The notes below the pieces were generated by a model, which ran no database searches, was not told where the DNA came from, and was given only the letters and a program-made list of their open reading frames with translations. From an uncultured Candidatus Saccharibacteria bacterium (GTDB lineage: Bacteria; Patescibacteriota; Saccharimonadia; Saccharimonadales; Saccharimonadaceae), in assembly GCA_947306745.1 (NCBI GenBank), contig CAMZHH010000004.1, forward strand, positions 1 to 48,613: DNA of 48,613 nucleotides. Direction: 5' to 3'. Positions 1-48,613 of the stretch are shown piece by piece; position 1 is the first letter of the stretch; the number at the start of each line of letters is the position of its first letter. The position numbers and the translations under genes were made by a program.

Positions 1-840
1 AGCGCGTGGGTTATTAACACTTTCAATATTGTCCGCAACAATCGGTTTCTTTGTAATAATCTTCAACTCCGACTCGATACCGTTTGCACTTGCCTCTTTA
101 AAGAAGTCTTTCACGAGTCGATCCTCCAAACTATGGAAAGAAATAATTGCGACCCTACCACCAGGATTTAACAATTTTGGCAATAACGGCAATGTGCGCT
201 GAATTATCCCCAACTCATCGTTTACAACAATGCGTATTGCTTGAAAAATCCGCGTCGCAGGATGCGTATGAGTATACGGCGAATGCAACTTAATCAGCTC
301 GGCGAGCTCAGTAGTTGTATTGAGTGGCCGATGCCTGCAGATTTCGTGGGCTAGCAATTCAGCACGGCCACGTCGTTCCTCTGCATAAGTTTCAAAAATC
401 TCCGCTAGTTTTCGTTCACTCCACTTATTTACAATGGTCCAAGCATCTAATTCTTGCGACTCGTCCATTCTCATATCGAGCCGTGCTTCTTTAGAGAACG
501 AAAAACCTCTTTCCTGTCGGTCTAGTTGCGGTGAAGAAACGCCAAAGTCAGCCAGAATCATATCGAAGCAAATTCCACTCTCCACTAACCGTAGCGCAGT
601 ATTGTAAAAATCGTCATGCATCAATTTCGGCTTCACCTTTTGGTACTTCGCTTGCAAGAAATCAATCGCATTCTGATCACGGTCATTCAGGACCGCACCA
701 TTATAATTCTGCGTTACTTCCAAAATCTTATCTGCGTGCCCACCGTATCCAGCCGTCAGGTCTAAATATGTTTCACCTGCTTGCGGCTGCAAATACTCTA
801 ATACACTTGATAATAATACTGGAATATGAACTTCATTCAT
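1..840 (-). CDS. rsmH: RsmH, 16S rRNA m4C1402 methyltransferase (3' end outside window)
   Basis: Read on the minus strand, the frame opens with MNEVHIPVLLSSVLEYLQP and stays open to the window edge (280 codons), so the C-terminal 20-30 residues of a roughly 310-residue family protein are missing. It has the SAM-binding motif DLTAGYGGHADK near residue 25, the family signature DFGVSSPQLDRQERGFSF near residue 95, and a late ISFHSLEDRLVKDFF block. RsmH (MraW) N4-methylates C1402 of 16S rRNA at the ribosomal P site. In many bacteria it follows mraZ in the dcw cluster; no mraZ is visible upstream here. There is no Shine-Dalgarno sequence. A TATAAT lies exactly 6 bases before the ATG, suggesting a leaderless transcript. 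Confidence 0.95.
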   Translation of the reverse strand, partial: MNEVHIPVLLSSVLEYLQPQAGETYLDLTAGYGGHADKILEVTQNYNGAVLNDRDQNAIDFLQAKYQKVKPKLMHDDFYNTALRLVESGICFDMILADFGVSSPQLDRQERGFSFSKEARLDMRMDESQELDAWTIVNKWSERKLAEIFETYAEERRGRAELLAHEICRHRPLNTTTELAELIKLHSPYTHTHPATRIFQAIRIVVNDELGIIQRTLPLLPKLLNPGGRVAIISFHSLEDRLVKDFFKEASANGIESELKIITKKPIVADNIESVNNPRA

Positions 841-846
841 TTCTTC

Positions 847-852
847 ATTATA
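847..852 (-). promoter_or_regulatory. -10 element of rsmH (leaderless type)
   Basis: Minus-strand TATAAT separated from the rsmH ATG by 6 bases (GAAGAA). Transcription would start at or next to the A of the start codon. No convincing -35 hexamer is seen. Confidence 0.6.
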
Positions 853-1351
853 TCTTGTTCGAACCCGAACATCTAGAAATTTCAGGTGTTTGTGTTTTTT
901 GAAGTTTTTATTTTGTCCTTACACTTTTAAGAACCACGATTTGCCTCCAGCGTATAGCTGACTCATGATCATGGCGTTGAGAGACTTAATTTGTGTGAGG
1001 TGGAGTTATATGTTTGGGAGGTGTGTATTTCTTGAAGAACGGGGCGGATTCGGTTTCGCGTGTCCTAAACGCGCCCAAAACTCCTAGATGACCGGATTCG
1101 AACGATGTCAATGTGCGGAAAATAAAACTCTAGCGTTTCGACAGAGTAATAATTTGATAATCCGATTGGACTTCAATTGCTTTTTTCTTGATCATTTTTC
1201 CAATCGTTCCTGGTTTTATTTTTCTTTCGTGGTGTTTGTTTTATGTTTGCCACTTGTCACCAGTTTAAGCAACTTTTCAGACTTTTGCAAGACCCAATTT
1301 TATGCACTTTTCCACATTTTGGCGCAAAACTGATCACTTCAACAGAGGTAA

Positions 1352-1429
1352 AACCGAACAAATTATTATTTCGCTTTTGGCTTTCCCACAATTGATTTTC
1401 TGTTCGGTTCATGTTTTAAAAACCGAACA
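1352..1429. repeat. Three copies of AACCGAACA, two as an inverted pair
   Basis: AACCGAACA occurs at 1352-1360 (+), as its complement TGTTCGGTT at 1401-1409, and again at 1421-1429 (+). The last two form a 9-bp inverted repeat with an 11-base spacer. A related dyad, TGTTCG-AACC-CGAACA, lies at 856-871 next to the rsmH promoter. This looks like a transcription-factor site family; the regulator is unknown. Confidence 0.5.
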
Positions 1430-1483
1430 TTCACCCCCTTGCTTTTTTGCAAAAATATTTCAGAACACACACCCTGCTCTATC

Positions 1484-1512
1484 TTGACAAAATATAACGT
1501 TTATGCTAATAT
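1484..1512 (+). promoter_or_regulatory. Strong sigma70-type promoter with no gene behind it
   Basis: TTGACA at 1484-1489, a 17-base spacer and TAATAT at 1507-1512. Transcription would start near 1519 and run towards the terminator hairpin at 1640-1675 without crossing a convincing plus-strand gene. Confidence 0.6.
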
Positions 1513-1518
1513 ATAAGT

Positions 1519-1675
1519 ATCCGAGCAGAGCCCCGGATTTTTTACAAGTCCCCTGCTCCGCCTCATAAGCACACCCACAAAAATACCTTGCATCACAATC
1601 CGACCTTCAAAAAAGTCGAATAACTATATCGAAACCAACAAAAAGCCCCCGGAGTCATCACGACCCCGGGGGTTC
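1519..1675 (+). ncRNA. Candidate small RNA from the orphan promoter
   Basis: About 155 bases between the 1484-1512 promoter and the 1640-1675 hairpin. It has a 5' ATCCG/CGGAT hairpin directly followed by six T (1518-1543), an alternative GAGCAG/CTGCTC pairing (about 1523-1558), and a small CGAC/GTCG hairpin near 1602-1618. The early hairpin plus T-run could act as an attenuator. No known RNA family is recognised. The 3' terminator has a better T-run on the minus strand, so the plus-strand end is uncertain. Confidence 0.3.
1640..1675 (-). terminator. Terminator of the SipW/TasA-like island
   Basis: Hairpin CCCCCGG-A-GTC/GAC-C-CCGGGGG; read on the minus strand it is followed by CTTTTTG. It lies just downstream of the last gene of the island. 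Confidence 0.8.
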
Positions 1676-1684
1676 TCTCTTTAT

Positions 1685-2254
1685 TCAATTGTCAAACTCT
1701 AGCAAATAGAACGCCTTGTTATCGAGAATGTCCAACGTCATATAGCGTCGATCGAGCGGCGGACGCCCTTCTGGATCATTCCACATCGATAAGTCCATCT
1801 CATAGTCATCCATGTAAGTTCCCTGGAAATGCCCAACCAGTTTCTGATCAATATAGAGCAAGCGACCAATCTTTACTGTATGCGCAATTTCGATAATTAT
1901 ATTTTCTAGCAAGTCTAGAACCAACCCCAACACGAAGCCGATTTTAATCGCCAGACCCGATATTAACCAAACCTCATACCGATACGGAAGCAAGAAAGCA
2001 CCCAATAATACGAGCACTAACCAATAGATTAACGTTAAAACTATCCGAACCGACCATTCCGCCGTCAAAGCTTCCTGGTTTTTCTTCTCAAAGAAACCTC
2101 GACCATTTTCCATCAAATAATCGCCAGCGAGTTGCATAGAGACATCGTAAATTATTTGCACAATAAACATTTCGAAAATGAAATCCGAAATCTGGTAGAT
2201 TACATAGGCTACAATAACAGTTGCTATCAGAGAGCAAAAAGTACTAAGCATCAT
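1685..2254 (-). CDS. Small multi-pass membrane protein of the SipW-like island
   Basis: Not assigned to a family. The start is placed at the ATGATG preceded by AAAGGGG at a normal distance. A longer frame from 2320 adds 22 mainly basic residues without a ribosome site. About 189 residues: a hydrophobic N-terminal segment (residues 1-25), a second pair of membrane segments around residues 70-120 (SVRIVLTLIYWLVLVLLGAF and the following stretch), and a polar, acidic C-terminal tail ending DNKAFYLLEFDN. It is the last gene of a minus-strand run that begins at 5608, after the signal peptidase gene (82-base gap), so an accessory role in exporting or anchoring the island's secreted proteins is possible, but this rests on position only. 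Confidence 0.7.
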   Translation of the reverse strand: MMLSTFCSLIATVIVAYVIYQISDFIFEMFIVQIIYDVSMQLAGDYLMENGRGFFEKKNQEALTAEWSVRIVLTLIYWLVLVLLGAFLLPYRYEVWLISGLAIKIGFVLGLVLDLLENIIIEIAHTVKIGRLLYIDQKLVGHFQGTYMDDYEMDLSMWNDPEGRPPLDRRYMTLDILDNKAFYLLEFDN

Positions 2255-2336
2255 CACCGCCCCTTTCAAAAAGTATTTGCCTCTGCGTTTTATTCTTTCA
2301 TGCCAACAAAATAAAGGCAATCATAAGCAAGAATAT

Positions 2337-2855
2337 TTATTCGCTCTCTTTCGGCTCACGTCCGGTTACTAGGCTACCAACGATCAATAGTACCAGCACT
2401 ACACCAGAAACAACCCACCCCTGCCACGATTGTATAAACTCTACCAGGAAACCCAACTTCGGCGCCGCGTAAACATCTTTACCGACTAAATTCGCCGCCG
2501 TCACATACCCTATATCAGGACTCTCGTTTGCATCGCCTTTCGTAATAATCTTATCGCCCTGCACCTCATGCACACGATGCGTCACCATCACGTCGCCGCT
2601 TTTAAAAGTAATCACATCGTCTTTCTTTAGCTCAGCAAACGTCACATTCTGATTTACAAATACAATGCTACCGGTGCTAATTTTCGGCTCCATTGATCCA
2701 GACAGCACCACATACGGCCGAATACCAAAGACAAACAGCGCCAAAAACGCCACACCTAGCACAACCAAAATCACAATCACGCAATTAATTATTTTGTTCA
2801 GCACAAAAACCGGATCATCCCACCGGCTGGCGGACGCTGTTTTACTCTTCTTCAT
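2337..2855 (-). CDS. sipW: SipW-like (ER/archaeal-type) signal peptidase I
   Basis: Membrane signal peptidase of the Ser-His type. After an N-terminal membrane segment (IINCVIVILVVLGVAFLAL) comes the nucleophile motif SGSMEP, then VTHRVHEV, where His replaces the Lys of ordinary bacterial type I peptidases, then TKGDANESPD carrying the acidic residue. A second membrane segment ends the protein (SGVVLVLLIVGSLV). In Bacillus, SipW processes TasA and TapA; here three genes just upstream encode proteins with the same type of signal. I place the start at the ATG at 2855 (172 residues, GAGAG upstream); an in-frame TTG at 2873 is the alternative. The start overlaps the end of the upstream gene, so translation is probably coupled. 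The gene symbol is by analogy. Confidence 0.88.
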   Translation of the reverse strand: MKKSKTASASRWDDPVFVLNKIINCVIVILVVLGVAFLALFVFGIRPYVVLSGSMEPKISTGSIVFVNQNVTFAELKKDDVITFKSGDVMVTHRVHEVQGDKIITKGDANESPDIGYVTAANLVGKDVYAAPKLGFLVEFIQSWQGWVVSGVVLVLLIVGSLVTGREPKESE

Positions 2856-3960
2856 TTTGTTCGCGTCTCTCAAAAAGTGAAAGTAGAATTAACCCGCCAA
2901 ACGATGCCAGGAAGATAATCATTGCGGCCGTAATATTATCTTCGGTTTGCGGACCAACCGGAATCGGCTGTTCTTCAGTAGCGTCCACGCGGAACTTCCA
3001 GCTAATCGCGCTTTGAATACTGCCAATATCGTTGCCCGTTTCTGCTGGCAAGCTTAGGCTTACAGAAATCGTACCCGCATCACCCGGAGCGAGTTTTCCC
3101 AGCGATGTTTCAGCCAAATCAGCCAGCGACCCCTCATATAGCACTGCGTCATCCTTTGCGATGCGTACGGTCAATGCGCTGCCTAGTGCTGCATCTGACA
3201 CATCAACATCTACCCATAGCTCATGCTCTTCATTGCTCTTATTGCTAATCGCAATTTCCCCGCTCACTTCATCACCCGGCGTAAGCATGTTCAGTTGCGC
3301 TAAAAAGTCATCCGGTACGTCAACGTATTGCTCAGCTACACCATCGTAATTGACCGTCACCGCTGACGCGTGCGATTCCGAATCAGTCTGATACCCATCA
3401 TCCGCGAATTCCGCAATCGTCACCGCACCCCAAGGAGCATCGTTCGTAAAATCTGGCTCTAAATGCGCCGCCTGAATCGCATCCGCGCGCAACACCATCG
3501 TGATTTGGCTATTATCATTATCCCAGCTCGCTGGCACCGAAATACCTTTAAACACGTCTAGCGTTTCACCAGGCGTCGCTTCGCGCGTTAGGTAGTAATA
3601 GTCACCAATTTTCGTCCAATCGGCCGCCAAATCGGTCGCCGTAGCCGCTTCCGCCGCCACGCCACTTTCGTCGTAGTAATTTACCGCCAAACGAACATAG
3701 CTAGAAATGCCCAGATTTTTAATCCGTGGCACCGACGAAATTATTGCACCACTCATAATATCTTCGTCAATATAAACGCCCCGAATCTCGGCGCCATCTT
3801 TTTTATAAAAATGATCTAGCGTAATATTCACGGCGCCCACAGAAATCTCGTTATTCACGTTCGCCATCGAACCAACTGCCGCATAGACACCCGCCCCCAA
3901 CATCGCCAAAATCAACAATACGCTGATTAGCGTGCGAATTCTATTCCGTCGTACTTTCAT
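2842..3960 (-). CDS. Secreted TasA/camelysin-like protein with C-terminal anchor segment
   Basis: About 372 residues from the ATG at 3960, which has AGAGGA upstream; a longer frame starts at 4011. The basic N-terminus and hydrophobic stretch (LISVLLILAMLGAGVYAAVG) resemble SipW-processed signals, followed by NNEISVGAVNITLDH, typical of the TasA/CalY mature start. The middle is a polar, aromatic, beta-rich extracellular region. Near the C-terminus PVGPQTEDN precedes a membrane segment (AAMIIFLASFGGLILLSLF) and a short charged tail, a layout like a sortase signal, though the motif is not LPXTG. It overlaps both neighbours by about 14-20 bases. A surface-fibre or matrix subunit is a reasonable guess; the family fold cannot be confirmed by eye. 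Confidence 0.75.
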   Translation of the reverse strand: MKVRRNRIRTLISVLLILAMLGAGVYAAVGSMANVNNEISVGAVNITLDHFYKKDGAEIRGVYIDEDIMSGAIISSVPRIKNLGISSYVRLAVNYYDESGVAAEAATATDLAADWTKIGDYYYLTREATPGETLDVFKGISVPASWDNDNSQITMVLRADAIQAAHLEPDFTNDAPWGAVTIAEFADDGYQTDSESHASAVTVNYDGVAEQYVDVPDDFLAQLNMLTPGDEVSGEIAISNKSNEEHELWVDVDVSDAALGSALTVRIAKDDAVLYEGSLADLAETSLGKLAPGDAGTISVSLSLPAETGNDIGSIQSAISWKFRVDATEEQPIPVGPQTEDNITAAMIIFLASFGGLILLSLFERREQNEEE

Positions 3961-4999
3961 CTTCTCGCAGTTCCTCTTTCTTTTCTCCACCCGTTTCCGC
4001 ATTCCCGGCATTTGCCGCGTCTTCAGTCGTATCAGTTTTCATCTTAGTTTCGTCATCATTTTCTTCTGGCACTTCCGCCGCTTTCGGAGCTGCTTGGAGT
4101 GAGTTGAGACTGTTTGTATTATTGGCTACCTCATATTGCCAACGCGCCGTTAACGCCAAATTACCAGTAGTACGCGCCGCAAACGTACTATATACATTGT
4201 TGCCGCTCTGACTTCCTGTAAGGGCTAGTTCTGTAGACCAGCTAGTATTCGTGCCAGCAGTATCGTACCGGTGCAATACTCCGCCTTGGTCTTCCCAACC
4301 GAGTAAAGTATTCCCTTCAATATCTACGCTCGGAACATCTTCATCGCATAAGATAGTGCCAATCGCATCGCCGCCGCCCAAAAATTCAAGCCACGTCGTA
4401 CAATGATAAAACCTATCCAATCCAGACGTATATGAAGATACGGTCGTAGCATCATATGGCACTCTAATCATGTCATATACCGTATATGTCGTCTGTAGCG
4501 GATCGGAGAATGTAATGTCTTCTTCCTCATAGCTATTGAAATCGTACGCAATGTTATATGTAACTGGCGCAAAATACACGTTGACGTAAATGTTATTGGA
4601 TGCAGGTTGCGAAAAACAATCGCCAGTATTTACTCGCGTCTGCGCACCGTTTGGGCCTGTCCTATATGTAATATAGCTAACCTCGAAACCATTTGGCGGC
4701 GTTATAAACTTCGCATTCTGGCTAGCCGCGCAAATTAATTCATTTTCCAAAAACGTCGTCCGAACATTCTGATAGTTATTACCAGTAATCTGATAATAAT
4801 TACCATTGCTGCCTTGATAGTAATAGCTAAGCCTATCCGTCCGCGGATTACCCAATTGCCTAAACGTGAACTCATTTGTTACGGAATCGGCATCGGTCAG
4901 ATAGGCCAAGGTACTACCCGTAATTGAAGCTAGCACCAGCGACGCTACTGCCACTAGTGCTAAAACGATACAAATTTTATGAGATATCGTATGCTTCAT
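3941..4999 (-). CDS. Secreted protein with SipW-type signal and Listeria-Bacteroides-like repeat
   Basis: 352 residues. The N-terminus (MKHTISHKICIVLALVAVAS) leads into GSTLAYLTDADSVTNEFTF, almost the same cleavage-site context as its neighbour (GGTLAYLTDTSETKTNTFTF) and typical of SipW-dependent exoproteins. Residues about 170-290 include YNIAYDFNSYEEED, a GWEDQGGVLHRYD block and LALTARW, which resembles the InlB-type B-repeat of Listeria and Bacteroides surface proteins. The C-terminal 50 residues are acidic and low-complexity with no membrane anchor. No Shine-Dalgarno site is visible. The stop overlaps the start of the next gene. It is probably a secreted or fibre-associated protein processed by the peptidase encoded two genes downstream. 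Confidence 0.75.
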   Translation of the reverse strand: MKHTISHKICIVLALVAVASLVLASITGSTLAYLTDADSVTNEFTFRQLGNPRTDRLSYYYQGSNGNYYQITGNNYQNVRTTFLENELICAASQNAKFITPPNGFEVSYITYRTGPNGAQTRVNTGDCFSQPASNNIYVNVYFAPVTYNIAYDFNSYEEEDITFSDPLQTTYTVYDMIRVPYDATTVSSYTSGLDRFYHCTTWLEFLGGGDAIGTILCDEDVPSVDIEGNTLLGWEDQGGVLHRYDTAGTNTSWSTELALTGSQSGNNVYSTFAARTTGNLALTARWQYEVANNTNSLNSLQAAPKAAEVPEENDDETKMKTDTTEDAANAGNAETGGEKKEELREDESTTE

Positions 5000-5035
5000 T
5001 ACGTTTTTTTGATTACTTTTTATAAATCTTAAAGA

Positions 5036-5608
5036 TTAAAGACCAAGGTCGCCCCATACTGCTACAGGAGAAGTGTGGCCTTCTGGCAAACCTTCAGCCT
5101 GAATAGCATAGGCATTTACGACTACATTAGCTTTATGATCAATATTTTCGAGCTCAGTCGCAGTCAAAGCCGAATTTGCTTTAATCTTCGTAAATACTGC
5201 TGGCAAAGTAGTATTTTTAGCAACCGAAGTCATAGCCGAAGCGGTACCATAGGCATAGACATGCTCGCCGGCATTCAAGCCGGTCATAGCGCTGGTTATA
5301 TCCGTCCAGCCACTACCAAGCGTACCGACCGTAAAGAGTTCGGTATTGGCAACACCGCCAGCGGTACTAGTAGGAATAGTTACCTTCACAAATACATATG
5401 CGTTCTTTGAAGTAGTTTCAACCTTAACAGTTGGATCCTTATCTACTTCCTGGCCAGGTGCCATATCGGCAGCAGCCGTCTTACCGGTTTCTTCCCAAGT
5501 TGGCTCAGTCAACGTAATATCGACATTACCAAAGGTAAAGGTATTAGTTTTTGTTTCTGACGTATCAGTCAAATACGCCAAAGTTCCGCCTACGGCAAAC
5601 ACTGCCAA
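5036..5608 (-). CDS. TasA/CalY-like secreted protein with a disrupted 5' end
   Basis: The frame encodes AVALFLAVFAVGGTLAYLTD followed by TSETKTNTFTFGNVDITL and a TasA/camelysin-like domain, but its N-terminus is defective. In frame, a TAA stop (5630-5632) lies only 7 codons before the first usable start (TTG 5608), and there is no basic n-region. An ATG at 5628 is out of frame by one base; adding one T to the five-base T-run (5607-5611) would join it and give MRRSRCFLAVFAVGG. So this is a frameshifted gene, an assembly error, a truncated copy, or a gene using TTG/GTG. A TATAAT at 5629-5634 sits right before it. Mature length (about 175 residues) is normal for the family. Confidence 0.7.
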   Translation of the reverse strand: MAVFAVGGTLAYLTDTSETKTNTFTFGNVDITLTEPTWEETGKTAAADMAPGQEVDKDPTVKVETTSKNAYVFVKVTIPTSTAGGVANTELFTVGTLGSGWTDITSAMTGLNAGEHVYAYGTASAMTSVAKNTTLPAVFTKIKANSALTATELENIDHKANVVVNAYAIQAEGLPEGHTSPVAVWGDLGL

Positions 5609-5628
5609 AAACAGCGCGACCGCCTCAT

Positions 5629-5634
5629 ATTATA
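5629..5634 (-). promoter_or_regulatory. -10 element in front of the island's first gene
   Basis: Minus-strand TATAAT between the typA terminator and the CalY-like frame. Any -35 would have to lie inside the terminator hairpin. Transcription would start near 5622, leaving almost no leader. Confidence 0.4.
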
Positions 5635-5639
5635 TGACT

Positions 5640-5676
5640 AAAAAATACCCCATAGCTTCGGCTACAGGGTATTTTT
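5640..5676 (-). terminator. typA terminator
   Basis: AAATACCC-CA-TAGC-ttcg-GCTA-CA-GGGTATTT hairpin with a TTCG tetraloop, directly after the typA stop and followed by a T-run on the minus strand (also T-rich on plus). Confidence 0.85.
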
Positions 5677-7497
5677 CTATAATGCGTGATTGCGTTTGCG
5701 CTTGCGTACAATCGGATCAAGGTCACGCTTGCGTAGGCGCAAAGATTTCGGCGTCACTTCAAGCAACTCGTCTTCCATCAAGAAGTCCAAGCATTGCTCA
5801 AGCGATAACTGCGTATATGGAGTCAGCTGAATTGCGCCATCAGATGCGTGCGTACGCATGTTAGTGAGCTGCTTTTCGCGACAAACGTTAATATCGAGCT
5901 CGTCTTTCTTCGATAAGCCAACAATCATACCCATGTAAACATCAACTTGCGGTGGAATATACAGCACGCCACGAGCCTGCGCTGCATCGAGTGCATAAGC
6001 CGTACTCTGGCCCGCTTCGGATGCTACCAAAGCGCCGTTGCGCTCTTGGTGGTAATGTGCAGTAACTGGCTGGTAACCCTTCGGCAAAGTATTCATAATT
6101 GCCGTACCGCGCGTTTCGGTCAACAAACTGTTGCGAAGACCAATTAAAGCCGCCGTCGTAATCTTATAGCGGAAGCGCGTGCTACCAGTAGTCAACATTT
6201 CTTGATCAATTAATTCAGCTTTGCGAACGCCAAGTTCTTGCGAAACGGCACCCACAAATTCTGGCGCGACTTCTACGGTCAATTCCTCGACCGGCTCCAT
6301 CTCGACGCCATTCTCATTCTTGTAGACTACCTCTGGGCGGCCGACTTCCATTTCGTAACCTTCGCGGCGCATAGTTTCAATCAATACCGAAAGATGCAAC
6401 TCGCCACGACCGGAAACTTTATAGCCTAAACCCTGTGGTTCTAGGCGCAAAGCGATGTTGGTTTCAAGCTCGCGCTTCAAACGATCACCAATCTGGCGCG
6501 AAGTAGTAAATTCGCCTTCACGGCCCTTAAGCGGCGAAGTATTCGGGCCAATGTAAATGCTAAGAGTTGGCGCTTCGAGCTCAATCGTTGGCAAAGCCTC
6601 TGGATTATCGCCGGTTGCAATCGTGTCGCCAATTGAAGCTGCACCAAGGCCGGCCAAAGCTACGATATCGCCAGCAATCGCCTCGGTAGTTTCCTCGCGG
6701 CCAAGACCACGGTAGGTATATAAACTATCAATCTTACCCTTCACGACTTCACCGTTTACCTTCATAACCGAAACGGCCTCGTTCTTCTTGAGCTTACCAC
6801 GGAAAATCTTGCCAATAGCATATTTGCCAAGATAGCTATCAGCAGCTAGCGCCGCCACGAGAAGCTGTGCACCCTTGGAATCGTCGACATCTACCTGTGG
6901 TTCTGGAATTTCATTAATGATAGCGTCAAAGATAACATGGAGATCATTATCAAGCTCCGGCGTCTTACCAGCTTTGCCGTCGCGCGCAATTGCATAGTAG
7001 GTTGGATACTTCAATTGCTCTTCATTCGTCGCAAGCTCCAAGAACAAATCGCCAATTTCGTCTTCTACTTCACCGAGACGTGCTGCTGGCTTGTCGATCT
7101 TGTTAATCACCACAATCGGCGTCAAAGACAATTCTAGAGCCTTCTGGAGCACAAATTTCGTCTGCGGCATCGGGCCTTCTTGTGCATCCACAATCAAAAG
7201 TACGCCATCTGCCATATTAAGCGTGCGCTCCACCTCGCCGGAGAAATCAGCGTGGCCTGGCGTATCGATAATATTGATTTTATAACCGTTATAAAAAACC
7301 GCCGTTTGCTTTGCAGTAATGGTAATACCGCGCTCATGCTCCTGGTCGCCAGAATCCATGATTAAAGTTTGGCCCATTTCGGCCTGATTTTCACGGAAAG
7401 TATTAGATTGCTTCAAAAGCGCATCCACCAAAGTGGTCTTACCGTGGTCTACGTGGGCAATAATCGCCACGTTGCGAATTTTACTCTTGTCGTTCAT
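5677..7497 (-). CDS. typA: TypA/BipA ribosome-associated GTPase
   Basis: 606 residues, normal for the family. The ATG at 7497 (MNDKSKIRNVAIIAHVDHGK) follows AGGGTGAGG; the longer frame from 7512 overlaps that ribosome site. Translation-factor G motifs are intact: G1 AHVDHGKT, G2 ERGITI, G3 DTPGHADF, G4 NKIDKP. They are followed by the EF-Tu-like domain II, EF-G-like domains and the BipA-specific C-terminal domain (LTNMRTHASDGAIQLTP). BipA binds 70S ribosomes, helps 50S assembly, and matters in cold and stress. It stands alone, with tRNA-Val upstream on the same strand and a hairpin terminator right at its stop. Confidence 0.97.
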   Translation of the reverse strand: MNDKSKIRNVAIIAHVDHGKTTLVDALLKQSNTFRENQAEMGQTLIMDSGDQEHERGITITAKQTAVFYNGYKINIIDTPGHADFSGEVERTLNMADGVLLIVDAQEGPMPQTKFVLQKALELSLTPIVVINKIDKPAARLGEVEDEIGDLFLELATNEEQLKYPTYYAIARDGKAGKTPELDNDLHVIFDAIINEIPEPQVDVDDSKGAQLLVAALAADSYLGKYAIGKIFRGKLKKNEAVSVMKVNGEVVKGKIDSLYTYRGLGREETTEAIAGDIVALAGLGAASIGDTIATGDNPEALPTIELEAPTLSIYIGPNTSPLKGREGEFTTSRQIGDRLKRELETNIALRLEPQGLGYKVSGRGELHLSVLIETMRREGYEMEVGRPEVVYKNENGVEMEPVEELTVEVAPEFVGAVSQELGVRKAELIDQEMLTTGSTRFRYKITTAALIGLRNSLLTETRGTAIMNTLPKGYQPVTAHYHQERNGALVASEAGQSTAYALDAAQARGVLYIPPQVDVYMGMIVGLSKKDELDINVCREKQLTNMRTHASDGAIQLTPYTQLSLEQCLDFLMEDELLEVTPKSLRLRKRDLDPIVRKRKRNHAL

Positions 7498-7555
7498 ATT
7501 ATTATTCCTCACCCTTGCTAGGATTACATCGGAGACTTTTCTTTTCTGGGATGAC

Positions 7556-7643
7556 TAAAATCGTCGAGATTGGTGTTTTCTTCATGAGAGCGCGCCTTCA
7601 TCGGCGAGCGAATCATGAAAAAACGCCAACATCGGCGATTTTA
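7556..7643. repeat. Long imperfect inverted repeat behind tRNA-Val
   Basis: The outer arms TAAAATCG/CGATTTTA continue into arms of about 32 bases with roughly five mismatches, around a GC-rich loop of about 25 bases. On the minus strand the arm next to the tRNA contains CGCC-GATGTT-GGCG followed by six T, so it can end the tRNA-Val transcript. The element at 9934-10046 has the same plan and similar sequence. Confidence 0.65.
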
Positions 7644-7653
7644 GACTTCCAGA

Positions 7654-7730
7654 TGGTGGGCGGTAGAGGATTCGAACCTCTGACCTCGTCTACGTCAAAG
7701 ACGCGCTCTAGCCAACTGAGCTAACCGCCC
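7654..7730 (-). tRNA. tRNA-Val (anticodon GAC)
   Basis: Cloverleaf on the minus strand: acceptor GGGCGGT, D-arm AGCTCAGTTGGCTAGAGC, anticodon stem CGTCT/AGACG with loop TTGACGT (GAC), T-loop TTCGAAT, encoded CCA. The D-loop GG and T-loop C56 are normal. Confidence 0.96.
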
Positions 7731-7821
7731 TTAAGTCTGCATTTATTCTACCACAGTTCCCCACTCTCCGCAAGCGTTTTGCACTTGATTTTATCTCGGA
7801 ACGGAGTATAATAGCTGTATT

Positions 7822-7898
7822 GGGTCCGTAGCTCAGCTGGTTAGAGCACCTGCCTTTTAAGCAGGGTGTCGTGAGTTCAAGTCTCACCGGACTCACCA
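7822..7898 (+). tRNA. tRNA-Lys (anticodon TTT)
   Basis: Acceptor GGGTCCG/CGGACTC, D-arm GCTCAGCTGGTTAGAGC, anticodon stem CCTGC/GCAGG with loop CTTTTAA (TTT), T-loop TTCAAGT, encoded CCA. The last 12 bases are the first element of the 66-bp tandem repeat that follows. Confidence 0.96.
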
Positions 7899-8040
7899 TT
7901 TTTTTGGACAAAAAAGTGAGGCCGGTCAGATTTGAACATTTGAAAATCGAAGCCGGACTCACCATTTTTTTGGACAAAAAAGTGAGGCCGGTCAGATTTG
8001 AACATTTGAAAATCGAAGCCGGACTCACCATTTTTTTGGA
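7887..8040 (+). repeat. 66-bp tandem repeat built from the tRNA-Lys 3' end
   Basis: Two identical 66-base units (7887-7952, 7953-8018) and a 22-base partial third (8019-8040). Each starts with CCGGACTCACCA, the 3' end of tRNA-Lys, then T7. Each also holds an inverted, slightly changed copy of the tRNA 3' part: 7916-7937 and 7982-8003 match the complement of 7875-7896 in 19 of 22 positions. The units therefore fold as strong hairpins (GTGAG-G-CCGG/CCGG-A-CTCAC) followed by T7, looking like serial terminators. Confidence 0.9.
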
Positions 8041-8047
8041 TAAAAAT

Positions 8048-8080
8048 ACTCCTCGATATTACTCGAGGAGTTCATTTTTT
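8048..8080. terminator. Bidirectional terminator
   Basis: ACTCCTCG/CGAGGAGT hairpin with T-runs on both sides. It closes the tRNA-Lys repeat region on plus and the secreted-protein gene (8083) on minus. Confidence 0.8.
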
Positions 8081-8082
8081 AT

Positions 8083-9117
8083 TTATTCAGCATCTTTTTC
8101 GTCGATCTCAATATCGACCTTTGTATTCTTTTTGGACTTACGAGCTTTTGCAGCTTCTTTTGCCTCTTCTTCCTCTTCTTCTTTCTTTTTGCTACGAACA
8201 GCTAAGAATACAATCAAGGCAACGATCGCAACAATTACTACTCCCACTACGATGATTAGCCAAATTGGCAAGTTTATAACGGTGCGTGAGTTAACGGCGC
8301 TTACCATCTCGCCATTTTCGTTTACGTAGGAAATTTCCTGCTCGACGTTATAAACGCCAAAGCCCAAAGCTTCACCGGATTCGGTAAATTCAACTTCTTT
8401 ACCAGGCGCAACCTCAGCGGTCTTTTCAACTAATTGCTTCCAATCCATACCACCAAAAGCATTTTTGCCACGCAATTTATAAGTAGCTTGGAAACCAGCA
8501 TTTCCTTCATTCTTTACAACTGCTTTTGCACTAACCTGATCACTAATACCAAGTGGGGAGATAAAGCTCGTGCCAAGCTTGCCACCAAACTTCGCATCTT
8601 CGCCGCCAATCATCATGCGAACTTCAATTAGCTGAGATTTCTCTTCACTATCGACAACCTTGATTTGTGCATATTGACTGCCTGGCTTTGCGTCGGCCGG
8701 CACAATCACGCGTACATTCACGGTCTTATTGCTGAGTGCTGGCACTTGATAGTAAGTGACGCCACCAACGAAGGCTAGCCAGCTCGAAGCAAGCTTATTC
8801 TCTTCTGCGACATCGCCATCGTATTTAATAGCCGATACGGTATAAGCCATATCGCCTTCAGTAGTGTTATTAATCGTAAAAGTAGCAGTATAAGAACGAC
8901 CAACTTCACTTAGCATGCCAAAATCAAGCGTATTTGGTTTGACGCTCCAATTATCAGGATTCGGAATTTCTTTTTCGGCAACACAATTAGTCACCTCTCC
9001 GTCTTTTCCTTCTACCGGTTTCCCGTCCGCACCGATACAAGCATTTGCCGGCACGCTCAAAAAGCTAAACGATAACAATCCACACAGGATAGCCCCCACC
9101 AACCAGTATTTTTTCAT
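8083..9117 (-). CDS. Secreted Ig-like protein with C-terminal membrane anchor
   Basis: 344 residues. ATG at 9117 with GTGAGG just upstream (a GTG at 9120 is the alternative). The signal peptide ends in VPANA, followed by a short Cys-containing region (CIGADGKPVEGKDGEVTNC), then a beta-rich region beginning WSVKPNTLDFGMLSEVGRSY. The middle has the look of a DUF916/Ig-like fold (LSNKTVNVRVIVPADAKPG). Residues about 283-305 form one membrane segment (IWLIIVVGVVIVAIVALIVF), and the tail is a KE-rich cytoplasmic stretch. Topology is therefore outside to inside, like WxL-interacting or other monoderm surface proteins. The family assignment is tentative. It is a single gene with its own terminator. 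Confidence 0.75.
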   Translation of the reverse strand: MKKYWLVGAILCGLLSFSFLSVPANACIGADGKPVEGKDGEVTNCVAEKEIPNPDNWSVKPNTLDFGMLSEVGRSYTATFTINNTTEGDMAYTVSAIKYDGDVAEENKLASSWLAFVGGVTYYQVPALSNKTVNVRVIVPADAKPGSQYAQIKVVDSEEKSQLIEVRMMIGGEDAKFGGKLGTSFISPLGISDQVSAKAVVKNEGNAGFQATYKLRGKNAFGGMDWKQLVEKTAEVAPGKEVEFTESGEALGFGVYNVEQEISYVNENGEMVSAVNSRTVINLPIWLIIVVGVVIVAIVALIVFLAVRSKKKEEEEEEAKEAAKARKSKKNTKVDIEIDEKDAE

Positions 9118-9248
9118 CACACCTCACTTGTTTATTAACTCTATTTTAACACAATCATTTTTCGCATATGTTGTAAAAAATACAACAAGAAAGCCGCATC
9201 CGATCTTTCTGATTACACGAATATCTATATACCGATTCACGGACAATA

Positions 9249-9275
9249 AAAAAAGAGCCGCGACTCCGGCTATTA
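9249..9275 (-). terminator. tRNA-Gly terminator
   Basis: AGCCG/CGGCT hairpin followed on the minus strand by six T, about 10 bases after the CCA end. Confidence 0.65.
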
Positions 9276-9283
9276 ACATGAGA

Positions 9284-9359
9284 TGGTGCGGGTTAAGAGA
9301 CTCTAACTCTCGACCTCTTCCTTGGCAAGGAAGCGCTCTAACAACTGAGCTAAACCCGC
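9284..9359 (-). tRNA. tRNA-Gly (anticodon GCC) with U19-A56
   Basis: Complete cloverleaf: acceptor GCGGGTT/AACCCGC, D-stem GCTC/GAGC, anticodon stem CTTCC/GGAAG with loop TTGCCAA (GCC), T-stem GAGAG/CTCTT, encoded CCA. The D-loop is AGTTGTTA, so position 19 is U (9341) instead of G. The T-loop is TTAGAGT, so position 56 is A (9304) instead of C. The normally invariant G19-C56 tertiary pair is replaced by U-A. The other four tRNAs in this window keep G19 and C56. Confidence 0.93.
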
Positions 9360-9395
9360 AAGTTCTGAATAAGATTATACACAACTTCCCTCTTT

Positions 9396-9425
9396 TTGAC
9401 AAGCACTTCATATTTGTCAGATAAT
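9396..9425 (+). promoter_or_regulatory. Promoter of the HD hydrolase gene (leaderless type)
   Basis: TTGACA at 9396-9401, an 18-base spacer, GATAAT at 9420-9425, then 6 bases to the ATG at 9432. There is no room for a Shine-Dalgarno site. Confidence 0.7.
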
Positions 9426-9431
9426 ACTTAT

Positions 9432-9845
9432 ATGAACGAAATCTTTGAAACCGCATTAGAAATCGCCGTCCAGGCACACAAAGGTCAAACCGATAAAAGT
9501 GGCGTTGCCTACATTCTTCACCCACTCGCAGTCGCCGCCCAGCTCGATAGCCTAGAGCTCAAAACCATCGCTATCTTGCACGACACGATTGAAGACACTT
9601 TCGTTACTGCCGATTATCTACTCGAAAAAGGCATCCCGAAAGAACTCGTCGACGTCGTAGTGCTCCTCACTAAACCAGAAGATGAAGAATACGAAAGTTA
9701 TCTCCGTCGCGTCAAAGAAAACCCAATGGCAAAAGCAGTTAAGCTCGCCGATCTTGCTCACAATACTAGCCCCGCTCGCGCCGCCGGCCTTAACGAGCAA
9801 CGCCGCCAGAAATACGAGCTTGCCAAACGTATCCTTGCAGAGTAA
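9432..9845 (+). CDS. Small alarmone-hydrolase-like HD protein
   Basis: 137 residues, consisting only of the HD hydrolase domain of the RelA/SpoT family. AVQAHKGQTDKSGVAYILHP carries the first metal-binding His, HDTIEDT the HD pair and KLADLAHN the last Asp. This is the layout of MESH1/SAH enzymes, which cleave (p)ppGpp to GDP or GTP; activity on NADPH or other nucleotides is also possible. The start at 9432 is chosen because a perfectly spaced promoter ends 6 bases before it; the frame extends to 9396 but would cross that promoter. A full-length Rel enzyme is encoded at 28802, so the cell would have a second alarmone-removing activity. A strong terminator follows the stop. Confidence 0.85.
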   Translation: MNEIFETALEIAVQAHKGQTDKSGVAYILHPLAVAAQLDSLELKTIAILHDTIEDTFVTADYLLEKGIPKELVDVVVLLTKPEDEEYESYLRRVKENPMAKAVKLADLAHNTSPARAAGLNEQRRQKYELAKRILAE

Positions 9846-9847
9846 AA

Positions 9848-9876
9848 AACTGGAGCCCCACCGGCTCCAGTTTTTT
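9848..9876 (+). terminator. Terminator of the HD hydrolase gene
   Basis: ACTGGAGCC/GGCTCCAGT hairpin followed by TTTTTT. Confidence 0.85.
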
Positions 9877-9933
9877 CTGCCTATCTTTTTCTAAAAAAGA
9901 AAAAACAGCCCCGAAGGCCATACTAAAATTAGT

Positions 9934-10046
9934 ATTATCGAACGATAAAATTGTTCAGATGGGTATTTTCTTCTTGTCTTGCGCGGTTTTATTACCGAGC
10001 AATGGCAAGAAAAAATGCCCAGATGGGCAATTTTAGCTTCGATAAT
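9934..10046. repeat. Long imperfect inverted repeat behind tRNA-Leu(GAG)
   Basis: Arms of about 44 bases begin ATTATCGA/TCGATAAT and share TAAAATTG/CAATTTTA inside. Like the 7556-7643 element, the tRNA-proximal arm holds a minus-strand GCCC-ATCT-GGGC hairpin plus T6. The two elements match in plan and in blocks of sequence, so they form a small repeat family attached to tRNA 3' flanks. Confidence 0.65.
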
Positions 10047-10136
10047 GGTGCGCCCGACTAGACTCGAACTAGCACAGCCGTTTGAATAGCCACTAGCACC
10101 TCAAGCTAGCGTGTCTACCAATTCCACCACGGGCGC
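10046..10136 (-). tRNA. tRNA-Leu (anticodon GAG)
   Basis: Class II tRNA with acceptor GCGCCCG/CGGGCGC, D-arm TGGTGGAATTGGTAGACACG, anticodon stem CTAGC/GCTAG with loop TTGAGGT (GAG), long variable arm, T-loop TTCGAGT, encoded CCA. Confidence 0.95.
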
Positions 10137-10177
10137 AGATATCCATATCTTAGCACACTTTTAGGATTTTGTAAAAC

Positions 10178-11959
10178 CTATGGCGTCAAATTTACCGAGC
10201 GTTTATTCACCGCCCAGTAACGAACATCCGAAAAACGATCCAGAGCGTCCGTCAATTTTGCATCTTCGTTATATAAGTCAACGTTCTGGCCGTAATAGTA
10301 ATTCAATGTCGACTGATAAATACCAATCGCCGGTACGTCATTCACCCATGACTTCAAGAAGGCTTCATACTTCGCACGACGCAACTTTAGATCCGTCGTC
10401 AAACGTGCCGACAATAAGTTTACGTCTACTAAACTATTTCGATAATTACTTAAATTCCAACCCGACTCCGTAGCCTGCGTAGAACTGTAATACACAAATG
10501 GATCCGCACTTACGCCAAGATCAATTTCATATAGCAAGATATCGTACTCGCGCGGCTTGATTACAGTCGTAAAGAAATCGGATAATTCTTGTGACTCGTC
10601 AAAGACATTCAAAGATACTTCAAAACCTAAAGCGCGCAACTCATTCGCTAAACGCTCCGCAACACCAGAAATCTTATCGCGTTTCAATACGGCTATACGC
10701 AAAGTTACTACGCCGCCATCGATATCGTAAAGCTTCTTATCTTTTTCATTATAAGTTAATTTTGCCTCGGTAAATAGCTTCCGAGCTGCTTCGGTATCAT
10801 GCTCGAGCATATCCGGATAATTCAACTCCGACTCCTGGCGTTCCAAAATTGGATAGTTCAAAAATTCCGCTTCGTCGATGCCTTCGCGAACTTTTCCAAG
10901 ATCAATTCCTTTGCGGATACCCTGACGTACTTTCACATCTTTCAAAACCTCACTTTCGGTATTCAAGAAGGCAAAAGCGCCACCATTAATCAGGCTCGTA
11001 CGCAAATTAATCGAATTGCCAAAATCTTCCTTGCCGAGCTCCGCCGTCGCCAAAACATCACCCGAACGTACCGCGCTCGCAATATCTTCAGTACTATTAT
11101 AAGTCTTTAATGTAAACGAACTTAACAGCGCATCGTGTAAGAAATAATCTTCATTTCGGTTCAGATAGACTGTCTGCATATTAGTACTCGTCGCATTACC
11201 TACCTGCAATACGTTTAATACGAATGGACCGGAGCAAATCGGTTTACTCGAAAAATCACTTTCATAAACCAAAGCTGGGCTAATATCTTTGAAAGCATGT
11301 GCAGGAATTAATGGAAATTCCAAGCTATCCTTAAAATCCACATAAGCCGACGGCAAAGTAAACTGCACCGTCAAATCATCTTTCTTCTCTACTTTAACGT
11401 TCGCAAAGTTAATCGCAATCGTCGTTTTTGCCGAGCTATCACGTATCAAATTTACAGTATACACAACATCGTCAGCCGTAATCGCTTCGCCATCCGACCA
11501 TTTTAGACCGTCACGCAAAGCTACAGTCCAGATCTTCCCCGTTTTGTCCATCGTAATCGTCTTTGCAAGCTCAGCCTTTTCGTGCCCAGAATTATCTGGC
11601 GATACTAAGTTTGCAAATAATAATTTCGCTAAAACTTTTTCCGAATTCGTCACGGCATAAAGTGGGTTCATGGAATTAATCTTACCCAAAGTAGCCTCGG
11701 AAAATTCGCCACCATCCGTATACGCAACCGTCTCATACGAATCGCCATACCACATAATCTGTACGATGGCCAACAAAAATACAACTAGTACCAACAATGC
11801 CCATTCGAGCACCCACAAGCGCACTTCGTGCACATTTTCAAGGCGACCCAAAAAACGTTCGCTAAAACTCTTGCCCAAGCGTTCGCCGAACTCATTTATA
11901 CGCGACGAAATACTTCTGCGTCGTCTTTTCTGCCCACTCTTTTCGTAATCTAATTTCAT
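10178..11959 (-). CDS. Membrane-anchored family 5 (oligopeptide-type) substrate-binding protein
   Basis: 593 residues. The first 50 residues are basic and cytoplasmic (KSGQKRRRRSISSRI), residues about 51-70 are a membrane anchor (VLEWALLVLVVFLLAIVQIMW), and the rest is a family 5 extracellular solute-binding fold: the block DGLKWSDGEAITADDVVYT is the family signature, followed by VQFTLPSAYVDFKD, FPLIPAHAF and a late WNLSNYRN segment. These proteins capture peptides or other solutes for ABC importers. Unusually it has an uncleaved N-terminal anchor instead of a lipobox, and no permease or ATPase gene is near. Its ATG overlaps the secG stop (TAATG), so it is translated with secG. It could also act in export quality control; that is a guess. 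Confidence 0.85.
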   Translation of the reverse strand: MKLDYEKSGQKRRRRSISSRINEFGERLGKSFSERFLGRLENVHEVRLWVLEWALLVLVVFLLAIVQIMWYGDSYETVAYTDGGEFSEATLGKINSMNPLYAVTNSEKVLAKLLFANLVSPDNSGHEKAELAKTITMDKTGKIWTVALRDGLKWSDGEAITADDVVYTVNLIRDSSAKTTIAINFANVKVEKKDDLTVQFTLPSAYVDFKDSLEFPLIPAHAFKDISPALVYESDFSSKPICSGPFVLNVLQVGNATSTNMQTVYLNRNEDYFLHDALLSSFTLKTYNSTEDIASAVRSGDVLATAELGKEDFGNSINLRTSLINGGAFAFLNTESEVLKDVKVRQGIRKGIDLGKVREGIDEAEFLNYPILERQESELNYPDMLEHDTEAARKLFTEAKLTYNEKDKKLYDIDGGVVTLRIAVLKRDKISGVAERLANELRALGFEVSLNVFDESQELSDFFTTVIKPREYDILLYEIDLGVSADPFVYYSSTQATESGWNLSNYRNSLVDVNLLSARLTTDLKLRRAKYEAFLKSWVNDVPAIGIYQSTLNYYYGQNVDLYNEDAKLTDALDRFSDVRYWAVNKRSVNLTP

Positions 11960-12183
11960 TATCCTACAACTAAAATTGCCAAGATCGAGAGTACGAAGAT
12001 AATCGCAATCACGATCGTAGTGTTATATAGCGACTTCTCGAGGCCACGACGTTCGGTATTCAATTCACCAGAACCGCCAAAACCCGCACCAAGAGATGCG
12101 CCACGTTGCTGCAATAATACCAACAAAATCAGTAAGATTGCCGAAGCGAAAGTAATAACTGAACAAATCACACCTATATTCAT
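11959..12183 (-). CDS. secG: SecG preprotein translocase subunit
   Basis: 74 residues, normal for SecG. Two membrane segments (FASAILLILLVLLQQ and TTIVIAIIFVLSILAILVV) flank the conserved loop QQRGASLGAGFGGSGE. SecG assists SecYEG-SecA protein export. It follows the holin-like gene by 4 bases and overlaps the next gene by one base in TAATG, making it the third gene of the uvrC operon. Confidence 0.93.
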   Translation of the reverse strand: MNIGVICSVITFASAILLILLVLLQQRGASLGAGFGGSGELNTERRGLEKSLYNTTIVIAIIFVLSILAILVVG

Positions 12184-12187
12184 AGGT

Positions 12188-12562
12188 CTATTTTACATCA
12201 GGCATGGCTAAGTTGACAAGGAAGTTTATCACCGATATCACGAGGCAACTCCCCACTGCACCCCAAAACGATATATAGACATCTGGAATAATCCAAATCG
12301 TCAGCCCTACCATTGCAGCGTTCACTAAAATTGTAAACAAACCTAAAGTCAGAAAAATTGCTGGCAATGCAAAAATCGTCGCAAGCGGCTTCACAAACGA
12401 ATTCACCAAAGAAAACACTAAGCCAGCCGCCGCATACATCCAAAACGAATGCTGTATATCTGAGCCCTCTTTAAAAGTCGCAAACAAATTAATACAAATC
12501 CACATCGAGACCGACGAAATCAGCCAGCGAATCAGAAATGTTGCAAATTGTTTCTTAATCAT
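12188..12562 (-). CDS. Holin-like (phage holin family 4 / YvlD-type) membrane protein
   Basis: 124 residues with four membrane segments; the loop SLVNSFVKPLATIFALPAIFLTLGLF is characteristic of the Phage_holin_4_2 / YvlD superfamily, with NPxxP-like turns. Despite the name these are mostly chromosomal membrane proteins of unknown role and there is no phage context. It starts 9 bases after the uvrC stop, with AAGG upstream, and ends 4 bases before secG. Confidence 0.82.
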   Translation of the reverse strand: MIKKQFATFLIRWLISSVSMWICINLFATFKEGSDIQHSFWMYAAAGLVFSLVNSFVKPLATIFALPAIFLTLGLFTILVNAAMVGLTIWIIPDVYISFWGAVGSCLVISVINFLVNLAMPDVK

Positions 12563-12571
12563 AAGCAGACC

Positions 12572-13861
12572 TTATTTTAACGCATCCTTACGTTTTAATA
12601 AAGTGTGGTACTGAATCGCGAAACGATGACTCTCATCGTCAATACGCGCAATTAATTTCGCAATATGACTATCCGGTGCCAACTCAACCATTCGGTAGTC
12701 TTCTGTACCTTCCGGAATTACAATTCGCACACGCGCATTTTTACTATGATCGCCGCTTTTATCGCGCCCAATCACCGGCACACCCGCCTCGGCAAGCTCT
12801 GTTCGTACAGCGCTTAGTTGCCCTACCGAACCATCTAATACAATCAAATCCGGCTGACCCCAATCCTTCAGATGATGCAGACGGCGCATCAAAACTTCAT
12901 GCATACTTTCCGGATCGTTATTCTGTTGCTTGCGCAATTTAAATCTGCGATACTTCGTGCGGTCCGCTGTACCATTGATAAAACACACCATTGAACCAAC
13001 TACGTTTTTGCCCGACTGATGGCTGATGTCGTAGCCTTCAATCCGCACTGGCGGCTTCTTTAGCCCTAATATCTCCTGCAAATCGCCCAAAGCCTGGTCG
13101 CTCGAAATATCCAAGAATTCCTTATCCGAAAAGACAATCTTCGTGCCCATACCCTTCAAGCCAAATAATTGATTACGCAGCTCAGCCGCTTTTTCATATT
13201 CACCATTCCCTGCGGCTTCATACATCGCTTTCTCAATATCGCGCAATAGCTTCTTGCGGTTACCTTTTAGATAGCTAATCATTTGGCGCAAATTACGTTT
13301 ATAATCATGTGGTGTCGTACGTCCAACCTCAATACCCGGCGTCAAACCTAAGTCTGTATTTAAAGTCTTACGACCATTGTATGGCTTGTCGTAATACGGA
13401 AAAATCTTACGCAAAATCCGCAACGAACGCTGAATTGCCACTTTGCCATAATATGGGCCATAATATTCCGCGCCATCATCGTCTGGATTACGCGTCATCG
13501 AAACATATGGCACTTCCGATTTCATATCTATGCGCACATAACTAACAGTTTTATCGTCACGCAATAAAATATTCCACTTCGGCATGTAGCGCTTAATCAT
13601 TTCCGATTCCAAAAACAGCGCATCCATCTCCGTATCGACTACGATCCAATCCGTATCATCAATTTCCGCCACCAAAGCGCGGGTTTTAGCGTCTTTACGT
13701 TCTGGCGATTGAAAATATTGACGGACACGATTTCGTAAAATCGCCGCCTTGCCAACATAAATTACCTCGCCTTCGCGATTTTTGTGAAAATAAACGCCAG
13801 GTTCTTTTGGTAATTCCTTCAACTTCGCCTTCAATTTCGGCGTCAATGGTACGGTAGCCAT
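12572..13861 (-). CDS. uvrC: UvrC excinuclease subunit, short form without helix-hairpin-helix
   Basis: 429 residues against about 600 in most bacteria. It has the N-terminal GIY-YIG nuclease (PGVYFHKNREGEVIYVGKAA, with Arg in RNRVRQYF), the UVR/UvrB-binding helix (YEAAGNGEYEKAAELRNQL), and the RNase H-like nuclease that makes the 5' cut (EGYDISHQSGKNVVGS and DLIVLDGSVGQLSAV give the Asp residues, ESHRFAIQYH the His). The protein stops a few residues later, so the tandem helix-hairpin-helix DNA-binding part is absent. Both nuclease centres look intact. It is the first gene of an operon with the holin-like gene, secG and the binding protein. A TAAAAT lies 6 bases before the ATG, indicating a leaderless mRNA. 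Confidence 0.93.
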   Translation of the reverse strand: MATVPLTPKLKAKLKELPKEPGVYFHKNREGEVIYVGKAAILRNRVRQYFQSPERKDAKTRALVAEIDDTDWIVVDTEMDALFLESEMIKRYMPKWNILLRDDKTVSYVRIDMKSEVPYVSMTRNPDDDGAEYYGPYYGKVAIQRSLRILRKIFPYYDKPYNGRKTLNTDLGLTPGIEVGRTTPHDYKRNLRQMISYLKGNRKKLLRDIEKAMYEAAGNGEYEKAAELRNQLFGLKGMGTKIVFSDKEFLDISSDQALGDLQEILGLKKPPVRIEGYDISHQSGKNVVGSMVCFINGTADRTKYRRFKLRKQQNNDPESMHEVLMRRLHHLKDWGQPDLIVLDGSVGQLSAVRTELAEAGVPVIGRDKSGDHSKNARVRIVIPEGTEDYRMVELAPDSHIAKLIARIDDESHRFAIQYHTLLKRKDALK

Positions 13862-13867
13862 AAGTAT

Positions 13868-13873
13868 ATTTTA
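13868..13873 (-). promoter_or_regulatory. -10 element of the uvrC operon (leaderless type)
   Basis: Minus-strand TAAAAT with exactly 6 bases to the uvrC ATG and no Shine-Dalgarno site. The -35 region would fall in the neighbouring terminator hairpin and has no clear match. Confidence 0.45.
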
Positions 13874-13875
13874 TC

Positions 13876-13908
13876 AAAAAACACCCACATCACTGTGGGC
13901 GTTTTTTT
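13876..13908 (-). terminator. Terminator downstream of the 610-residue surface protein gene
   Basis: CGCCCACAGTGATGTGGGTG hairpin on the minus strand followed by TTTTTT. Confidence 0.8.
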
Positions 13909-13923
13909 CTTAGAGGTTGCCAA

Positions 13924-15756
13924 TTATAAGTAGGAATTAATACCGTTTAATTCACCAGTGCTTGTCAGGCCACCAGTCATACTTCCGGCGCTCTTAAACA
14001 GACTTTCAAGATCAACGTCCTCGAGCATTTCGTCCATTTCTTCCTCTACACTCTCAGTACCAGCCTTAATGCAGGTTTGTACATAAGCGCCAGTATAATG
14101 CGACTTACACATCGTCTCGACGTACTCTTTGGCAGTCGTCTTAATTTTTTCGCGAGCGTTCTTCTTGAAGGTTTCGTTAACATCCTTCAAAGTCTTAACA
14201 TCGGATGGAACATCGATGCTAGCCTTATCGTAACCAATATCCAATTTAGCAGAAGACTCAGACTTCTCCTTTTCGTTCTTGGCGCTAATCTCAACCTTCA
14301 TCAATTCATGCGAGAAGCCTTTAATGCCCAACTTAACGGTAGCATCCTTTAGGCTATCTGCGTCATCAGAGTCTTCCTTGATTTGGAAAGAAGAGCTACA
14401 AGTATTGAAATCCTTAACAGCCTGAAGGGCCATCACGTCCTTTACGAAAGCTTTTTGCTTTTCGGTATTAATCTTTACCTCGATAAACTTCAAGCCATCA
14501 CGTTCTTCAACCTTAGCATCTTCTGGGACTTCGATGAAGCTATTCTTTTCATAAAGATCAGCGATTTGCTTCTTAAAGTCGGCCGAAGAAAGACCTTTTG
14601 CCTTATCGGCGATACACTTGAATTCCTTGTTATCTTCTTCGGAGCTAAGGTCGAGCCAGACATCAGATACCGACTCGCCGAGCGCACCGAACAAATCTTC
14701 CATCAAAGCCATTTGCATAGTAGTTTCAGGATCGGCTTCGTCCTCATCGGAAATGCCGCCCATAAAGCCGCTCATTAACTGGAAAATAGCATCAGTTACA
14801 CTTTTAATATCTTTAAGCTTAATATAAGCTTTGCCATCATCGGTAGTTACCACATCGGCACCAAACTTAAGCTTAAATTCGTCCGAACCGGCATCAAAAC
14901 CAAGGCCAATGCCCATGTTATTACCGCTCGACTTTACATCAAGCGATACGTTCGATTCGCTCTTTTCGCCGTCTTTAGTTGAAACCGTGTTAATATCGCC
15001 CTTCACCTGAAGGTCGTTAGCGTCCCATAACTTCGAAATAGCATCTTTGACACTATTTTCTGGCGATTCATGTATTGTATACCAAATGAAAAAGCCAACA
15101 CCGCCGCCAATTAATAATAACAAGACGACTATAATAGCTATAATTAAGCCAGTTTTCTTTTTCTTTGGTGTGCCAGCAGCGGCAGCTTGAGCTGCGGCCT
15201 GCTCGGTTGCAGGATCAGTTGGTACAGCCGCGTTAATTGGTGACGCAACTGGAGTTGGCTCAGCTACAGGAGCTGGTTCTGCTACTGGTTCAGCGGCAGG
15301 AGTATCAGCAACAACTGGCTCAGCCGGTGCAGCTTCTTCGACGGCAGGCTCTGCAGCAGGCTCAGCTACAGGCTCTGTAGCAGGCTCTACTGTACCTTCA
15401 ACGGACGCAAATGGATCCACAAATGCACCATCAGTTTCCGTGGTCGGAGCTTTATTTTCTTCTTCGTTCACGTTTTCGTTCCTTAATGCTTCTTCGTTAT
15501 TAAATGGTTTTTCTGGAGTTACAACTTCCAGGTTTCCGGACCCAATTGCGCCGCCGTTAAGCATTTTTTCTGCTTCCGTCGGCTCAACTGGTTTTTCTTC
15601 CTCTGCTTCTTCCTTAAAAAGCATCGGGTTTACCGTATCCTCTTCGTCGGCGACAAATTCTTCTTCTGCAATCGCTTCATCGTGAATTGCCACTGTCTGT
15701 TCGGCTTTATCCAGATCTGAAAGGTCTAGCTCCCTCGAAGCCTTGTCGTCAGGCAT
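13924..15756 (-). CDS. Large anchored surface protein with acidic/Ala-Pro-rich cytoplasmic part
   Basis: 610 residues, family not recognised. Residues 1-195 are acidic and then rich in PAAEPVAEPA-type repeats. KKKKTG precedes a membrane segment at about residues 200-226 (LIIAIIVVLLLLIGGGVGFF). Residues 230-610 are a charged extracellular region with a repeated pattern of short beta-like strands (SESNVSLDVKSSGNN, SSAKLDIGYDKAS) and scattered Cys. The N-terminus has no signal peptide, so it is a type II membrane protein. A GAGGAG formed by the last codons of the upstream gene serves as ribosome site, so the two genes form an operon. The region 15250-15400 has repetitive base composition from the Pro-Ala-Glu repeats. 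Confidence 0.75.
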   Translation of the reverse strand: MPDDKASRELDLSDLDKAEQTVAIHDEAIAEEEFVADEEDTVNPMLFKEEAEEEKPVEPTEAEKMLNGGAIGSGNLEVVTPEKPFNNEEALRNENVNEEENKAPTTETDGAFVDPFASVEGTVEPATEPVAEPAAEPAVEEAAPAEPVVADTPAAEPVAEPAPVAEPTPVASPINAAVPTDPATEQAAAQAAAAGTPKKKKTGLIIAIIVVLLLLIGGGVGFFIWYTIHESPENSVKDAISKLWDANDLQVKGDINTVSTKDGEKSESNVSLDVKSSGNNMGIGLGFDAGSDEFKLKFGADVVTTDDGKAYIKLKDIKSVTDAIFQLMSGFMGGISDEDEADPETTMQMALMEDLFGALGESVSDVWLDLSSEEDNKEFKCIADKAKGLSSADFKKQIADLYEKNSFIEVPEDAKVEERDGLKFIEVKINTEKQKAFVKDVMALQAVKDFNTCSSSFQIKEDSDDADSLKDATVKLGIKGFSHELMKVEISAKNEKEKSESSAKLDIGYDKASIDVPSDVKTLKDVNETFKKNAREKIKTTAKEYVETMCKSHYTGAYVQTCIKAGTESVEEEMDEMLEDVDLESLFKSAGSMTGGLTSTGELNGINSYL

Positions 15757-15763
15757 ATATTAT

Positions 15764-16102
15764 TTACTCCTCAACTGGAGTTGGATCGTCGTTGCCCTTG
15801 ATTTCAACGCCGTTCTCATCATAGTAACGCAAAGTACAGCTAGTATGGCTGCGAGCGCAAGCTTGAACGGAATCATATTTATTGAAAAGATCAATTGAAG
15901 TGATCAACAAGATAACTGCAAGAATAGCAAATACCAATGTTGTTGTAGCAAACAAAGCATAAAAGAATTTATACTTGCCAGTTGCTCGATGTTCTTCTGG
16001 ATACTTTTCGTAAATAATACCCTTACCTTTTGCTGTTTTTTTGGCTACTGGAGCCGCTTTCTTAGCGGTAGTAGTCTTTTTCTTGGCAGTTTTTGTTGCC
16101 AT
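15764..16102 (-). CDS. Lys/Ala-rich single-pass membrane protein
   Basis: 112 residues, family not recognised. The first 28 residues are a Lys-Ala-Thr tail (TAKKKTTTAKKAAPVAKK) resembling histone or nucleoid-protein tails, followed by a membrane segment at about 47-70 (FFYALFATTTLVFAILAVILL) and a 40-residue outer domain with two Cys (CARSHTSC). The basic tail would lie in the cytoplasm and could touch nucleic acid or acidic lipids. An excellent AAGGAGGG lies 9 bases before the ATG. It is upstream of, and coupled to, the 610-residue surface protein gene; eno lies divergently on the other side. Confidence 0.75.
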   Translation of the reverse strand: MATKTAKKKTTTAKKAAPVAKKTAKGKGIIYEKYPEEHRATGKYKFFYALFATTTLVFAILAVILLITSIDLFNKYDSVQACARSHTSCTLRYYDENGVEIKGNDDPTPVEE

Positions 16103-16187
16103 AGGAAAATGCCCTCCTTATAATTGTGCTTTAGCTTAAATATACCACAAAATTTATGCAAATCCAAAAAAATCATAAGCACTATGC

Positions 16188-16193
16188 TATAAT
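16188..16193 (+). promoter_or_regulatory. Extended -10 promoter of eno
   Basis: TGC-TATAAT (extended -10) about 42 bases before the eno ATG. The divergent gene at 16102 has a TATATT-like box on the other strand at about 16136-16142. Confidence 0.55.
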
Positions 16194-16235
16194 GTATTCA
16201 GAGATTTTTTGTATTTAAGGGAGAAAGGCATCAAT

Positions 16236-17528
16236 ATGCAAGAAAAGAATACTAATATTAAGCACATCCACGCGCGCCAAATCCTCGACTCGCGCGGGAA
16301 TCCAACCGTTGAGGCGGATGTAATCCTCGAAAGTGGCCACGCTGGTCGCGCCGCCGTGCCATCTGGCGCATCTACTGGCGCTGGCGAAGCGCTCGAACTT
16401 CGCGATGGCGACAAAGATCGCTTTGGCGGTAAAGGCGTTTTGAAAGCCGTTTGGAATGTTAATAATAAAATCAGCGACGTCCTAGTCGGCAACGACGCTG
16501 CCAATCAAGAGCAAATCGATCGCCTCATGTGCGACCTTGACGGTACCGAAAATAAATCCAAGCTCGGCGCCAACGCTATTCTTGCCGTTTCCCTCGCAAC
16601 CGCCAAGGCTGTAGCTCACGCTAAGAGCATGCGTTTTTATGAATATATTGCCGACCTCGCCGGTACTACCGACGACATGAAGCTCCCAATGCCAATGATG
16701 AATGTTATGAACGGTGGCGCACATGCCGACTGGTCTACCGACTTTCAGGAATATATGATTATTCCAGTCAGCGCTGGCAACATGCAAGACGCCGTCCGCA
16801 TGGGTGCTGAGGTATTCCATACTCTCCATAACATCCTCAAAGACCGTGGCTATGCTACGACTGTTGGCGACGAAGGCGGCTATGCTCCATTCGTAAAAGA
16901 CGGCAACAATGAACCACTCGAACTCATCAAGCTTGCTGTTGAAGCCGCAGGCTACAAGATGGGCCAAGATATCTGCATCGCAATGGACATTGCCGCTTCC
17001 GAATTTGCTAAAGATGATCATTATGAACTCAAGACCACCGGCGAATGGAAGACGAGTGCTAACCTTGCTGACTGGTATCAATGGATTATCGACAATTATC
17101 CAGTAGTATCCATCGAGGATGGTCTCGGCGAAAACGACTGGTCTGGCTGGCAAATGCTTACCGCCCGCTTCCCTCAAACTCAGCTCGTAGGCGACGACCT
17201 CTTTGTAACTAACTCTAAGTTGCTCCAAAAAGGCATCGACGAAAAGGCTGCTAACGCTATCTTGATTAAGCCAAACCAAATCGGTTCACTTACTGAAACT
17301 ATCGATGCCGTTAAGCTCGCTAAAGAACACGGCTATCGCTGCGTTATGTCGCACCGTTCTGGCGAAACTGAAGATACTTCTATCGCTCATCTCGCCGTCG
17401 GTCTCGGCACTGGCCAGATTAAAACCGGTTCCCTTTCTCGCACTGAACGCATCGCTAAGTACAACGAATTAATGCGTATTTCCGAAGGCAACCATTCCCT
17501 CGGTCTTACCAATCCATTCAATCGCTAA
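16236..17528 (+). CDS. eno: Enolase
   Basis: 430 residues. Start at the ATG at 16236, preceded by AAGGGAGAAAGG; a TTG at 16209 would put that site inside the gene. Enolase converts 2-phosphoglycerate to phosphoenolpyruvate in glycolysis. N-terminal [16 protein letters not shown], catalytic GDEGGYAP, metal ligands in [22 protein letters not shown] and [10 protein letters not shown], catalytic Lys in [15 protein letters not shown], and [19 protein letters not shown] are all present. Single gene with its own promoter and terminator; pgi lies convergent to it. Confidence 0.98.
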
Positions 17529-17539
17529 ATATTACTTAT

Positions 17540-17561
17540 CCGGAGCGCTCCGGCGCTCCGG
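17540..17561. repeat. GC-rich palindrome after eno
   Basis: CCGGAGCGCTCCGG is a perfect 14-bp palindrome, followed at once by CGCTCCGG, giving two alternative stems. It stands out in AT-rich surroundings and precedes the eno terminator. Confidence 0.5.
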
Positions 17562-17585
17562 TCATATTGATGCAAAAACTCTCTC

Positions 17586-17617
17586 AAACTCATCAGCTCC
17601 CCACTGGTGAGTTTTTT
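17586..17617 (+). terminator. eno terminator
   Basis: AACTCATCAG/CTGGTGAGTT hairpin followed by a T-run. Confidence 0.8.
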
Positions 17618-17643
17618 GTATAAAATTTTTATTCAGCCACCTC

Positions 17644-17689
17644 AAAAAACCGTGAATTTCGGCTTTTTACCCCTGTAATTCACGGTTTT
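17644..17689 (-). terminator. pgi terminator
   Basis: AACCGTGAATT/AATTCACGGTT hairpin ending in T-runs, immediately downstream of the pgi stop on the minus strand. Confidence 0.75.
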
Positions 17690-17698
17690 GAGTGCTAA

Positions 17699-18955
17699 TT
17701 ATTTTTCATAGCCCGGCTTGCCCAAGAGCTCAAACATGCGCGTCTTGTAAGCCTCAACGCCTGGCTGGTTAAACGGATTTACGCCCAAGCAGAATCCACT
17801 CAAAGCGCAACTCATCTCAAAGAAGTAAATCAACGCCCCAAGCGAACGTTCGTCTAGCTTTGGCAAAATTACCTCCATTACCGGCACACCGCCAGCAATA
17901 TGCGCCTCACGCGTTGCAGCGTTAGCAGTCTTGTTGACGTAATCCATCTCCTTGCCTTCAAGATATTTCAAACCATCCAAGTTTTCCTCGAGTTCCGGCA
18001 CCATTACGCCATCGTATTCTTCCTTAATCTCTACGAAGGTCTCAAAGAGATTGCGACGACCTTCTTGGATATATTGGCCCATTGAATGTAAATCGGTCGA
18101 GTCAATCACGCTAGCTGGAAAAATACCCTTATGATCCTTGCCTTCGCTTTCACCGAACAACTGCTTCCACCACTCATTGAAGTACATAAACTGCGGCTCA
18201 AAGTTGGCTAAAATCTCAATATTATAATCGTTCTCGAGCAAAACATTACGCGCTACGGCATATTCGGTTGCTAGACCGCCGTCTGAAATTAGGCTAGCGC
18301 GTTCTTCTTCGGCGCCGTCCATCAAAGCGTCAATATCTACGCCGGCTGCCGCAATCGCGAGCAAGCCAACCGCCGTTAATACCGAATAGCGACCACCAAT
18401 ATTGTCTGGCACTACGAAGGTTTCATAGCCCTTCGCGACCGCCTCATCGTGCAAAGCGCCCTTATTCGCATCTGTCGTAGCGTAAATACGCTTAGCTGCT
18501 TCCGCTTCACCGTATTTATCAATCAACATCTGCTTAAAAATACGGAATGCAACGGCCGGCTCTGTTGTAGTACCAGATTTCGAGATTACATTTACTGAGA
18601 AATCTTTATCGCCAAGTTCACGCTGTACTTTCTGCAATTCGCGCGGACTCAAGGAATTACCAGCATATAAAATCTTCGTCTTTTTCGCACCGCCGAGTGC
18701 CTCAATTACGGCGCGATGACCAAGATAACTACCGCCAATGCCGATACAGACTAAATACTCTGAATCATCCTGAATCTTCTTTGCCGCAGCCTTGATGCGA
18801 GCGAATTCATCCTTGTCGTAATTGACCGGCAAATCCACCCAACCACCAAAGTCGTTTTGTTGTGCACGCGCCACATATGGCTTCACTTCATCAACGCGAC
18901 GTTGAAAATCCTCAACACTAATTAATTTGGCGAGATCAGCTTTAAAATCTATCAT
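17699..18955 (-). CDS. pgi: Glucose-6-phosphate isomerase
   Basis: 418 residues, the short form of the family. It interconverts glucose 6-phosphate and fructose 6-phosphate. The sugar-phosphate motif [18 protein letters not shown], the SIS-domain [16 protein letters not shown], signature 1 [17 protein letters not shown] and signature 2 [14 protein letters not shown] are all intact, as is the Glu of GQYIQEGRR. The ATG follows AGGAGG closely. Single gene, convergent with eno. Confidence 0.97.
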
Positions 18956-18987
18956 CTCCTACCTCCTTTTCTTTCTCTTTCTATTTT

Positions 18988-19023
18988 AACAAAAAACCGG
19001 CTAGCTTTCAGCATAACCGGTTC
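18988..19023 (-). terminator. Terminator of the Gln-rich protein gene
   Basis: AACCGG/CCGGTT stem with a 20-base loop and a T6 run on the minus strand, 7 bases past the stop. Confidence 0.7.
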
Positions 19024-19029
19024 AAATTT

Positions 19030-20229
19030 CTAAAGTGATACTGCAATGTCATGCAAATCTGTCGAACTCAGATTGCCTTCCTCGTCAGTAATGACATAGA
19101 AGACACCACCATTCACCCAAGCCGCATTCGATTTAGATACGTAAATCGTTAAACCTTGCCCCTTTGCAATGGAATATTCTGAACCCCAATTTTTCTTCAC
19201 ATAGTTAGACAATACAGCGGACGAATCCCAGCTCGACTTTTCTTCCATCAAGGTAAACTTCTTGCCCTCATTATTCTTGAAGTTCATCGTGATACGACCA
19301 GCATCCTCTTTTACGAGACCATCTAGACGATAATCGGCTGGCACATAGCTTGGATAGGCTTTCTCAATGCCAGTTTGCATCGCTGCGACACGCACAGAAA
19401 TGTCTGGCATATTTAGATATACAAGATAACCCAACAAAGCAATCGAAACTACAGCCATCGCGGAAGCAATCGCAAAACGACGCTTCTGCCAAAAATGCTG
19501 TTTTTCCTGTTTCGCTTCACTAAATTGCGTAACCTCGTCACCTTCAACCTGGCCTACCTTACGCAATGCTTGCTTGATAGCGCGATCTTTCAACTCTTGA
19601 GCACTCAAATGAACCGGCTCAGACTTACGTGCAGCCTGACGAGCTTTTGCTACTTGTACGACATGATTACGCTGTACGCCGCGATCTTGTTGCTGTTTAG
19701 CGACTGCAATTTGGCGACCAGCGACTTTCTGAACTTGTCTCTGAGCGCGTTGTACTTGCTGAGCCTGCTGTTGCTGACCTTGTTGCTGTTCGCGCGTAAC
19801 TTTCTTAGCGACTGGCTGCAGACGCACGCCGGCTTTATTGAGTAGGCCACGGCGTTGTTGCCTTTGGCCTTGTTGACGTAACACCATCACCTGCTGGCGC
19901 GCCCTAATCTGACTACGATTAACTTGCTGACCCTGCTGCGCCTGCTGACTGCGGCCTTGTTGCTGAATAGCTTGCGCCTGCTGAACTTGCTGAGCCTGCT
20001 GAGCTCTTTGCTGCTGTTGCTGAATCTGCTGACGCTGTTGCTGAGCAACCTTTTGAATCTTCAAAGATTTCGAAGCCTCACCGGCGGCGACATTAATACG
20101 TGCGCGTGCTACTGGTTTCTTCACAAATTTACGATTCAAAGTGGTAGATCTCTGGACACGACGGTGGTCTACCGAACTGGCATGATGCACTGTAGCCACT
20201 TTTCCTGAAACTCTCTTAACTCCGTCCAT
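19030..20229 (-). CDS. Polyglutamine-rich anchored surface protein
   Basis: 399 residues. The first 70 residues are basic, then residues about 62-190 are a low-complexity Gln/Arg/Ala region with up to five Gln in a row, then a Lys-rich linker. A membrane segment lies at about 253-272 (FAIASAMAVVSIALLGYLVY). The outer 125 residues begin YPSYVPADYRLDGLVKEDAG and run to VNGGVFYVITDEEGNLSS, which resembles the DUF4367 type seen in Firmicutes membrane and sporulation proteins. Topology places the Gln-rich part in the cytoplasm. GAGG lies a few bases before the ATG. It stands alone and divergent from the PEGA gene. No function is assigned. Confidence 0.78.
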   Translation of the reverse strand: MDGVKRVSGKVATVHHASSVDHRRVQRSTTLNRKFVKKPVARARINVAAGEASKSLKIQKVAQQQRQQIQQQQQRAQQAQQVQQAQAIQQQGRSQQAQQGQQVNRSQIRARQQVMVLRQQGQRQQRRGLLNKAGVRLQPVAKKVTREQQQGQQQQAQQVQRAQRQVQKVAGRQIAVAKQQQDRGVQRNHVVQVAKARQAARKSEPVHLSAQELKDRAIKQALRKVGQVEGDEVTQFSEAKQEKQHFWQKRRFAIASAMAVVSIALLGYLVYLNMPDISVRVAAMQTGIEKAYPSYVPADYRLDGLVKEDAGRITMNFKNNEGKKFTLMEEKSSWDSSAVLSNYVKKNWGSEYSIAKGQGLTIYVSKSNAAWVNGGVFYVITDEEGNLSSTDLHDIAVSL

Positions 20230-20350
20230 TCTACCTCGCTTTTATTCTGCTAAAGCTATATTAAAACAAATCAACGCTAAAATCAACAGATTTTAAAAAT
20301 TATTTATTCACATCTGCACCCAATTTTTAAGCATAAGCGTAATTCTGGTA

Positions 20351-20356
20351 TATAAT
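20351..20356 (+). promoter_or_regulatory. -10 element of the PEGA protein gene
   Basis: TATAAT about 33 bases before the ATG at 20390, in a 160-base AT-rich divergent intergenic region. The -35 is unclear. Confidence 0.45.
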
Positions 20357-20389
20357 AATATACAGTGTAATTAATTTTGTTATTTATCT

Positions 20390-21910
20390 ATGGACCGCAG
20401 AAAATCTAAACAAATCCAAAACGCCCGCGTTATAGCGACTAACATTTTTATGGGCCTTTCCGTAATTGCAATAGTTTTTGTACTCATGCTGATTGCGATG
20501 GGCTTTACGTTTAATGAATCTGGCAATCTCGAACAGTCCGGTCTTGTTCAAATATCATCCAATCCTAGCGGTGCTACCGTTGAAATCGACGGCGATACTC
20601 AATTCGGTCGTACCCAAATCAGCAAGATGCTTAGCGCCAGCGAACACACGATTAAGGTTACGAAAGCCGGCTATGATACTTGGCAAAAAACTCTATCCGT
20701 CGACGCAGGTCTCCTTACTCGCATTGAATGGGCCCGCCTCTTCCCGTTAAAACCAGAAAAAACTACCGTTACTACTTTTAACGAACCACGTCTTACAGCC
20801 GTTTCGAACGACCGCAAGCGTATGCTATACCTCGAAAAGAATAGCTCGAACTTAATCAATATTGATCTTCAAGGCGACAAAAATAAACGTACAAAATTAG
20901 ATTTAGCTACCATCTTAGGCACCAATAAAGCAGCCGCCCTTACCGGAACCTTATCGATCGTTTCCTGGAATAATTCCAATAATAAAATCGTGCTTAATTG
21001 GACCACCGACGACGCTAATAGCATTTGGTATCTTGTTGACTTAGATAATATCAACAACACCATCAATCTTACCGCTAAATACAGCCTCAACTTCAGCCAT
21101 ATCCTAATCGCTAACGATTCCGCATCAAAACTCTGGGTAGTCGAAGCTGGCAAGCTCCATTTAGTCGATACTGGTAATTCCAGTATCTCCGCCACCGACA
21201 TCGCCGGCATTGAACGCATCACGAATAATAAAGACGTCGTTTCTTACGTCGCTGTCGATCCCGCTACAAATCAACGCGAAATTCGCATCTATAAAGATGG
21301 CGAAAGCGGTTCGACAAAAATCCTCACCCTCGACGACTTAAATGCAAATGTTACCCTAGCGATGGGCACATACTGGGGCGATGAATGGTTTGCCTACTCT
21401 ATAAATCAAAAGGTGATTATCCTAAGCGGTAATTATCCTTCCTATGAAAAACCACGCAATAATTCCCTTAAGAACATCCTTTCCCGCGAGCTCGAATTCA
21501 TACCACAATTAGTCTCAGTAAATGATTCTCAACGCATTGCCGTCTTCGCCGGCGACACTCATGTCATGGCTTTCGACATCGAAACTAACGATTATTATGA
21601 TTCTACGCTCGATTCAGCCATTACCAGCATCAATTGGCTAGACGATTTCATTATCTGGCAGAACCATGAGAACAAAATTATTATTCAAGACTTCGATGGT
21701 GAAAACCGCCGCGAGTTAATCAAGAAAGCCAACACTCAGCTCCCTGTTGCCCTATCCGAAAACAACAAATGGCTCTACTTCTTTGAGCTCACTGAAGAGG
21801 TCGACGAATCAGCTTCCACCAATGCTAATTCAACCGACACTGGCGCCGTCGAAGGAACTAGTGAAACTAAATTCGTTTACACGCTCAAGCGTGAGAAACT
21901 CCAGATTTAA
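20390..21910 (+). CDS. PEGA-domain surface protein
   Basis: 506 residues. After a short basic N-terminus there is a membrane segment at about residues 17-40 (IFMGLSVIAIVFVLMLIAMG), then a PEGA domain at about 52-115 (VQISSNPSGATVEIDGDTQF, HTIKVTKAGYDTWQKTLSVD), then a long region of repeated beta segments that looks like a beta-propeller (alternating KLWVVEAGKLHLVDTG, WFAYSINQKVIILSG, DDFIIWQNHENKIIIQDFDG). PEGA domains are common in surface proteins and bind other surface components. The propeller-like part may be a protein interaction platform. Single gene with its own terminator. Confidence 0.85.
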   Translation: MDRRKSKQIQNARVIATNIFMGLSVIAIVFVLMLIAMGFTFNESGNLEQSGLVQISSNPSGATVEIDGDTQFGRTQISKMLSASEHTIKVTKAGYDTWQKTLSVDAGLLTRIEWARLFPLKPEKTTVTTFNEPRLTAVSNDRKRMLYLEKNSSNLINIDLQGDKNKRTKLDLATILGTNKAAALTGTLSIVSWNNSNNKIVLNWTTDDANSIWYLVDLDNINNTINLTAKYSLNFSHILIANDSASKLWVVEAGKLHLVDTGNSSISATDIAGIERITNNKDVVSYVAVDPATNQREIRIYKDGESGSTKILTLDDLNANVTLAMGTYWGDEWFAYSINQKVIILSGNYPSYEKPRNNSLKNILSRELEFIPQLVSVNDSQRIAVFAGDTHVMAFDIETNDYYDSTLDSAITSINWLDDFIIWQNHENKIIIQDFDGENRRELIKKANTQLPVALSENNKWLYFFELTEEVDESASTNANSTDTGAVEGTSETKFVYTLKREKLQI

Positions 21911-21929
21911 TCAGCCTAATTAAATATAT

Positions 21930-21962
21930 AAAAAACACCCTCGTATGAGGGTAGTTTTTTAT
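21930..21962 (+). terminator. Terminator of the PEGA protein gene
   Basis: ACCCTC-GTAT-GAGGGT hairpin followed by TTTTTT. Confidence 0.8.
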
Positions 21963-22034
21963 TCTCTTCCAGCTCCATTCAATAATAGACACATAGCTAT
22001 CGCTACCCCGCCCCGAAGATGTATTGTTGGTTAT

Positions 22035-23312
22035 TTATTCTTGACCAGTCAACCAGCGCCAAAATGCTTCAAGTGGTAGCGGATCATTCTTTGGCATCTC
22101 ATAGGTAGTCTTATCGTCACTGCCATCAGTTGGCGTATCGGATGCGGCACCTTCATAAGATGGGCTGATTTGCTCTCCATAAACAATGTAGCGCTGCTTC
22201 GATGTACCAAGCGGATAGCAAGTTAAAAGCGTAATCATCGGCTTTCCTGCATTATCGGTCGCAATCTCACGCAACGAGTTGACATCGCTTGGATCAACAA
22301 TCATCGTACCAGTCATCTTATATGCATAACGAGTACCTTCATAATCCATATAGATCATGTCACCTACCGCCAAACGCGGTAAACCTGAAAAGATAAACTT
22401 ATAATCCGACCGTTGCCATGGATCACCACCCGAGTGGCCAGAAATAACGAAGTTGCCAATTTGGCCTGGCTTTGCCGATGCACCTGGAATCGAAAAATTC
22501 GCTACACCATTCGTCATCGCCGCATTCATTGATTTCACGTCAGTCTTTGCGCCAAAAGTCACTGGCACCTCAACATTAATCTTCGGAATCATCACCGTTG
22601 GCGTCTGATGCGTCGCCACTGTAATTGTCGGGTCAAGATTACTAATCGAATTTACTTCCGCATTTCCTGGCGACATATAAGCTACCACATGCGCTGCAAT
22701 CACTTGATTGTATTGATATAACACACCGACGATTAATACAATAATACCTATAACTAGTGGAATCCATTTACGACCACGCTTCATCTTGCGCGCGCGCTGC
22801 TCAGCCTTCGCACGAATACGTGCCCTAAAGTCGTCTTGAACGATTTCGGACTCTTCTTTTGTGCCGGCCATCGCCGCGGTTGCCAAAGTCGAAGCTGATT
22901 GCTCAATATCCTCGCTCTTACGCTCTTTCTCTGCTTGCTCGCGCTCCATTTTTAGGCGCTCGCGTGCTACATATTCACGTGCGACCTTACCATAATATTC
23001 ACCATAATACTTCTGATAATAATCTTGCCATGCAGAATGATATCTACGCCAATCGTCGGCGTTAGCTACAGGAGTCGGTGAACTTTGGCTCGGTGCCTTA
23101 TAGTCCTGTGGTGTTTTCTTGTAGGCTTCAAGTACGCGTTTGCGAGCCAATTCGGTGGCAGTTTGCTGCTGTTTTTGCGCAGAGGTTAATTCGGCCGGCT
23201 TATCTTCGGCTTTTGGTTGTTGCGTAGTATTAGCGGCATTTTTTGCTGCAGCCTGCCCCCAAGCATTCCAGCTCGGTGGCGTACTAGTCTGCCCACCTTT
23301 TTGATTATCCAT
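22035..23312 (-). CDS. Sortase with long cytoplasmic N-terminal region
   Basis: 425 residues from the ATG at 23312; a frame from 23363 extends further but shows no ribosome site. Residues 1-190 are Gln/Lys/Glu-rich with coiled-coil character (WQDYYQKYYGEYYGKVAREY), a membrane segment lies at about 197-222 (WIPLVIGIIVLIVGVLYQY), and the sortase domain follows: catalytic His in FVISGHSGG, Cys in ITLLTCYPLG and Arg in SKQRYIVYG. Sortases cut an LPXTG-like signal and join the protein to the cell wall or to pilin. The LPKTG protein at 44072 is the obvious candidate substrate, although not adjacent. The long cytoplasmic part is unusual for a sortase. A TAGAAT lies 7 bases before the start, which may mean a leaderless mRNA. 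Confidence 0.9.
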   Translation of the reverse strand: MDNQKGGQTSTPPSWNAWGQAAAKNAANTTQQPKAEDKPAELTSAQKQQQTATELARKRVLEAYKKTPQDYKAPSQSSPTPVANADDWRRYHSAWQDYYQKYYGEYYGKVAREYVARERLKMEREQAEKERKSEDIEQSASTLATAAMAGTKEESEIVQDDFRARIRAKAEQRARKMKRGRKWIPLVIGIIVLIVGVLYQYNQVIAAHVVAYMSPGNAEVNSISNLDPTITVATHQTPTVMIPKINVEVPVTFGAKTDVKSMNAAMTNGVANFSIPGASAKPGQIGNFVISGHSGGDPWQRSDYKFIFSGLPRLAVGDMIYMDYEGTRYAYKMTGTMIVDPSDVNSLREIATDNAGKPMITLLTCYPLGTSKQRYIVYGEQISPSYEGAASDTPTDGSDDKTTYEMPKNDPLPLEAFWRWLTGQE

Positions 23313-23370
23313 TACACTTATTCTAGCACAAACCGGCTTTTCATGATAGAATAAGCATATCACTCATATT

Positions 23371-23457
23371 GGGCGAGTGGTGAAATTGGTATACACGACA
23401 GACTCAAAATCTGTTGGCAGCAATGCCGTGAGGGTTCAAGTCCCTCCTCGCCCACCA
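23371..23457 (+). tRNA. tRNA-Leu (anticodon CAA)
   Basis: Class II tRNA: acceptor GGGCGAG/CTCGCCC, D-arm with TTGG, anticodon stem ACAGA/TCTGT with loop CTCAAAA (CAA), long variable arm, T-loop TTCAAGT, encoded CCA. Confidence 0.95.
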
Positions 23458-23469
23458 GAATAAAAAGAG

Positions 23470-23492
23470 ATGGCCATCGGCCATATTTTTTT
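23470..23492 (+). terminator. tRNA-Leu terminator
   Basis: ATGGCC-ATC-GGCCAT hairpin followed by a T7 run. Confidence 0.8.
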
Positions 23493-23542
23493 GTTTTGAT
23501 TCGGGGATGATAAACTATAGTTATTACAATTAGGAGAAAAAA

Positions 23543-23977
23543 ATGCCAGCAATAATCACGGGAGGAGTATTAGAAAAAGATGGAAAATACCTCCTCATCC
23601 AGGAAGCGAAGAACGATCGTGGCAAATGGAATCTACCAGCGGGTCACCTAGACGCGGGTGAAACGATTTTTGACGCCGCTGTGCGAGAGATTAAAGAAGA
23701 AAGCGGGCTCGACGTAGAATTATCCGAAGTCTGCCACATAGGCAATGGACAGAAAGATAGAAACTCCGATCCATTCATCACCTTAATATTTACCACAAAA
23801 ATCATCGGCGGAAGCATAAAATATGACCCAGAAGAAATATTAGATGTTAAATGGTTTTCTTATGAAGAAATACTCTCAATGAGAGACCAGCTACGAGCAG
23901 AAAACTTTATTCTGGGAGCCATTAATAATGCCAGAAATGGCCTGACCGTCTCAACTGATATAATAACCATCTTATAA
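23543..23977 (+). CDS. Nudix hydrolase (MutT-like)
   Basis: 144 residues. The Nudix box is complete: G-HLDAG-E-TIFDAAV-RE-I-KEE-SGL starting near residue 33 fits GX5EX7REUXEEXGU. The family hydrolyses nucleoside diphosphates linked to other groups, for example oxidised dNTPs or NDP-sugars; the substrate cannot be told from sequence. TTAGGAG lies a few bases before the ATG. It stands alone between tRNA-Leu and the phosphatidyltransferase gene. No terminator is obvious after it. Confidence 0.92.
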   Translation: MPAIITGGVLEKDGKYLLIQEAKNDRGKWNLPAGHLDAGETIFDAAVREIKEESGLDVELSEVCHIGNGQKDRNSDPFITLIFTTKIIGGSIKYDPEEILDVKWFSYEEILSMRDQLRAENFILGAINNARNGLTVSTDIITIL

Positions 23978-24019
23978 TAAAGTCTGAAGACTCATCAGCC
24001 TCTACCACCCCTATCGTAA

Positions 24020-24048
24020 TTGACTTTTGCGCCAAAAAGTGCTATAAT
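24020..24048 (+). promoter_or_regulatory. Sigma70 promoter of the phosphatidyltransferase gene
   Basis: TTGACT at 24020-24025, 17-base spacer, TATAAT at 24043-24048 with an extended TGC. The promoter at 27322-27350 is closely similar, including the GCCAAA part of the spacer. Confidence 0.8.
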
Positions 24049-24075
24049 AAATTAAGATAGAGTGATTTTTGTTCT

Positions 24076-24090
24076 CGTTCTTTAAAGGAG
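24076..24090 (+). promoter_or_regulatory. boxA-like leader element and ribosome site
   Basis: CGTTCTTTAAAGGAG: GTTCTTTAA resembles the rRNA antitermination boxA core (GCTCTTTAA) and runs into the AAGGAG ribosome site. Similar elements lie at 27381 and 31929. Confidence 0.35.
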
Positions 24091-24099
24091 ATGATAGAA

Positions 24100-25152
24100 A
24101 TGATGAGAAAAATTCCGCATTGGTTCAATGCCGCTATTTGCCGTATCTCTGCGCCCGAAATCTTCACCTTTGCACTGAATATTGCCGCCTTCATCTTGTA
24201 CGGCAGCTTCATGCAACACTTCTACTTGTGGGTGTTGATTATTCTCTGCGATATCATGGTAATCTGCTCGCACGGAGCTTGGCTTGAGGCGAACGGAGAC
24301 CAAATCTATGGCCCATGGCGTACACCTACGCCGCACGTTGTTCGATTCGTCGCATTCTTAGTCCTACTCATTCTGGCTGCCGAACGCCAGTCTGACGCTA
24401 TGCTCAGCACTTATATTTGGTATACGGTAACCGTCACTGCCATTTGCCACGCATTCTTCTGCATTCTGCTAACCATGCACCAGACCGATGATAGCTGGCT
24501 TGCCGGCACAAACGGACGCGTTGGAATGCCGAACTGGATTTCGATTATCCGCATGGCCATTTCCGTACTCGTTCCGCATCTGTACGCCGTGCAGCCTTTT
24601 GGCGAAGCTAGCAGCCTCATCGCGACCATCGCACTTATCGTAGCGATAGTCACCGATGCCGCTGATGGCTTTGTCGCAAGAAAACTCAACCAGACCACGA
24701 AGGCAGGAAAAGCCCTCGATCCGCTAGGAGACAAGGTAATCTTCTACCCTACCGCCGTCGCATTCATTATCGCGACCCACGGAACCGCTTTCCTTTCGTT
24801 CATTACTCTGCGTTGGTGTTTCTACGCCTGTATCGCAATCATGTTCGCGCGTGACGTCCTATTCTTCGTTTGGTTCTTATTGTATTACACCAAGCTGAAG
24901 GACGGCATCGGCGCCAGTATTGTCGACAAAATCAGAATGGCCGCTATGTGCGCATGGCTCGGTTGCTCGGCACTTGCTTTGACCTTTGCAGATATGGAAT
25001 CACGTTTAGCAATCGCAGGCTTCGTCTGCATCGCAATCGTAGGAATTCTCAGCATCGTCAGCATTTTCGTCGATTACAGCCGCATCAAGCCGCTCATTGC
25101 GGAGAAAAAACCGACTGAGCTTCGCCCGGACATCTACGACGACGAAGAATAA
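24100..25152 (+). CDS. CDP-alcohol phosphatidyltransferase family membrane enzyme
   Basis: 351 codons including stop, with about 8 membrane segments. The start at 24100 has AAGGAG at a normal distance; the ATG at 24091 would touch it. The family motif D-(AA)-DG-(FV)-AR-(8)-G-(3)-D-(3)-D is complete in DAADGFVARKLNQTTKAGKA through LDPLGDK, at about residues 187-213. Members join CDP-diacylglycerol or another CDP-alcohol to a second alcohol to make phospholipids such as phosphatidylglycerol phosphate. The N-terminal 120 residues with extra membrane segments make it longer than PgsA, so the exact substrate is open. Strong promoter and terminator; single gene. Confidence 0.88.
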   Translation: MMRKIPHWFNAAICRISAPEIFTFALNIAAFILYGSFMQHFYLWVLIILCDIMVICSHGAWLEANGDQIYGPWRTPTPHVVRFVAFLVLLILAAERQSDAMLSTYIWYTVTVTAICHAFFCILLTMHQTDDSWLAGTNGRVGMPNWISIIRMAISVLVPHLYAVQPFGEASSLIATIALIVAIVTDAADGFVARKLNQTTKAGKALDPLGDKVIFYPTAVAFIIATHGTAFLSFITLRWCFYACIAIMFARDVLFFVWFLLYYTKLKDGIGASIVDKIRMAAMCAWLGCSALALTFADMESRLAIAGFVCIAIVGILSIVSIFVDYSRIKPLIAEKKPTELRPDIYDDEE

Positions 25153-25157
25153 CTCCA

Positions 25158-25199
25158 ACAAAAAAACGACCGCCCCTATTCGGCAAGGGGGCGGTTTTT
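25158..25199. terminator. Bidirectional terminator
   Basis: ACCGCCCC/GGGGGCGGT hairpin with A-run before and T-run after. It serves the phosphatidyltransferase gene (+) and the gene ending at 25200 (-). Confidence 0.8.
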
Positions 25200-26012
25200 C
25201 TATTTATAAATCAGCGCCGTTGACGCAACTTTATATCCAATAATATTCAAATTCCAAACTCGAAGTACAGCCATATAAACCGCAAGCGCACCTCCCCAAA
25301 GCGTAATCTGCGTCCAATTCGTGTCGCCAAGTTCCTCAGTCACTACTTCCCCATTTTGCGCCACAATCAACTGACTATTATGAAAAGTTGTGAGACAAAT
25401 CTTTGGATAGCTAATCGTGAATTTATGCAAAGTCTCAATCAACTGATTCGTCGGCATCGACAACGTAATCACCTTCGGATAATATAAGGTACGCAACATC
25501 TTCTGCAGTTGCGGCACAGTAAGTAGTAAATTCGTTTCCACTTCGCGCAGTGTTCCCCAGTTCATTACATCCGGTATGGCCGCATCTACCGCATCACGAG
25601 TCAGAAAAATCGGCTTTTCACAGCGCTTCATGAGCTCCGCAAAAGCCACAGACGTCTCGGCATTCTTACCAGTATCACCGATCAAAACAACTACATCTGC
25701 CCATTCGGACTGAATCAACATCTCGTTTACTGCTTTCTTACCAAACGCCCCAGACGCCTCTGCTTCCGCAAAATAAACTTCCGGTGTACTTGGTACCTGA
25801 CTTTTTAGCGAACTCGGCATCAACGCACGCACTTCGCCCACGCCCATTTCGTGCGCCACTTTTAGCACATTCGCTACCGCAAAAAACGCACCTTTATTGC
25901 CACCGATTACCAACAATTTACCCGCAAAACGCCACTGTTCTGGTTGCTCTATATCGACATCTTTAAATAATGGCACTAAGCCTTGCTTTTTCCAATAATC
26001 ATAATCGTTCAT
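25200..26012 (-). CDS. Divergent ribokinase-fold protein resembling NAD(P)H-hydrate dehydratase (NnrD)
   Basis: 270 residues. The segment GKLLVIGGNKGAFFAVANVL matches the start of the YjeF C-terminal (NnrD) domain, followed by WADVVVLIGDTGKNAETSVA, the equivalent of the GPGLG loop. WGTLREVETNLLLTVPQLQKM stands where the usual TPHPGE would be, and the catalytic GTGD-type loop is not recognisable (TQITLWGGALAVYMAVLR). So the fold is probable but catalysis is doubtful. The ATG overlaps the xth stop as TAATG, so the two are co-translated. The normal enzyme repairs hydrated NAD(P)H. Confidence 0.6.
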   Translation of the reverse strand: MNDYDYWKKQGLVPLFKDVDIEQPEQWRFAGKLLVIGGNKGAFFAVANVLKVAHEMGVGEVRALMPSSLKSQVPSTPEVYFAEAEASGAFGKKAVNEMLIQSEWADVVVLIGDTGKNAETSVAFAELMKRCEKPIFLTRDAVDAAIPDVMNWGTLREVETNLLLTVPQLQKMLRTLYYPKVITLSMPTNQLIETLHKFTISYPKICLTTFHNSQLIVAQNGEVVTEELGDTNWTQITLWGGALAVYMAVLRVWNLNIIGYKVASTALIYK

Positions 26013-26806
26013 TATTTCAACTCCAACAAAATTGGGCAGTGATCCGACCCCATCACTTCATCGCATATTTCTGCCACCACGATACGCTCACGCAAGCGTT
26101 CTGAGGCCAAGAAATAATCAATCCGCCAACCCACATTCTTCGCACGCGCCCCGCCCCGATAAGACCACCATGAATATTGAATTTGCTCTGGATGCAAAGC
26201 ACGAAAAGTATCAATAAAGCCATTCGCCAGATAATTTGTCATGCCCTGGCGCCCTTCTTTTGTAAAGCCCGCATGGCCCTCATTTTGTTTTGGGCGCGCC
26301 AAGTCAATTTCTTCGTGCGCCACATTAAAATCGCCACATACGATTACCGGCTTTACGCTATCTAGCTGTTTCATGTAGGCCAATAGCGCCTTATCCCACA
26401 CTAACTCGCGGTATTTCAAGCGACCTAAATCATCCTTTTCGTTCGGCACATAAGTATCAATCAAATAGAAATCCGCAAATTCCGCCGTTAATACGCGCCC
26501 CTCTTTACGCGCATCGCCAAAATCGTCTTCCCAACCATCAATCGCGGCGGTTATTTCCTCCGGAAAATCATAACGCACACTTAGCGGCTTTACTTTTGTA
26601 AAAATCGCCGTGCCAGAATAGCCTGCTCGCTCAGCCGAATTCCATAACTCTTCATATTCTGCAAAATCAACTTCTGCCTGGCCTTGCTGCGCTTTTGTTT
26701 CCTGTAGACACAAAATGTCCGGCGCATAATCGCGCACGAAATCCTGCAATGCACCTTTCTTTAGTACTGCACGTAGACCATTCACATTCCAAGAGAAAAT
26801 CTTCAT
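26012..26806 (-). CDS. xth: Exodeoxyribonuclease III (AP endonuclease)
   Basis: 264 residues from ATG 26806 (MKIFSWNVNGLRAVLKKG); an upstream extension to 26926 runs back into the divergent gene and has no family similarity. The enzyme cuts DNA at abasic sites and has 3' repair activity. Metal and catalytic residues are present: NVNG, LQETK, DTYVPNE, CGDFNVAHEEIDLARP, the RIDYFLAS block and GSDHCPI with the catalytic His. A -10 element 6 bases before the start predicts a leaderless mRNA. It is co-translated with the NnrD-like gene. Confidence 0.97.
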   Translation of the reverse strand: MKIFSWNVNGLRAVLKKGALQDFVRDYAPDILCLQETKAQQGQAEVDFAEYEELWNSAERAGYSGTAIFTKVKPLSVRYDFPEEITAAIDGWEDDFGDARKEGRVLTAEFADFYLIDTYVPNEKDDLGRLKYRELVWDKALLAYMKQLDSVKPVIVCGDFNVAHEEIDLARPKQNEGHAGFTKEGRQGMTNYLANGFIDTFRALHPEQIQYSWWSYRGGARAKNVGWRIDYFLASERLRERIVVAEICDEVMGSDHCPILLELK

Positions 26807-26810
26807 ACTT

Positions 26811-26824
26811 CTATTATATAATAG
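26811..26824. promoter_or_regulatory. Palindromic overlapping -10 elements of xth and the dCMP deaminase gene
   Basis: CTATTATATAATAG is a perfect palindrome. The minus-strand TATAAT (26813-26818) is exactly 6 bases from the xth ATG; the plus-strand TATAAT (26817-26822) drives the deaminase gene, whose leader has AAGGAG. The two polymerases would compete for the same few bases. Confidence 0.6.
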
Positions 26825-26846
26825 AGACAAATAAGGAGTGTGAAAA

Positions 26847-27320
26847 ATGCGTAAAGACCACATCACCTGGGACGAATACTTCATGGGCATCGCCCATCTC
26901 GCCGCCGAACGTAGTAAAGATCCCAATACTCAAGTTGGCGCTTGCATCGTAAATGACGAACACAAAATCGTTTCCGTTGGCTATAATGGCATGCCAACCG
27001 GCGTCGATGATGCCGACATGCCATGGGCACGCGAAGGCGAGTTTTTGGAAACCAAATACCCATTCGTTTGCCACGCCGAGCTCAACGCCATCCTAAACAG
27101 CGTCGCCGATATGCACGGCTGCAAACTTTACGTTACACTTTTCCCTTGCAACGAATGCGCCAAGGCAGTCATTCAAGCCGGCATCAAAGAAGTCGTCTAT
27201 GGCGACGATAAATATGCCGACACTGATGGCACTAAAGCCAGTAAACTCATGCTCAAGAAATGTGGCATCAAATGTACCCGCTACAAAGCCTCTGGCAAGA
27301 CCGTCAAAATCGACCTTTAG
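26847..27320 (+). CDS. dCMP deaminase (ComEB type)
   Basis: 157 residues. It deaminates dCMP to dUMP for thymidylate synthesis. Zinc-site motifs: CHAELNAILN (His and catalytic Glu) and PCNECAKAVIQ (two Cys), in the usual order; the N-terminal WDEYFMGIAHLAAERSKDPN and NGMPTG are family hallmarks. AAGGAG is well placed before the ATG. Upstream is the shared promoter with xth; the next gene has its own promoter right after this stop. Confidence 0.95.
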   Translation: MRKDHITWDEYFMGIAHLAAERSKDPNTQVGACIVNDEHKIVSVGYNGMPTGVDDADMPWAREGEFLETKYPFVCHAELNAILNSVADMHGCKLYVTLFPCNECAKAVIQAGIKEVVYGDDKYADTDGTKASKLMLKKCGIKCTRYKASGKTVKIDL

Positions 27321-27321
27321 A

Positions 27322-27350
27322 TTGACTTTTTAGCCAAAGTGTGATATAAT
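27322..27350 (+). promoter_or_regulatory. Sigma70 promoter of the small Cys-rich membrane protein gene
   Basis: TTGACT at 27322-27327, 17-base spacer, TATAAT at 27345-27350 with TGA before it. It begins 2 bases after the deaminase stop. Confidence 0.8.
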
Positions 27351-27380
27351 AGAATTGTCTCGTGATTGCGAGGCAATTTT

Positions 27381-27415
27381 GTTCTTTAAGGCTAGGAAAT
27401 ACTATCAGAAAGGGG
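27381..27415 (+). promoter_or_regulatory. Conserved leader block with boxA-like core
   Basis: GTTCTTTAAGGCTAGGAAAT followed by ACTATCAGAAAGGGG. It aligns with 31929-31962 (GCTCTTTAAAAGGTAGAATA, then CTATAGATTGGAGG): boxA-like CTTTAA, then TAG-(G)AAATACTAT, then the ribosome site. Confidence 0.4.
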
Positions 27416-27424
27416 TTTTTACGA

Positions 27425-27610
27425 ATGAAACTCGACGCAAAACTTGGCCTTGTCGCCCTCGGATTAGTCGCTATTGGCGGACTTGCTTATGGCGTCTATA
27501 TCTGCGCCCGTTCACTGCACGCTGGCTTTCGCCTCCTTAGCGAATGCAAAGATTACGAATGCGAAGAATGTCCCACTCACGGCCTTTGCGGCATCGATCA
27601 CGAAAAATAA
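27425..27610 (+). CDS. Small single-pass membrane protein with four-Cys cytoplasmic or outer tail
   Basis: 61 residues from ATG 27425, which has AAAGGGG upstream; the frame extends to 27362 without such a site. A membrane segment covers about residues 6-28 (KLGLVALGLVAIGGLAYGVY) and the tail SECKDYECEECPTHGLCGID has C-x4-C-x2-C-x5-C spacing, suggesting metal binding or disulphides. No family is recognised. It has a strong own promoter, the conserved leader block and its own terminator, so it is a real, independently expressed small gene. Confidence 0.75.
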   Translation: MKLDAKLGLVALGLVAIGGLAYGVYICARSLHAGFRLLSECKDYECEECPTHGLCGIDHEK

Positions 27611-27634
27611 TTCGCCCCACCTAGCACTGCTCCG

Positions 27635-27664
27635 CCTCGGGCCACACGCCCGAGGCACTTTTTT
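27635..27664 (+). terminator. Terminator of the small membrane protein gene
   Basis: GCCTCGGG/CCCGAGGC hairpin followed by TTTTTT. Confidence 0.85.
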
Positions 27665-27666
27665 GT

Positions 27667-27672
27667 TATAAT
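27667..27672 (+). promoter_or_regulatory. -10 element of the 27679 gene (leaderless type)
   Basis: TATAAT exactly 6 bases before the ATG at 27679, starting 3 bases after the T-run of the preceding terminator. The -35 would lie in the terminator hairpin. Confidence 0.5.
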
Positions 27673-27678
27673 GAGCTT

Positions 27679-28263
27679 ATGCGTAAGAATCTCTTAATTA
27701 AAATCATTTGTAGTTTTCCAGTAATCTTAGTCGTTGGCTACTTCGTACCAGCCATTGCCGTTATTTTGTCGCTCTTTCGTTATGTCGTCTACGGCAAAAC
27801 GCATTTCTTCCGCACGCCAATCGTCTTGTTGATTGCTGGCCTCATTTGTCTCCTGCCACGCGGTCTCGAACTTGCCATGACCAATTTCAACTTCAACCTT
27901 GGCATTCCGTATTGGACCGAAATCATGGCGCACCCGCTCTATCCGAAGTTTACCGATTATGGTAAATTCCTCGCTATTTTCAGCGTCATCCTACTCGTCG
28001 TCACTTACGTTTTGCGCAGCTTCATCGAAGGCCTCAGCAACAAATTCTCCAGCCTCGCTAGTAGCTACTACCAAGACCGCGCCAAACGCGACGATCAAAT
28101 CGAAAAAGATGTTAAACTCGAATCTAAAATTAAAGAAATCGAGGCAAAACAAAACACGCCACACGCCGTCAAATGCCCACATTGTGGCAAGACTAATCAC
28201 ATCACCGGCACTGTCGGTCGTTGCAAAGCCTGCCGCTCTGCTATCGAATATAAAGGAAAATAA
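27679..28263 (+). CDS. Multi-pass membrane protein with C-terminal zinc ribbon
   Basis: 194 residues. Three or four membrane segments lie within residues 5-115 (LIKIICSFPVILVVGYFVP, TPIVLLIAGLICLLP, FLAIFSVILLVVTYVL), then a charged helical, coiled-coil-like stretch (about 125-160) and a compact zinc ribbon at about 163-190: CPHCGKTNHITGTVGRCKAC. No enzyme motif. It is followed after 2 bases by the YcxB-like gene, so the two are an operon. Leaderless promoter. Confidence 0.75.
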   Translation: MRKNLLIKIICSFPVILVVGYFVPAIAVILSLFRYVVYGKTHFFRTPIVLLIAGLICLLPRGLELAMTNFNFNLGIPYWTEIMAHPLYPKFTDYGKFLAIFSVILLVVTYVLRSFIEGLSNKFSSLASSYYQDRAKRDDQIEKDVKLESKIKEIEAKQNTPHAVKCPHCGKTNHITGTVGRCKACRSAIEYKGK

Positions 28264-28265
28264 TC

Positions 28266-28784
28266 ATGTCTATTAGCCCGACCGAGCTTACCCGTAAATT
28301 CGCCGACGAATACTACTATATTCTCGTTAATCAAAAGAAACTCATGCGCAACCCGCGCCGCCCAATTTGGTCAATTAGTAAGCAATATTATTGTTACGCT
28401 CTGGCGTCGCTATTCGTTCTTAGTCTCAGCGCCTTTCTGACTCTGTCGGATTTCGGCTTTCTGCCAGTTTTAGTCTTCACGAGTTTCACTTTTATTCTAG
28501 TCGTATTCGTCACTATTAAAGTTCTCAAAGCGATTTCTGGCATCACGAATGCCGACCCAAAGAAATACCGCCTCAACCTCACCGCCAAACACGCCTCGTA
28601 TGACATGCCTGGTGGCACTTTAGTTATGACCTGGGACGAAATCCGAACTATCATTATGACCAAAAACTCCATCGTTTTCCTACCAAAAACCTCCGCCAAC
28701 GTACCAATCAGCCTACCAATTAGTTGCGAAAAAGAGGTGCGCGCTAGTCTCAAAAAGCTAAAGCGCTCCGATCTCATCGCCTAA
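28266..28784 (+). CDS. YcxB-like membrane protein
   Basis: 172 residues. Two adjacent membrane segments (about 40-62 and 68-92) precede a small domain with ASYDMPGGTLVMTWDEIRTI, MTKNSIVFLPKTSANVPI and a closing helix; this order is typical of YcxB-family proteins of unknown function. It starts 2 bases after the upstream gene with GGAAAATAATC in between, so it is probably coupled. The rel gene follows 17 bases later with its own -10 element. Confidence 0.72.
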   Translation: MSISPTELTRKFADEYYYILVNQKKLMRNPRRPIWSISKQYYCYALASLFVLSLSAFLTLSDFGFLPVLVFTSFTFILVVFVTIKVLKAISGITNADPKKYRLNLTAKHASYDMPGGTLVMTWDEIRTIIMTKNSIVFLPKTSANVPISLPISCEKEVRASLKKLKRSDLIA

Positions 28785-28789
28785 GATGC

Positions 28790-28795
28790 TATAAT
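28790..28795 (+). promoter_or_regulatory. Extended -10 element of rel (leaderless type)
   Basis: TGC-TATAAT ending exactly 6 bases before the rel ATG, with no ribosome site. Confidence 0.55.
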
Positions 28796-28801
28796 AAATC
28801 T

Positions 28802-30370
28802 ATGAGCAAACCTTCACCTCGCGTAGAGCAAGCTATAGAGGTCGCCACCAAAGCGCACGAAGGTCAACTTCGCAAAACCGGCGAGCCTTATATTATTCAC
28901 CCGCTTGCAGTCATGAAAATCCTCCAGGAATGGAATATGGATGAGGACACCGTGATTGCCGGCATTTTGCACGACACGGTCGAAGACACCAATCTCACCC
29001 TCAAAGAAATCGAAGATCAATTCGGCAAAGATGTCGCCTTTCTCGTAAACGGCGTCACTAAGCTCGGCAAAGCCCGCAAAGGCATGAAAGACCTCAATGA
29101 ATACTTGCCAGAGACTTCCGATAACCTGCTTAAACTCCTAATTGCTACCGGCCAAGACATTCGCGTATTAATCATCAAACTCGCCGATCGTTTACATAAT
29201 TTACGCACGCTCTCTGCCCTACCGCCAGCCAAGCAAAAGAAAATCGCCCGCGAATCACTCGAAGTCTTCGCTCCACTTGCCGACCGGCTTCAGATGGGAC
29301 GCGTACGCGTTGAGATTGAGGAAACCAGCTTCAAATATGTCAATCCAAAACGCTACGAAGAGCTCAAAACGCTCACCGCCGATCGCCTCAAAAAGGCCGA
29401 CAAGAAGCTCAAAGCCGCCCAGGAAGCCGTCGAAAAGGCCCTCAAAAAGGAGCACATCAAATATAAGTGCGACGGTCGCGTTAAATCGATTTATTCTCTG
29501 CACAAAAAACTCGCTAAATACAACCAAAACATCGAGCGTATCTATGATATTATCGCGCTCCGTTTCATCGTTGAAGACGTGACGACTTGTTACCTTGTGC
29601 TTGGTATTATCCATTCCCTGTTCCGCCCAATGGACGGCCGCGTGAAAGATTACATTGCTATGCCAAAGCAAAACGGCTACCAGTCACTCCACACTACGGT
29701 TATTACGAACGATAAACAAATTGTCGAATTTCAGATTCGCACCAACGAAATGCACGACTATGCCGAGCGTGGTCTTGCTGCCACATTCTTCTATAACGAA
29801 CAGAAACTCACTTCGGATTACGCCGAAGGTCGCGTTAGCAAGCTACCAAGCAATCTGCTTTGGATTCGCGAGCTCCAAGAGACAACCGCCAAGCTTTCGT
29901 CTGGCGAGAAAGTCGATACGCGCAAGCTCAAACTTAATCTTTTTGCTGATAAGATTTTTGTTTACACGCCAAAGGGTGACATTATTGACCTACCGAAAGG
30001 CTCCATGCCACTCGATTTCGCCTACCGCCTGCATAGCGAAATTGGCGCCGCCTGTACTGGCGCTATCGTGAATGGTAAAATGGTAGACCTCAAAACCAAA
30101 CTCCAGCAAGGCGACGTTGTAGAAATTATCACCCAAAAGAACTCTCAACCAAACCCGGGCTGGCTTGATAAAGTCTTTTCCAAGCACGCTCGCCACAAAC
30201 TCGTTAGCCAGTTACGCTCAATTTTGCCAGACTTTACCCCAAAGCCGAAAGAAGATAAAACCAAGAAAGACAAAAAATCTCCAAAGCAAAAACGTCTCGA
30301 AGAAAAGAAAGCTTCTGCCGCCGCTAGCCCGCACGAGGCCAAAGAGGCTAAAGCTGAGAAGAAAAAATAA
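28802..30370 (+). CDS. rel: Rel, bifunctional (p)ppGpp synthetase/hydrolase without ACT domain
   Basis: 522 residues against about 700-740 in long Rel/SpoT proteins. HD hydrolase: AHEGQLRKTGEPYIIHP, HDTVEDTN and KLADRLHNLRTL are intact. Synthetase: YDIIALRFIV, GRVKDYIAMPKQNGYQSLHT (RxKD charge pattern of bifunctional enzymes) and VEFQIRT with the catalytic Glu. A TGS domain follows (IFVYTPKGDIIDLPKGSMPL). The zinc-finger and ACT domains are replaced by a Lys/Glu/Ala tail of about 45 residues. It controls the stringent response; loss of ACT may remove part of the ribosome sensing. See also the hydrolase-only protein at 9432. Confidence 0.95.
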   Translation: MSKPSPRVEQAIEVATKAHEGQLRKTGEPYIIHPLAVMKILQEWNMDEDTVIAGILHDTVEDTNLTLKEIEDQFGKDVAFLVNGVTKLGKARKGMKDLNEYLPETSDNLLKLLIATGQDIRVLIIKLADRLHNLRTLSALPPAKQKKIARESLEVFAPLADRLQMGRVRVEIEETSFKYVNPKRYEELKTLTADRLKKADKKLKAAQEAVEKALKKEHIKYKCDGRVKSIYSLHKKLAKYNQNIERIYDIIALRFIVEDVTTCYLVLGIIHSLFRPMDGRVKDYIAMPKQNGYQSLHTTVITNDKQIVEFQIRTNEMHDYAERGLAATFFYNEQKLTSDYAEGRVSKLPSNLLWIRELQETTAKLSSGEKVDTRKLKLNLFADKIFVYTPKGDIIDLPKGSMPLDFAYRLHSEIGAACTGAIVNGKMVDLKTKLQQGDVVEIITQKNSQPNPGWLDKVFSKHARHKLVSQLRSILPDFTPKPKEDKTKKDKKSPKQKRLEEKKASAAASPHEAKEAKAEKKK

Positions 30371-30398
30371 CCCCCTTCCGGGGGGTTATTTTTTATAA
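30368..30398. terminator. Bidirectional terminator between rel and glyQS
   Basis: AACCCCC/GGGGGTT hairpin with a TTCC loop and T-rich tails on both strands; the last bases overlap the glyQS stop. Confidence 0.8.
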
Positions 30399-31709
30399 TT
30401 CTGCAATTTTCACACGTACCTGCTCAGTCGTATCGCGATCGCGCACTGTTACTGTGTCATCTTCCAAAGTATCGAAATCAATTACGACGCACTTTGGTGT
30501 ACCGATTTCGTCTTGCTTGCGATAACGCTTACCAATATTACCAGAATCGTCCCAAGTTACATTGCCATATTTCTCGCGCAAAGCCTTGTAGACTTCCCGT
30601 GCTTTTGCAACCAACTCTGGCTTATTTTTCAAAAGTGGCGATACGCAGAAACGATATGGTGCCAAATCTTCAGGAAGCTTCAGGAGCGTACGCTTCTCGC
30701 CATTCACTTCGTCTTCGCAGTAAGCCGTGCACAAAACGGCCATCACGAGGCGTTCTACGCCCATTGAAGGCTCAATTACGTGCGGAATAAAGCGCTTACC
30801 GCCTCCCTTCACGATATATTCCATATTCTTACCGCTTTCGCGTTGAATATTACCCAAGTCAAAATCTGTACGATAAGCGATACCCATCAATTCTTCGCAA
30901 CCAATTGGATAGTCGAATTCGATATCGATCGTGCGCTTCGAATAATGTGCACGGTCCTCGGCCGGGACGTCGAGCTCGTGAATATTTTCCTTCTTCAAAC
31001 CCATCTTGTTTTCGAGGAAATCATGACATCCAGCGAGCAATTTATCGAAGTTCTCTTCCCAAGTTTCTGGATCGACGAAATATTCAATCTCCATCTGCGA
31101 AAATTCGCGCGAGCGGAAAATAAAGTCACGTGGCGAAATCTCGTTACGGAAGGCCTTACCCTGCTGTGCCAAACCAAATGGTAAATCTGGGTAAATCGTA
31201 TCGACTACGTTCTTGTAGTTAGTAAAGATACCCTGAGCGGTTTCTGGACGCAAATAAGCGATATTGTCCGGGTCCGTACCAACGCTCGTGCGGAACATAC
31301 CATTAAACTGCTTAATATCCGACCAATTCGTTTTACCACAATTCGGACATTTCAAATTCAAAGCCTTGAACTCCTCAGTCGTAACATGTTCTGAAATCTC
31401 ATCAGACATTTTGTCAGCACGAAAGCGATTGTGACATTCTTTGCACTCTACCAACGGATCATTAAACGTCTCAGTGTGGCCAGAAGCCTGCCAAACCTGC
31501 GGATTCATAATAATCGCGGCGTCAACACCATACATATCTTCGCGATCGTCTACCCAGTACTTCCACCAGGCATCCATAATTTTCTTTTTCAAAGCTACGC
31601 CGAGCGGACCAAAGTCCCAAGTACCAGCCATACCGCCATATACATCTGAACCCTGCCAGATAATTCCACGACGTTTACATAGGCTTACAATATCATCCAT
31701 TTTTGCCAT
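30393..31709 (-). CDS. glyQS: Glycyl-tRNA synthetase, class II alpha2 type
   Basis: 438 residues, eukaryote/archaeal-like homodimeric form. Class II motifs: FGPLGVALKKKIMDAWWKYW with motif 1, FRNEISPRDFIFRSREFSQMEIEYF as motif 2, and GVERLVMAVL as motif 3, followed by an anticodon-binding domain (VSPLLKNKPELVAKAREVYK). Two Cys pairs (CKECHNRF and CPNCGKTNW) form a zinc site in the insertion. It charges tRNA-Gly and so would have to recognise the unusual tRNA-Gly at 9284. GGAG lies before the ATG, after a leader of about 125 bases. Confidence 0.96.
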   Translation of the reverse strand: MAKMDDIVSLCKRRGIIWQGSDVYGGMAGTWDFGPLGVALKKKIMDAWWKYWVDDREDMYGVDAAIIMNPQVWQASGHTETFNDPLVECKECHNRFRADKMSDEISEHVTTEEFKALNLKCPNCGKTNWSDIKQFNGMFRTSVGTDPDNIAYLRPETAQGIFTNYKNVVDTIYPDLPFGLAQQGKAFRNEISPRDFIFRSREFSQMEIEYFVDPETWEENFDKLLAGCHDFLENKMGLKKENIHELDVPAEDRAHYSKRTIDIEFDYPIGCEELMGIAYRTDFDLGNIQRESGKNMEYIVKGGGKRFIPHVIEPSMGVERLVMAVLCTAYCEDEVNGEKRTLLKLPEDLAPYRFCVSPLLKNKPELVAKAREVYKALREKYGNVTWDDSGNIGKRYRKQDEIGTPKCVVIDFDTLEDDTVTVRDRDTTEQVRVKIAEL

Positions 31710-31843
31710 ATTATCTCCTTCAATTTAAAAAATTCACTCCCCCACTTTTTGCTCTTAGAGTCACAAGAATACTAGGCCCGAAGGCCACCATCCAAAACGC
31801 CAATACTGATTAAGTATTTGAATTCGTTCATACTTTTATTATA
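31710..31843 (-). promoter_or_regulatory. glyQS promoter and structured leader
   Basis: An extended -10 (TGG-TATAAT) lies at 31838-31843 on the minus strand. The leader of about 125 bases contains an AGTATT/AATACT-type stem capped near 31781 by GGCC-TTCG-GGCC. It has no convincing T-box motif, so regulation is open. Confidence 0.45.
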
Positions 31844-31914
31844 CCACTTTTAAGATACAGATGCGCCATAAGCTCGCAAATAAGCTTATCCTTTCATTTA
31901 CGGCGTTTTTAGGT

Positions 31915-31962
31915 TATAATTTTTCAAGCTCTTTAAAAGGTAGAATACTATAGATTGGAGGA
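31915..31962 (+). promoter_or_regulatory. -10 element, boxA-like block and ribosome site of the HD hydrolase gene
   Basis: TATAAT at 31915-31920, then AGCTCTTTAAAAG at 31927-31939, very near the boxA core GCTCTTTAA, then TAGAATACTAT and GGAGGAG. It is similar to 27381-27415. Confidence 0.45.
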
Positions 31963-31969
31963 GATATGT

Positions 31970-32653
31970 GTGATATTCATCGAACAGCTTCACGATCGTA
32001 TTTTTCACGACCCCGAGTGGCGCGAATGGGATAAAATTGTTGGCAATTACACCGTAGAGGAAGATATTAAATTCGGTTGCGACCACGGCAAACAGCATTG
32101 GCTCGACGTTGCCCGCATTGCTGCGGATTTCGTCCGTCGCGCCGGTGGCAATGCTCGCGAAATTGCCCTAGCCGACACTGCCGGCATGCTGCACGACTGT
32201 GGCATGATTTGCGGCGAAGATAATCACGCCGAAAACGGCGCGCGCATCATTCGTCCTTACCTCAAGGCTCGTTTTGGCAACAAACGCCCACTCAGCGATG
32301 TCGACATTGAAATTATCTGTCACGCCATCGCTCAGCATAGCGATTGTAATGAAATTAACAACCTCGTTGACGCTGCTTTAATGTTCGCCGACAAAATCGA
32401 TCTCGGCAAACATCGCATCCACGGAATCGCTCACAATAATATCCAGTTCTGCGAAAACCAGATTAATCACATTGATTTCAAAATCACTGCCAATACACTG
32501 GCTATTAATTATGTCGCTGACCCCGATTTCGATTTCCACTTTTTCCTGACTCATTGGCCAAAATCCTACGAAGTTCCGCATAAAGTCGCCGCCTACCTCG
32601 GCAAGAGCTTTGCGCTCTTCGTAAACAACAAACGTATTACTCTACCTCAATAA
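31970..32653 (+). CDS. HD-domain phosphohydrolase
   Basis: 227 residues with GTG start at 31970, 6 bases after GGAGGAG; a longer frame begins with TTG at 31955 but would contain the ribosome site. HD metal ligands: CDHGKQHWLDVARIA (His), GMLHDCGMICG (His-Asp), later His in ICHAIAQHS, and the closing Asp in ALMFADKIDLGKHRI. The fold and order fit nucleotide or alarmone-type HD phosphohydrolases; substrate unknown. Single gene, convergent with recO across a GC-rich hairpin. Confidence 0.85.
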   Translation: MIFIEQLHDRIFHDPEWREWDKIVGNYTVEEDIKFGCDHGKQHWLDVARIAADFVRRAGGNAREIALADTAGMLHDCGMICGEDNHAENGARIIRPYLKARFGNKRPLSDVDIEIICHAIAQHSDCNEINNLVDAALMFADKIDLGKHRIHGIAHNNIQFCENQINHIDFKITANTLAINYVADPDFDFHFFLTHWPKSYEVPHKVAAYLGKSFALFVNNKRITLPQ

Positions 32654-32656
32654 TAC

Positions 32657-32680
32657 GACCCCGCGGCGACGCGGGGTCTA
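32657..32680. terminator. Hairpin between convergent genes
   Basis: GACCCCGC-GGCGAC-GCGGGGTC with only a short T-rich tail; possible weak bidirectional terminator. Confidence 0.5.
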
Positions 32681-32681
32681 T

Positions 32682-33389
32682 TTAAATCTTCGTAGCCTTT
32701 TCTACGCAACGCGCGATGTATAACACTTCATCAATCAGTGCGTCTGCGCCCTGTACTTTTAGGCTCAGCTCCGCTGGCCCGGCCGCCATCAGACGCATCA
32801 TCTTGATATGATCCGCGCCAATTCGCCCCGCTCGCGCTTTGCTTAAGGCCGCGTTTTCTTCGTCCCAATAATATCGTCCATCAATCGCTAGCTTCTCACC
32901 ATCAGTATCAAAACTTAGATTCATCTCCTCACCCGAGGCGCGCGTCAAATTAATCCCCCACCAAGCGCGCAGAATATCTTTCCACCGCGATTCTTCTCCA
33001 GCATGCTTTTGCATTACCTGTAAAGACTGCTTCAATATCTTATAAAATTCTGGCGATTCTACCTGCTCTGCACGTGCATTCACACTTCGCATCATTGCGC
33101 CACCCATTTCTATTAGCTCTATGTCCTTCACGAAAGCATCATAATATTCTACTAATTTCGCGCCCGTCAGAATGCCTAAATCGCTCTTACCCTCATGAAT
33201 CACAACTTCTGATACGCTAAACAGCTCAATACCTCCTGCTAGCTTAGACTTCTCGCGACGGACGCCTTTAGCTACCACACTCTTCTTGCCTTCCGGTGTT
33301 AAAAGCTGCAAAATCCGATCAGCCTCACCGTAGTCTGTTCGACGCAATACAATTGCTTCCGTACGTAAATCACGCGGATTCTTTACCAT
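32682..33389 (-). CDS. recO: RecO recombination mediator
   Basis: 235 residues. The N-terminal OB-fold signature is clear (LRTEAIVLRRTDYGEADRIL then LLTPEGKKSVVAKGVRREKS), followed by the helical C-terminal domain. The zinc-binding Cys cluster found in some RecO proteins is absent. RecO with RecR loads RecA on SSB-coated DNA. Its start overlaps the 3' end of the response-regulator gene by 20 bases, placing it last in an operon with a two-component pair, an unusual partnership. Confidence 0.9.
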   Translation of the reverse strand: MVKNPRDLRTEAIVLRRTDYGEADRILQLLTPEGKKSVVAKGVRREKSKLAGGIELFSVSEVVIHEGKSDLGILTGAKLVEYYDAFVKDIELIEMGGAMMRSVNARAEQVESPEFYKILKQSLQVMQKHAGEESRWKDILRAWWGINLTRASGEEMNLSFDTDGEKLAIDGRYYWDEENAALSKARAGRIGADHIKMMRLMAAGPAELSLKVQGADALIDEVLYIARCVEKATKI

Positions 33390-33729
33390 CGTATTCCTCC
33401 GCTAAACTGATTACGTCTGCCGGCATCAGTTCGCCCTTATCGTAAACTTTCACCACGCCGTATTGCTCCGCCATCTCATCCTTCATCTTTACGCTCGAGA
33501 TAATCGCCACCGGCACCTCGGCCAATTCTGGATAGCTGCGCATCTCATTCAACACTGCAAATCCCGTCGGACCAGTCAAAAGCACATCCAAAATCACCAA
33601 ATTTGGCTTCACTTCGTCCATCTCCATAATTGCCGCAATTCCATCGTGGCAAAAACACAATTCATGCCCCTTCAAAATCCGGCGGTAGTACGTTTCCCAC
33701 CCACGATCATCTTCAACTACTAAAATCAT
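33370..33729 (-). CDS. Stand-alone response regulator receiver domain
   Basis: 119 residues, only a CheY-like receiver. It has the acidic pocket (ILVVEDDRGW), phospho-acceptor Asp in NLVILDVLLTGPTG, Ser/Thr switch in VAIISSVK, and Lys in VKVYDKGE. There is no output domain, so it acts by protein contact. Its ATG overlaps the histidine-kinase stop by four bases (ATGA) and its end overlaps recO, so all three are co-translated. Confidence 0.9.
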   Translation of the reverse strand: MILVVEDDRGWETYYRRILKGHELCFCHDGIAAIMEMDEVKPNLVILDVLLTGPTGFAVLNEMRSYPELAEVPVAIISSVKMKDEMAEQYGVVKVYDKGELMPADVISLAEEYDGKESA

Positions 33730-34460
33730 ACCAAGCTCAGCTGCCTGCTAATCGGCAAATCAATATAAAAGCTCGTGCCATCACGATGGCGCACTAAACC
33801 GAAGTCTGAGTGCATATAATTTGCGAATTTAGCCGCAATATAAAGCCCCAGACCGCTCGAACCAGGTCGCATCGCAATCTCTACCGGCTTTTTTACGAAA
33901 CCGTCTTTAATCTCACGCCAGACCTTTGTCGGCACAGTCGGACCAAAGTCGCGCACGTCGATACGAATCTTATTCTGACGATCATAAACCGACACCCGAC
34001 TTGGCAACTCCTCGCCGCCGTAATTCATCGCGTTCAGGCAAAAGTTATAAACCACCGAATAAAGCAATTGCCGATTCGCTACAGCCAAATGACGCTTATT
34101 CCGATAATCTAGCTGCAATTCGCGCTTATTAAAGCGGAATAGCTTCCAAAGCTCCGCTACTACTTCATCGCAAACAATGCGCGGATTCACTGGTTCCATT
34201 TCAAATAGCGCATCGTCCAAACGCGCAATTCGCGTTAAATCTTGCACCTGACGCAAGGCGCGATCCGAAGTTGCCACAATCTGGCGCCCTACTTCGCGCG
34301 CGCCGGTAATATCATCTTCGTAATCAAGCGACAGCGCCAACTGCCTCATGAGGCTCAGTGGCGCTTTTAATTCGTGCGCCACAACAATAGTGCTAGAATC
34401 CGCCGTCAATCCATCGGATAGACCAGCATCAAAACTAGCACTATATACCTCACTCTCCAT
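33726..34460 (-). CDS. Cytoplasmic sensor histidine kinase
   Basis: 244 residues with no membrane segment or recognisable sensor domain. H-box STIVVAHELKAPLSLMRQ (phospho-His near residue 29), N-box LLYSVVYNFCLNAMNYGG, G1 DVRDFGPTVP, G2 GSSGLGLYIAAKF. The catalytic ATP-binding part is compact but complete. It should phosphorylate the receiver encoded next. The short N-terminus suggests it senses through a partner protein. The surface gene at 34479 ends 18 bases upstream on the same strand, so it may belong to the same transcript. Confidence 0.92.
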   Translation of the reverse strand: MESEVYSASFDAGLSDGLTADSSTIVVAHELKAPLSLMRQLALSLDYEDDITGAREVGRQIVATSDRALRQVQDLTRIARLDDALFEMEPVNPRIVCDEVVAELWKLFRFNKRELQLDYRNKRHLAVANRQLLYSVVYNFCLNAMNYGGEELPSRVSVYDRQNKIRIDVRDFGPTVPTKVWREIKDGFVKKPVEIAMRPGSSGLGLYIAAKFANYMHSDFGLVRHRDGTSFYIDLPISRQLSLV

Positions 34461-34478
34461 GCCCCCTATTTTACACTA

Positions 34479-35306
34479 TTAGGAATTGCGACGCAAAGTC
34501 TTCAAGAGAGCTTCGTAATCGCTCACCACCTTCGGCGATTCAGTATCGGTTTGAAGAATTACAGTCTTATCATTCACCTTAACAAGGAGCACTGTACCGC
34601 GCATCTCGTCAGTGATTGCACCCTTATAGAGCGCACCAGTCATCTTCTTATTATCGGAGTTCCAAGCCTGGAAGGTCATTTCACCATCTTCTACCTTGGA
34701 TTGATACTCTGGAGCAACATCTTCATACTGTTCATTGCGGATAATAAAACGCAATGTGTAACGAGAGTCGTCTTCGTCGATTGGACCAACTGGGGTAGCA
34801 GCGAAATATGATTCATAATCGCTATTATTGCGACCATCAGAGTCAACGTATACGTTCCAAGTCTTTGGATAATAGAAGCAAACTGAACCATAATCTGCTG
34901 GACCACAGAATTGTTTGCGAGGTTCTTTTTGCTCTTCGGCAAACTTCGCCGCATCCGCCTCTTGCGTTTCCTTAACGGCAGCCGCCACAGCTTCGCTCGT
35001 CTTGAAATCAGCCTCAGTCTTGAGATCGTTCCACTGCATGAAGAATATGACAGCCACTACAATTGCCGCAGCTGCAATTAAACATACAAAAACTAGAATG
35101 ACAGTTTCTACCACAGAACCTTTGCGCTCAATCGCCATTGGTGCCGCAGGTACGCCCATTGCTGGGTTTACCGGAGGTAAAGGTTGATTTGGCATTGCCG
35201 GGTTTGGCATTGCCGGAGCTTGTTGCATAGGAGCACCACCATTCATGGCAGGCCCATTCATATTATTCTGTGGCGGATTTCCACCATTCATCCAATTCTG
35301 GTCCAT
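34479..35306 (-). CDS. Anchored surface protein with Asn/Pro/Met-rich cytoplasmic tail
   Basis: 275 residues. Residues 1-60 are low-complexity (NGGNPPQNNMNGPAMNGG; PAMPNPAMPNQPLPP), a membrane segment lies at about 68-90 (VILVFVCLIAAAAIVVAVIF), then a short helix and an outer domain of about 150 residues (CGPADYGSVCFYYPKTWNVY; TLRFIIRNEQYEDVAPEY) that ends in LLKTLRRNS. The outer part resembles a PsbP/DUF-type compact fold, but this is only an impression. It sits right before the histidine kinase and could be its sensing partner. TATAAT lies 6 bases before the ATG, so the mRNA is probably leaderless. Confidence 0.72.
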   Translation of the reverse strand: MDQNWMNGGNPPQNNMNGPAMNGGAPMQQAPAMPNPAMPNQPLPPVNPAMGVPAAPMAIERKGSVVETVILVFVCLIAAAAIVVAVIFFMQWNDLKTEADFKTSEAVAAAVKETQEADAAKFAEEQKEPRKQFCGPADYGSVCFYYPKTWNVYVDSDGRNNSDYESYFAATPVGPIDEDDSRYTLRFIIRNEQYEDVAPEYQSKVEDGEMTFQAWNSDNKKMTGALYKGAITDEMRGTVLLVKVNDKTVILQTDTESPKVVSDYEALLKTLRRNS

Positions 35307-35312
35307 AATACG

Positions 35313-35318
35313 ATTATA
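35313..35318 (-). promoter_or_regulatory. -10 element of the 35306 gene (leaderless type)
   Basis: Minus-strand TATAAT exactly 6 bases before the ATG; no ribosome site. Confidence 0.55.
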
Positions 35319-35353
35319 TTTTAGCTTGAGCGTTTTCGCAAGATTTTTGCGAA

Positions 35354-35554
35354 TTACTTACTAAAATCCTCCTCTATTACCTTTATTTCATTCTTCAAAT
35401 TCTTTAAATCGTCCTCAATTTCTTTCGCAAGCGTAGTTAAATCTTTATATTTTGCACTCGCCTCATCTAATTTAAAGTCATCCGAATAAAACCAATCGAC
35501 TCCGGTCTTTAATTTCTCAATCTTTTCGCTGATATTTTCCTTTGCTTTGGTCAT
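35354..35554 (-). CDS. xseB: Exodeoxyribonuclease VII small subunit
   Basis: 66 residues, all helical and charged as in XseB (ENISEKIEKLKTG; LDEASAKYKDLTTLAKEIED). It forms the small subunit that coats the XseA coiled coil. The sequence is poorly conserved; the identification rests on size, composition and the four-base ATGA overlap with xseA. Confidence 0.85.
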   Translation of the reverse strand: MTKAKENISEKIEKLKTGVDWFYSDDFKLDEASAKYKDLTTLAKEIEDDLKNLKNEIKVIEEDFSK

Positions 35555-36651
35555 TTTTGGCTCCTTTCACTGATTTTTTCGATTTTTGCATCAATTTCCG
35601 TTTTACTTGTTGTGATTTTTACAACATTCCCTATATCAATATTTCCCGTCACTAAAGCATATCCGCGCGCTAACACGTTTTCCGGATTGAGCTGCGCTAA
35701 TATTTTGATTTGCGCTTGCACCTCTTGCTCCATACTTGTAATTTTTACAACAATTTGTTGCTCAATTCGTTCAATTTCACCCCTGTTTTGCGCTACCAAC
35801 TCATCAATCTTCGTATTGAGCAAATTATTTATTCGTTTTACATCTGCTTGGCAATTCGCTATTACCTCTTTACGGTCGCGCGTCAACATCTGGGCAGCAT
35901 TCGACGGTGTCGAGGCCACTACGTCGGCCGCCAAATCACATAGGCTCTCGTCTACTTCATGACCGATACCAGTAATCACTGGAATCTTCGAGGCGGCAAT
36001 CGCCCGCACTAATGCTTCATCATTGAATACTGCAAGATCATCCGCCGAGCCACCGCCGCGAATTACTGCAATTACTTCCACTTCACTCCGCTCGTTGAAA
36101 TATTTTAGCGCTCGAATAATCTGGTCCGCCGCCACCATACCCTGCACTTGCGTATGCGCCACTTGCACTTCCAGACCGCCCCAACGTTCATTCAGAATCT
36201 TACAAAAATCCGCGTAGCCAGCCGCCTGTGTACTAGAAATTACGCCAATCTTCGTTAATGGTATTGGCAATGGACGCTTTCGTTCTGGCGCAAATAAACC
36301 TTCACTAGTTAGCTTCTTCTTTAATAGCTCAAAGCTCTTCTTTAAGCTGCCCTCGCCTACCGGCATAATCGCCTGCACAGTCAAAGAGAACTTGCCCCAG
36401 TTCGTCAATTTCGGCACCGCACGCACACGCACTTTCATCCCGTCTTCAAGTGGAAAGCGCAAAGCAAACTTCATCATAAAACAGCCCACGCTCGACTGTT
36501 CATCCTTCAAATCAAAGAAGACAAACTTCCCCTGATTGATTTTAAAGCTCGCTACTTCACCCTCAATCACGACACCAGAAAAAGCGGTCTCCATAATCTG
36601 ATTACAGACCGCTTGAAAATCCGAAACGCTATAAACTTGCGTTGGTTCCAT
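35551..36651 (-). CDS. xseA: Exodeoxyribonuclease VII large subunit
   Basis: 366 residues, somewhat shorter than the 400-450 typical. An N-terminal OB fold (FSGVVIEGEVASFKINQGKF) and the nuclease core with LTKIGVISSTQAAGYADFCK, VAVIRGGGSADDL-type motif (EVEVIAVIRGGGSADDLAVF) and TGIGHEVDESLCDLAADVVA TPSNAA are present, then a shortened coiled coil. The enzyme degrades single-stranded DNA. Its ATG directly follows the stop of the flippase-like gene (TAA-ATG). Confidence 0.95.
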   Translation of the reverse strand: MEPTQVYSVSDFQAVCNQIMETAFSGVVIEGEVASFKINQGKFVFFDLKDEQSSVGCFMMKFALRFPLEDGMKVRVRAVPKLTNWGKFSLTVQAIMPVGEGSLKKSFELLKKKLTSEGLFAPERKRPLPIPLTKIGVISSTQAAGYADFCKILNERWGGLEVQVAHTQVQGMVAADQIIRALKYFNERSEVEVIAVIRGGGSADDLAVFNDEALVRAIAASKIPVITGIGHEVDESLCDLAADVVASTPSNAAQMLTRDRKEVIANCQADVKRINNLLNTKIDELVAQNRGEIERIEQQIVVKITSMEQEVQAQIKILAQLNPENVLARGYALVTGNIDIGNVVKITTSKTEIDAKIEKISERSQK

Positions 36652-37791
36652 TTATTTCTTCTTATCTACGGCTTTAGCTGCCGCTTCGGCGTTTTCTTTG
36701 GCAATCTCTTGCTCAACTTTCTTCGCATCAAACTTGTCTGGGCGGCTCAAGAGTGCCATCTGATATGGTACAAAACCGCAGACAATCGTGCCGAGAAGCA
36801 CACAAACACGCGTCACAATCACCGTAATTGTCGCAACGTGGAGCGGAACACCCGTTGCTGCCAAGACGGCGATAAATGCCGCCTCGTAGCCACCTACGCC
36901 ACCAGGCGTGACCAAGACCGTACCTACTACGCTACCGACGCCTTCTGCAATCATAATCTGCGGCAAAATCTCCGGATGCCCCATCGCGCAACCGACTACC
37001 CAATAAGTTGCCAGCTCTAAGAACGAATAAATAAAGCCCCACAAGAACGGTTTCCACAAGATGCGACGATTACTCTTGAGTTGCAAATAGTCCGCGCGCA
37101 AATCGCCGAAGAAGCGCGTCACGTCTTCTTCCTTCAAATATTTGCGTTTTTTGCCGCGCGTAATCTTTCGCATCACCTTATTAATGAAGTTTGTCGCCGT
37201 CGTCGACAACCAATCCACATTCTTTTGTTTACGTACAATCAGCCATGCCACTACAATCAAGCCGATTACGCCAAATGCGATGCCAGCCGCCAATAAAAGC
37301 GCCCACGTACCGCCAGCTACCAGCTGACCAGTGCAAATAATAATTCCAATCGCAATCACCGTCTGTGCCGCATTCGCAAGCGCACAAATACCATAACGCA
37401 AAATATGAATAAAGCTAATCTGACCTGCCGTTACATTGTAGTCTTTCAAGCGCCAGACAAGATATGCCAAACCGCTCATACCGCCGGATGGAATCGCATG
37501 ATTCATGAAGTTAATTTCGAGCGAAATGCGCGTCAATTTACCCTGAGATATCTTAAAACCTTTGCGCTGTTGCAAGAAAGCGAAGTAAATCTTCCCCGCT
37601 GCATAGTACATAAACAGCTGTTCTGGAATTAATAACAGTAACACCCAACCATTCATATCCTTAAAGGATGCTAAAGTTGCTTCAAACATGGTCATGCCAG
37701 TCATATCACCCGGTGCAGGTGCGCTAAAGGCTTTATAAGCGATAATGGCAATTAAAACTAGAGTAACTGCGCTCAGAATCTTCTTAAACAT
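36652..37791 (-). CDS. Flippase-like membrane protein (UPF0104 / lysylphosphatidylglycerol synthase TM family)
   Basis: 379 residues, about 8 membrane segments. Family features: MNHAIPSGGMSGLAYLVWRL, the VGSVVGTVLVTPGGVGGYEAAFIAVL block near residues 285-312 and the late VTRVCVLLGTIVCGF. These proteins are related to the flippase half of MprF and to glycan or lipid-linked transport; no synthetase domain is attached, so lipid or glycolipid flipping is a reasonable inference. It is co-transcribed with xseA and xseB. The divergent methyltransferase ATG is only 18 bases away. Confidence 0.88.
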   Translation of the reverse strand: MFKKILSAVTLVLIAIIAYKAFSAPAPGDMTGMTMFEATLASFKDMNGWVLLLLIPEQLFMYYAAGKIYFAFLQQRKGFKISQGKLTRISLEINFMNHAIPSGGMSGLAYLVWRLKDYNVTAGQISFIHILRYGICALANAAQTVIAIGIIICTGQLVAGGTWALLLAAGIAFGVIGLIVVAWLIVRKQKNVDWLSTTATNFINKVMRKITRGKKRKYLKEEDVTRFFGDLRADYLQLKSNRRILWKPFLWGFIYSFLELATYWVVGCAMGHPEILPQIMIAEGVGSVVGTVLVTPGGVGGYEAAFIAVLAATGVPLHVATITVIVTRVCVLLGTIVCGFVPYQMALLSRPDKFDAKKVEQEIAKENAEAAAKAVDKKK

Positions 37792-37809
37792 ATGGTAAAA
37801 TTATAGCAT
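37792..37809. promoter_or_regulatory. 18-bp divergent promoter region
   Basis: The two start codons (37791 minus, 37810 plus) are 18 bp apart. Minus TATAAT at 37800-37805 and plus TGG-TAAAAT at 37796-37801 each end 8 bases from their start codon, so both transcripts should have almost no leader, and the -35 regions lie inside the opposite coding sequences. Confidence 0.5.
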
Positions 37810-38940
37810 ATGAATTTTCTAATGGTACTCGGACGTGAGCCTAAAATTTCCCTCGCTGAACTCGAGGCTGTTTTTTCGGCGAGCAAAGTCAAACAAATCG
37901 CGCCGAATCTCGCAATCGTAACAGCCCATAGCGTTTCACTTGATCGTCTTGGCGGTTCTTTAAAGGCCGCTCAGATCATCGACGAACCGATTCAGGATTA
38001 CCTTTCTAATCTACCAGAAGGCAAAATTACACTTGGTATTTCCGATTATTCTACTCACGCCAATCCGCGTAAAACTTGGGAACTTGCACTAAAATACAAG
38101 AACATGCTCAAGCGCCACGGTCGCAATGTCCGCCTCGTACCGAATGGCAAAAACGCCGTCCTCCCTTCCGCCACATCGCACCATAATCAACTCGGCGAGA
38201 AAACTAATCATATTGAAATTGTTAAATACGGTAAATACACGGCAATTTCCGTCGGCACGCAGAATATTACTTCCTACGCCAAGCGCGATTTCAACCGTCC
38301 AGCCCGAGACGCTTTCGTTGGCATGTTGCCGCCAAAGCTTGCACAGATTTTAATTAACCTCGCCACCGAAGGCGCCAAGACTGGCACCGTACTTGATCCA
38401 TTCTGTGGCACTGGCGTTGTTTTACAAGAAGCTGTTTTGATGGGACTTTCCGCCTATGGCTCCGATCTTTCCGAGAAGATGATTAAATATAGTCAAAAAA
38501 ATCTCGACTGGATTACTGAACGTACCCCACGCCTACAAAAGCAATCTGCCCCTACCCTCCGCCTCGAAGAAGGCGACGCTACTGATCATAAATGGACTGC
38601 GCCAGTTAATTATGTTGCATCTGAAATTTACCTCGGCCATCCACTTTCCAATATTCCTGGCGAAGTAAAATTCCGCGAATTCCAAGGCCAGGCCAAAGAC
38701 CTTTTGACCGCCTTCTTAAAGAACATTCGTGACCAAATTCCATCTGGCACTACGCTCGCCCTTGCCACCCCAGCTTGGAAACGCGCCGAAGGTGTTTATC
38801 AAGGGGTAAATATCCTTGACGAATTGGATAAATTGGGCTATAATGCCATAAAGTATCGTTATGCGTCTTACGATGACCTCTTGTATTTCCGAGAGGACCA
38901 AATCGTTGCGCGTCAAATAATAGTATTAAGGAAAAAGTAG
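37810..38940 (+). CDS. Trm11-like RNA methyltransferase
   Basis: 376 residues. An N-terminal THUMP-like or ferredoxin-like region (residues 1-160) is followed by a Rossmann methyltransferase: RPARDAFVGMLPPKLAQIL leads into TVLDPFCGTGVVLQEAVLMG (SAM motif) and SAYGSDLSEKMI. The catalytic motif IV, usually DPPYG or NPPYG, reads ASEIYLGHPLS, a clear departure. The family makes m2G-type modifications in tRNA or rRNA. The stop is one base before the rpmA start, so it is co-translated with ribosomal protein L27. Confidence 0.85.
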   Translation: MNFLMVLGREPKISLAELEAVFSASKVKQIAPNLAIVTAHSVSLDRLGGSLKAAQIIDEPIQDYLSNLPEGKITLGISDYSTHANPRKTWELALKYKNMLKRHGRNVRLVPNGKNAVLPSATSHHNQLGEKTNHIEIVKYGKYTAISVGTQNITSYAKRDFNRPARDAFVGMLPPKLAQILINLATEGAKTGTVLDPFCGTGVVLQEAVLMGLSAYGSDLSEKMIKYSQKNLDWITERTPRLQKQSAPTLRLEEGDATDHKWTAPVNYVASEIYLGHPLSNIPGEVKFREFQGQAKDLLTAFLKNIRDQIPSGTTLALATPAWKRAEGVYQGVNILDELDKLGYNAIKYRYASYDDLLYFREDQIVARQIIVLRKK

Positions 38941-38941
38941 T

Positions 38942-39220
38942 ATGTCACATGTCAAAGCTGGCGGTACCAGCAAAAACCTACACAACAATGCCGGCCAACG
39001 ACTTGGCGTCAAGCGTTTCGGTGGTCAGCAAGTAAAGACTGGTGAAGTTCTCGTTCGCCAAACCGGCGCTACTAAGATTGCCGGCCCTGGCACCTTCATG
39101 AGCCGCAACTTCACTATTCATGCCGCTATCGACGGTAAAGTAGTCTTCGTAAAGACCAAGAAGAATCACTTCTCTGGCAAGAGCGTGCCACGCACTCGCG
39201 TTGAAGTTCACGCCGCCTAA
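38942..39220 (+). CDS. rpmA: Ribosomal protein L27
   Basis: 92 residues. AGGTSKNLHNNAGQRLGVKR, GQQVKTGEVLVRQTG and FVKTKKNHFSGKS match L27, whose N-terminus reaches the peptidyl-transferase centre. It starts with MSHVKAGG directly, with no cleavable extension. It follows the methyltransferase gene after one base. rplU, its usual partner, is 4.4 kb away on the other strand. Confidence 0.97.
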   Translation: MSHVKAGGTSKNLHNNAGQRLGVKRFGGQQVKTGEVLVRQTGATKIAGPGTFMSRNFTIHAAIDGKVVFVKTKKNHFSGKSVPRTRVEVHAA

Positions 39221-39232
39221 GGTTTTAAACTT

Positions 39233-39266
39233 TAAATACCTCCGCTTCCACGGAGGTATTTTTTAT
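39233..39266 (+). terminator. rpmA terminator
   Basis: AATACCTCCG/CGGAGGTATT hairpin followed by TTTTTT. Confidence 0.85.
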
Positions 39267-39425
39267 AATTCGAAAAATAATTGAACTTATGCTTGGCGCA
39301 TTTATTGCTTGACTATATATTACTAGCCAGGCGACGCAGTTTTCTAATAACTTTCGCTCCTTAAAATATATGCATTTCTAGAAAAGTCCTTGTCTTTCTT
39401 TTCTATACTGCGTGCCGTTTCTAGC

Positions 39426-39478
39426 AAAAATCCGCTAGGCGATAGTTCCAGGTTCTCGCATGCCTAGCGGATTTTCTT
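39426..39478 (-). terminator. Terminator of the 39482 gene
   Basis: AATCCGCTAGGC/GCCTAGCGGATT arms around a 22-base loop; minus-strand T-run after it. The 160 bases between this and the rpmA terminator show nothing else I can support. Confidence 0.75.
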
Positions 39479-39481
39479 TTC

Positions 39482-39868
39482 TTAATGTTTTCCGCGATAG
39501 CTCAGTCTAAAAGCTAAAAGTATTGCGAACATTATTATATTCTGCAAATAATACCCCATCATTATTGGCATATGTTTGCCGATCCCCAATGTTGCAACCG
39601 TACTTGCAATCACTACTCCCAGTATCACGAATATCATCGCCACATTTAGCTGATTTTTGTCGTCAGTATTGTCACGGTTAGTTCGCACGGTATAGCACGC
39701 CATTAGGCCAATTAACGATCCGCATAACATACACGTCGCAAAAGATGTCGCCGGCACGAATCCGTGCACAAAATCACCCTCAATAACCATCAAGACAAAA
39801 TAATATATAGCCATCGCGGCACTTACTAAACTCAATGCAACCAAGATTTTTCGCAATGCATCTTTCAT
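39482..39868 (-). CDS. Four-segment membrane protein, unknown family
   Basis: 128 residues, four membrane segments at about 6-28, 40-60, 75-95 and 104-122, a short basic loop (TVRTNRDNTDDKNQ) after the second, and a basic end. No enzyme motif. GATAAT lies close before the ATG without a ribosome site. Upstream, holA-like and mutM are on the same strand, 21 bases away. Confidence 0.65.
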   Translation of the reverse strand: MKDALRKILVALSLVSAAMAIYYFVLMVIEGDFVHGFVPATSFATCMLCGSLIGLMACYTVRTNRDNTDDKNQLNVAMIFVILGVVIASTVATLGIGKHMPIMMGYYLQNIIMFAILLAFRLSYRGKH

Positions 39869-39889
39869 ATATATTATCTTATCACGGCT

Positions 39890-40501
39890 TTATGCTAGCG
39901 CCGCAATTTCCAGAAGCGCTTTCTTGATAATTTTCCAGCCATCAATCCCCGTTCGTTTCATGTCTATATCAGCTTTTGCTAATATGCGCACCATATCTGG
40001 CGCTTTTCGCTGTTTCAATTCCAGTTTCTTATACGCCGACGATGCGAAAGCGCCTAAAGTCATATATGGATCGTCCGTCGTTTCTATTTCGGCGCACATT
40101 TTTAAAGCTTTCGCGCTATGCCCCGCTACCGCCTCGTCAAATATCTTAAAAGTGTAGAATTTTTCCCGCACTTCCGGCAAGGCAAATTCCTTTACTTCTA
40201 CTTTTGCATTTTTCGAAACTGCTTTATACGTTACCGAACGTTTATCGAAACTATTCAGCCACACTACAACCTCATGCGGAGTATCAAGATATTGTTCAAG
40301 CACATTAAAACATTCTTTGTTTTCATCTAAACTTTTAATCAATATTTTTCGCACATCGCCAAATAATGACGTGCCGCGAAAAACCGTATCCATATCCGCT
40401 CGCGTTAGGTTTTCTGCTTCGATTGTTTCGTAATTGTCACCTAAGACTTTGCGTACCGCCAGTTCGATTTTTGCGCGGTCGCTACCATAAAAAATCTTCA
40501 T
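39890..40501 (-). CDS. holA: DNA polymerase III delta-like protein, short form
   Basis: 203 residues against about 340 for HolA. It opens MKIFYGSDRAKIELAVRKVL and has FRGTSLFGDVRKILIKSLDE, the typical ssf pattern of the delta N-terminal domain, then ends with a helical collar-like region (YKKLELKQRKAPDMVRILAK). Part of the middle and C-terminal clamp-loader region is missing. Delta opens the sliding clamp; a short delta is known for small genomes but should be checked. The ATG overlaps the mutM stop (TAATG). Confidence 0.75.
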   Translation of the reverse strand: MKIFYGSDRAKIELAVRKVLGDNYETIEAENLTRADMDTVFRGTSLFGDVRKILIKSLDENKECFNVLEQYLDTPHEVVVWLNSFDKRSVTYKAVSKNAKVEVKEFALPEVREKFYTFKIFDEAVAGHSAKALKMCAEIETTDDPYMTLGAFASSAYKKLELKQRKAPDMVRILAKADIDMKRTGIDGWKIIKKALLEIAALA

Positions 40502-41349
40502 TATTTCTGGCATCCTTTACAATAATGCGTTCCACGACCAGCAGCGCGTGTTTTTTCGATTATTCCACCACAACGCGGACACTCTAAGCCTTCACGACGA
40601 AATACTTGCGCAAACTTCTCCAGATAACTACCCTTCGTACCATCCGCACGCACATAATCTTTCATCGTCGAGCCACCGCTATCAATCGAGCGTTGCATCA
40701 CGGTTGCCAAGCCCTCTAATAATTTATCAGCCTCCTCACGCTCAATATCACCGCAGTGTCGCCAAGGCAAAATCCCCGCATAGAAGCATCCTTCGTCGGC
40801 ATAGATATTCCCAACTCCCGCAATATTACTTTGATCCAAAATTACTGCCTTCACTGGCGAATTTTTATGTCTCTGTAGCATATTGTAAAAATCATCCGGC
40901 GCCATATCCCATGGCTCAGGCCCCAACTTAGTCAAAAATGGATCCGTCGCAATTCCAAGTTCGTCCATAACAGAGATAAAGCCAAACTTACGTTGGTCAT
41001 TAAAAAATAATTGAAAACCATTACCAAAATCAAAATAAACTCGCGTATGGCGTCCTGGCATTTTTTCCGTAAAACCTCCATCCGGATGGCCAGCCGCAAA
41101 TTTCTCTTCGCCAACGTAAATCAACTGCCCAGTCATGCGTAGATGAATCATCATCCACATATTATTCTCGAGTTGTATTAATAAAGCTTTTCCGCGACGA
41201 TCAATTTTGAGAATTTTCTGCCCTTCTACGTATTTTTTATCGCCACGAAAACTTTTCTCACATAAAATCGTCACCTTCTGAATCGTTTGCCCCACAATAA
41301 ATTTATCTAGACCGCGACGAATCGTCTCTACTTCAGGTAATTCCGGCAT
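40501..41349 (-). CDS. mutM: Formamidopyrimidine-DNA glycosylase (Fpg/MutM)
   Basis: 282 residues. PELPEVETIRRGLD holds the catalytic N-terminal Pro and Glu, followed by the helix-two-turn-helix region (NIAGVGNIYADEGCFYAGILP) and a C-terminal zinc finger with four Cys (CPRCGGIIEKTRAAGRGTHYCKGC). It removes 8-oxoguanine and other oxidised bases. GAGG lies before the ATG. Coupled by TAATG to the delta-like gene. Confidence 0.97.
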   Translation of the reverse strand: MPELPEVETIRRGLDKFIVGQTIQKVTILCEKSFRGDKKYVEGQKILKIDRRGKALLIQLENNMWMMIHLRMTGQLIYVGEEKFAAGHPDGGFTEKMPGRHTRVYFDFGNGFQLFFNDQRKFGFISVMDELGIATDPFLTKLGPEPWDMAPDDFYNMLQRHKNSPVKAVILDQSNIAGVGNIYADEGCFYAGILPWRHCGDIEREEADKLLEGLATVMQRSIDSGGSTMKDYVRADGTKGSYLEKFAQVFRREGLECPRCGGIIEKTRAAGRGTHYCKGCQK

Positions 41350-41367
41350 AACAACCTCTATTATACA

Positions 41368-41398
41368 TCAAAAACCCACCACGAACCCGTGGTGGCCA
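41368..41398 (-). terminator. Terminator of the CPBP protease gene
   Basis: CCACCACGGGTTCGTGGTGG hairpin followed by TTTTT on the minus strand. Confidence 0.8.
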
Positions 41399-41411
41399 AT
41401 CTATATCAATC

Positions 41412-42290
41412 CTAGAGTGCTAAGATAAGCATGCCGGATATTGCACCAAATAAACCCGGATTTACATATAGCGCATAGAAGGCCAAGCCATTCTTAATCA
41501 TATGCACCAAGATGCCGCCCCAAATAGTGCCCGTCAATTCACGAATCAAGCACATCGCAATACTCATCGTAAACACTACGACGCCAACGTTCCATTGACC
41601 ATGAACGAGGCCGAATAGTAAGGAAACAATCAAAATCGCTGGTACGGCCGACATCTTGCGACGCATCTTACCATACAACCAACCGCGAAAGATTATTTCT
41701 TCTGCAATAGGCGCAATTACTACGAGTGACAAGAAAGTTAAGACGAAATCTAAGTTCGAAATTATATTATTAAAGCCAACATCTTGCTCCTGCGTCCAGT
41801 CAATTGAAGGCATGATTGCTTGCATTACAGCCATAATAAAGCCACTAGCAATCAAGAACACAATAAAGGCAATTGGTGCTAATAAGATATCTGTCCAAGT
41901 CGGCAAACCGCGCATACCAAGCTCTTCGCGCGTAGTCTTCATCTTTAACAACTTCCACGGCACAAAGATAATCACGAGTAGTGCGACTACATACACCAAC
42001 GCCGAAAAAATCGTCTGCAAAACAATCTCAGATACTTGCAAATGCATTGCGCTGATTAAGTAAGCGAGCGCGTATTGTACACCAATCAATACTACACCCA
42101 CCCATAATGCCATTAAGAACGCCCAGCCCAATAAGGCACCGACGGTCATTTTATGATTTTCTTTTGCTCTCATATCAAAACGACTTTTCAAAGATTTAAC
42201 CGACTTCTTCTCTTCAGTGCTTGGTTTATCTTTTCCTTCGACACTTTGTTTTTTCTTAGTCGTTTTTTGTTCTTTATTCTCTGCCACCAT
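41412..42290 (-). CDS. CPBP-family intramembrane protease
   Basis: 292 residues from the ATG at 42290, which overlaps the stop of the site-2 protease gene (TAATG); a longer frame to 42473 lies inside that gene and is not real. The first 75 residues are Lys/Glu-rich and cytoplasmic; about 7 membrane segments follow. CPBP (Abi) motifs: APIAEEIIFRGWLYG (EExxxR), FGLVHGQWN (His) and the HMIKNGLAF His. Bacterial members cut membrane proteins or act in bacteriocin immunity. Co-translation with the site-2 protease suggests a shared membrane-proteolysis role. Confidence 0.88.
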   Translation of the reverse strand: MVAENKEQKTTKKKQSVEGKDKPSTEEKKSVKSLKSRFDMRAKENHKMTVGALLGWAFLMALWVGVVLIGVQYALAYLISAMHLQVSEIVLQTIFSALVYVVALLVIIFVPWKLLKMKTTREELGMRGLPTWTDILLAPIAFIVFLIASGFIMAVMQAIMPSIDWTQEQDVGFNNIISNLDFVLTFLSLVVIAPIAEEIIFRGWLYGKMRRKMSAVPAILIVSLLFGLVHGQWNVGVVVFTMSIAMCLIRELTGTIWGGILVHMIKNGLAFYALYVNPGLFGAISGMLILAL

Positions 42291-43528
42291 TAGAAGAACC
42301 TCATTATGTCTAGGATAGTAATTACTACCGCTAGAATTAATATTACGATAAACGAGCGTCCGACAATTTTTTCTTCGGTCGCCTTGCTTAACTTCTTTTT
42401 GCGCAAACGCGCAATGGTAATCATTAGCCAACGACCGCCATCCAAAGCCGGAATCGGCAATACGTTCATACAAGCTAATGATACTGAAATAATTGCGACT
42501 AAGAATGCAAGACTACGGCCACCAGCCTTCGCTACATTCGGGAATAGAATACCCACAATACCAACTGGACCGGTTACCGAATCGCCAGCCGATTGTAACT
42601 CCTCTGCGCCACTCTCGCGCACGCTTTGGTCGAAGTTTACCTGCTTAATAATGCCACTAAAGAGGTTAACGATTAATTGACCGACACCTTTAAAAGTCTC
42701 ACCCGTTAGCTGAATCGTCGTGCCAATACCCACAATCGGCGAGCTCCAGGAGCTCATATATAACAGTTCTCCATCTATTGCAGCGCCTAAGATATAATCC
42801 TTGTCCGAGGCGTTCAAAGTTACAGGAGCGGTCATTTCGTCTCCATCGCGCGTAAAGCTCATGTATACCGACTCGCCAGCATATTTATCTAAGAAACCAA
42901 GCAAATCATCCGTAGTAAGAATCTCGTAACGTTCATTGACGCCTTCCGTACACTCTTCGTTATCACATTTCAAAATGCGCATCGATTTTACAATATCGCC
43001 CGCTTGCAAACCTGCATTATCAGCTGGGCTATCTTTCTCGATCGATTCCAATGTGACCGGCTTCGTAATATATACTTCAGTATCAATATCTACTTGGAAC
43101 TGATTCTCCATAAAGTGTGGCATACCCACAAAAGCCAAAGCCGTAAAAATCACTGCCGCCACAATCCAGTTCGCCGTAACGCCAGCAAAAAGAATTTTAG
43201 TCTTACTCCAATAACTAGCCTTGCCAAAAGTGCCCTTCTCGGAAGCATCGTCGTTCTCACCCTTCATCTGACAGAAACCGCCAATCGGTAGCCAGTTCAA
43301 TGAAATAATCGTACCTTCGCCAGGCGCCTTGTCCCATTCAGACTTCTTCAGCCTGCGCCATTTTCCCTTCACCTTACGCCAAGCGATTGCGCGTGGCGGG
43401 AAACAGATACCAAACTCTTCTACTTCTACTCCATTCTTGCGAGCAGCAATAAAATGGCCAAACTCATGCGCCGTCACTAATATTACGAGCGCCAACAGGC
43501 CTAATATAACACCTATAACCACATCCAT
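42290..43528 (-). CDS. Site-2 intramembrane zinc metalloprotease (RseP-like)
   Basis: 412 residues. HEFGH in the first membrane segment (residues about 21-25) and LPIPALDGGR in a late one supply the zinc ligands; one PDZ domain lies between (PADNAGLQAGDIVKSMRIL). RseP-type proteases cut membrane-embedded regulators or leftover signal peptides. With a SipW-like peptidase elsewhere in the window, signal-peptide clearance is a plausible job. The PDZ carries an inserted acidic loop with two Cys (ILKCDNEECTEGV). The first gene of an operon with the CPBP protease. Confidence 0.94.
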   Translation of the reverse strand: MDVVIGVILGLLALVILVTAHEFGHFIAARKNGVEVEEFGICFPPRAIAWRKVKGKWRRLKKSEWDKAPGEGTIISLNWLPIGGFCQMKGENDDASEKGTFGKASYWSKTKILFAGVTANWIVAAVIFTALAFVGMPHFMENQFQVDIDTEVYITKPVTLESIEKDSPADNAGLQAGDIVKSMRILKCDNEECTEGVNERYEILTTDDLLGFLDKYAGESVYMSFTRDGDEMTAPVTLNASDKDYILGAAIDGELLYMSSWSSPIVGIGTTIQLTGETFKGVGQLIVNLFSGIIKQVNFDQSVRESGAEELQSAGDSVTGPVGIVGILFPNVAKAGGRSLAFLVAIISVSLACMNVLPIPALDGGRWLMITIARLRKKKLSKATEEKIVGRSFIVILILAVVITILDIMRFF

Positions 43529-43548
43529 AATATATATAATAACATAAG

Positions 43549-43586
43549 CACCAAAAAATCTCCCGATTTCGCAGGAGATTTTTTAT
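43549..43586 (-). terminator. rplU terminator
   Basis: AATCTCC/GGAGATT hairpin followed by TTTTTT on the minus strand. Confidence 0.8.
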
Positions 43587-43588
43587 TA

Positions 43589-43897
43589 TTAAGCGATGCT
43601 CACGATTTCAATTTCGGAGTACTTCTGGCGATGACCAGTTTCAGTATGTACACGCTTCTTGGAGTGGTAGCGGATAACGCGAATCTTGTCGCCAGCTACT
43701 TTCTCGTTAACGACCTTCGCCTTTACCTTTACTCCTTTAACAGTTGGCTCACCGACCGTAGTCTTATCGCCATCCATTACGAGCAAAGCGTCTAAAGCGA
43801 GATCTTTAGTTCCTTCCGGGAGGAGGTCCACACGGAGGGTCTCTTTCTCAGCAACAATATATTGTTTGCCGCCGATCTTTACGACTGCTTTTTTCAT
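43589..43897 (-). CDS. rplU: Ribosomal protein L21
   Basis: 102 residues. AVVKIGGKQYIVAEKETLRV, LVMDGDKTTVGEPTVKG and IRVIRYHSKKRVHTETGHRQ match L21, which binds 23S rRNA. AAAGGAA precedes the ATG. In most bacteria it sits next to rpmA; here it is a single gene 4.4 kb away and on the opposite strand. Confidence 0.97.
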   Translation of the reverse strand: MKKAVVKIGGKQYIVAEKETLRVDLLPEGTKDLALDALLVMDGDKTTVGEPTVKGVKVKAKVVNEKVAGDKIRVIRYHSKKRVHTETGHRQKYSEIEIVSIA

Positions 43898-44004
43898 AAA
43901 ATTCCTTTTATTACTTGCGCCATTATAACAAATTATGCACTAAAAATCAATAGCACCGCTTCGCTCCGTCAAAATGATAATTAATTTATTCAAAGCAAGA
44001 AAAA

Positions 44005-44045
44005 ATGTGCATCGGGACACCCAGACCAATGCACATTTTTATTCA
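44005..44045 (-). terminator. Terminator of the LPKTG protein gene
   Basis: AAAATGTGCAT/ATGCACATTTT arms with a 17-base loop; T-runs on both sides. Confidence 0.8.
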
Positions 44046-44071
44046 AAAGGAGCTAATTACAATTTTTGTTT

Positions 44072-45373
44072 TTATTTTTTGGATTTCTTGGCATGGCCAG
44101 TAGAAGCTTTTTGGAGCATTTCAACTTCTTTTTGGCTACGATACCAATATACGATTCCCACAATCACACAGGTGGCCGCAATTACGGCGAGCATAACTTC
44201 GCCAGGACCGGTTTTTGGCAACGTTTCAGGTTCGTCACCAGGTTCTTCACCTTCCGTACAAGTGCGTTCTACGTTAATAGTTGCACCATCGGAAATTTCA
44301 CCATCATCATGATCTACGAAGATAGTATTCGTAAACGAATTGGTTCCACACTTACCGTTCGCTACGATATCACTATTTAACTTAACTTGGTAAGTTAAAA
44401 TCGCATTTGCATGGCTCGTATAAAGACCAGTATTAAAACCGGTACCGTCAGCGATGATATCCTTCATAGTTAAACCATCAGGATGAGCACCATTTACGAG
44501 CTTAGTCGTACCAGGGACTAAAGTAACACCAGCTGGCAATTTATCATGGAAGCCAACGTTTGTTAAAGTAGTCGTACCAGTATTTTGAAATTCTACACGA
44601 TACGTAACAGTATCACCTGGCTTAGCAGTAACATTCTCAAAGAAGTTTACGCCATCCAAAGATACAGTCTTGGTAACCTTCGCACCAACTTGCTCGGCGC
44701 GGAGACGATAAGTGATGTAACCGGAATACTCTGCACAACCAGGCAAACGGCCATCAAGCTTATTTACACCAATGTATTGACCTTCACCCTTGGTGTCATC
44801 ACCAAAGAGATCAGTCGACAATTTCATACCATTCGTACTACCAGCATTATGAATAGTCGCACTAGCATTCACGTAGCGTAATACGATGTCAGCGGTAGAA
44901 TCAGTCGTCATATATGCTTCATCCCAAATACGAGTTGGGGTAGCATCGGTTGCATTAATGAAAGCAGTAATCGTAGCTTTCTTCGATGAATTGACGGCAG
45001 AGTCGAAGTTTGTAGTAATGCGCACATTGTTTGCAATACCTTTACCACTTGCGTTCAAATTAGATGCCGCATTGTTGTGGTAATAAATATATACCTCGTA
45101 CTCTTTTCCTGGCACAACTTTGACCTCATCGCCGTATTTGTTGCCAGAATCGGCTTCACGAATACGTACGAAGTTACGTTCATCGCCCAACGCCACGTTA
45201 TTCGTGATAGAGTTGAAAGTTACATGATCAGCAGGTACTTCATTCGTATACGTATCACGAGCTGGACCGTATGCGAATGTCGTAGCCCACGGCGCTAGGA
45301 ATGTTATCGCTAACGCCGCCAGACCGGCAACTGTCATCCTCCGTTTAAATTTGATATTTGTTTGTTTTAGCAT
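44072..45373 (-). CDS. LPKTG-anchored surface protein with DUF11-like domain
   Basis: 433 residues. Signal peptide (KFKRRMTVAGLAALAITFLAP to TTFAYG), a beta-rich region with calcium-like DGD/N motifs, and a DUF11-like domain at about residues 240-340 (VTAKPGDTVTYRVEFQNTGT; NVGFHDKLPAGVTLVPGT). The end is a full sortase signal: LPKTGPGEV, membrane segment (MLAVIAATCVIVGIVYWYR), and a basic tail. It is the best candidate substrate of the sortase at 22035. AAGGAG is well placed. It follows the 787-residue gene on the same strand by 36 bases. Confidence 0.9.
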   Translation of the reverse strand: MLKQTNIKFKRRMTVAGLAALAITFLAPWATTFAYGPARDTYTNEVPADHVTFNSITNNVALGDERNFVRIREADSGNKYGDEVKVVPGKEYEVYIYYHNNAASNLNASGKGIANNVRITTNFDSAVNSSKKATITAFINATDATPTRIWDEAYMTTDSTADIVLRYVNASATIHNAGSTNGMKLSTDLFGDDTKGEGQYIGVNKLDGRLPGCAEYSGYITYRLRAEQVGAKVTKTVSLDGVNFFENVTAKPGDTVTYRVEFQNTGTTTLTNVGFHDKLPAGVTLVPGTTKLVNGAHPDGLTMKDIIADGTGFNTGLYTSHANAILTYQVKLNSDIVANGKCGTNSFTNTIFVDHDDGEISDGATINVERTCTEGEEPGDEPETLPKTGPGEVMLAVIAATCVIVGIVYWYRSQKEVEMLQKASTGHAKKSKK

Positions 45374-45409
45374 GTTTGTACTCCTTTTTGTTTTACAAAC
45401 CTAGATTAA

Positions 45410-47773
45410 TTAGTTGCCGCCACCGAGATCGAATTCTCCAGCAGCCCAATCGGCGGCATCTTGCTCTTCTTGAGCAGCCTGTTGACGAGCGGCTTCTTGT
45501 GCGACGCGCTCTTCAGCTTCACGCTGGCGAGCGGCTTCTTGTTCGGCTTCGCGCTCAGCATCTATACGCGCTTGTTCTTCGGCAGCCTGGCGTTCACGCT
45601 CAGCTTGTTCGGCCACTTCACGTGCGGCTTGTTGCTCCGCTTCAATGCGCGCCTGTTCTTCTGCGCTAGTGTCTTCGGTTACTTCAGGAGCGACATAATC
45701 ACTGCTTACGTCGCCACGAGTATCGGTACCATCCGCACCCGCATCTTCAACCTTAGATTGATCTTCGACAACTTCCGCAATCGTACGACCGCTACCGTCA
45801 CCACTATCAAGGTTCGTGTCCATAGCGCCTCTTTGTTCATTAGTTTGATCAACGACGCCATCACCATTATTGTCGCCCGTGCCTTCTTCTACTTCGTATC
45901 CGAAGTTTCCCTCATCCGGATTGAAGTCACCTTCTTGTTGATTTGGCTCGGTTAATTCACCAGCATCAAGCTGCTGCTGATCGTCGCCACCGGCATTTTC
46001 ATATTCAGCTTCTTCATTCTTTGGATCAAGACCTGGAGTCGGAGTCGGCTCTGGGGTTGGTGTCGGAGTTGGTTCAGGAGTTGGAGTCGGAGTCGGCTCT
46101 GGGGTTGGTGTCGGAGTTGGTTCAGGAGTTGGAGTCGGAGTCGGCTCTGGGGTTGGTGTCGGAGTTGGTTCAGGGGTTGGTGTCGGAGTTGGTTCAGGAG
46201 TTGGTGTCGGAGTTGGTTCAGGAGTTGGAGTCGGCTCTGGGGTTGGTGTCGGAGTCGGCTCTGGGGTTGGTGTCGGAGTTGGTTCAGGAGTTGGAGTTTC
46301 CGGAGTTGGAGTCTCCGGAGTTGGAGTCTCCGGAGTTGGAGTTTCTGGCACAACATCCGGAGTCTCTTCAATGCTCTTCATACCCTCGACACCATCGACG
46401 ATAAGGTTGCCGCATTCTTCGAGGAAGTATTGCGTATCCAATACACTACCATCTTTATCCATTACATCCATCGCAATGATAGTTTTACCGGTAGTGTCAA
46501 TCGTATCGTAAGCACCCTCCGTAGTCTTGTAAGAAATTTGTTGACCTGGGTAAGTTGCCGAACGCATATAGAATGCTTTGTGCATGCCATCCAAGGTTGT
46601 CTTGCGATAATGCGAACCGTTAATTGTGTAACCAATCTTTTCTTGCATTTGCGCATAGAGGTCACCATCATTTTCAACCGCATCGCAGAGCTCGTCATAA
46701 TTCAAATTATCAAGCGCATCAATACCTTTTGCATCGGCTGGAAGGTTTGCATATAATGCGGCTGCAGCCTCAGCCTGATTGCCGTAGGCTTCTTGGAAGG
46801 CAGTGCGATATTCGGAATCGTTTTGAAGGCCTTGCAAACGCTCAGGGCTTGTAACGTCGAGTGGGCCAATCTTATCTCCGTTATAATCATTGCCTAGTTC
46901 ATTCGCAAAATCAGAGCGATAATCAATCTTATATCCACCGAGCGATTCTTGGTTATAATCGAACTCCGCATTCATCTCATCCGTAATTGGAGTACGATCG
47001 GCATCCCATTGGTTGTGTTGCATTTCATTTAGCTTTGCGCCACCAAATAGTAATGCAGCACCAAGAGCGAGACCGCCAATTACACCACCAACACGAGCGA
47101 GTCTTGGATGGCGGCTAATAAAGCCCATCAAGCCACGGCCACGTTTTTTGTTCTTTTCAGCAACTTCGTTATTTTCTGCAATTTCTGCAGAATTATTTTC
47201 TTCAACGGCTTCAGTATTGATATTCTCATTTGAATCTTCACCAGCAGCTTTCTTTGAGGCAGCATTTGCTGCTTCGCCAAGCGTTGCACCAGCAGCTACT
47301 GCAGCAGCTGCGACAGCAATCGCTTCGCCATGAGAATCGTTGCCATCTTCGCCAGCCTCGGCGGTAGTCGTTTCGGCTGGAGCAGCCTCAGTAGCAGAAG
47401 CTTCCGTAGTAGCTACAACAGCAGCAGCAGCAGCAGGAGCTTCTTTCTTATCTTCTTCCTTCTTAGCGGCAGCTTCTTTTTCGCGGTTTGCCTTCAAGGC
47501 ATCAAGAAGCGTTTGGAGGTCAGCAGGATTCGTCCAATCACGAGTATCCATACCGTTCTCAATATTAAGACCAGCTTCTTTGCCGACTCTGATAATTTCT
47601 GCACAGTAATAATTATCGATTTCCTTATTGAGCCTCTCACACTCTTTCTTTTCGGCATCCTCCGCGCTATTCTGCTCAGCTTCTGCCGTATTTTGCTGCG
47701 ATGGGTCCATATTCCAGTTCTGTGCATCTGGATTTACGCCCTCATCTTTGCGTGGTGGATTTTCTCCTGCCAT
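45410..47773 (-). CDS. Large anchored protein with Pro-Thr-Glu repeat stalk
   Basis: 787 residues, family not recognised. Residues 1-205 are acidic and Ala/Glu-rich, cytoplasmic; [19 protein letters not shown] precedes a membrane segment at about 226-247 ([17 protein letters not shown]). An outer globular region (250-470) follows, then a PTPTPTPE repeat stalk (about 475-580), an Asp/Glu/Gln-rich part, and a long Ala/Glu/Gln/Arg coiled coil (about 700-775). The repeat and coiled coil suggest a long extended surface fibre or spacer. AAGGAACAAGAG lies before the ATG. The KRGxGLxGFI motif recurs in the small gene at 48284. Confidence 0.8.
46031..46345 (-). repeat. DNA repeat encoding the Pro-Thr-Glu stalk
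   Basis: Imperfect 18- to 24-base repeats (plus strand GGTGTCGGAGTTGGTTCAG type) encode (PT)nPE units. Such arrays easily change in copy number. The plus strand shows spurious open frames here, which are shadows. Confidence 0.85.
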
Positions 47774-48069
47774 TTTCTCTTGTTCCTTTTTTAATTTTTT
47801 ATTTTGACCTATTTTGCCTCATTTTACCACTAGCGTTTTTAAAAAGTCAAGCCCCAAAGTCAAATGCTTCAACACAAAAATAGACCTAATCTGCGTCTGA
47901 TTAGGTCTATTTTCTGCCGTAGCTTTCTATCTTATATTTTTACCTCTTTCTGTTTAGTTAATCTTGGTTTTTGTTTTTATCTTTACATCGGTCTATTTCT
48001 CTGTTTATTTTTAATATTTTTATTTTTTATCTTATAGGCATTCTCCTTTATTTCTTATGTCAATTACTC
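47774..48069. other. AT-rich gap between surface genes
   Basis: About 296 bases. The part from 47915 to 48069 is T-rich on plus (runs such as TTTTTATTTTTTATC). Besides the 787-residue gene leader and the terminator at 47876-47915, no gene is seen. Confidence 0.6.
47876..47915 (-). terminator. Terminator after the two small genes
   Basis: AATAGACCTAATC/GATTAGGTCTATT arms with a 6-base loop; minus-strand T-run follows. It lies about 155 bases past the 70-residue gene. Confidence 0.75.
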
Positions 48070-48282
48070 TTAAGCATAGTAAGAATTACTTGGAATTACC
48101 TTAAAATTTTCCATTTGGCATTCTCTTAATGGATCTTCTACTTCTTCCACTAAGCAAGGTAAGTTATATTTTATGGCTTTATGTTGATAGTTATACTTAG
48201 GTGCTACTAGAGCGACCATGGATGTAATGCCAAAGCTAATTGTTAAGGTAAGTAGCCATATTTTAATTTTTCGATTTTTCAT
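48070..48282 (-). CDS. Small single-pass secreted or membrane protein
   Basis: 70 residues. A basic start (MKNRKIKIWLL) and membrane segment (about 8-27, ending SMVALVAP), then a short outer part with two Cys (LPCLVEEVEDPLRECQMENF). The ATG is 1 base after the stop of the 93-residue gene, so translation is coupled. Together, these two genes give the same order as the N-terminal half of the 787-residue protein: acidic region, KRGxGL motif, membrane segment. Base composition is more AT-rich than its neighbours. Function unknown. Confidence 0.6.
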   Translation of the reverse strand: MKNRKIKIWLLTLTISFGITSMVALVAPKYNYQHKAIKYNLPCLVEEVEDPLRECQMENFKVIPSNSYYA

Positions 48283-48283
48283 A

Positions 48284-48565
48284 TTAGGCTACACGACGTT
48301 TGATAAATCCAATCAAGCCATGACCGCGTTTTTGTTTGATTTCTTCTGCAAATCCTTCTTTTGCTTTTGCTAGTTCGGCTTGTAAATCTCTCGATTTTTG
48401 GATTTGATCTTGGGTAACTTCTCTACTGTTTTGGTAGTTTTCTTCGTCTTTGAATGCTTCAAAGTCGTAGTTACCGGCTTCTACTTCTTCCGCTAATTGA
48501 TCCCATTTACTTTTACTTGTATCTGAGTTGCTAATTGTCGGAATGTTATATTCGCTAATTGACAT
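48284..48565 (-). CDS. Small acidic cytoplasmic protein with KRGxGLxGFI motif
   Basis: 93 residues. Helical and charged (WDQLAEEVEAGNYDFEAFKD; AELAKAKEGFAEEIKQ), ending KRGHGLIGFIKRRVA. The 787-residue protein has [18 protein letters not shown] just before its membrane segment. AGGAAGGAG and AAAGGAA lie upstream. It is coupled to the 70-residue membrane protein gene. The family is unknown; it may be the split form of a modular membrane protein. Confidence 0.65.
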   Translation of the reverse strand: MSISEYNIPTISNSDTSKSKWDQLAEEVEAGNYDFEAFKDEENYQNSREVTQDQIQKSRDLQAELAKAKEGFAEEIKQKRGHGLIGFIKRRVA

Positions 48566-48613
48566 ATTATTTTTATTTTCCTTTCTATTTTTCTATTTCT
48601 CTCCTTCCTGATA

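Follow-up and report, generated by a model that had tools for sequence, protein, structure and literature searches.

Can a bacterial tRNA that has exchanged the G19-C56 tertiary pair of its elbow for another pair still serve translation, and what keeps the exchange in place? The question is raised by a tRNA-Gly(GCC) gene of an uncultured Candidatus Saccharibacteria bacterium (GenBank assembly GCA_947306745.1, contig CAMZHH010000004.1; the whole 48,613-nt stretch analysed is referred to here as the window). Since the ribosome, RNase P, and many enzymes stack on G19-C56, the pair is treated as fixed in all elongator tRNAs. An earlier note, made from the letters of the window, had read U19 and A56 in this gene, and the ARAGORN and Rfam calls together with a base count (G1 = 9359) bear out that reading (Table 1).

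Table 1. Positions in the window of the features discussed in the text
Feature	Position	Strand	Remarks
tRNA-Gly(GCC) gene	9284..9359	-	76 nt; encoded CCA; discriminator A73; called tRNA-Gly(GCC) by both ARAGORN and Rfam (RF00005, 70.0 bits)
U19, D-loop	9341	-	All G in the other elongator tRNAs read in the genome
A56, T-loop	9304	-	All C in the other tRNAs read in the genome
Sigma-70-like promoter	9374..9402	-	TTGTCA-17-TATAAT, 11/12 matches; just upstream of tRNA-Gly(GCC)
Intrinsic-terminator-like hairpin and T tract	9247..9271	-	Just downstream of tRNA-Gly(GCC)
Glycyl-tRNA synthetase (GlyRS)	30393..31709	-	Presumed dimeric (alpha2) type, by sequence recognition; consistent with A73

The gene shares with the canonical bacterial elongator tRNA-Gly(GCC) its cloverleaf, GCC anticodon, U32/A38, G18-U55, U54-A58, G10-C25 with G45, G1-C72, and CCA, and differs from it in having U19-A56 instead of G19-C56 and A73 instead of the usual U73. 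It agrees with the glycine tRNA consensus (G1-C72, C35, C36, and (G10-Y25):G45; PMC9976931). G18, U54, U55, G57, and A58 are the consensus bases, the D- and T-loops contain no further departures, and the promoter, terminator, and EF-Tu-binding pairs are all normal. The window contains four further real tRNAs (Val, Lys, and two Leu), all of them normal, as the earlier note had held. A tRNA-Ser(gga) called by ARAGORN (46278-46355) was discarded as a false positive; it has no Rfam match and lies inside a repetitive Pro/Thr/Glu coding stretch. Directly after the tRNA-Lys(TTT) gene lie tandem repeats (7871-8050), whose overlapping ORFs show recurring peptide motifs.

The departure is confined to one isoacceptor within the genome. 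The 935-kb assembly (90% complete) contains 42 tRNA matches (Rfam), among which ARAGORN sorting identified exactly one Gly(GCC), the sole complete tRNA without C56; the approximately 40 remaining tRNAs retain G19-C56. The search for a Gly(GCC) with normal loops elsewhere in the genome, proposed in the earlier note, thus returned only the U19-A56 gene, and no second, normal GCC copy was found in this genome, in the single-contig class genome G197 (909,550 bp; 35 tRNAs), or in the 19 named genomes described below. Gly(GCC) alone departs at 19-56 in G197, as it does in the partly masked class genome G261. In relatives, C56 is present in every tRNA flanking the gene other than one tRNA-Gly(CCC) of a saccharibacterial-like record (L180); apparent shifted T-loops among these flanking tRNAs are genes without an encoded CCA that were parsed out of register. 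The exceptional tRNA-Gly(CCC) has U19-A56 and is apparently a copy of a GCC gene with a changed anticodon, and the GCC gene of the same record has A19-U56. In the window's own genome, tRNA-Gly(CCC) has the T-loop UCCGACU, which places C55 opposite G18.

The pair is lineage-wide and not local, as far as the genomes surveyed indicate. With search patterns that left bases 19 and 56 free (any base), the genus gave 41 tRNA-Gly(GCC) genes from 40 of 45 genomes, every one with U-A. In the family, the 93 genomes matched (of 151) had solely U-A or A-U; most of the remaining genomes carry U38 and are U-A, and one is A-U. Matches were obtained for 204 of 215 genomes of the class (relatives that we take to belong to Saccharimonadia), with U-A or A-U in every match listed; the listing covered all but approximately 50 of the class matches. 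When distinct genomes were added by hand, the matches listed represented approximately 255 class genomes, approximately 225 with U19-A56 and approximately 30 with A19-U56, and included no G-C, C-G, G-U, or mismatch at 19-56. Three Candidatus Saccharibacteria records (L152, L168, and L178) carry the same tRNA, and the first of them differs from the window gene solely at 19 and 56. The earlier note's view of the change as compensatory and beyond chance is upheld by the 41 identical pairs in the genus, and its suggestion of a lineage-specific elbow holds for the genus and the class, the other tRNAs checked keeping C56. This pattern points to selection on tRNA-Gly(GCC) rather than to error or decay. 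Separately, U38 replaces A38 in the Gly(GCC) of many genera of the family (e.g., L083-L087), with loss of the U32-A38 pair, which is linked to decoding accuracy.

The orientation of the pair has changed many times. For 42 class genomes placed on a BipA protein tree, parsimony gave 16 changes between U-A and A-U, and at least 11 changes were forced by well-supported branches. (A GlyRS tree was discarded as a species tree because it conflicts with the taxonomy codes, and BipA was used instead.) At least seven T-stem backgrounds carry both U-A and A-U versions. Within the family, several genera have identical A-U genes, which suggests horizontal exchange; the tree changes may therefore outnumber the mutational switches. 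From A-U, G-C can be reached via a G-U step alone; the change to U-A must pass a mismatch. That the easy return to G-C was never seen argues that G-C is disfavoured at 19-56 in this tRNA-Gly(GCC), and was not merely lost once. Across the class matches listed, then, 19 and 56 are always complementary and repeatedly switched in orientation, and they never form G-C.

Beyond the class, the G-C pair prevails in the phylum and has been lost in others. In the rest of the Patescibacteria, a D-stem variant present in 68 genomes has G19-C56 throughout, and genes with the window-type D-stem mostly have G19-C56, the exceptions being five A19-U56 genes spread over three families; approximately 130 further Patescibacteria have a tRNA-Gly(GCC) outside both patterns and do not enter this count. 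A scan of named genomes, with a pattern built for A-U and therefore silent on U-A elsewhere and on the frequency of G-C there, detected at least 114 loci with A19-U56 in Gly(GCC). Among the matches listed were at least 72 loci from Clostridia, 22 from Bdellovibrionota, 10 from Bacteroidota, 3 from Gammaproteobacteria, and 1 from Peregrinibacteria (each at least), plus a few from Saccharibacteria. Each of 19 genomes checked, 17 of which are not Saccharibacteria, had one Gly(GCC)-type gene, always with U56. Judged from these gene sets, genomes whose one detected GCC gene has A19-U56 also occur among the Clostridia, Bdellovibrionota, Bacteroidota, Gammaproteobacteria, and Peregrinibacteria.

A second elbow switch was found in tRNA-Cys(GCA). 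In 89 class genomes, its 18-55 pair was either G18-U55 or A18-G55, with no mixed cases; the covariation is perfect, and switches are many across the class (e.g., L047, L049, L092, G202, and G206). Compensated rewiring of the D- and T-loops is thus a feature of at least two tRNAs of the lineage, Gly(GCC) and Cys. The earlier note had allowed that U19-A56 in many unrelated tRNAs would make the change ordinary drift; the other tRNAs checked keep C56, and the change in tRNA-Cys is a separate one, at 18-55. In G197 (L307-L352), tRNA-Cys has the T-loop AGCGTTA with A18; AGCGU replaces UUCRA, and both 18-55 and 54-58 appear to be swapped when set against the consensus.

The codons read by tRNA-Gly(GCC) are abundant. 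Of the Gly codons, GGY accounts for 84% in the window (59 per 1000 codons) and for 71% in G197 (48 per 1000). With a single GCC gene and such heavy GGY usage, the gene content makes it probable that tRNA-Gly(GCC) serves translation, although weak reading of GGY by tRNA-Gly(UCC) is conceivable in principle.

The reading that we favour, to which we give somewhat less than an even chance, is that this is a functional, heavily used elongator in which 19-56 has been selected as a Watson-Crick pair with two hydrogen bonds, perhaps offsetting a strong anticodon. In these cells, the remaining tRNAs depend on the same ribosome, EF-Tu, and RNase P, and retain G19-C56. Selection on Gly(GCC) alone would maintain a Watson-Crick pair weaker than G-C yet still able to stack at the elbow, and indifference to orientation in a two-hydrogen-bond pair fits a demand for a weaker, still flat elbow. 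Tuning of tRNA bodies toward uniform decoding is known, and within it the weaker elbow would most likely compensate for the great strength of the GCC:GGC pairing, and might act through easier accommodation, translocation, or E-site release. All three ribosomal sites (A, P, and E) contact the elbow pair, and both translocation and frameshifting are affected when the elbow is weakened (PMC4810234). For Ala and Gly tRNAs whose codon pairing is GC-rich, uniform decoding is known to require balancing elements (PMC7566577, PMC11231383). Known idiosyncratic tuning (32-38 in Escherichia coli tRNA-Ala(GGC); 15-48 and 54-58 in eukaryotic tRNA-Ala) likewise alters a conserved pair in one isoacceptor with a GC-rich anticodon, whereas here the elbow pair 19-56 is affected and has switched back and forth repeatedly within a bacterial class. 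Against tuning by anticodon strength, Ala GGC, Pro GGG, Arg GCG, and the Gly CCC of the same genome keep G19-C56; a strong anticodon alone therefore does not predict the swap. Nor does anticodon strength explain the switch in tRNA-Cys, whose GCA anticodon is not made of G and C only. More broadly, and only tentatively, 19-56 may be an isoacceptor-specific site of tuning or recognition, from which G-C is excluded class-wide and repeatedly lost elsewhere; together with the 18-55 switch in tRNA-Cys, this would make the elbow an evolvable functional dial.

Compensated neutral drift is a possible but doubtful alternative. It holds that any Watson-Crick pair works at 19-56, that G-C passed through G-U to A-U ancestrally, and that U-A and A-U have since been exchanged without a function of their own. 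Complementarity in every match listed agrees with it, as do the comparable two-state swap in tRNA-Cys and the form found in other phyla and a few other Patescibacteria, A19-U56, which is two steps from G-C via G-U. Yet with an easy return from A-U open, no G-C or G-U appears among the matches listed for approximately 255 class genomes, through at least 11 tree changes. By our own estimate, 11 changes that all avoid G-C and C-G would have a chance of approximately (1/3)^11, near 6e-6, if the three other Watson-Crick pairs were equally open at each change and the changes were independent mutational events. No such drift is seen in the remaining tRNAs of these cells.

An anti-determinant is unlikely, though it would account for the exclusion of G-C with tolerance of both weak orientations, for the restriction to one isoacceptor, and for the repetition in unrelated phyla. 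Loss of G19, C56, or both would hide tRNA-Gly from a factor that reads the elbow, such as a regulatory RNA, a toxin that cuts tRNA, or an enzyme of tRNA processing or modification; any such factor is hypothetical. Escape from pseudouridine-55 synthase is unlikely as a common cause, because Y56 of its motif (GUUYRANYC; PMC7912444) accepts the U56 of the A-U forms. No T-box was detected at Rfam thresholds within the window.

The earlier note had also suggested a non-ribosomal, EF-Tu-avoiding role, by analogy with staphylococcal tRNA-Gly set aside for cell-wall bridges. The cell-wall tRNA-Gly of Staphylococcus aureus is likewise a glycine tRNA with an altered D-loop GG; its G18-G19 is replaced by UU or CU, its EF-Tu pairs are weak (A49-U65 and A51-U63), and it stands beside normal tRNA-Gly genes (PMC4052509). 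The window gene, in contrast, keeps G18, has changed the partner of base 19 as well, so that the pair is compensated and not broken, and is the sole GCC isoacceptor (one GCC gene also in G197) under heavy GGY usage. Its EF-Tu pairs are the strong ones, G49-U65 and G51-C63, which have been lost from the cell-wall tRNAs of staphylococci (PMC4052509). The analogy fails because copy number, EF-Tu pairs, and compensation differ, and we consider such a role very improbable. Sequencing error or a pseudogene has a negligible probability, given an intact gene with a promoter and terminator, the same pair in all 41 genes of the genus, and the loss of G19-C56 shared by the class.

tRNA-Pyl and mitochondrial tRNAs without G19 or C56 resemble the window gene in departing from G19-C56; they lose the D-T loop interaction or change architecture, whereas the window gene keeps the interaction with another pair. 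In the literature searched (open-licence papers only, and so weak evidence of novelty), no report of U19-A56, A19-U56, or the tRNA-Cys switch was found. An essential tRNA that is never G19-C56 in a class and always Watson-Crick would set the requirement of the elbow, a flat pair, apart from the identity of its bases, and the class offers a natural system for testing elbow strength against decoding. All of the evidence is sequence, much of it from metagenome-assembled genomes. Models for tRNA finding and modification that were trained on G18-G19 and T-Psi-C should be applied with care to tRNA-Gly(GCC) and tRNA-Cys.

The GlyRS of the window is presumably of the dimeric (alpha2) type, and homologues were found in 46 of 47 class genomes (G191 had no match). 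Synthetase type as the sole cause of the swap was ruled out, since G19-C56 is lost with A73 in the class and with U73 in other phyla. The conflict between the GlyRS tree (homologues L219-L263) and the taxonomy codes suggests frequent synthetase exchange in the class.
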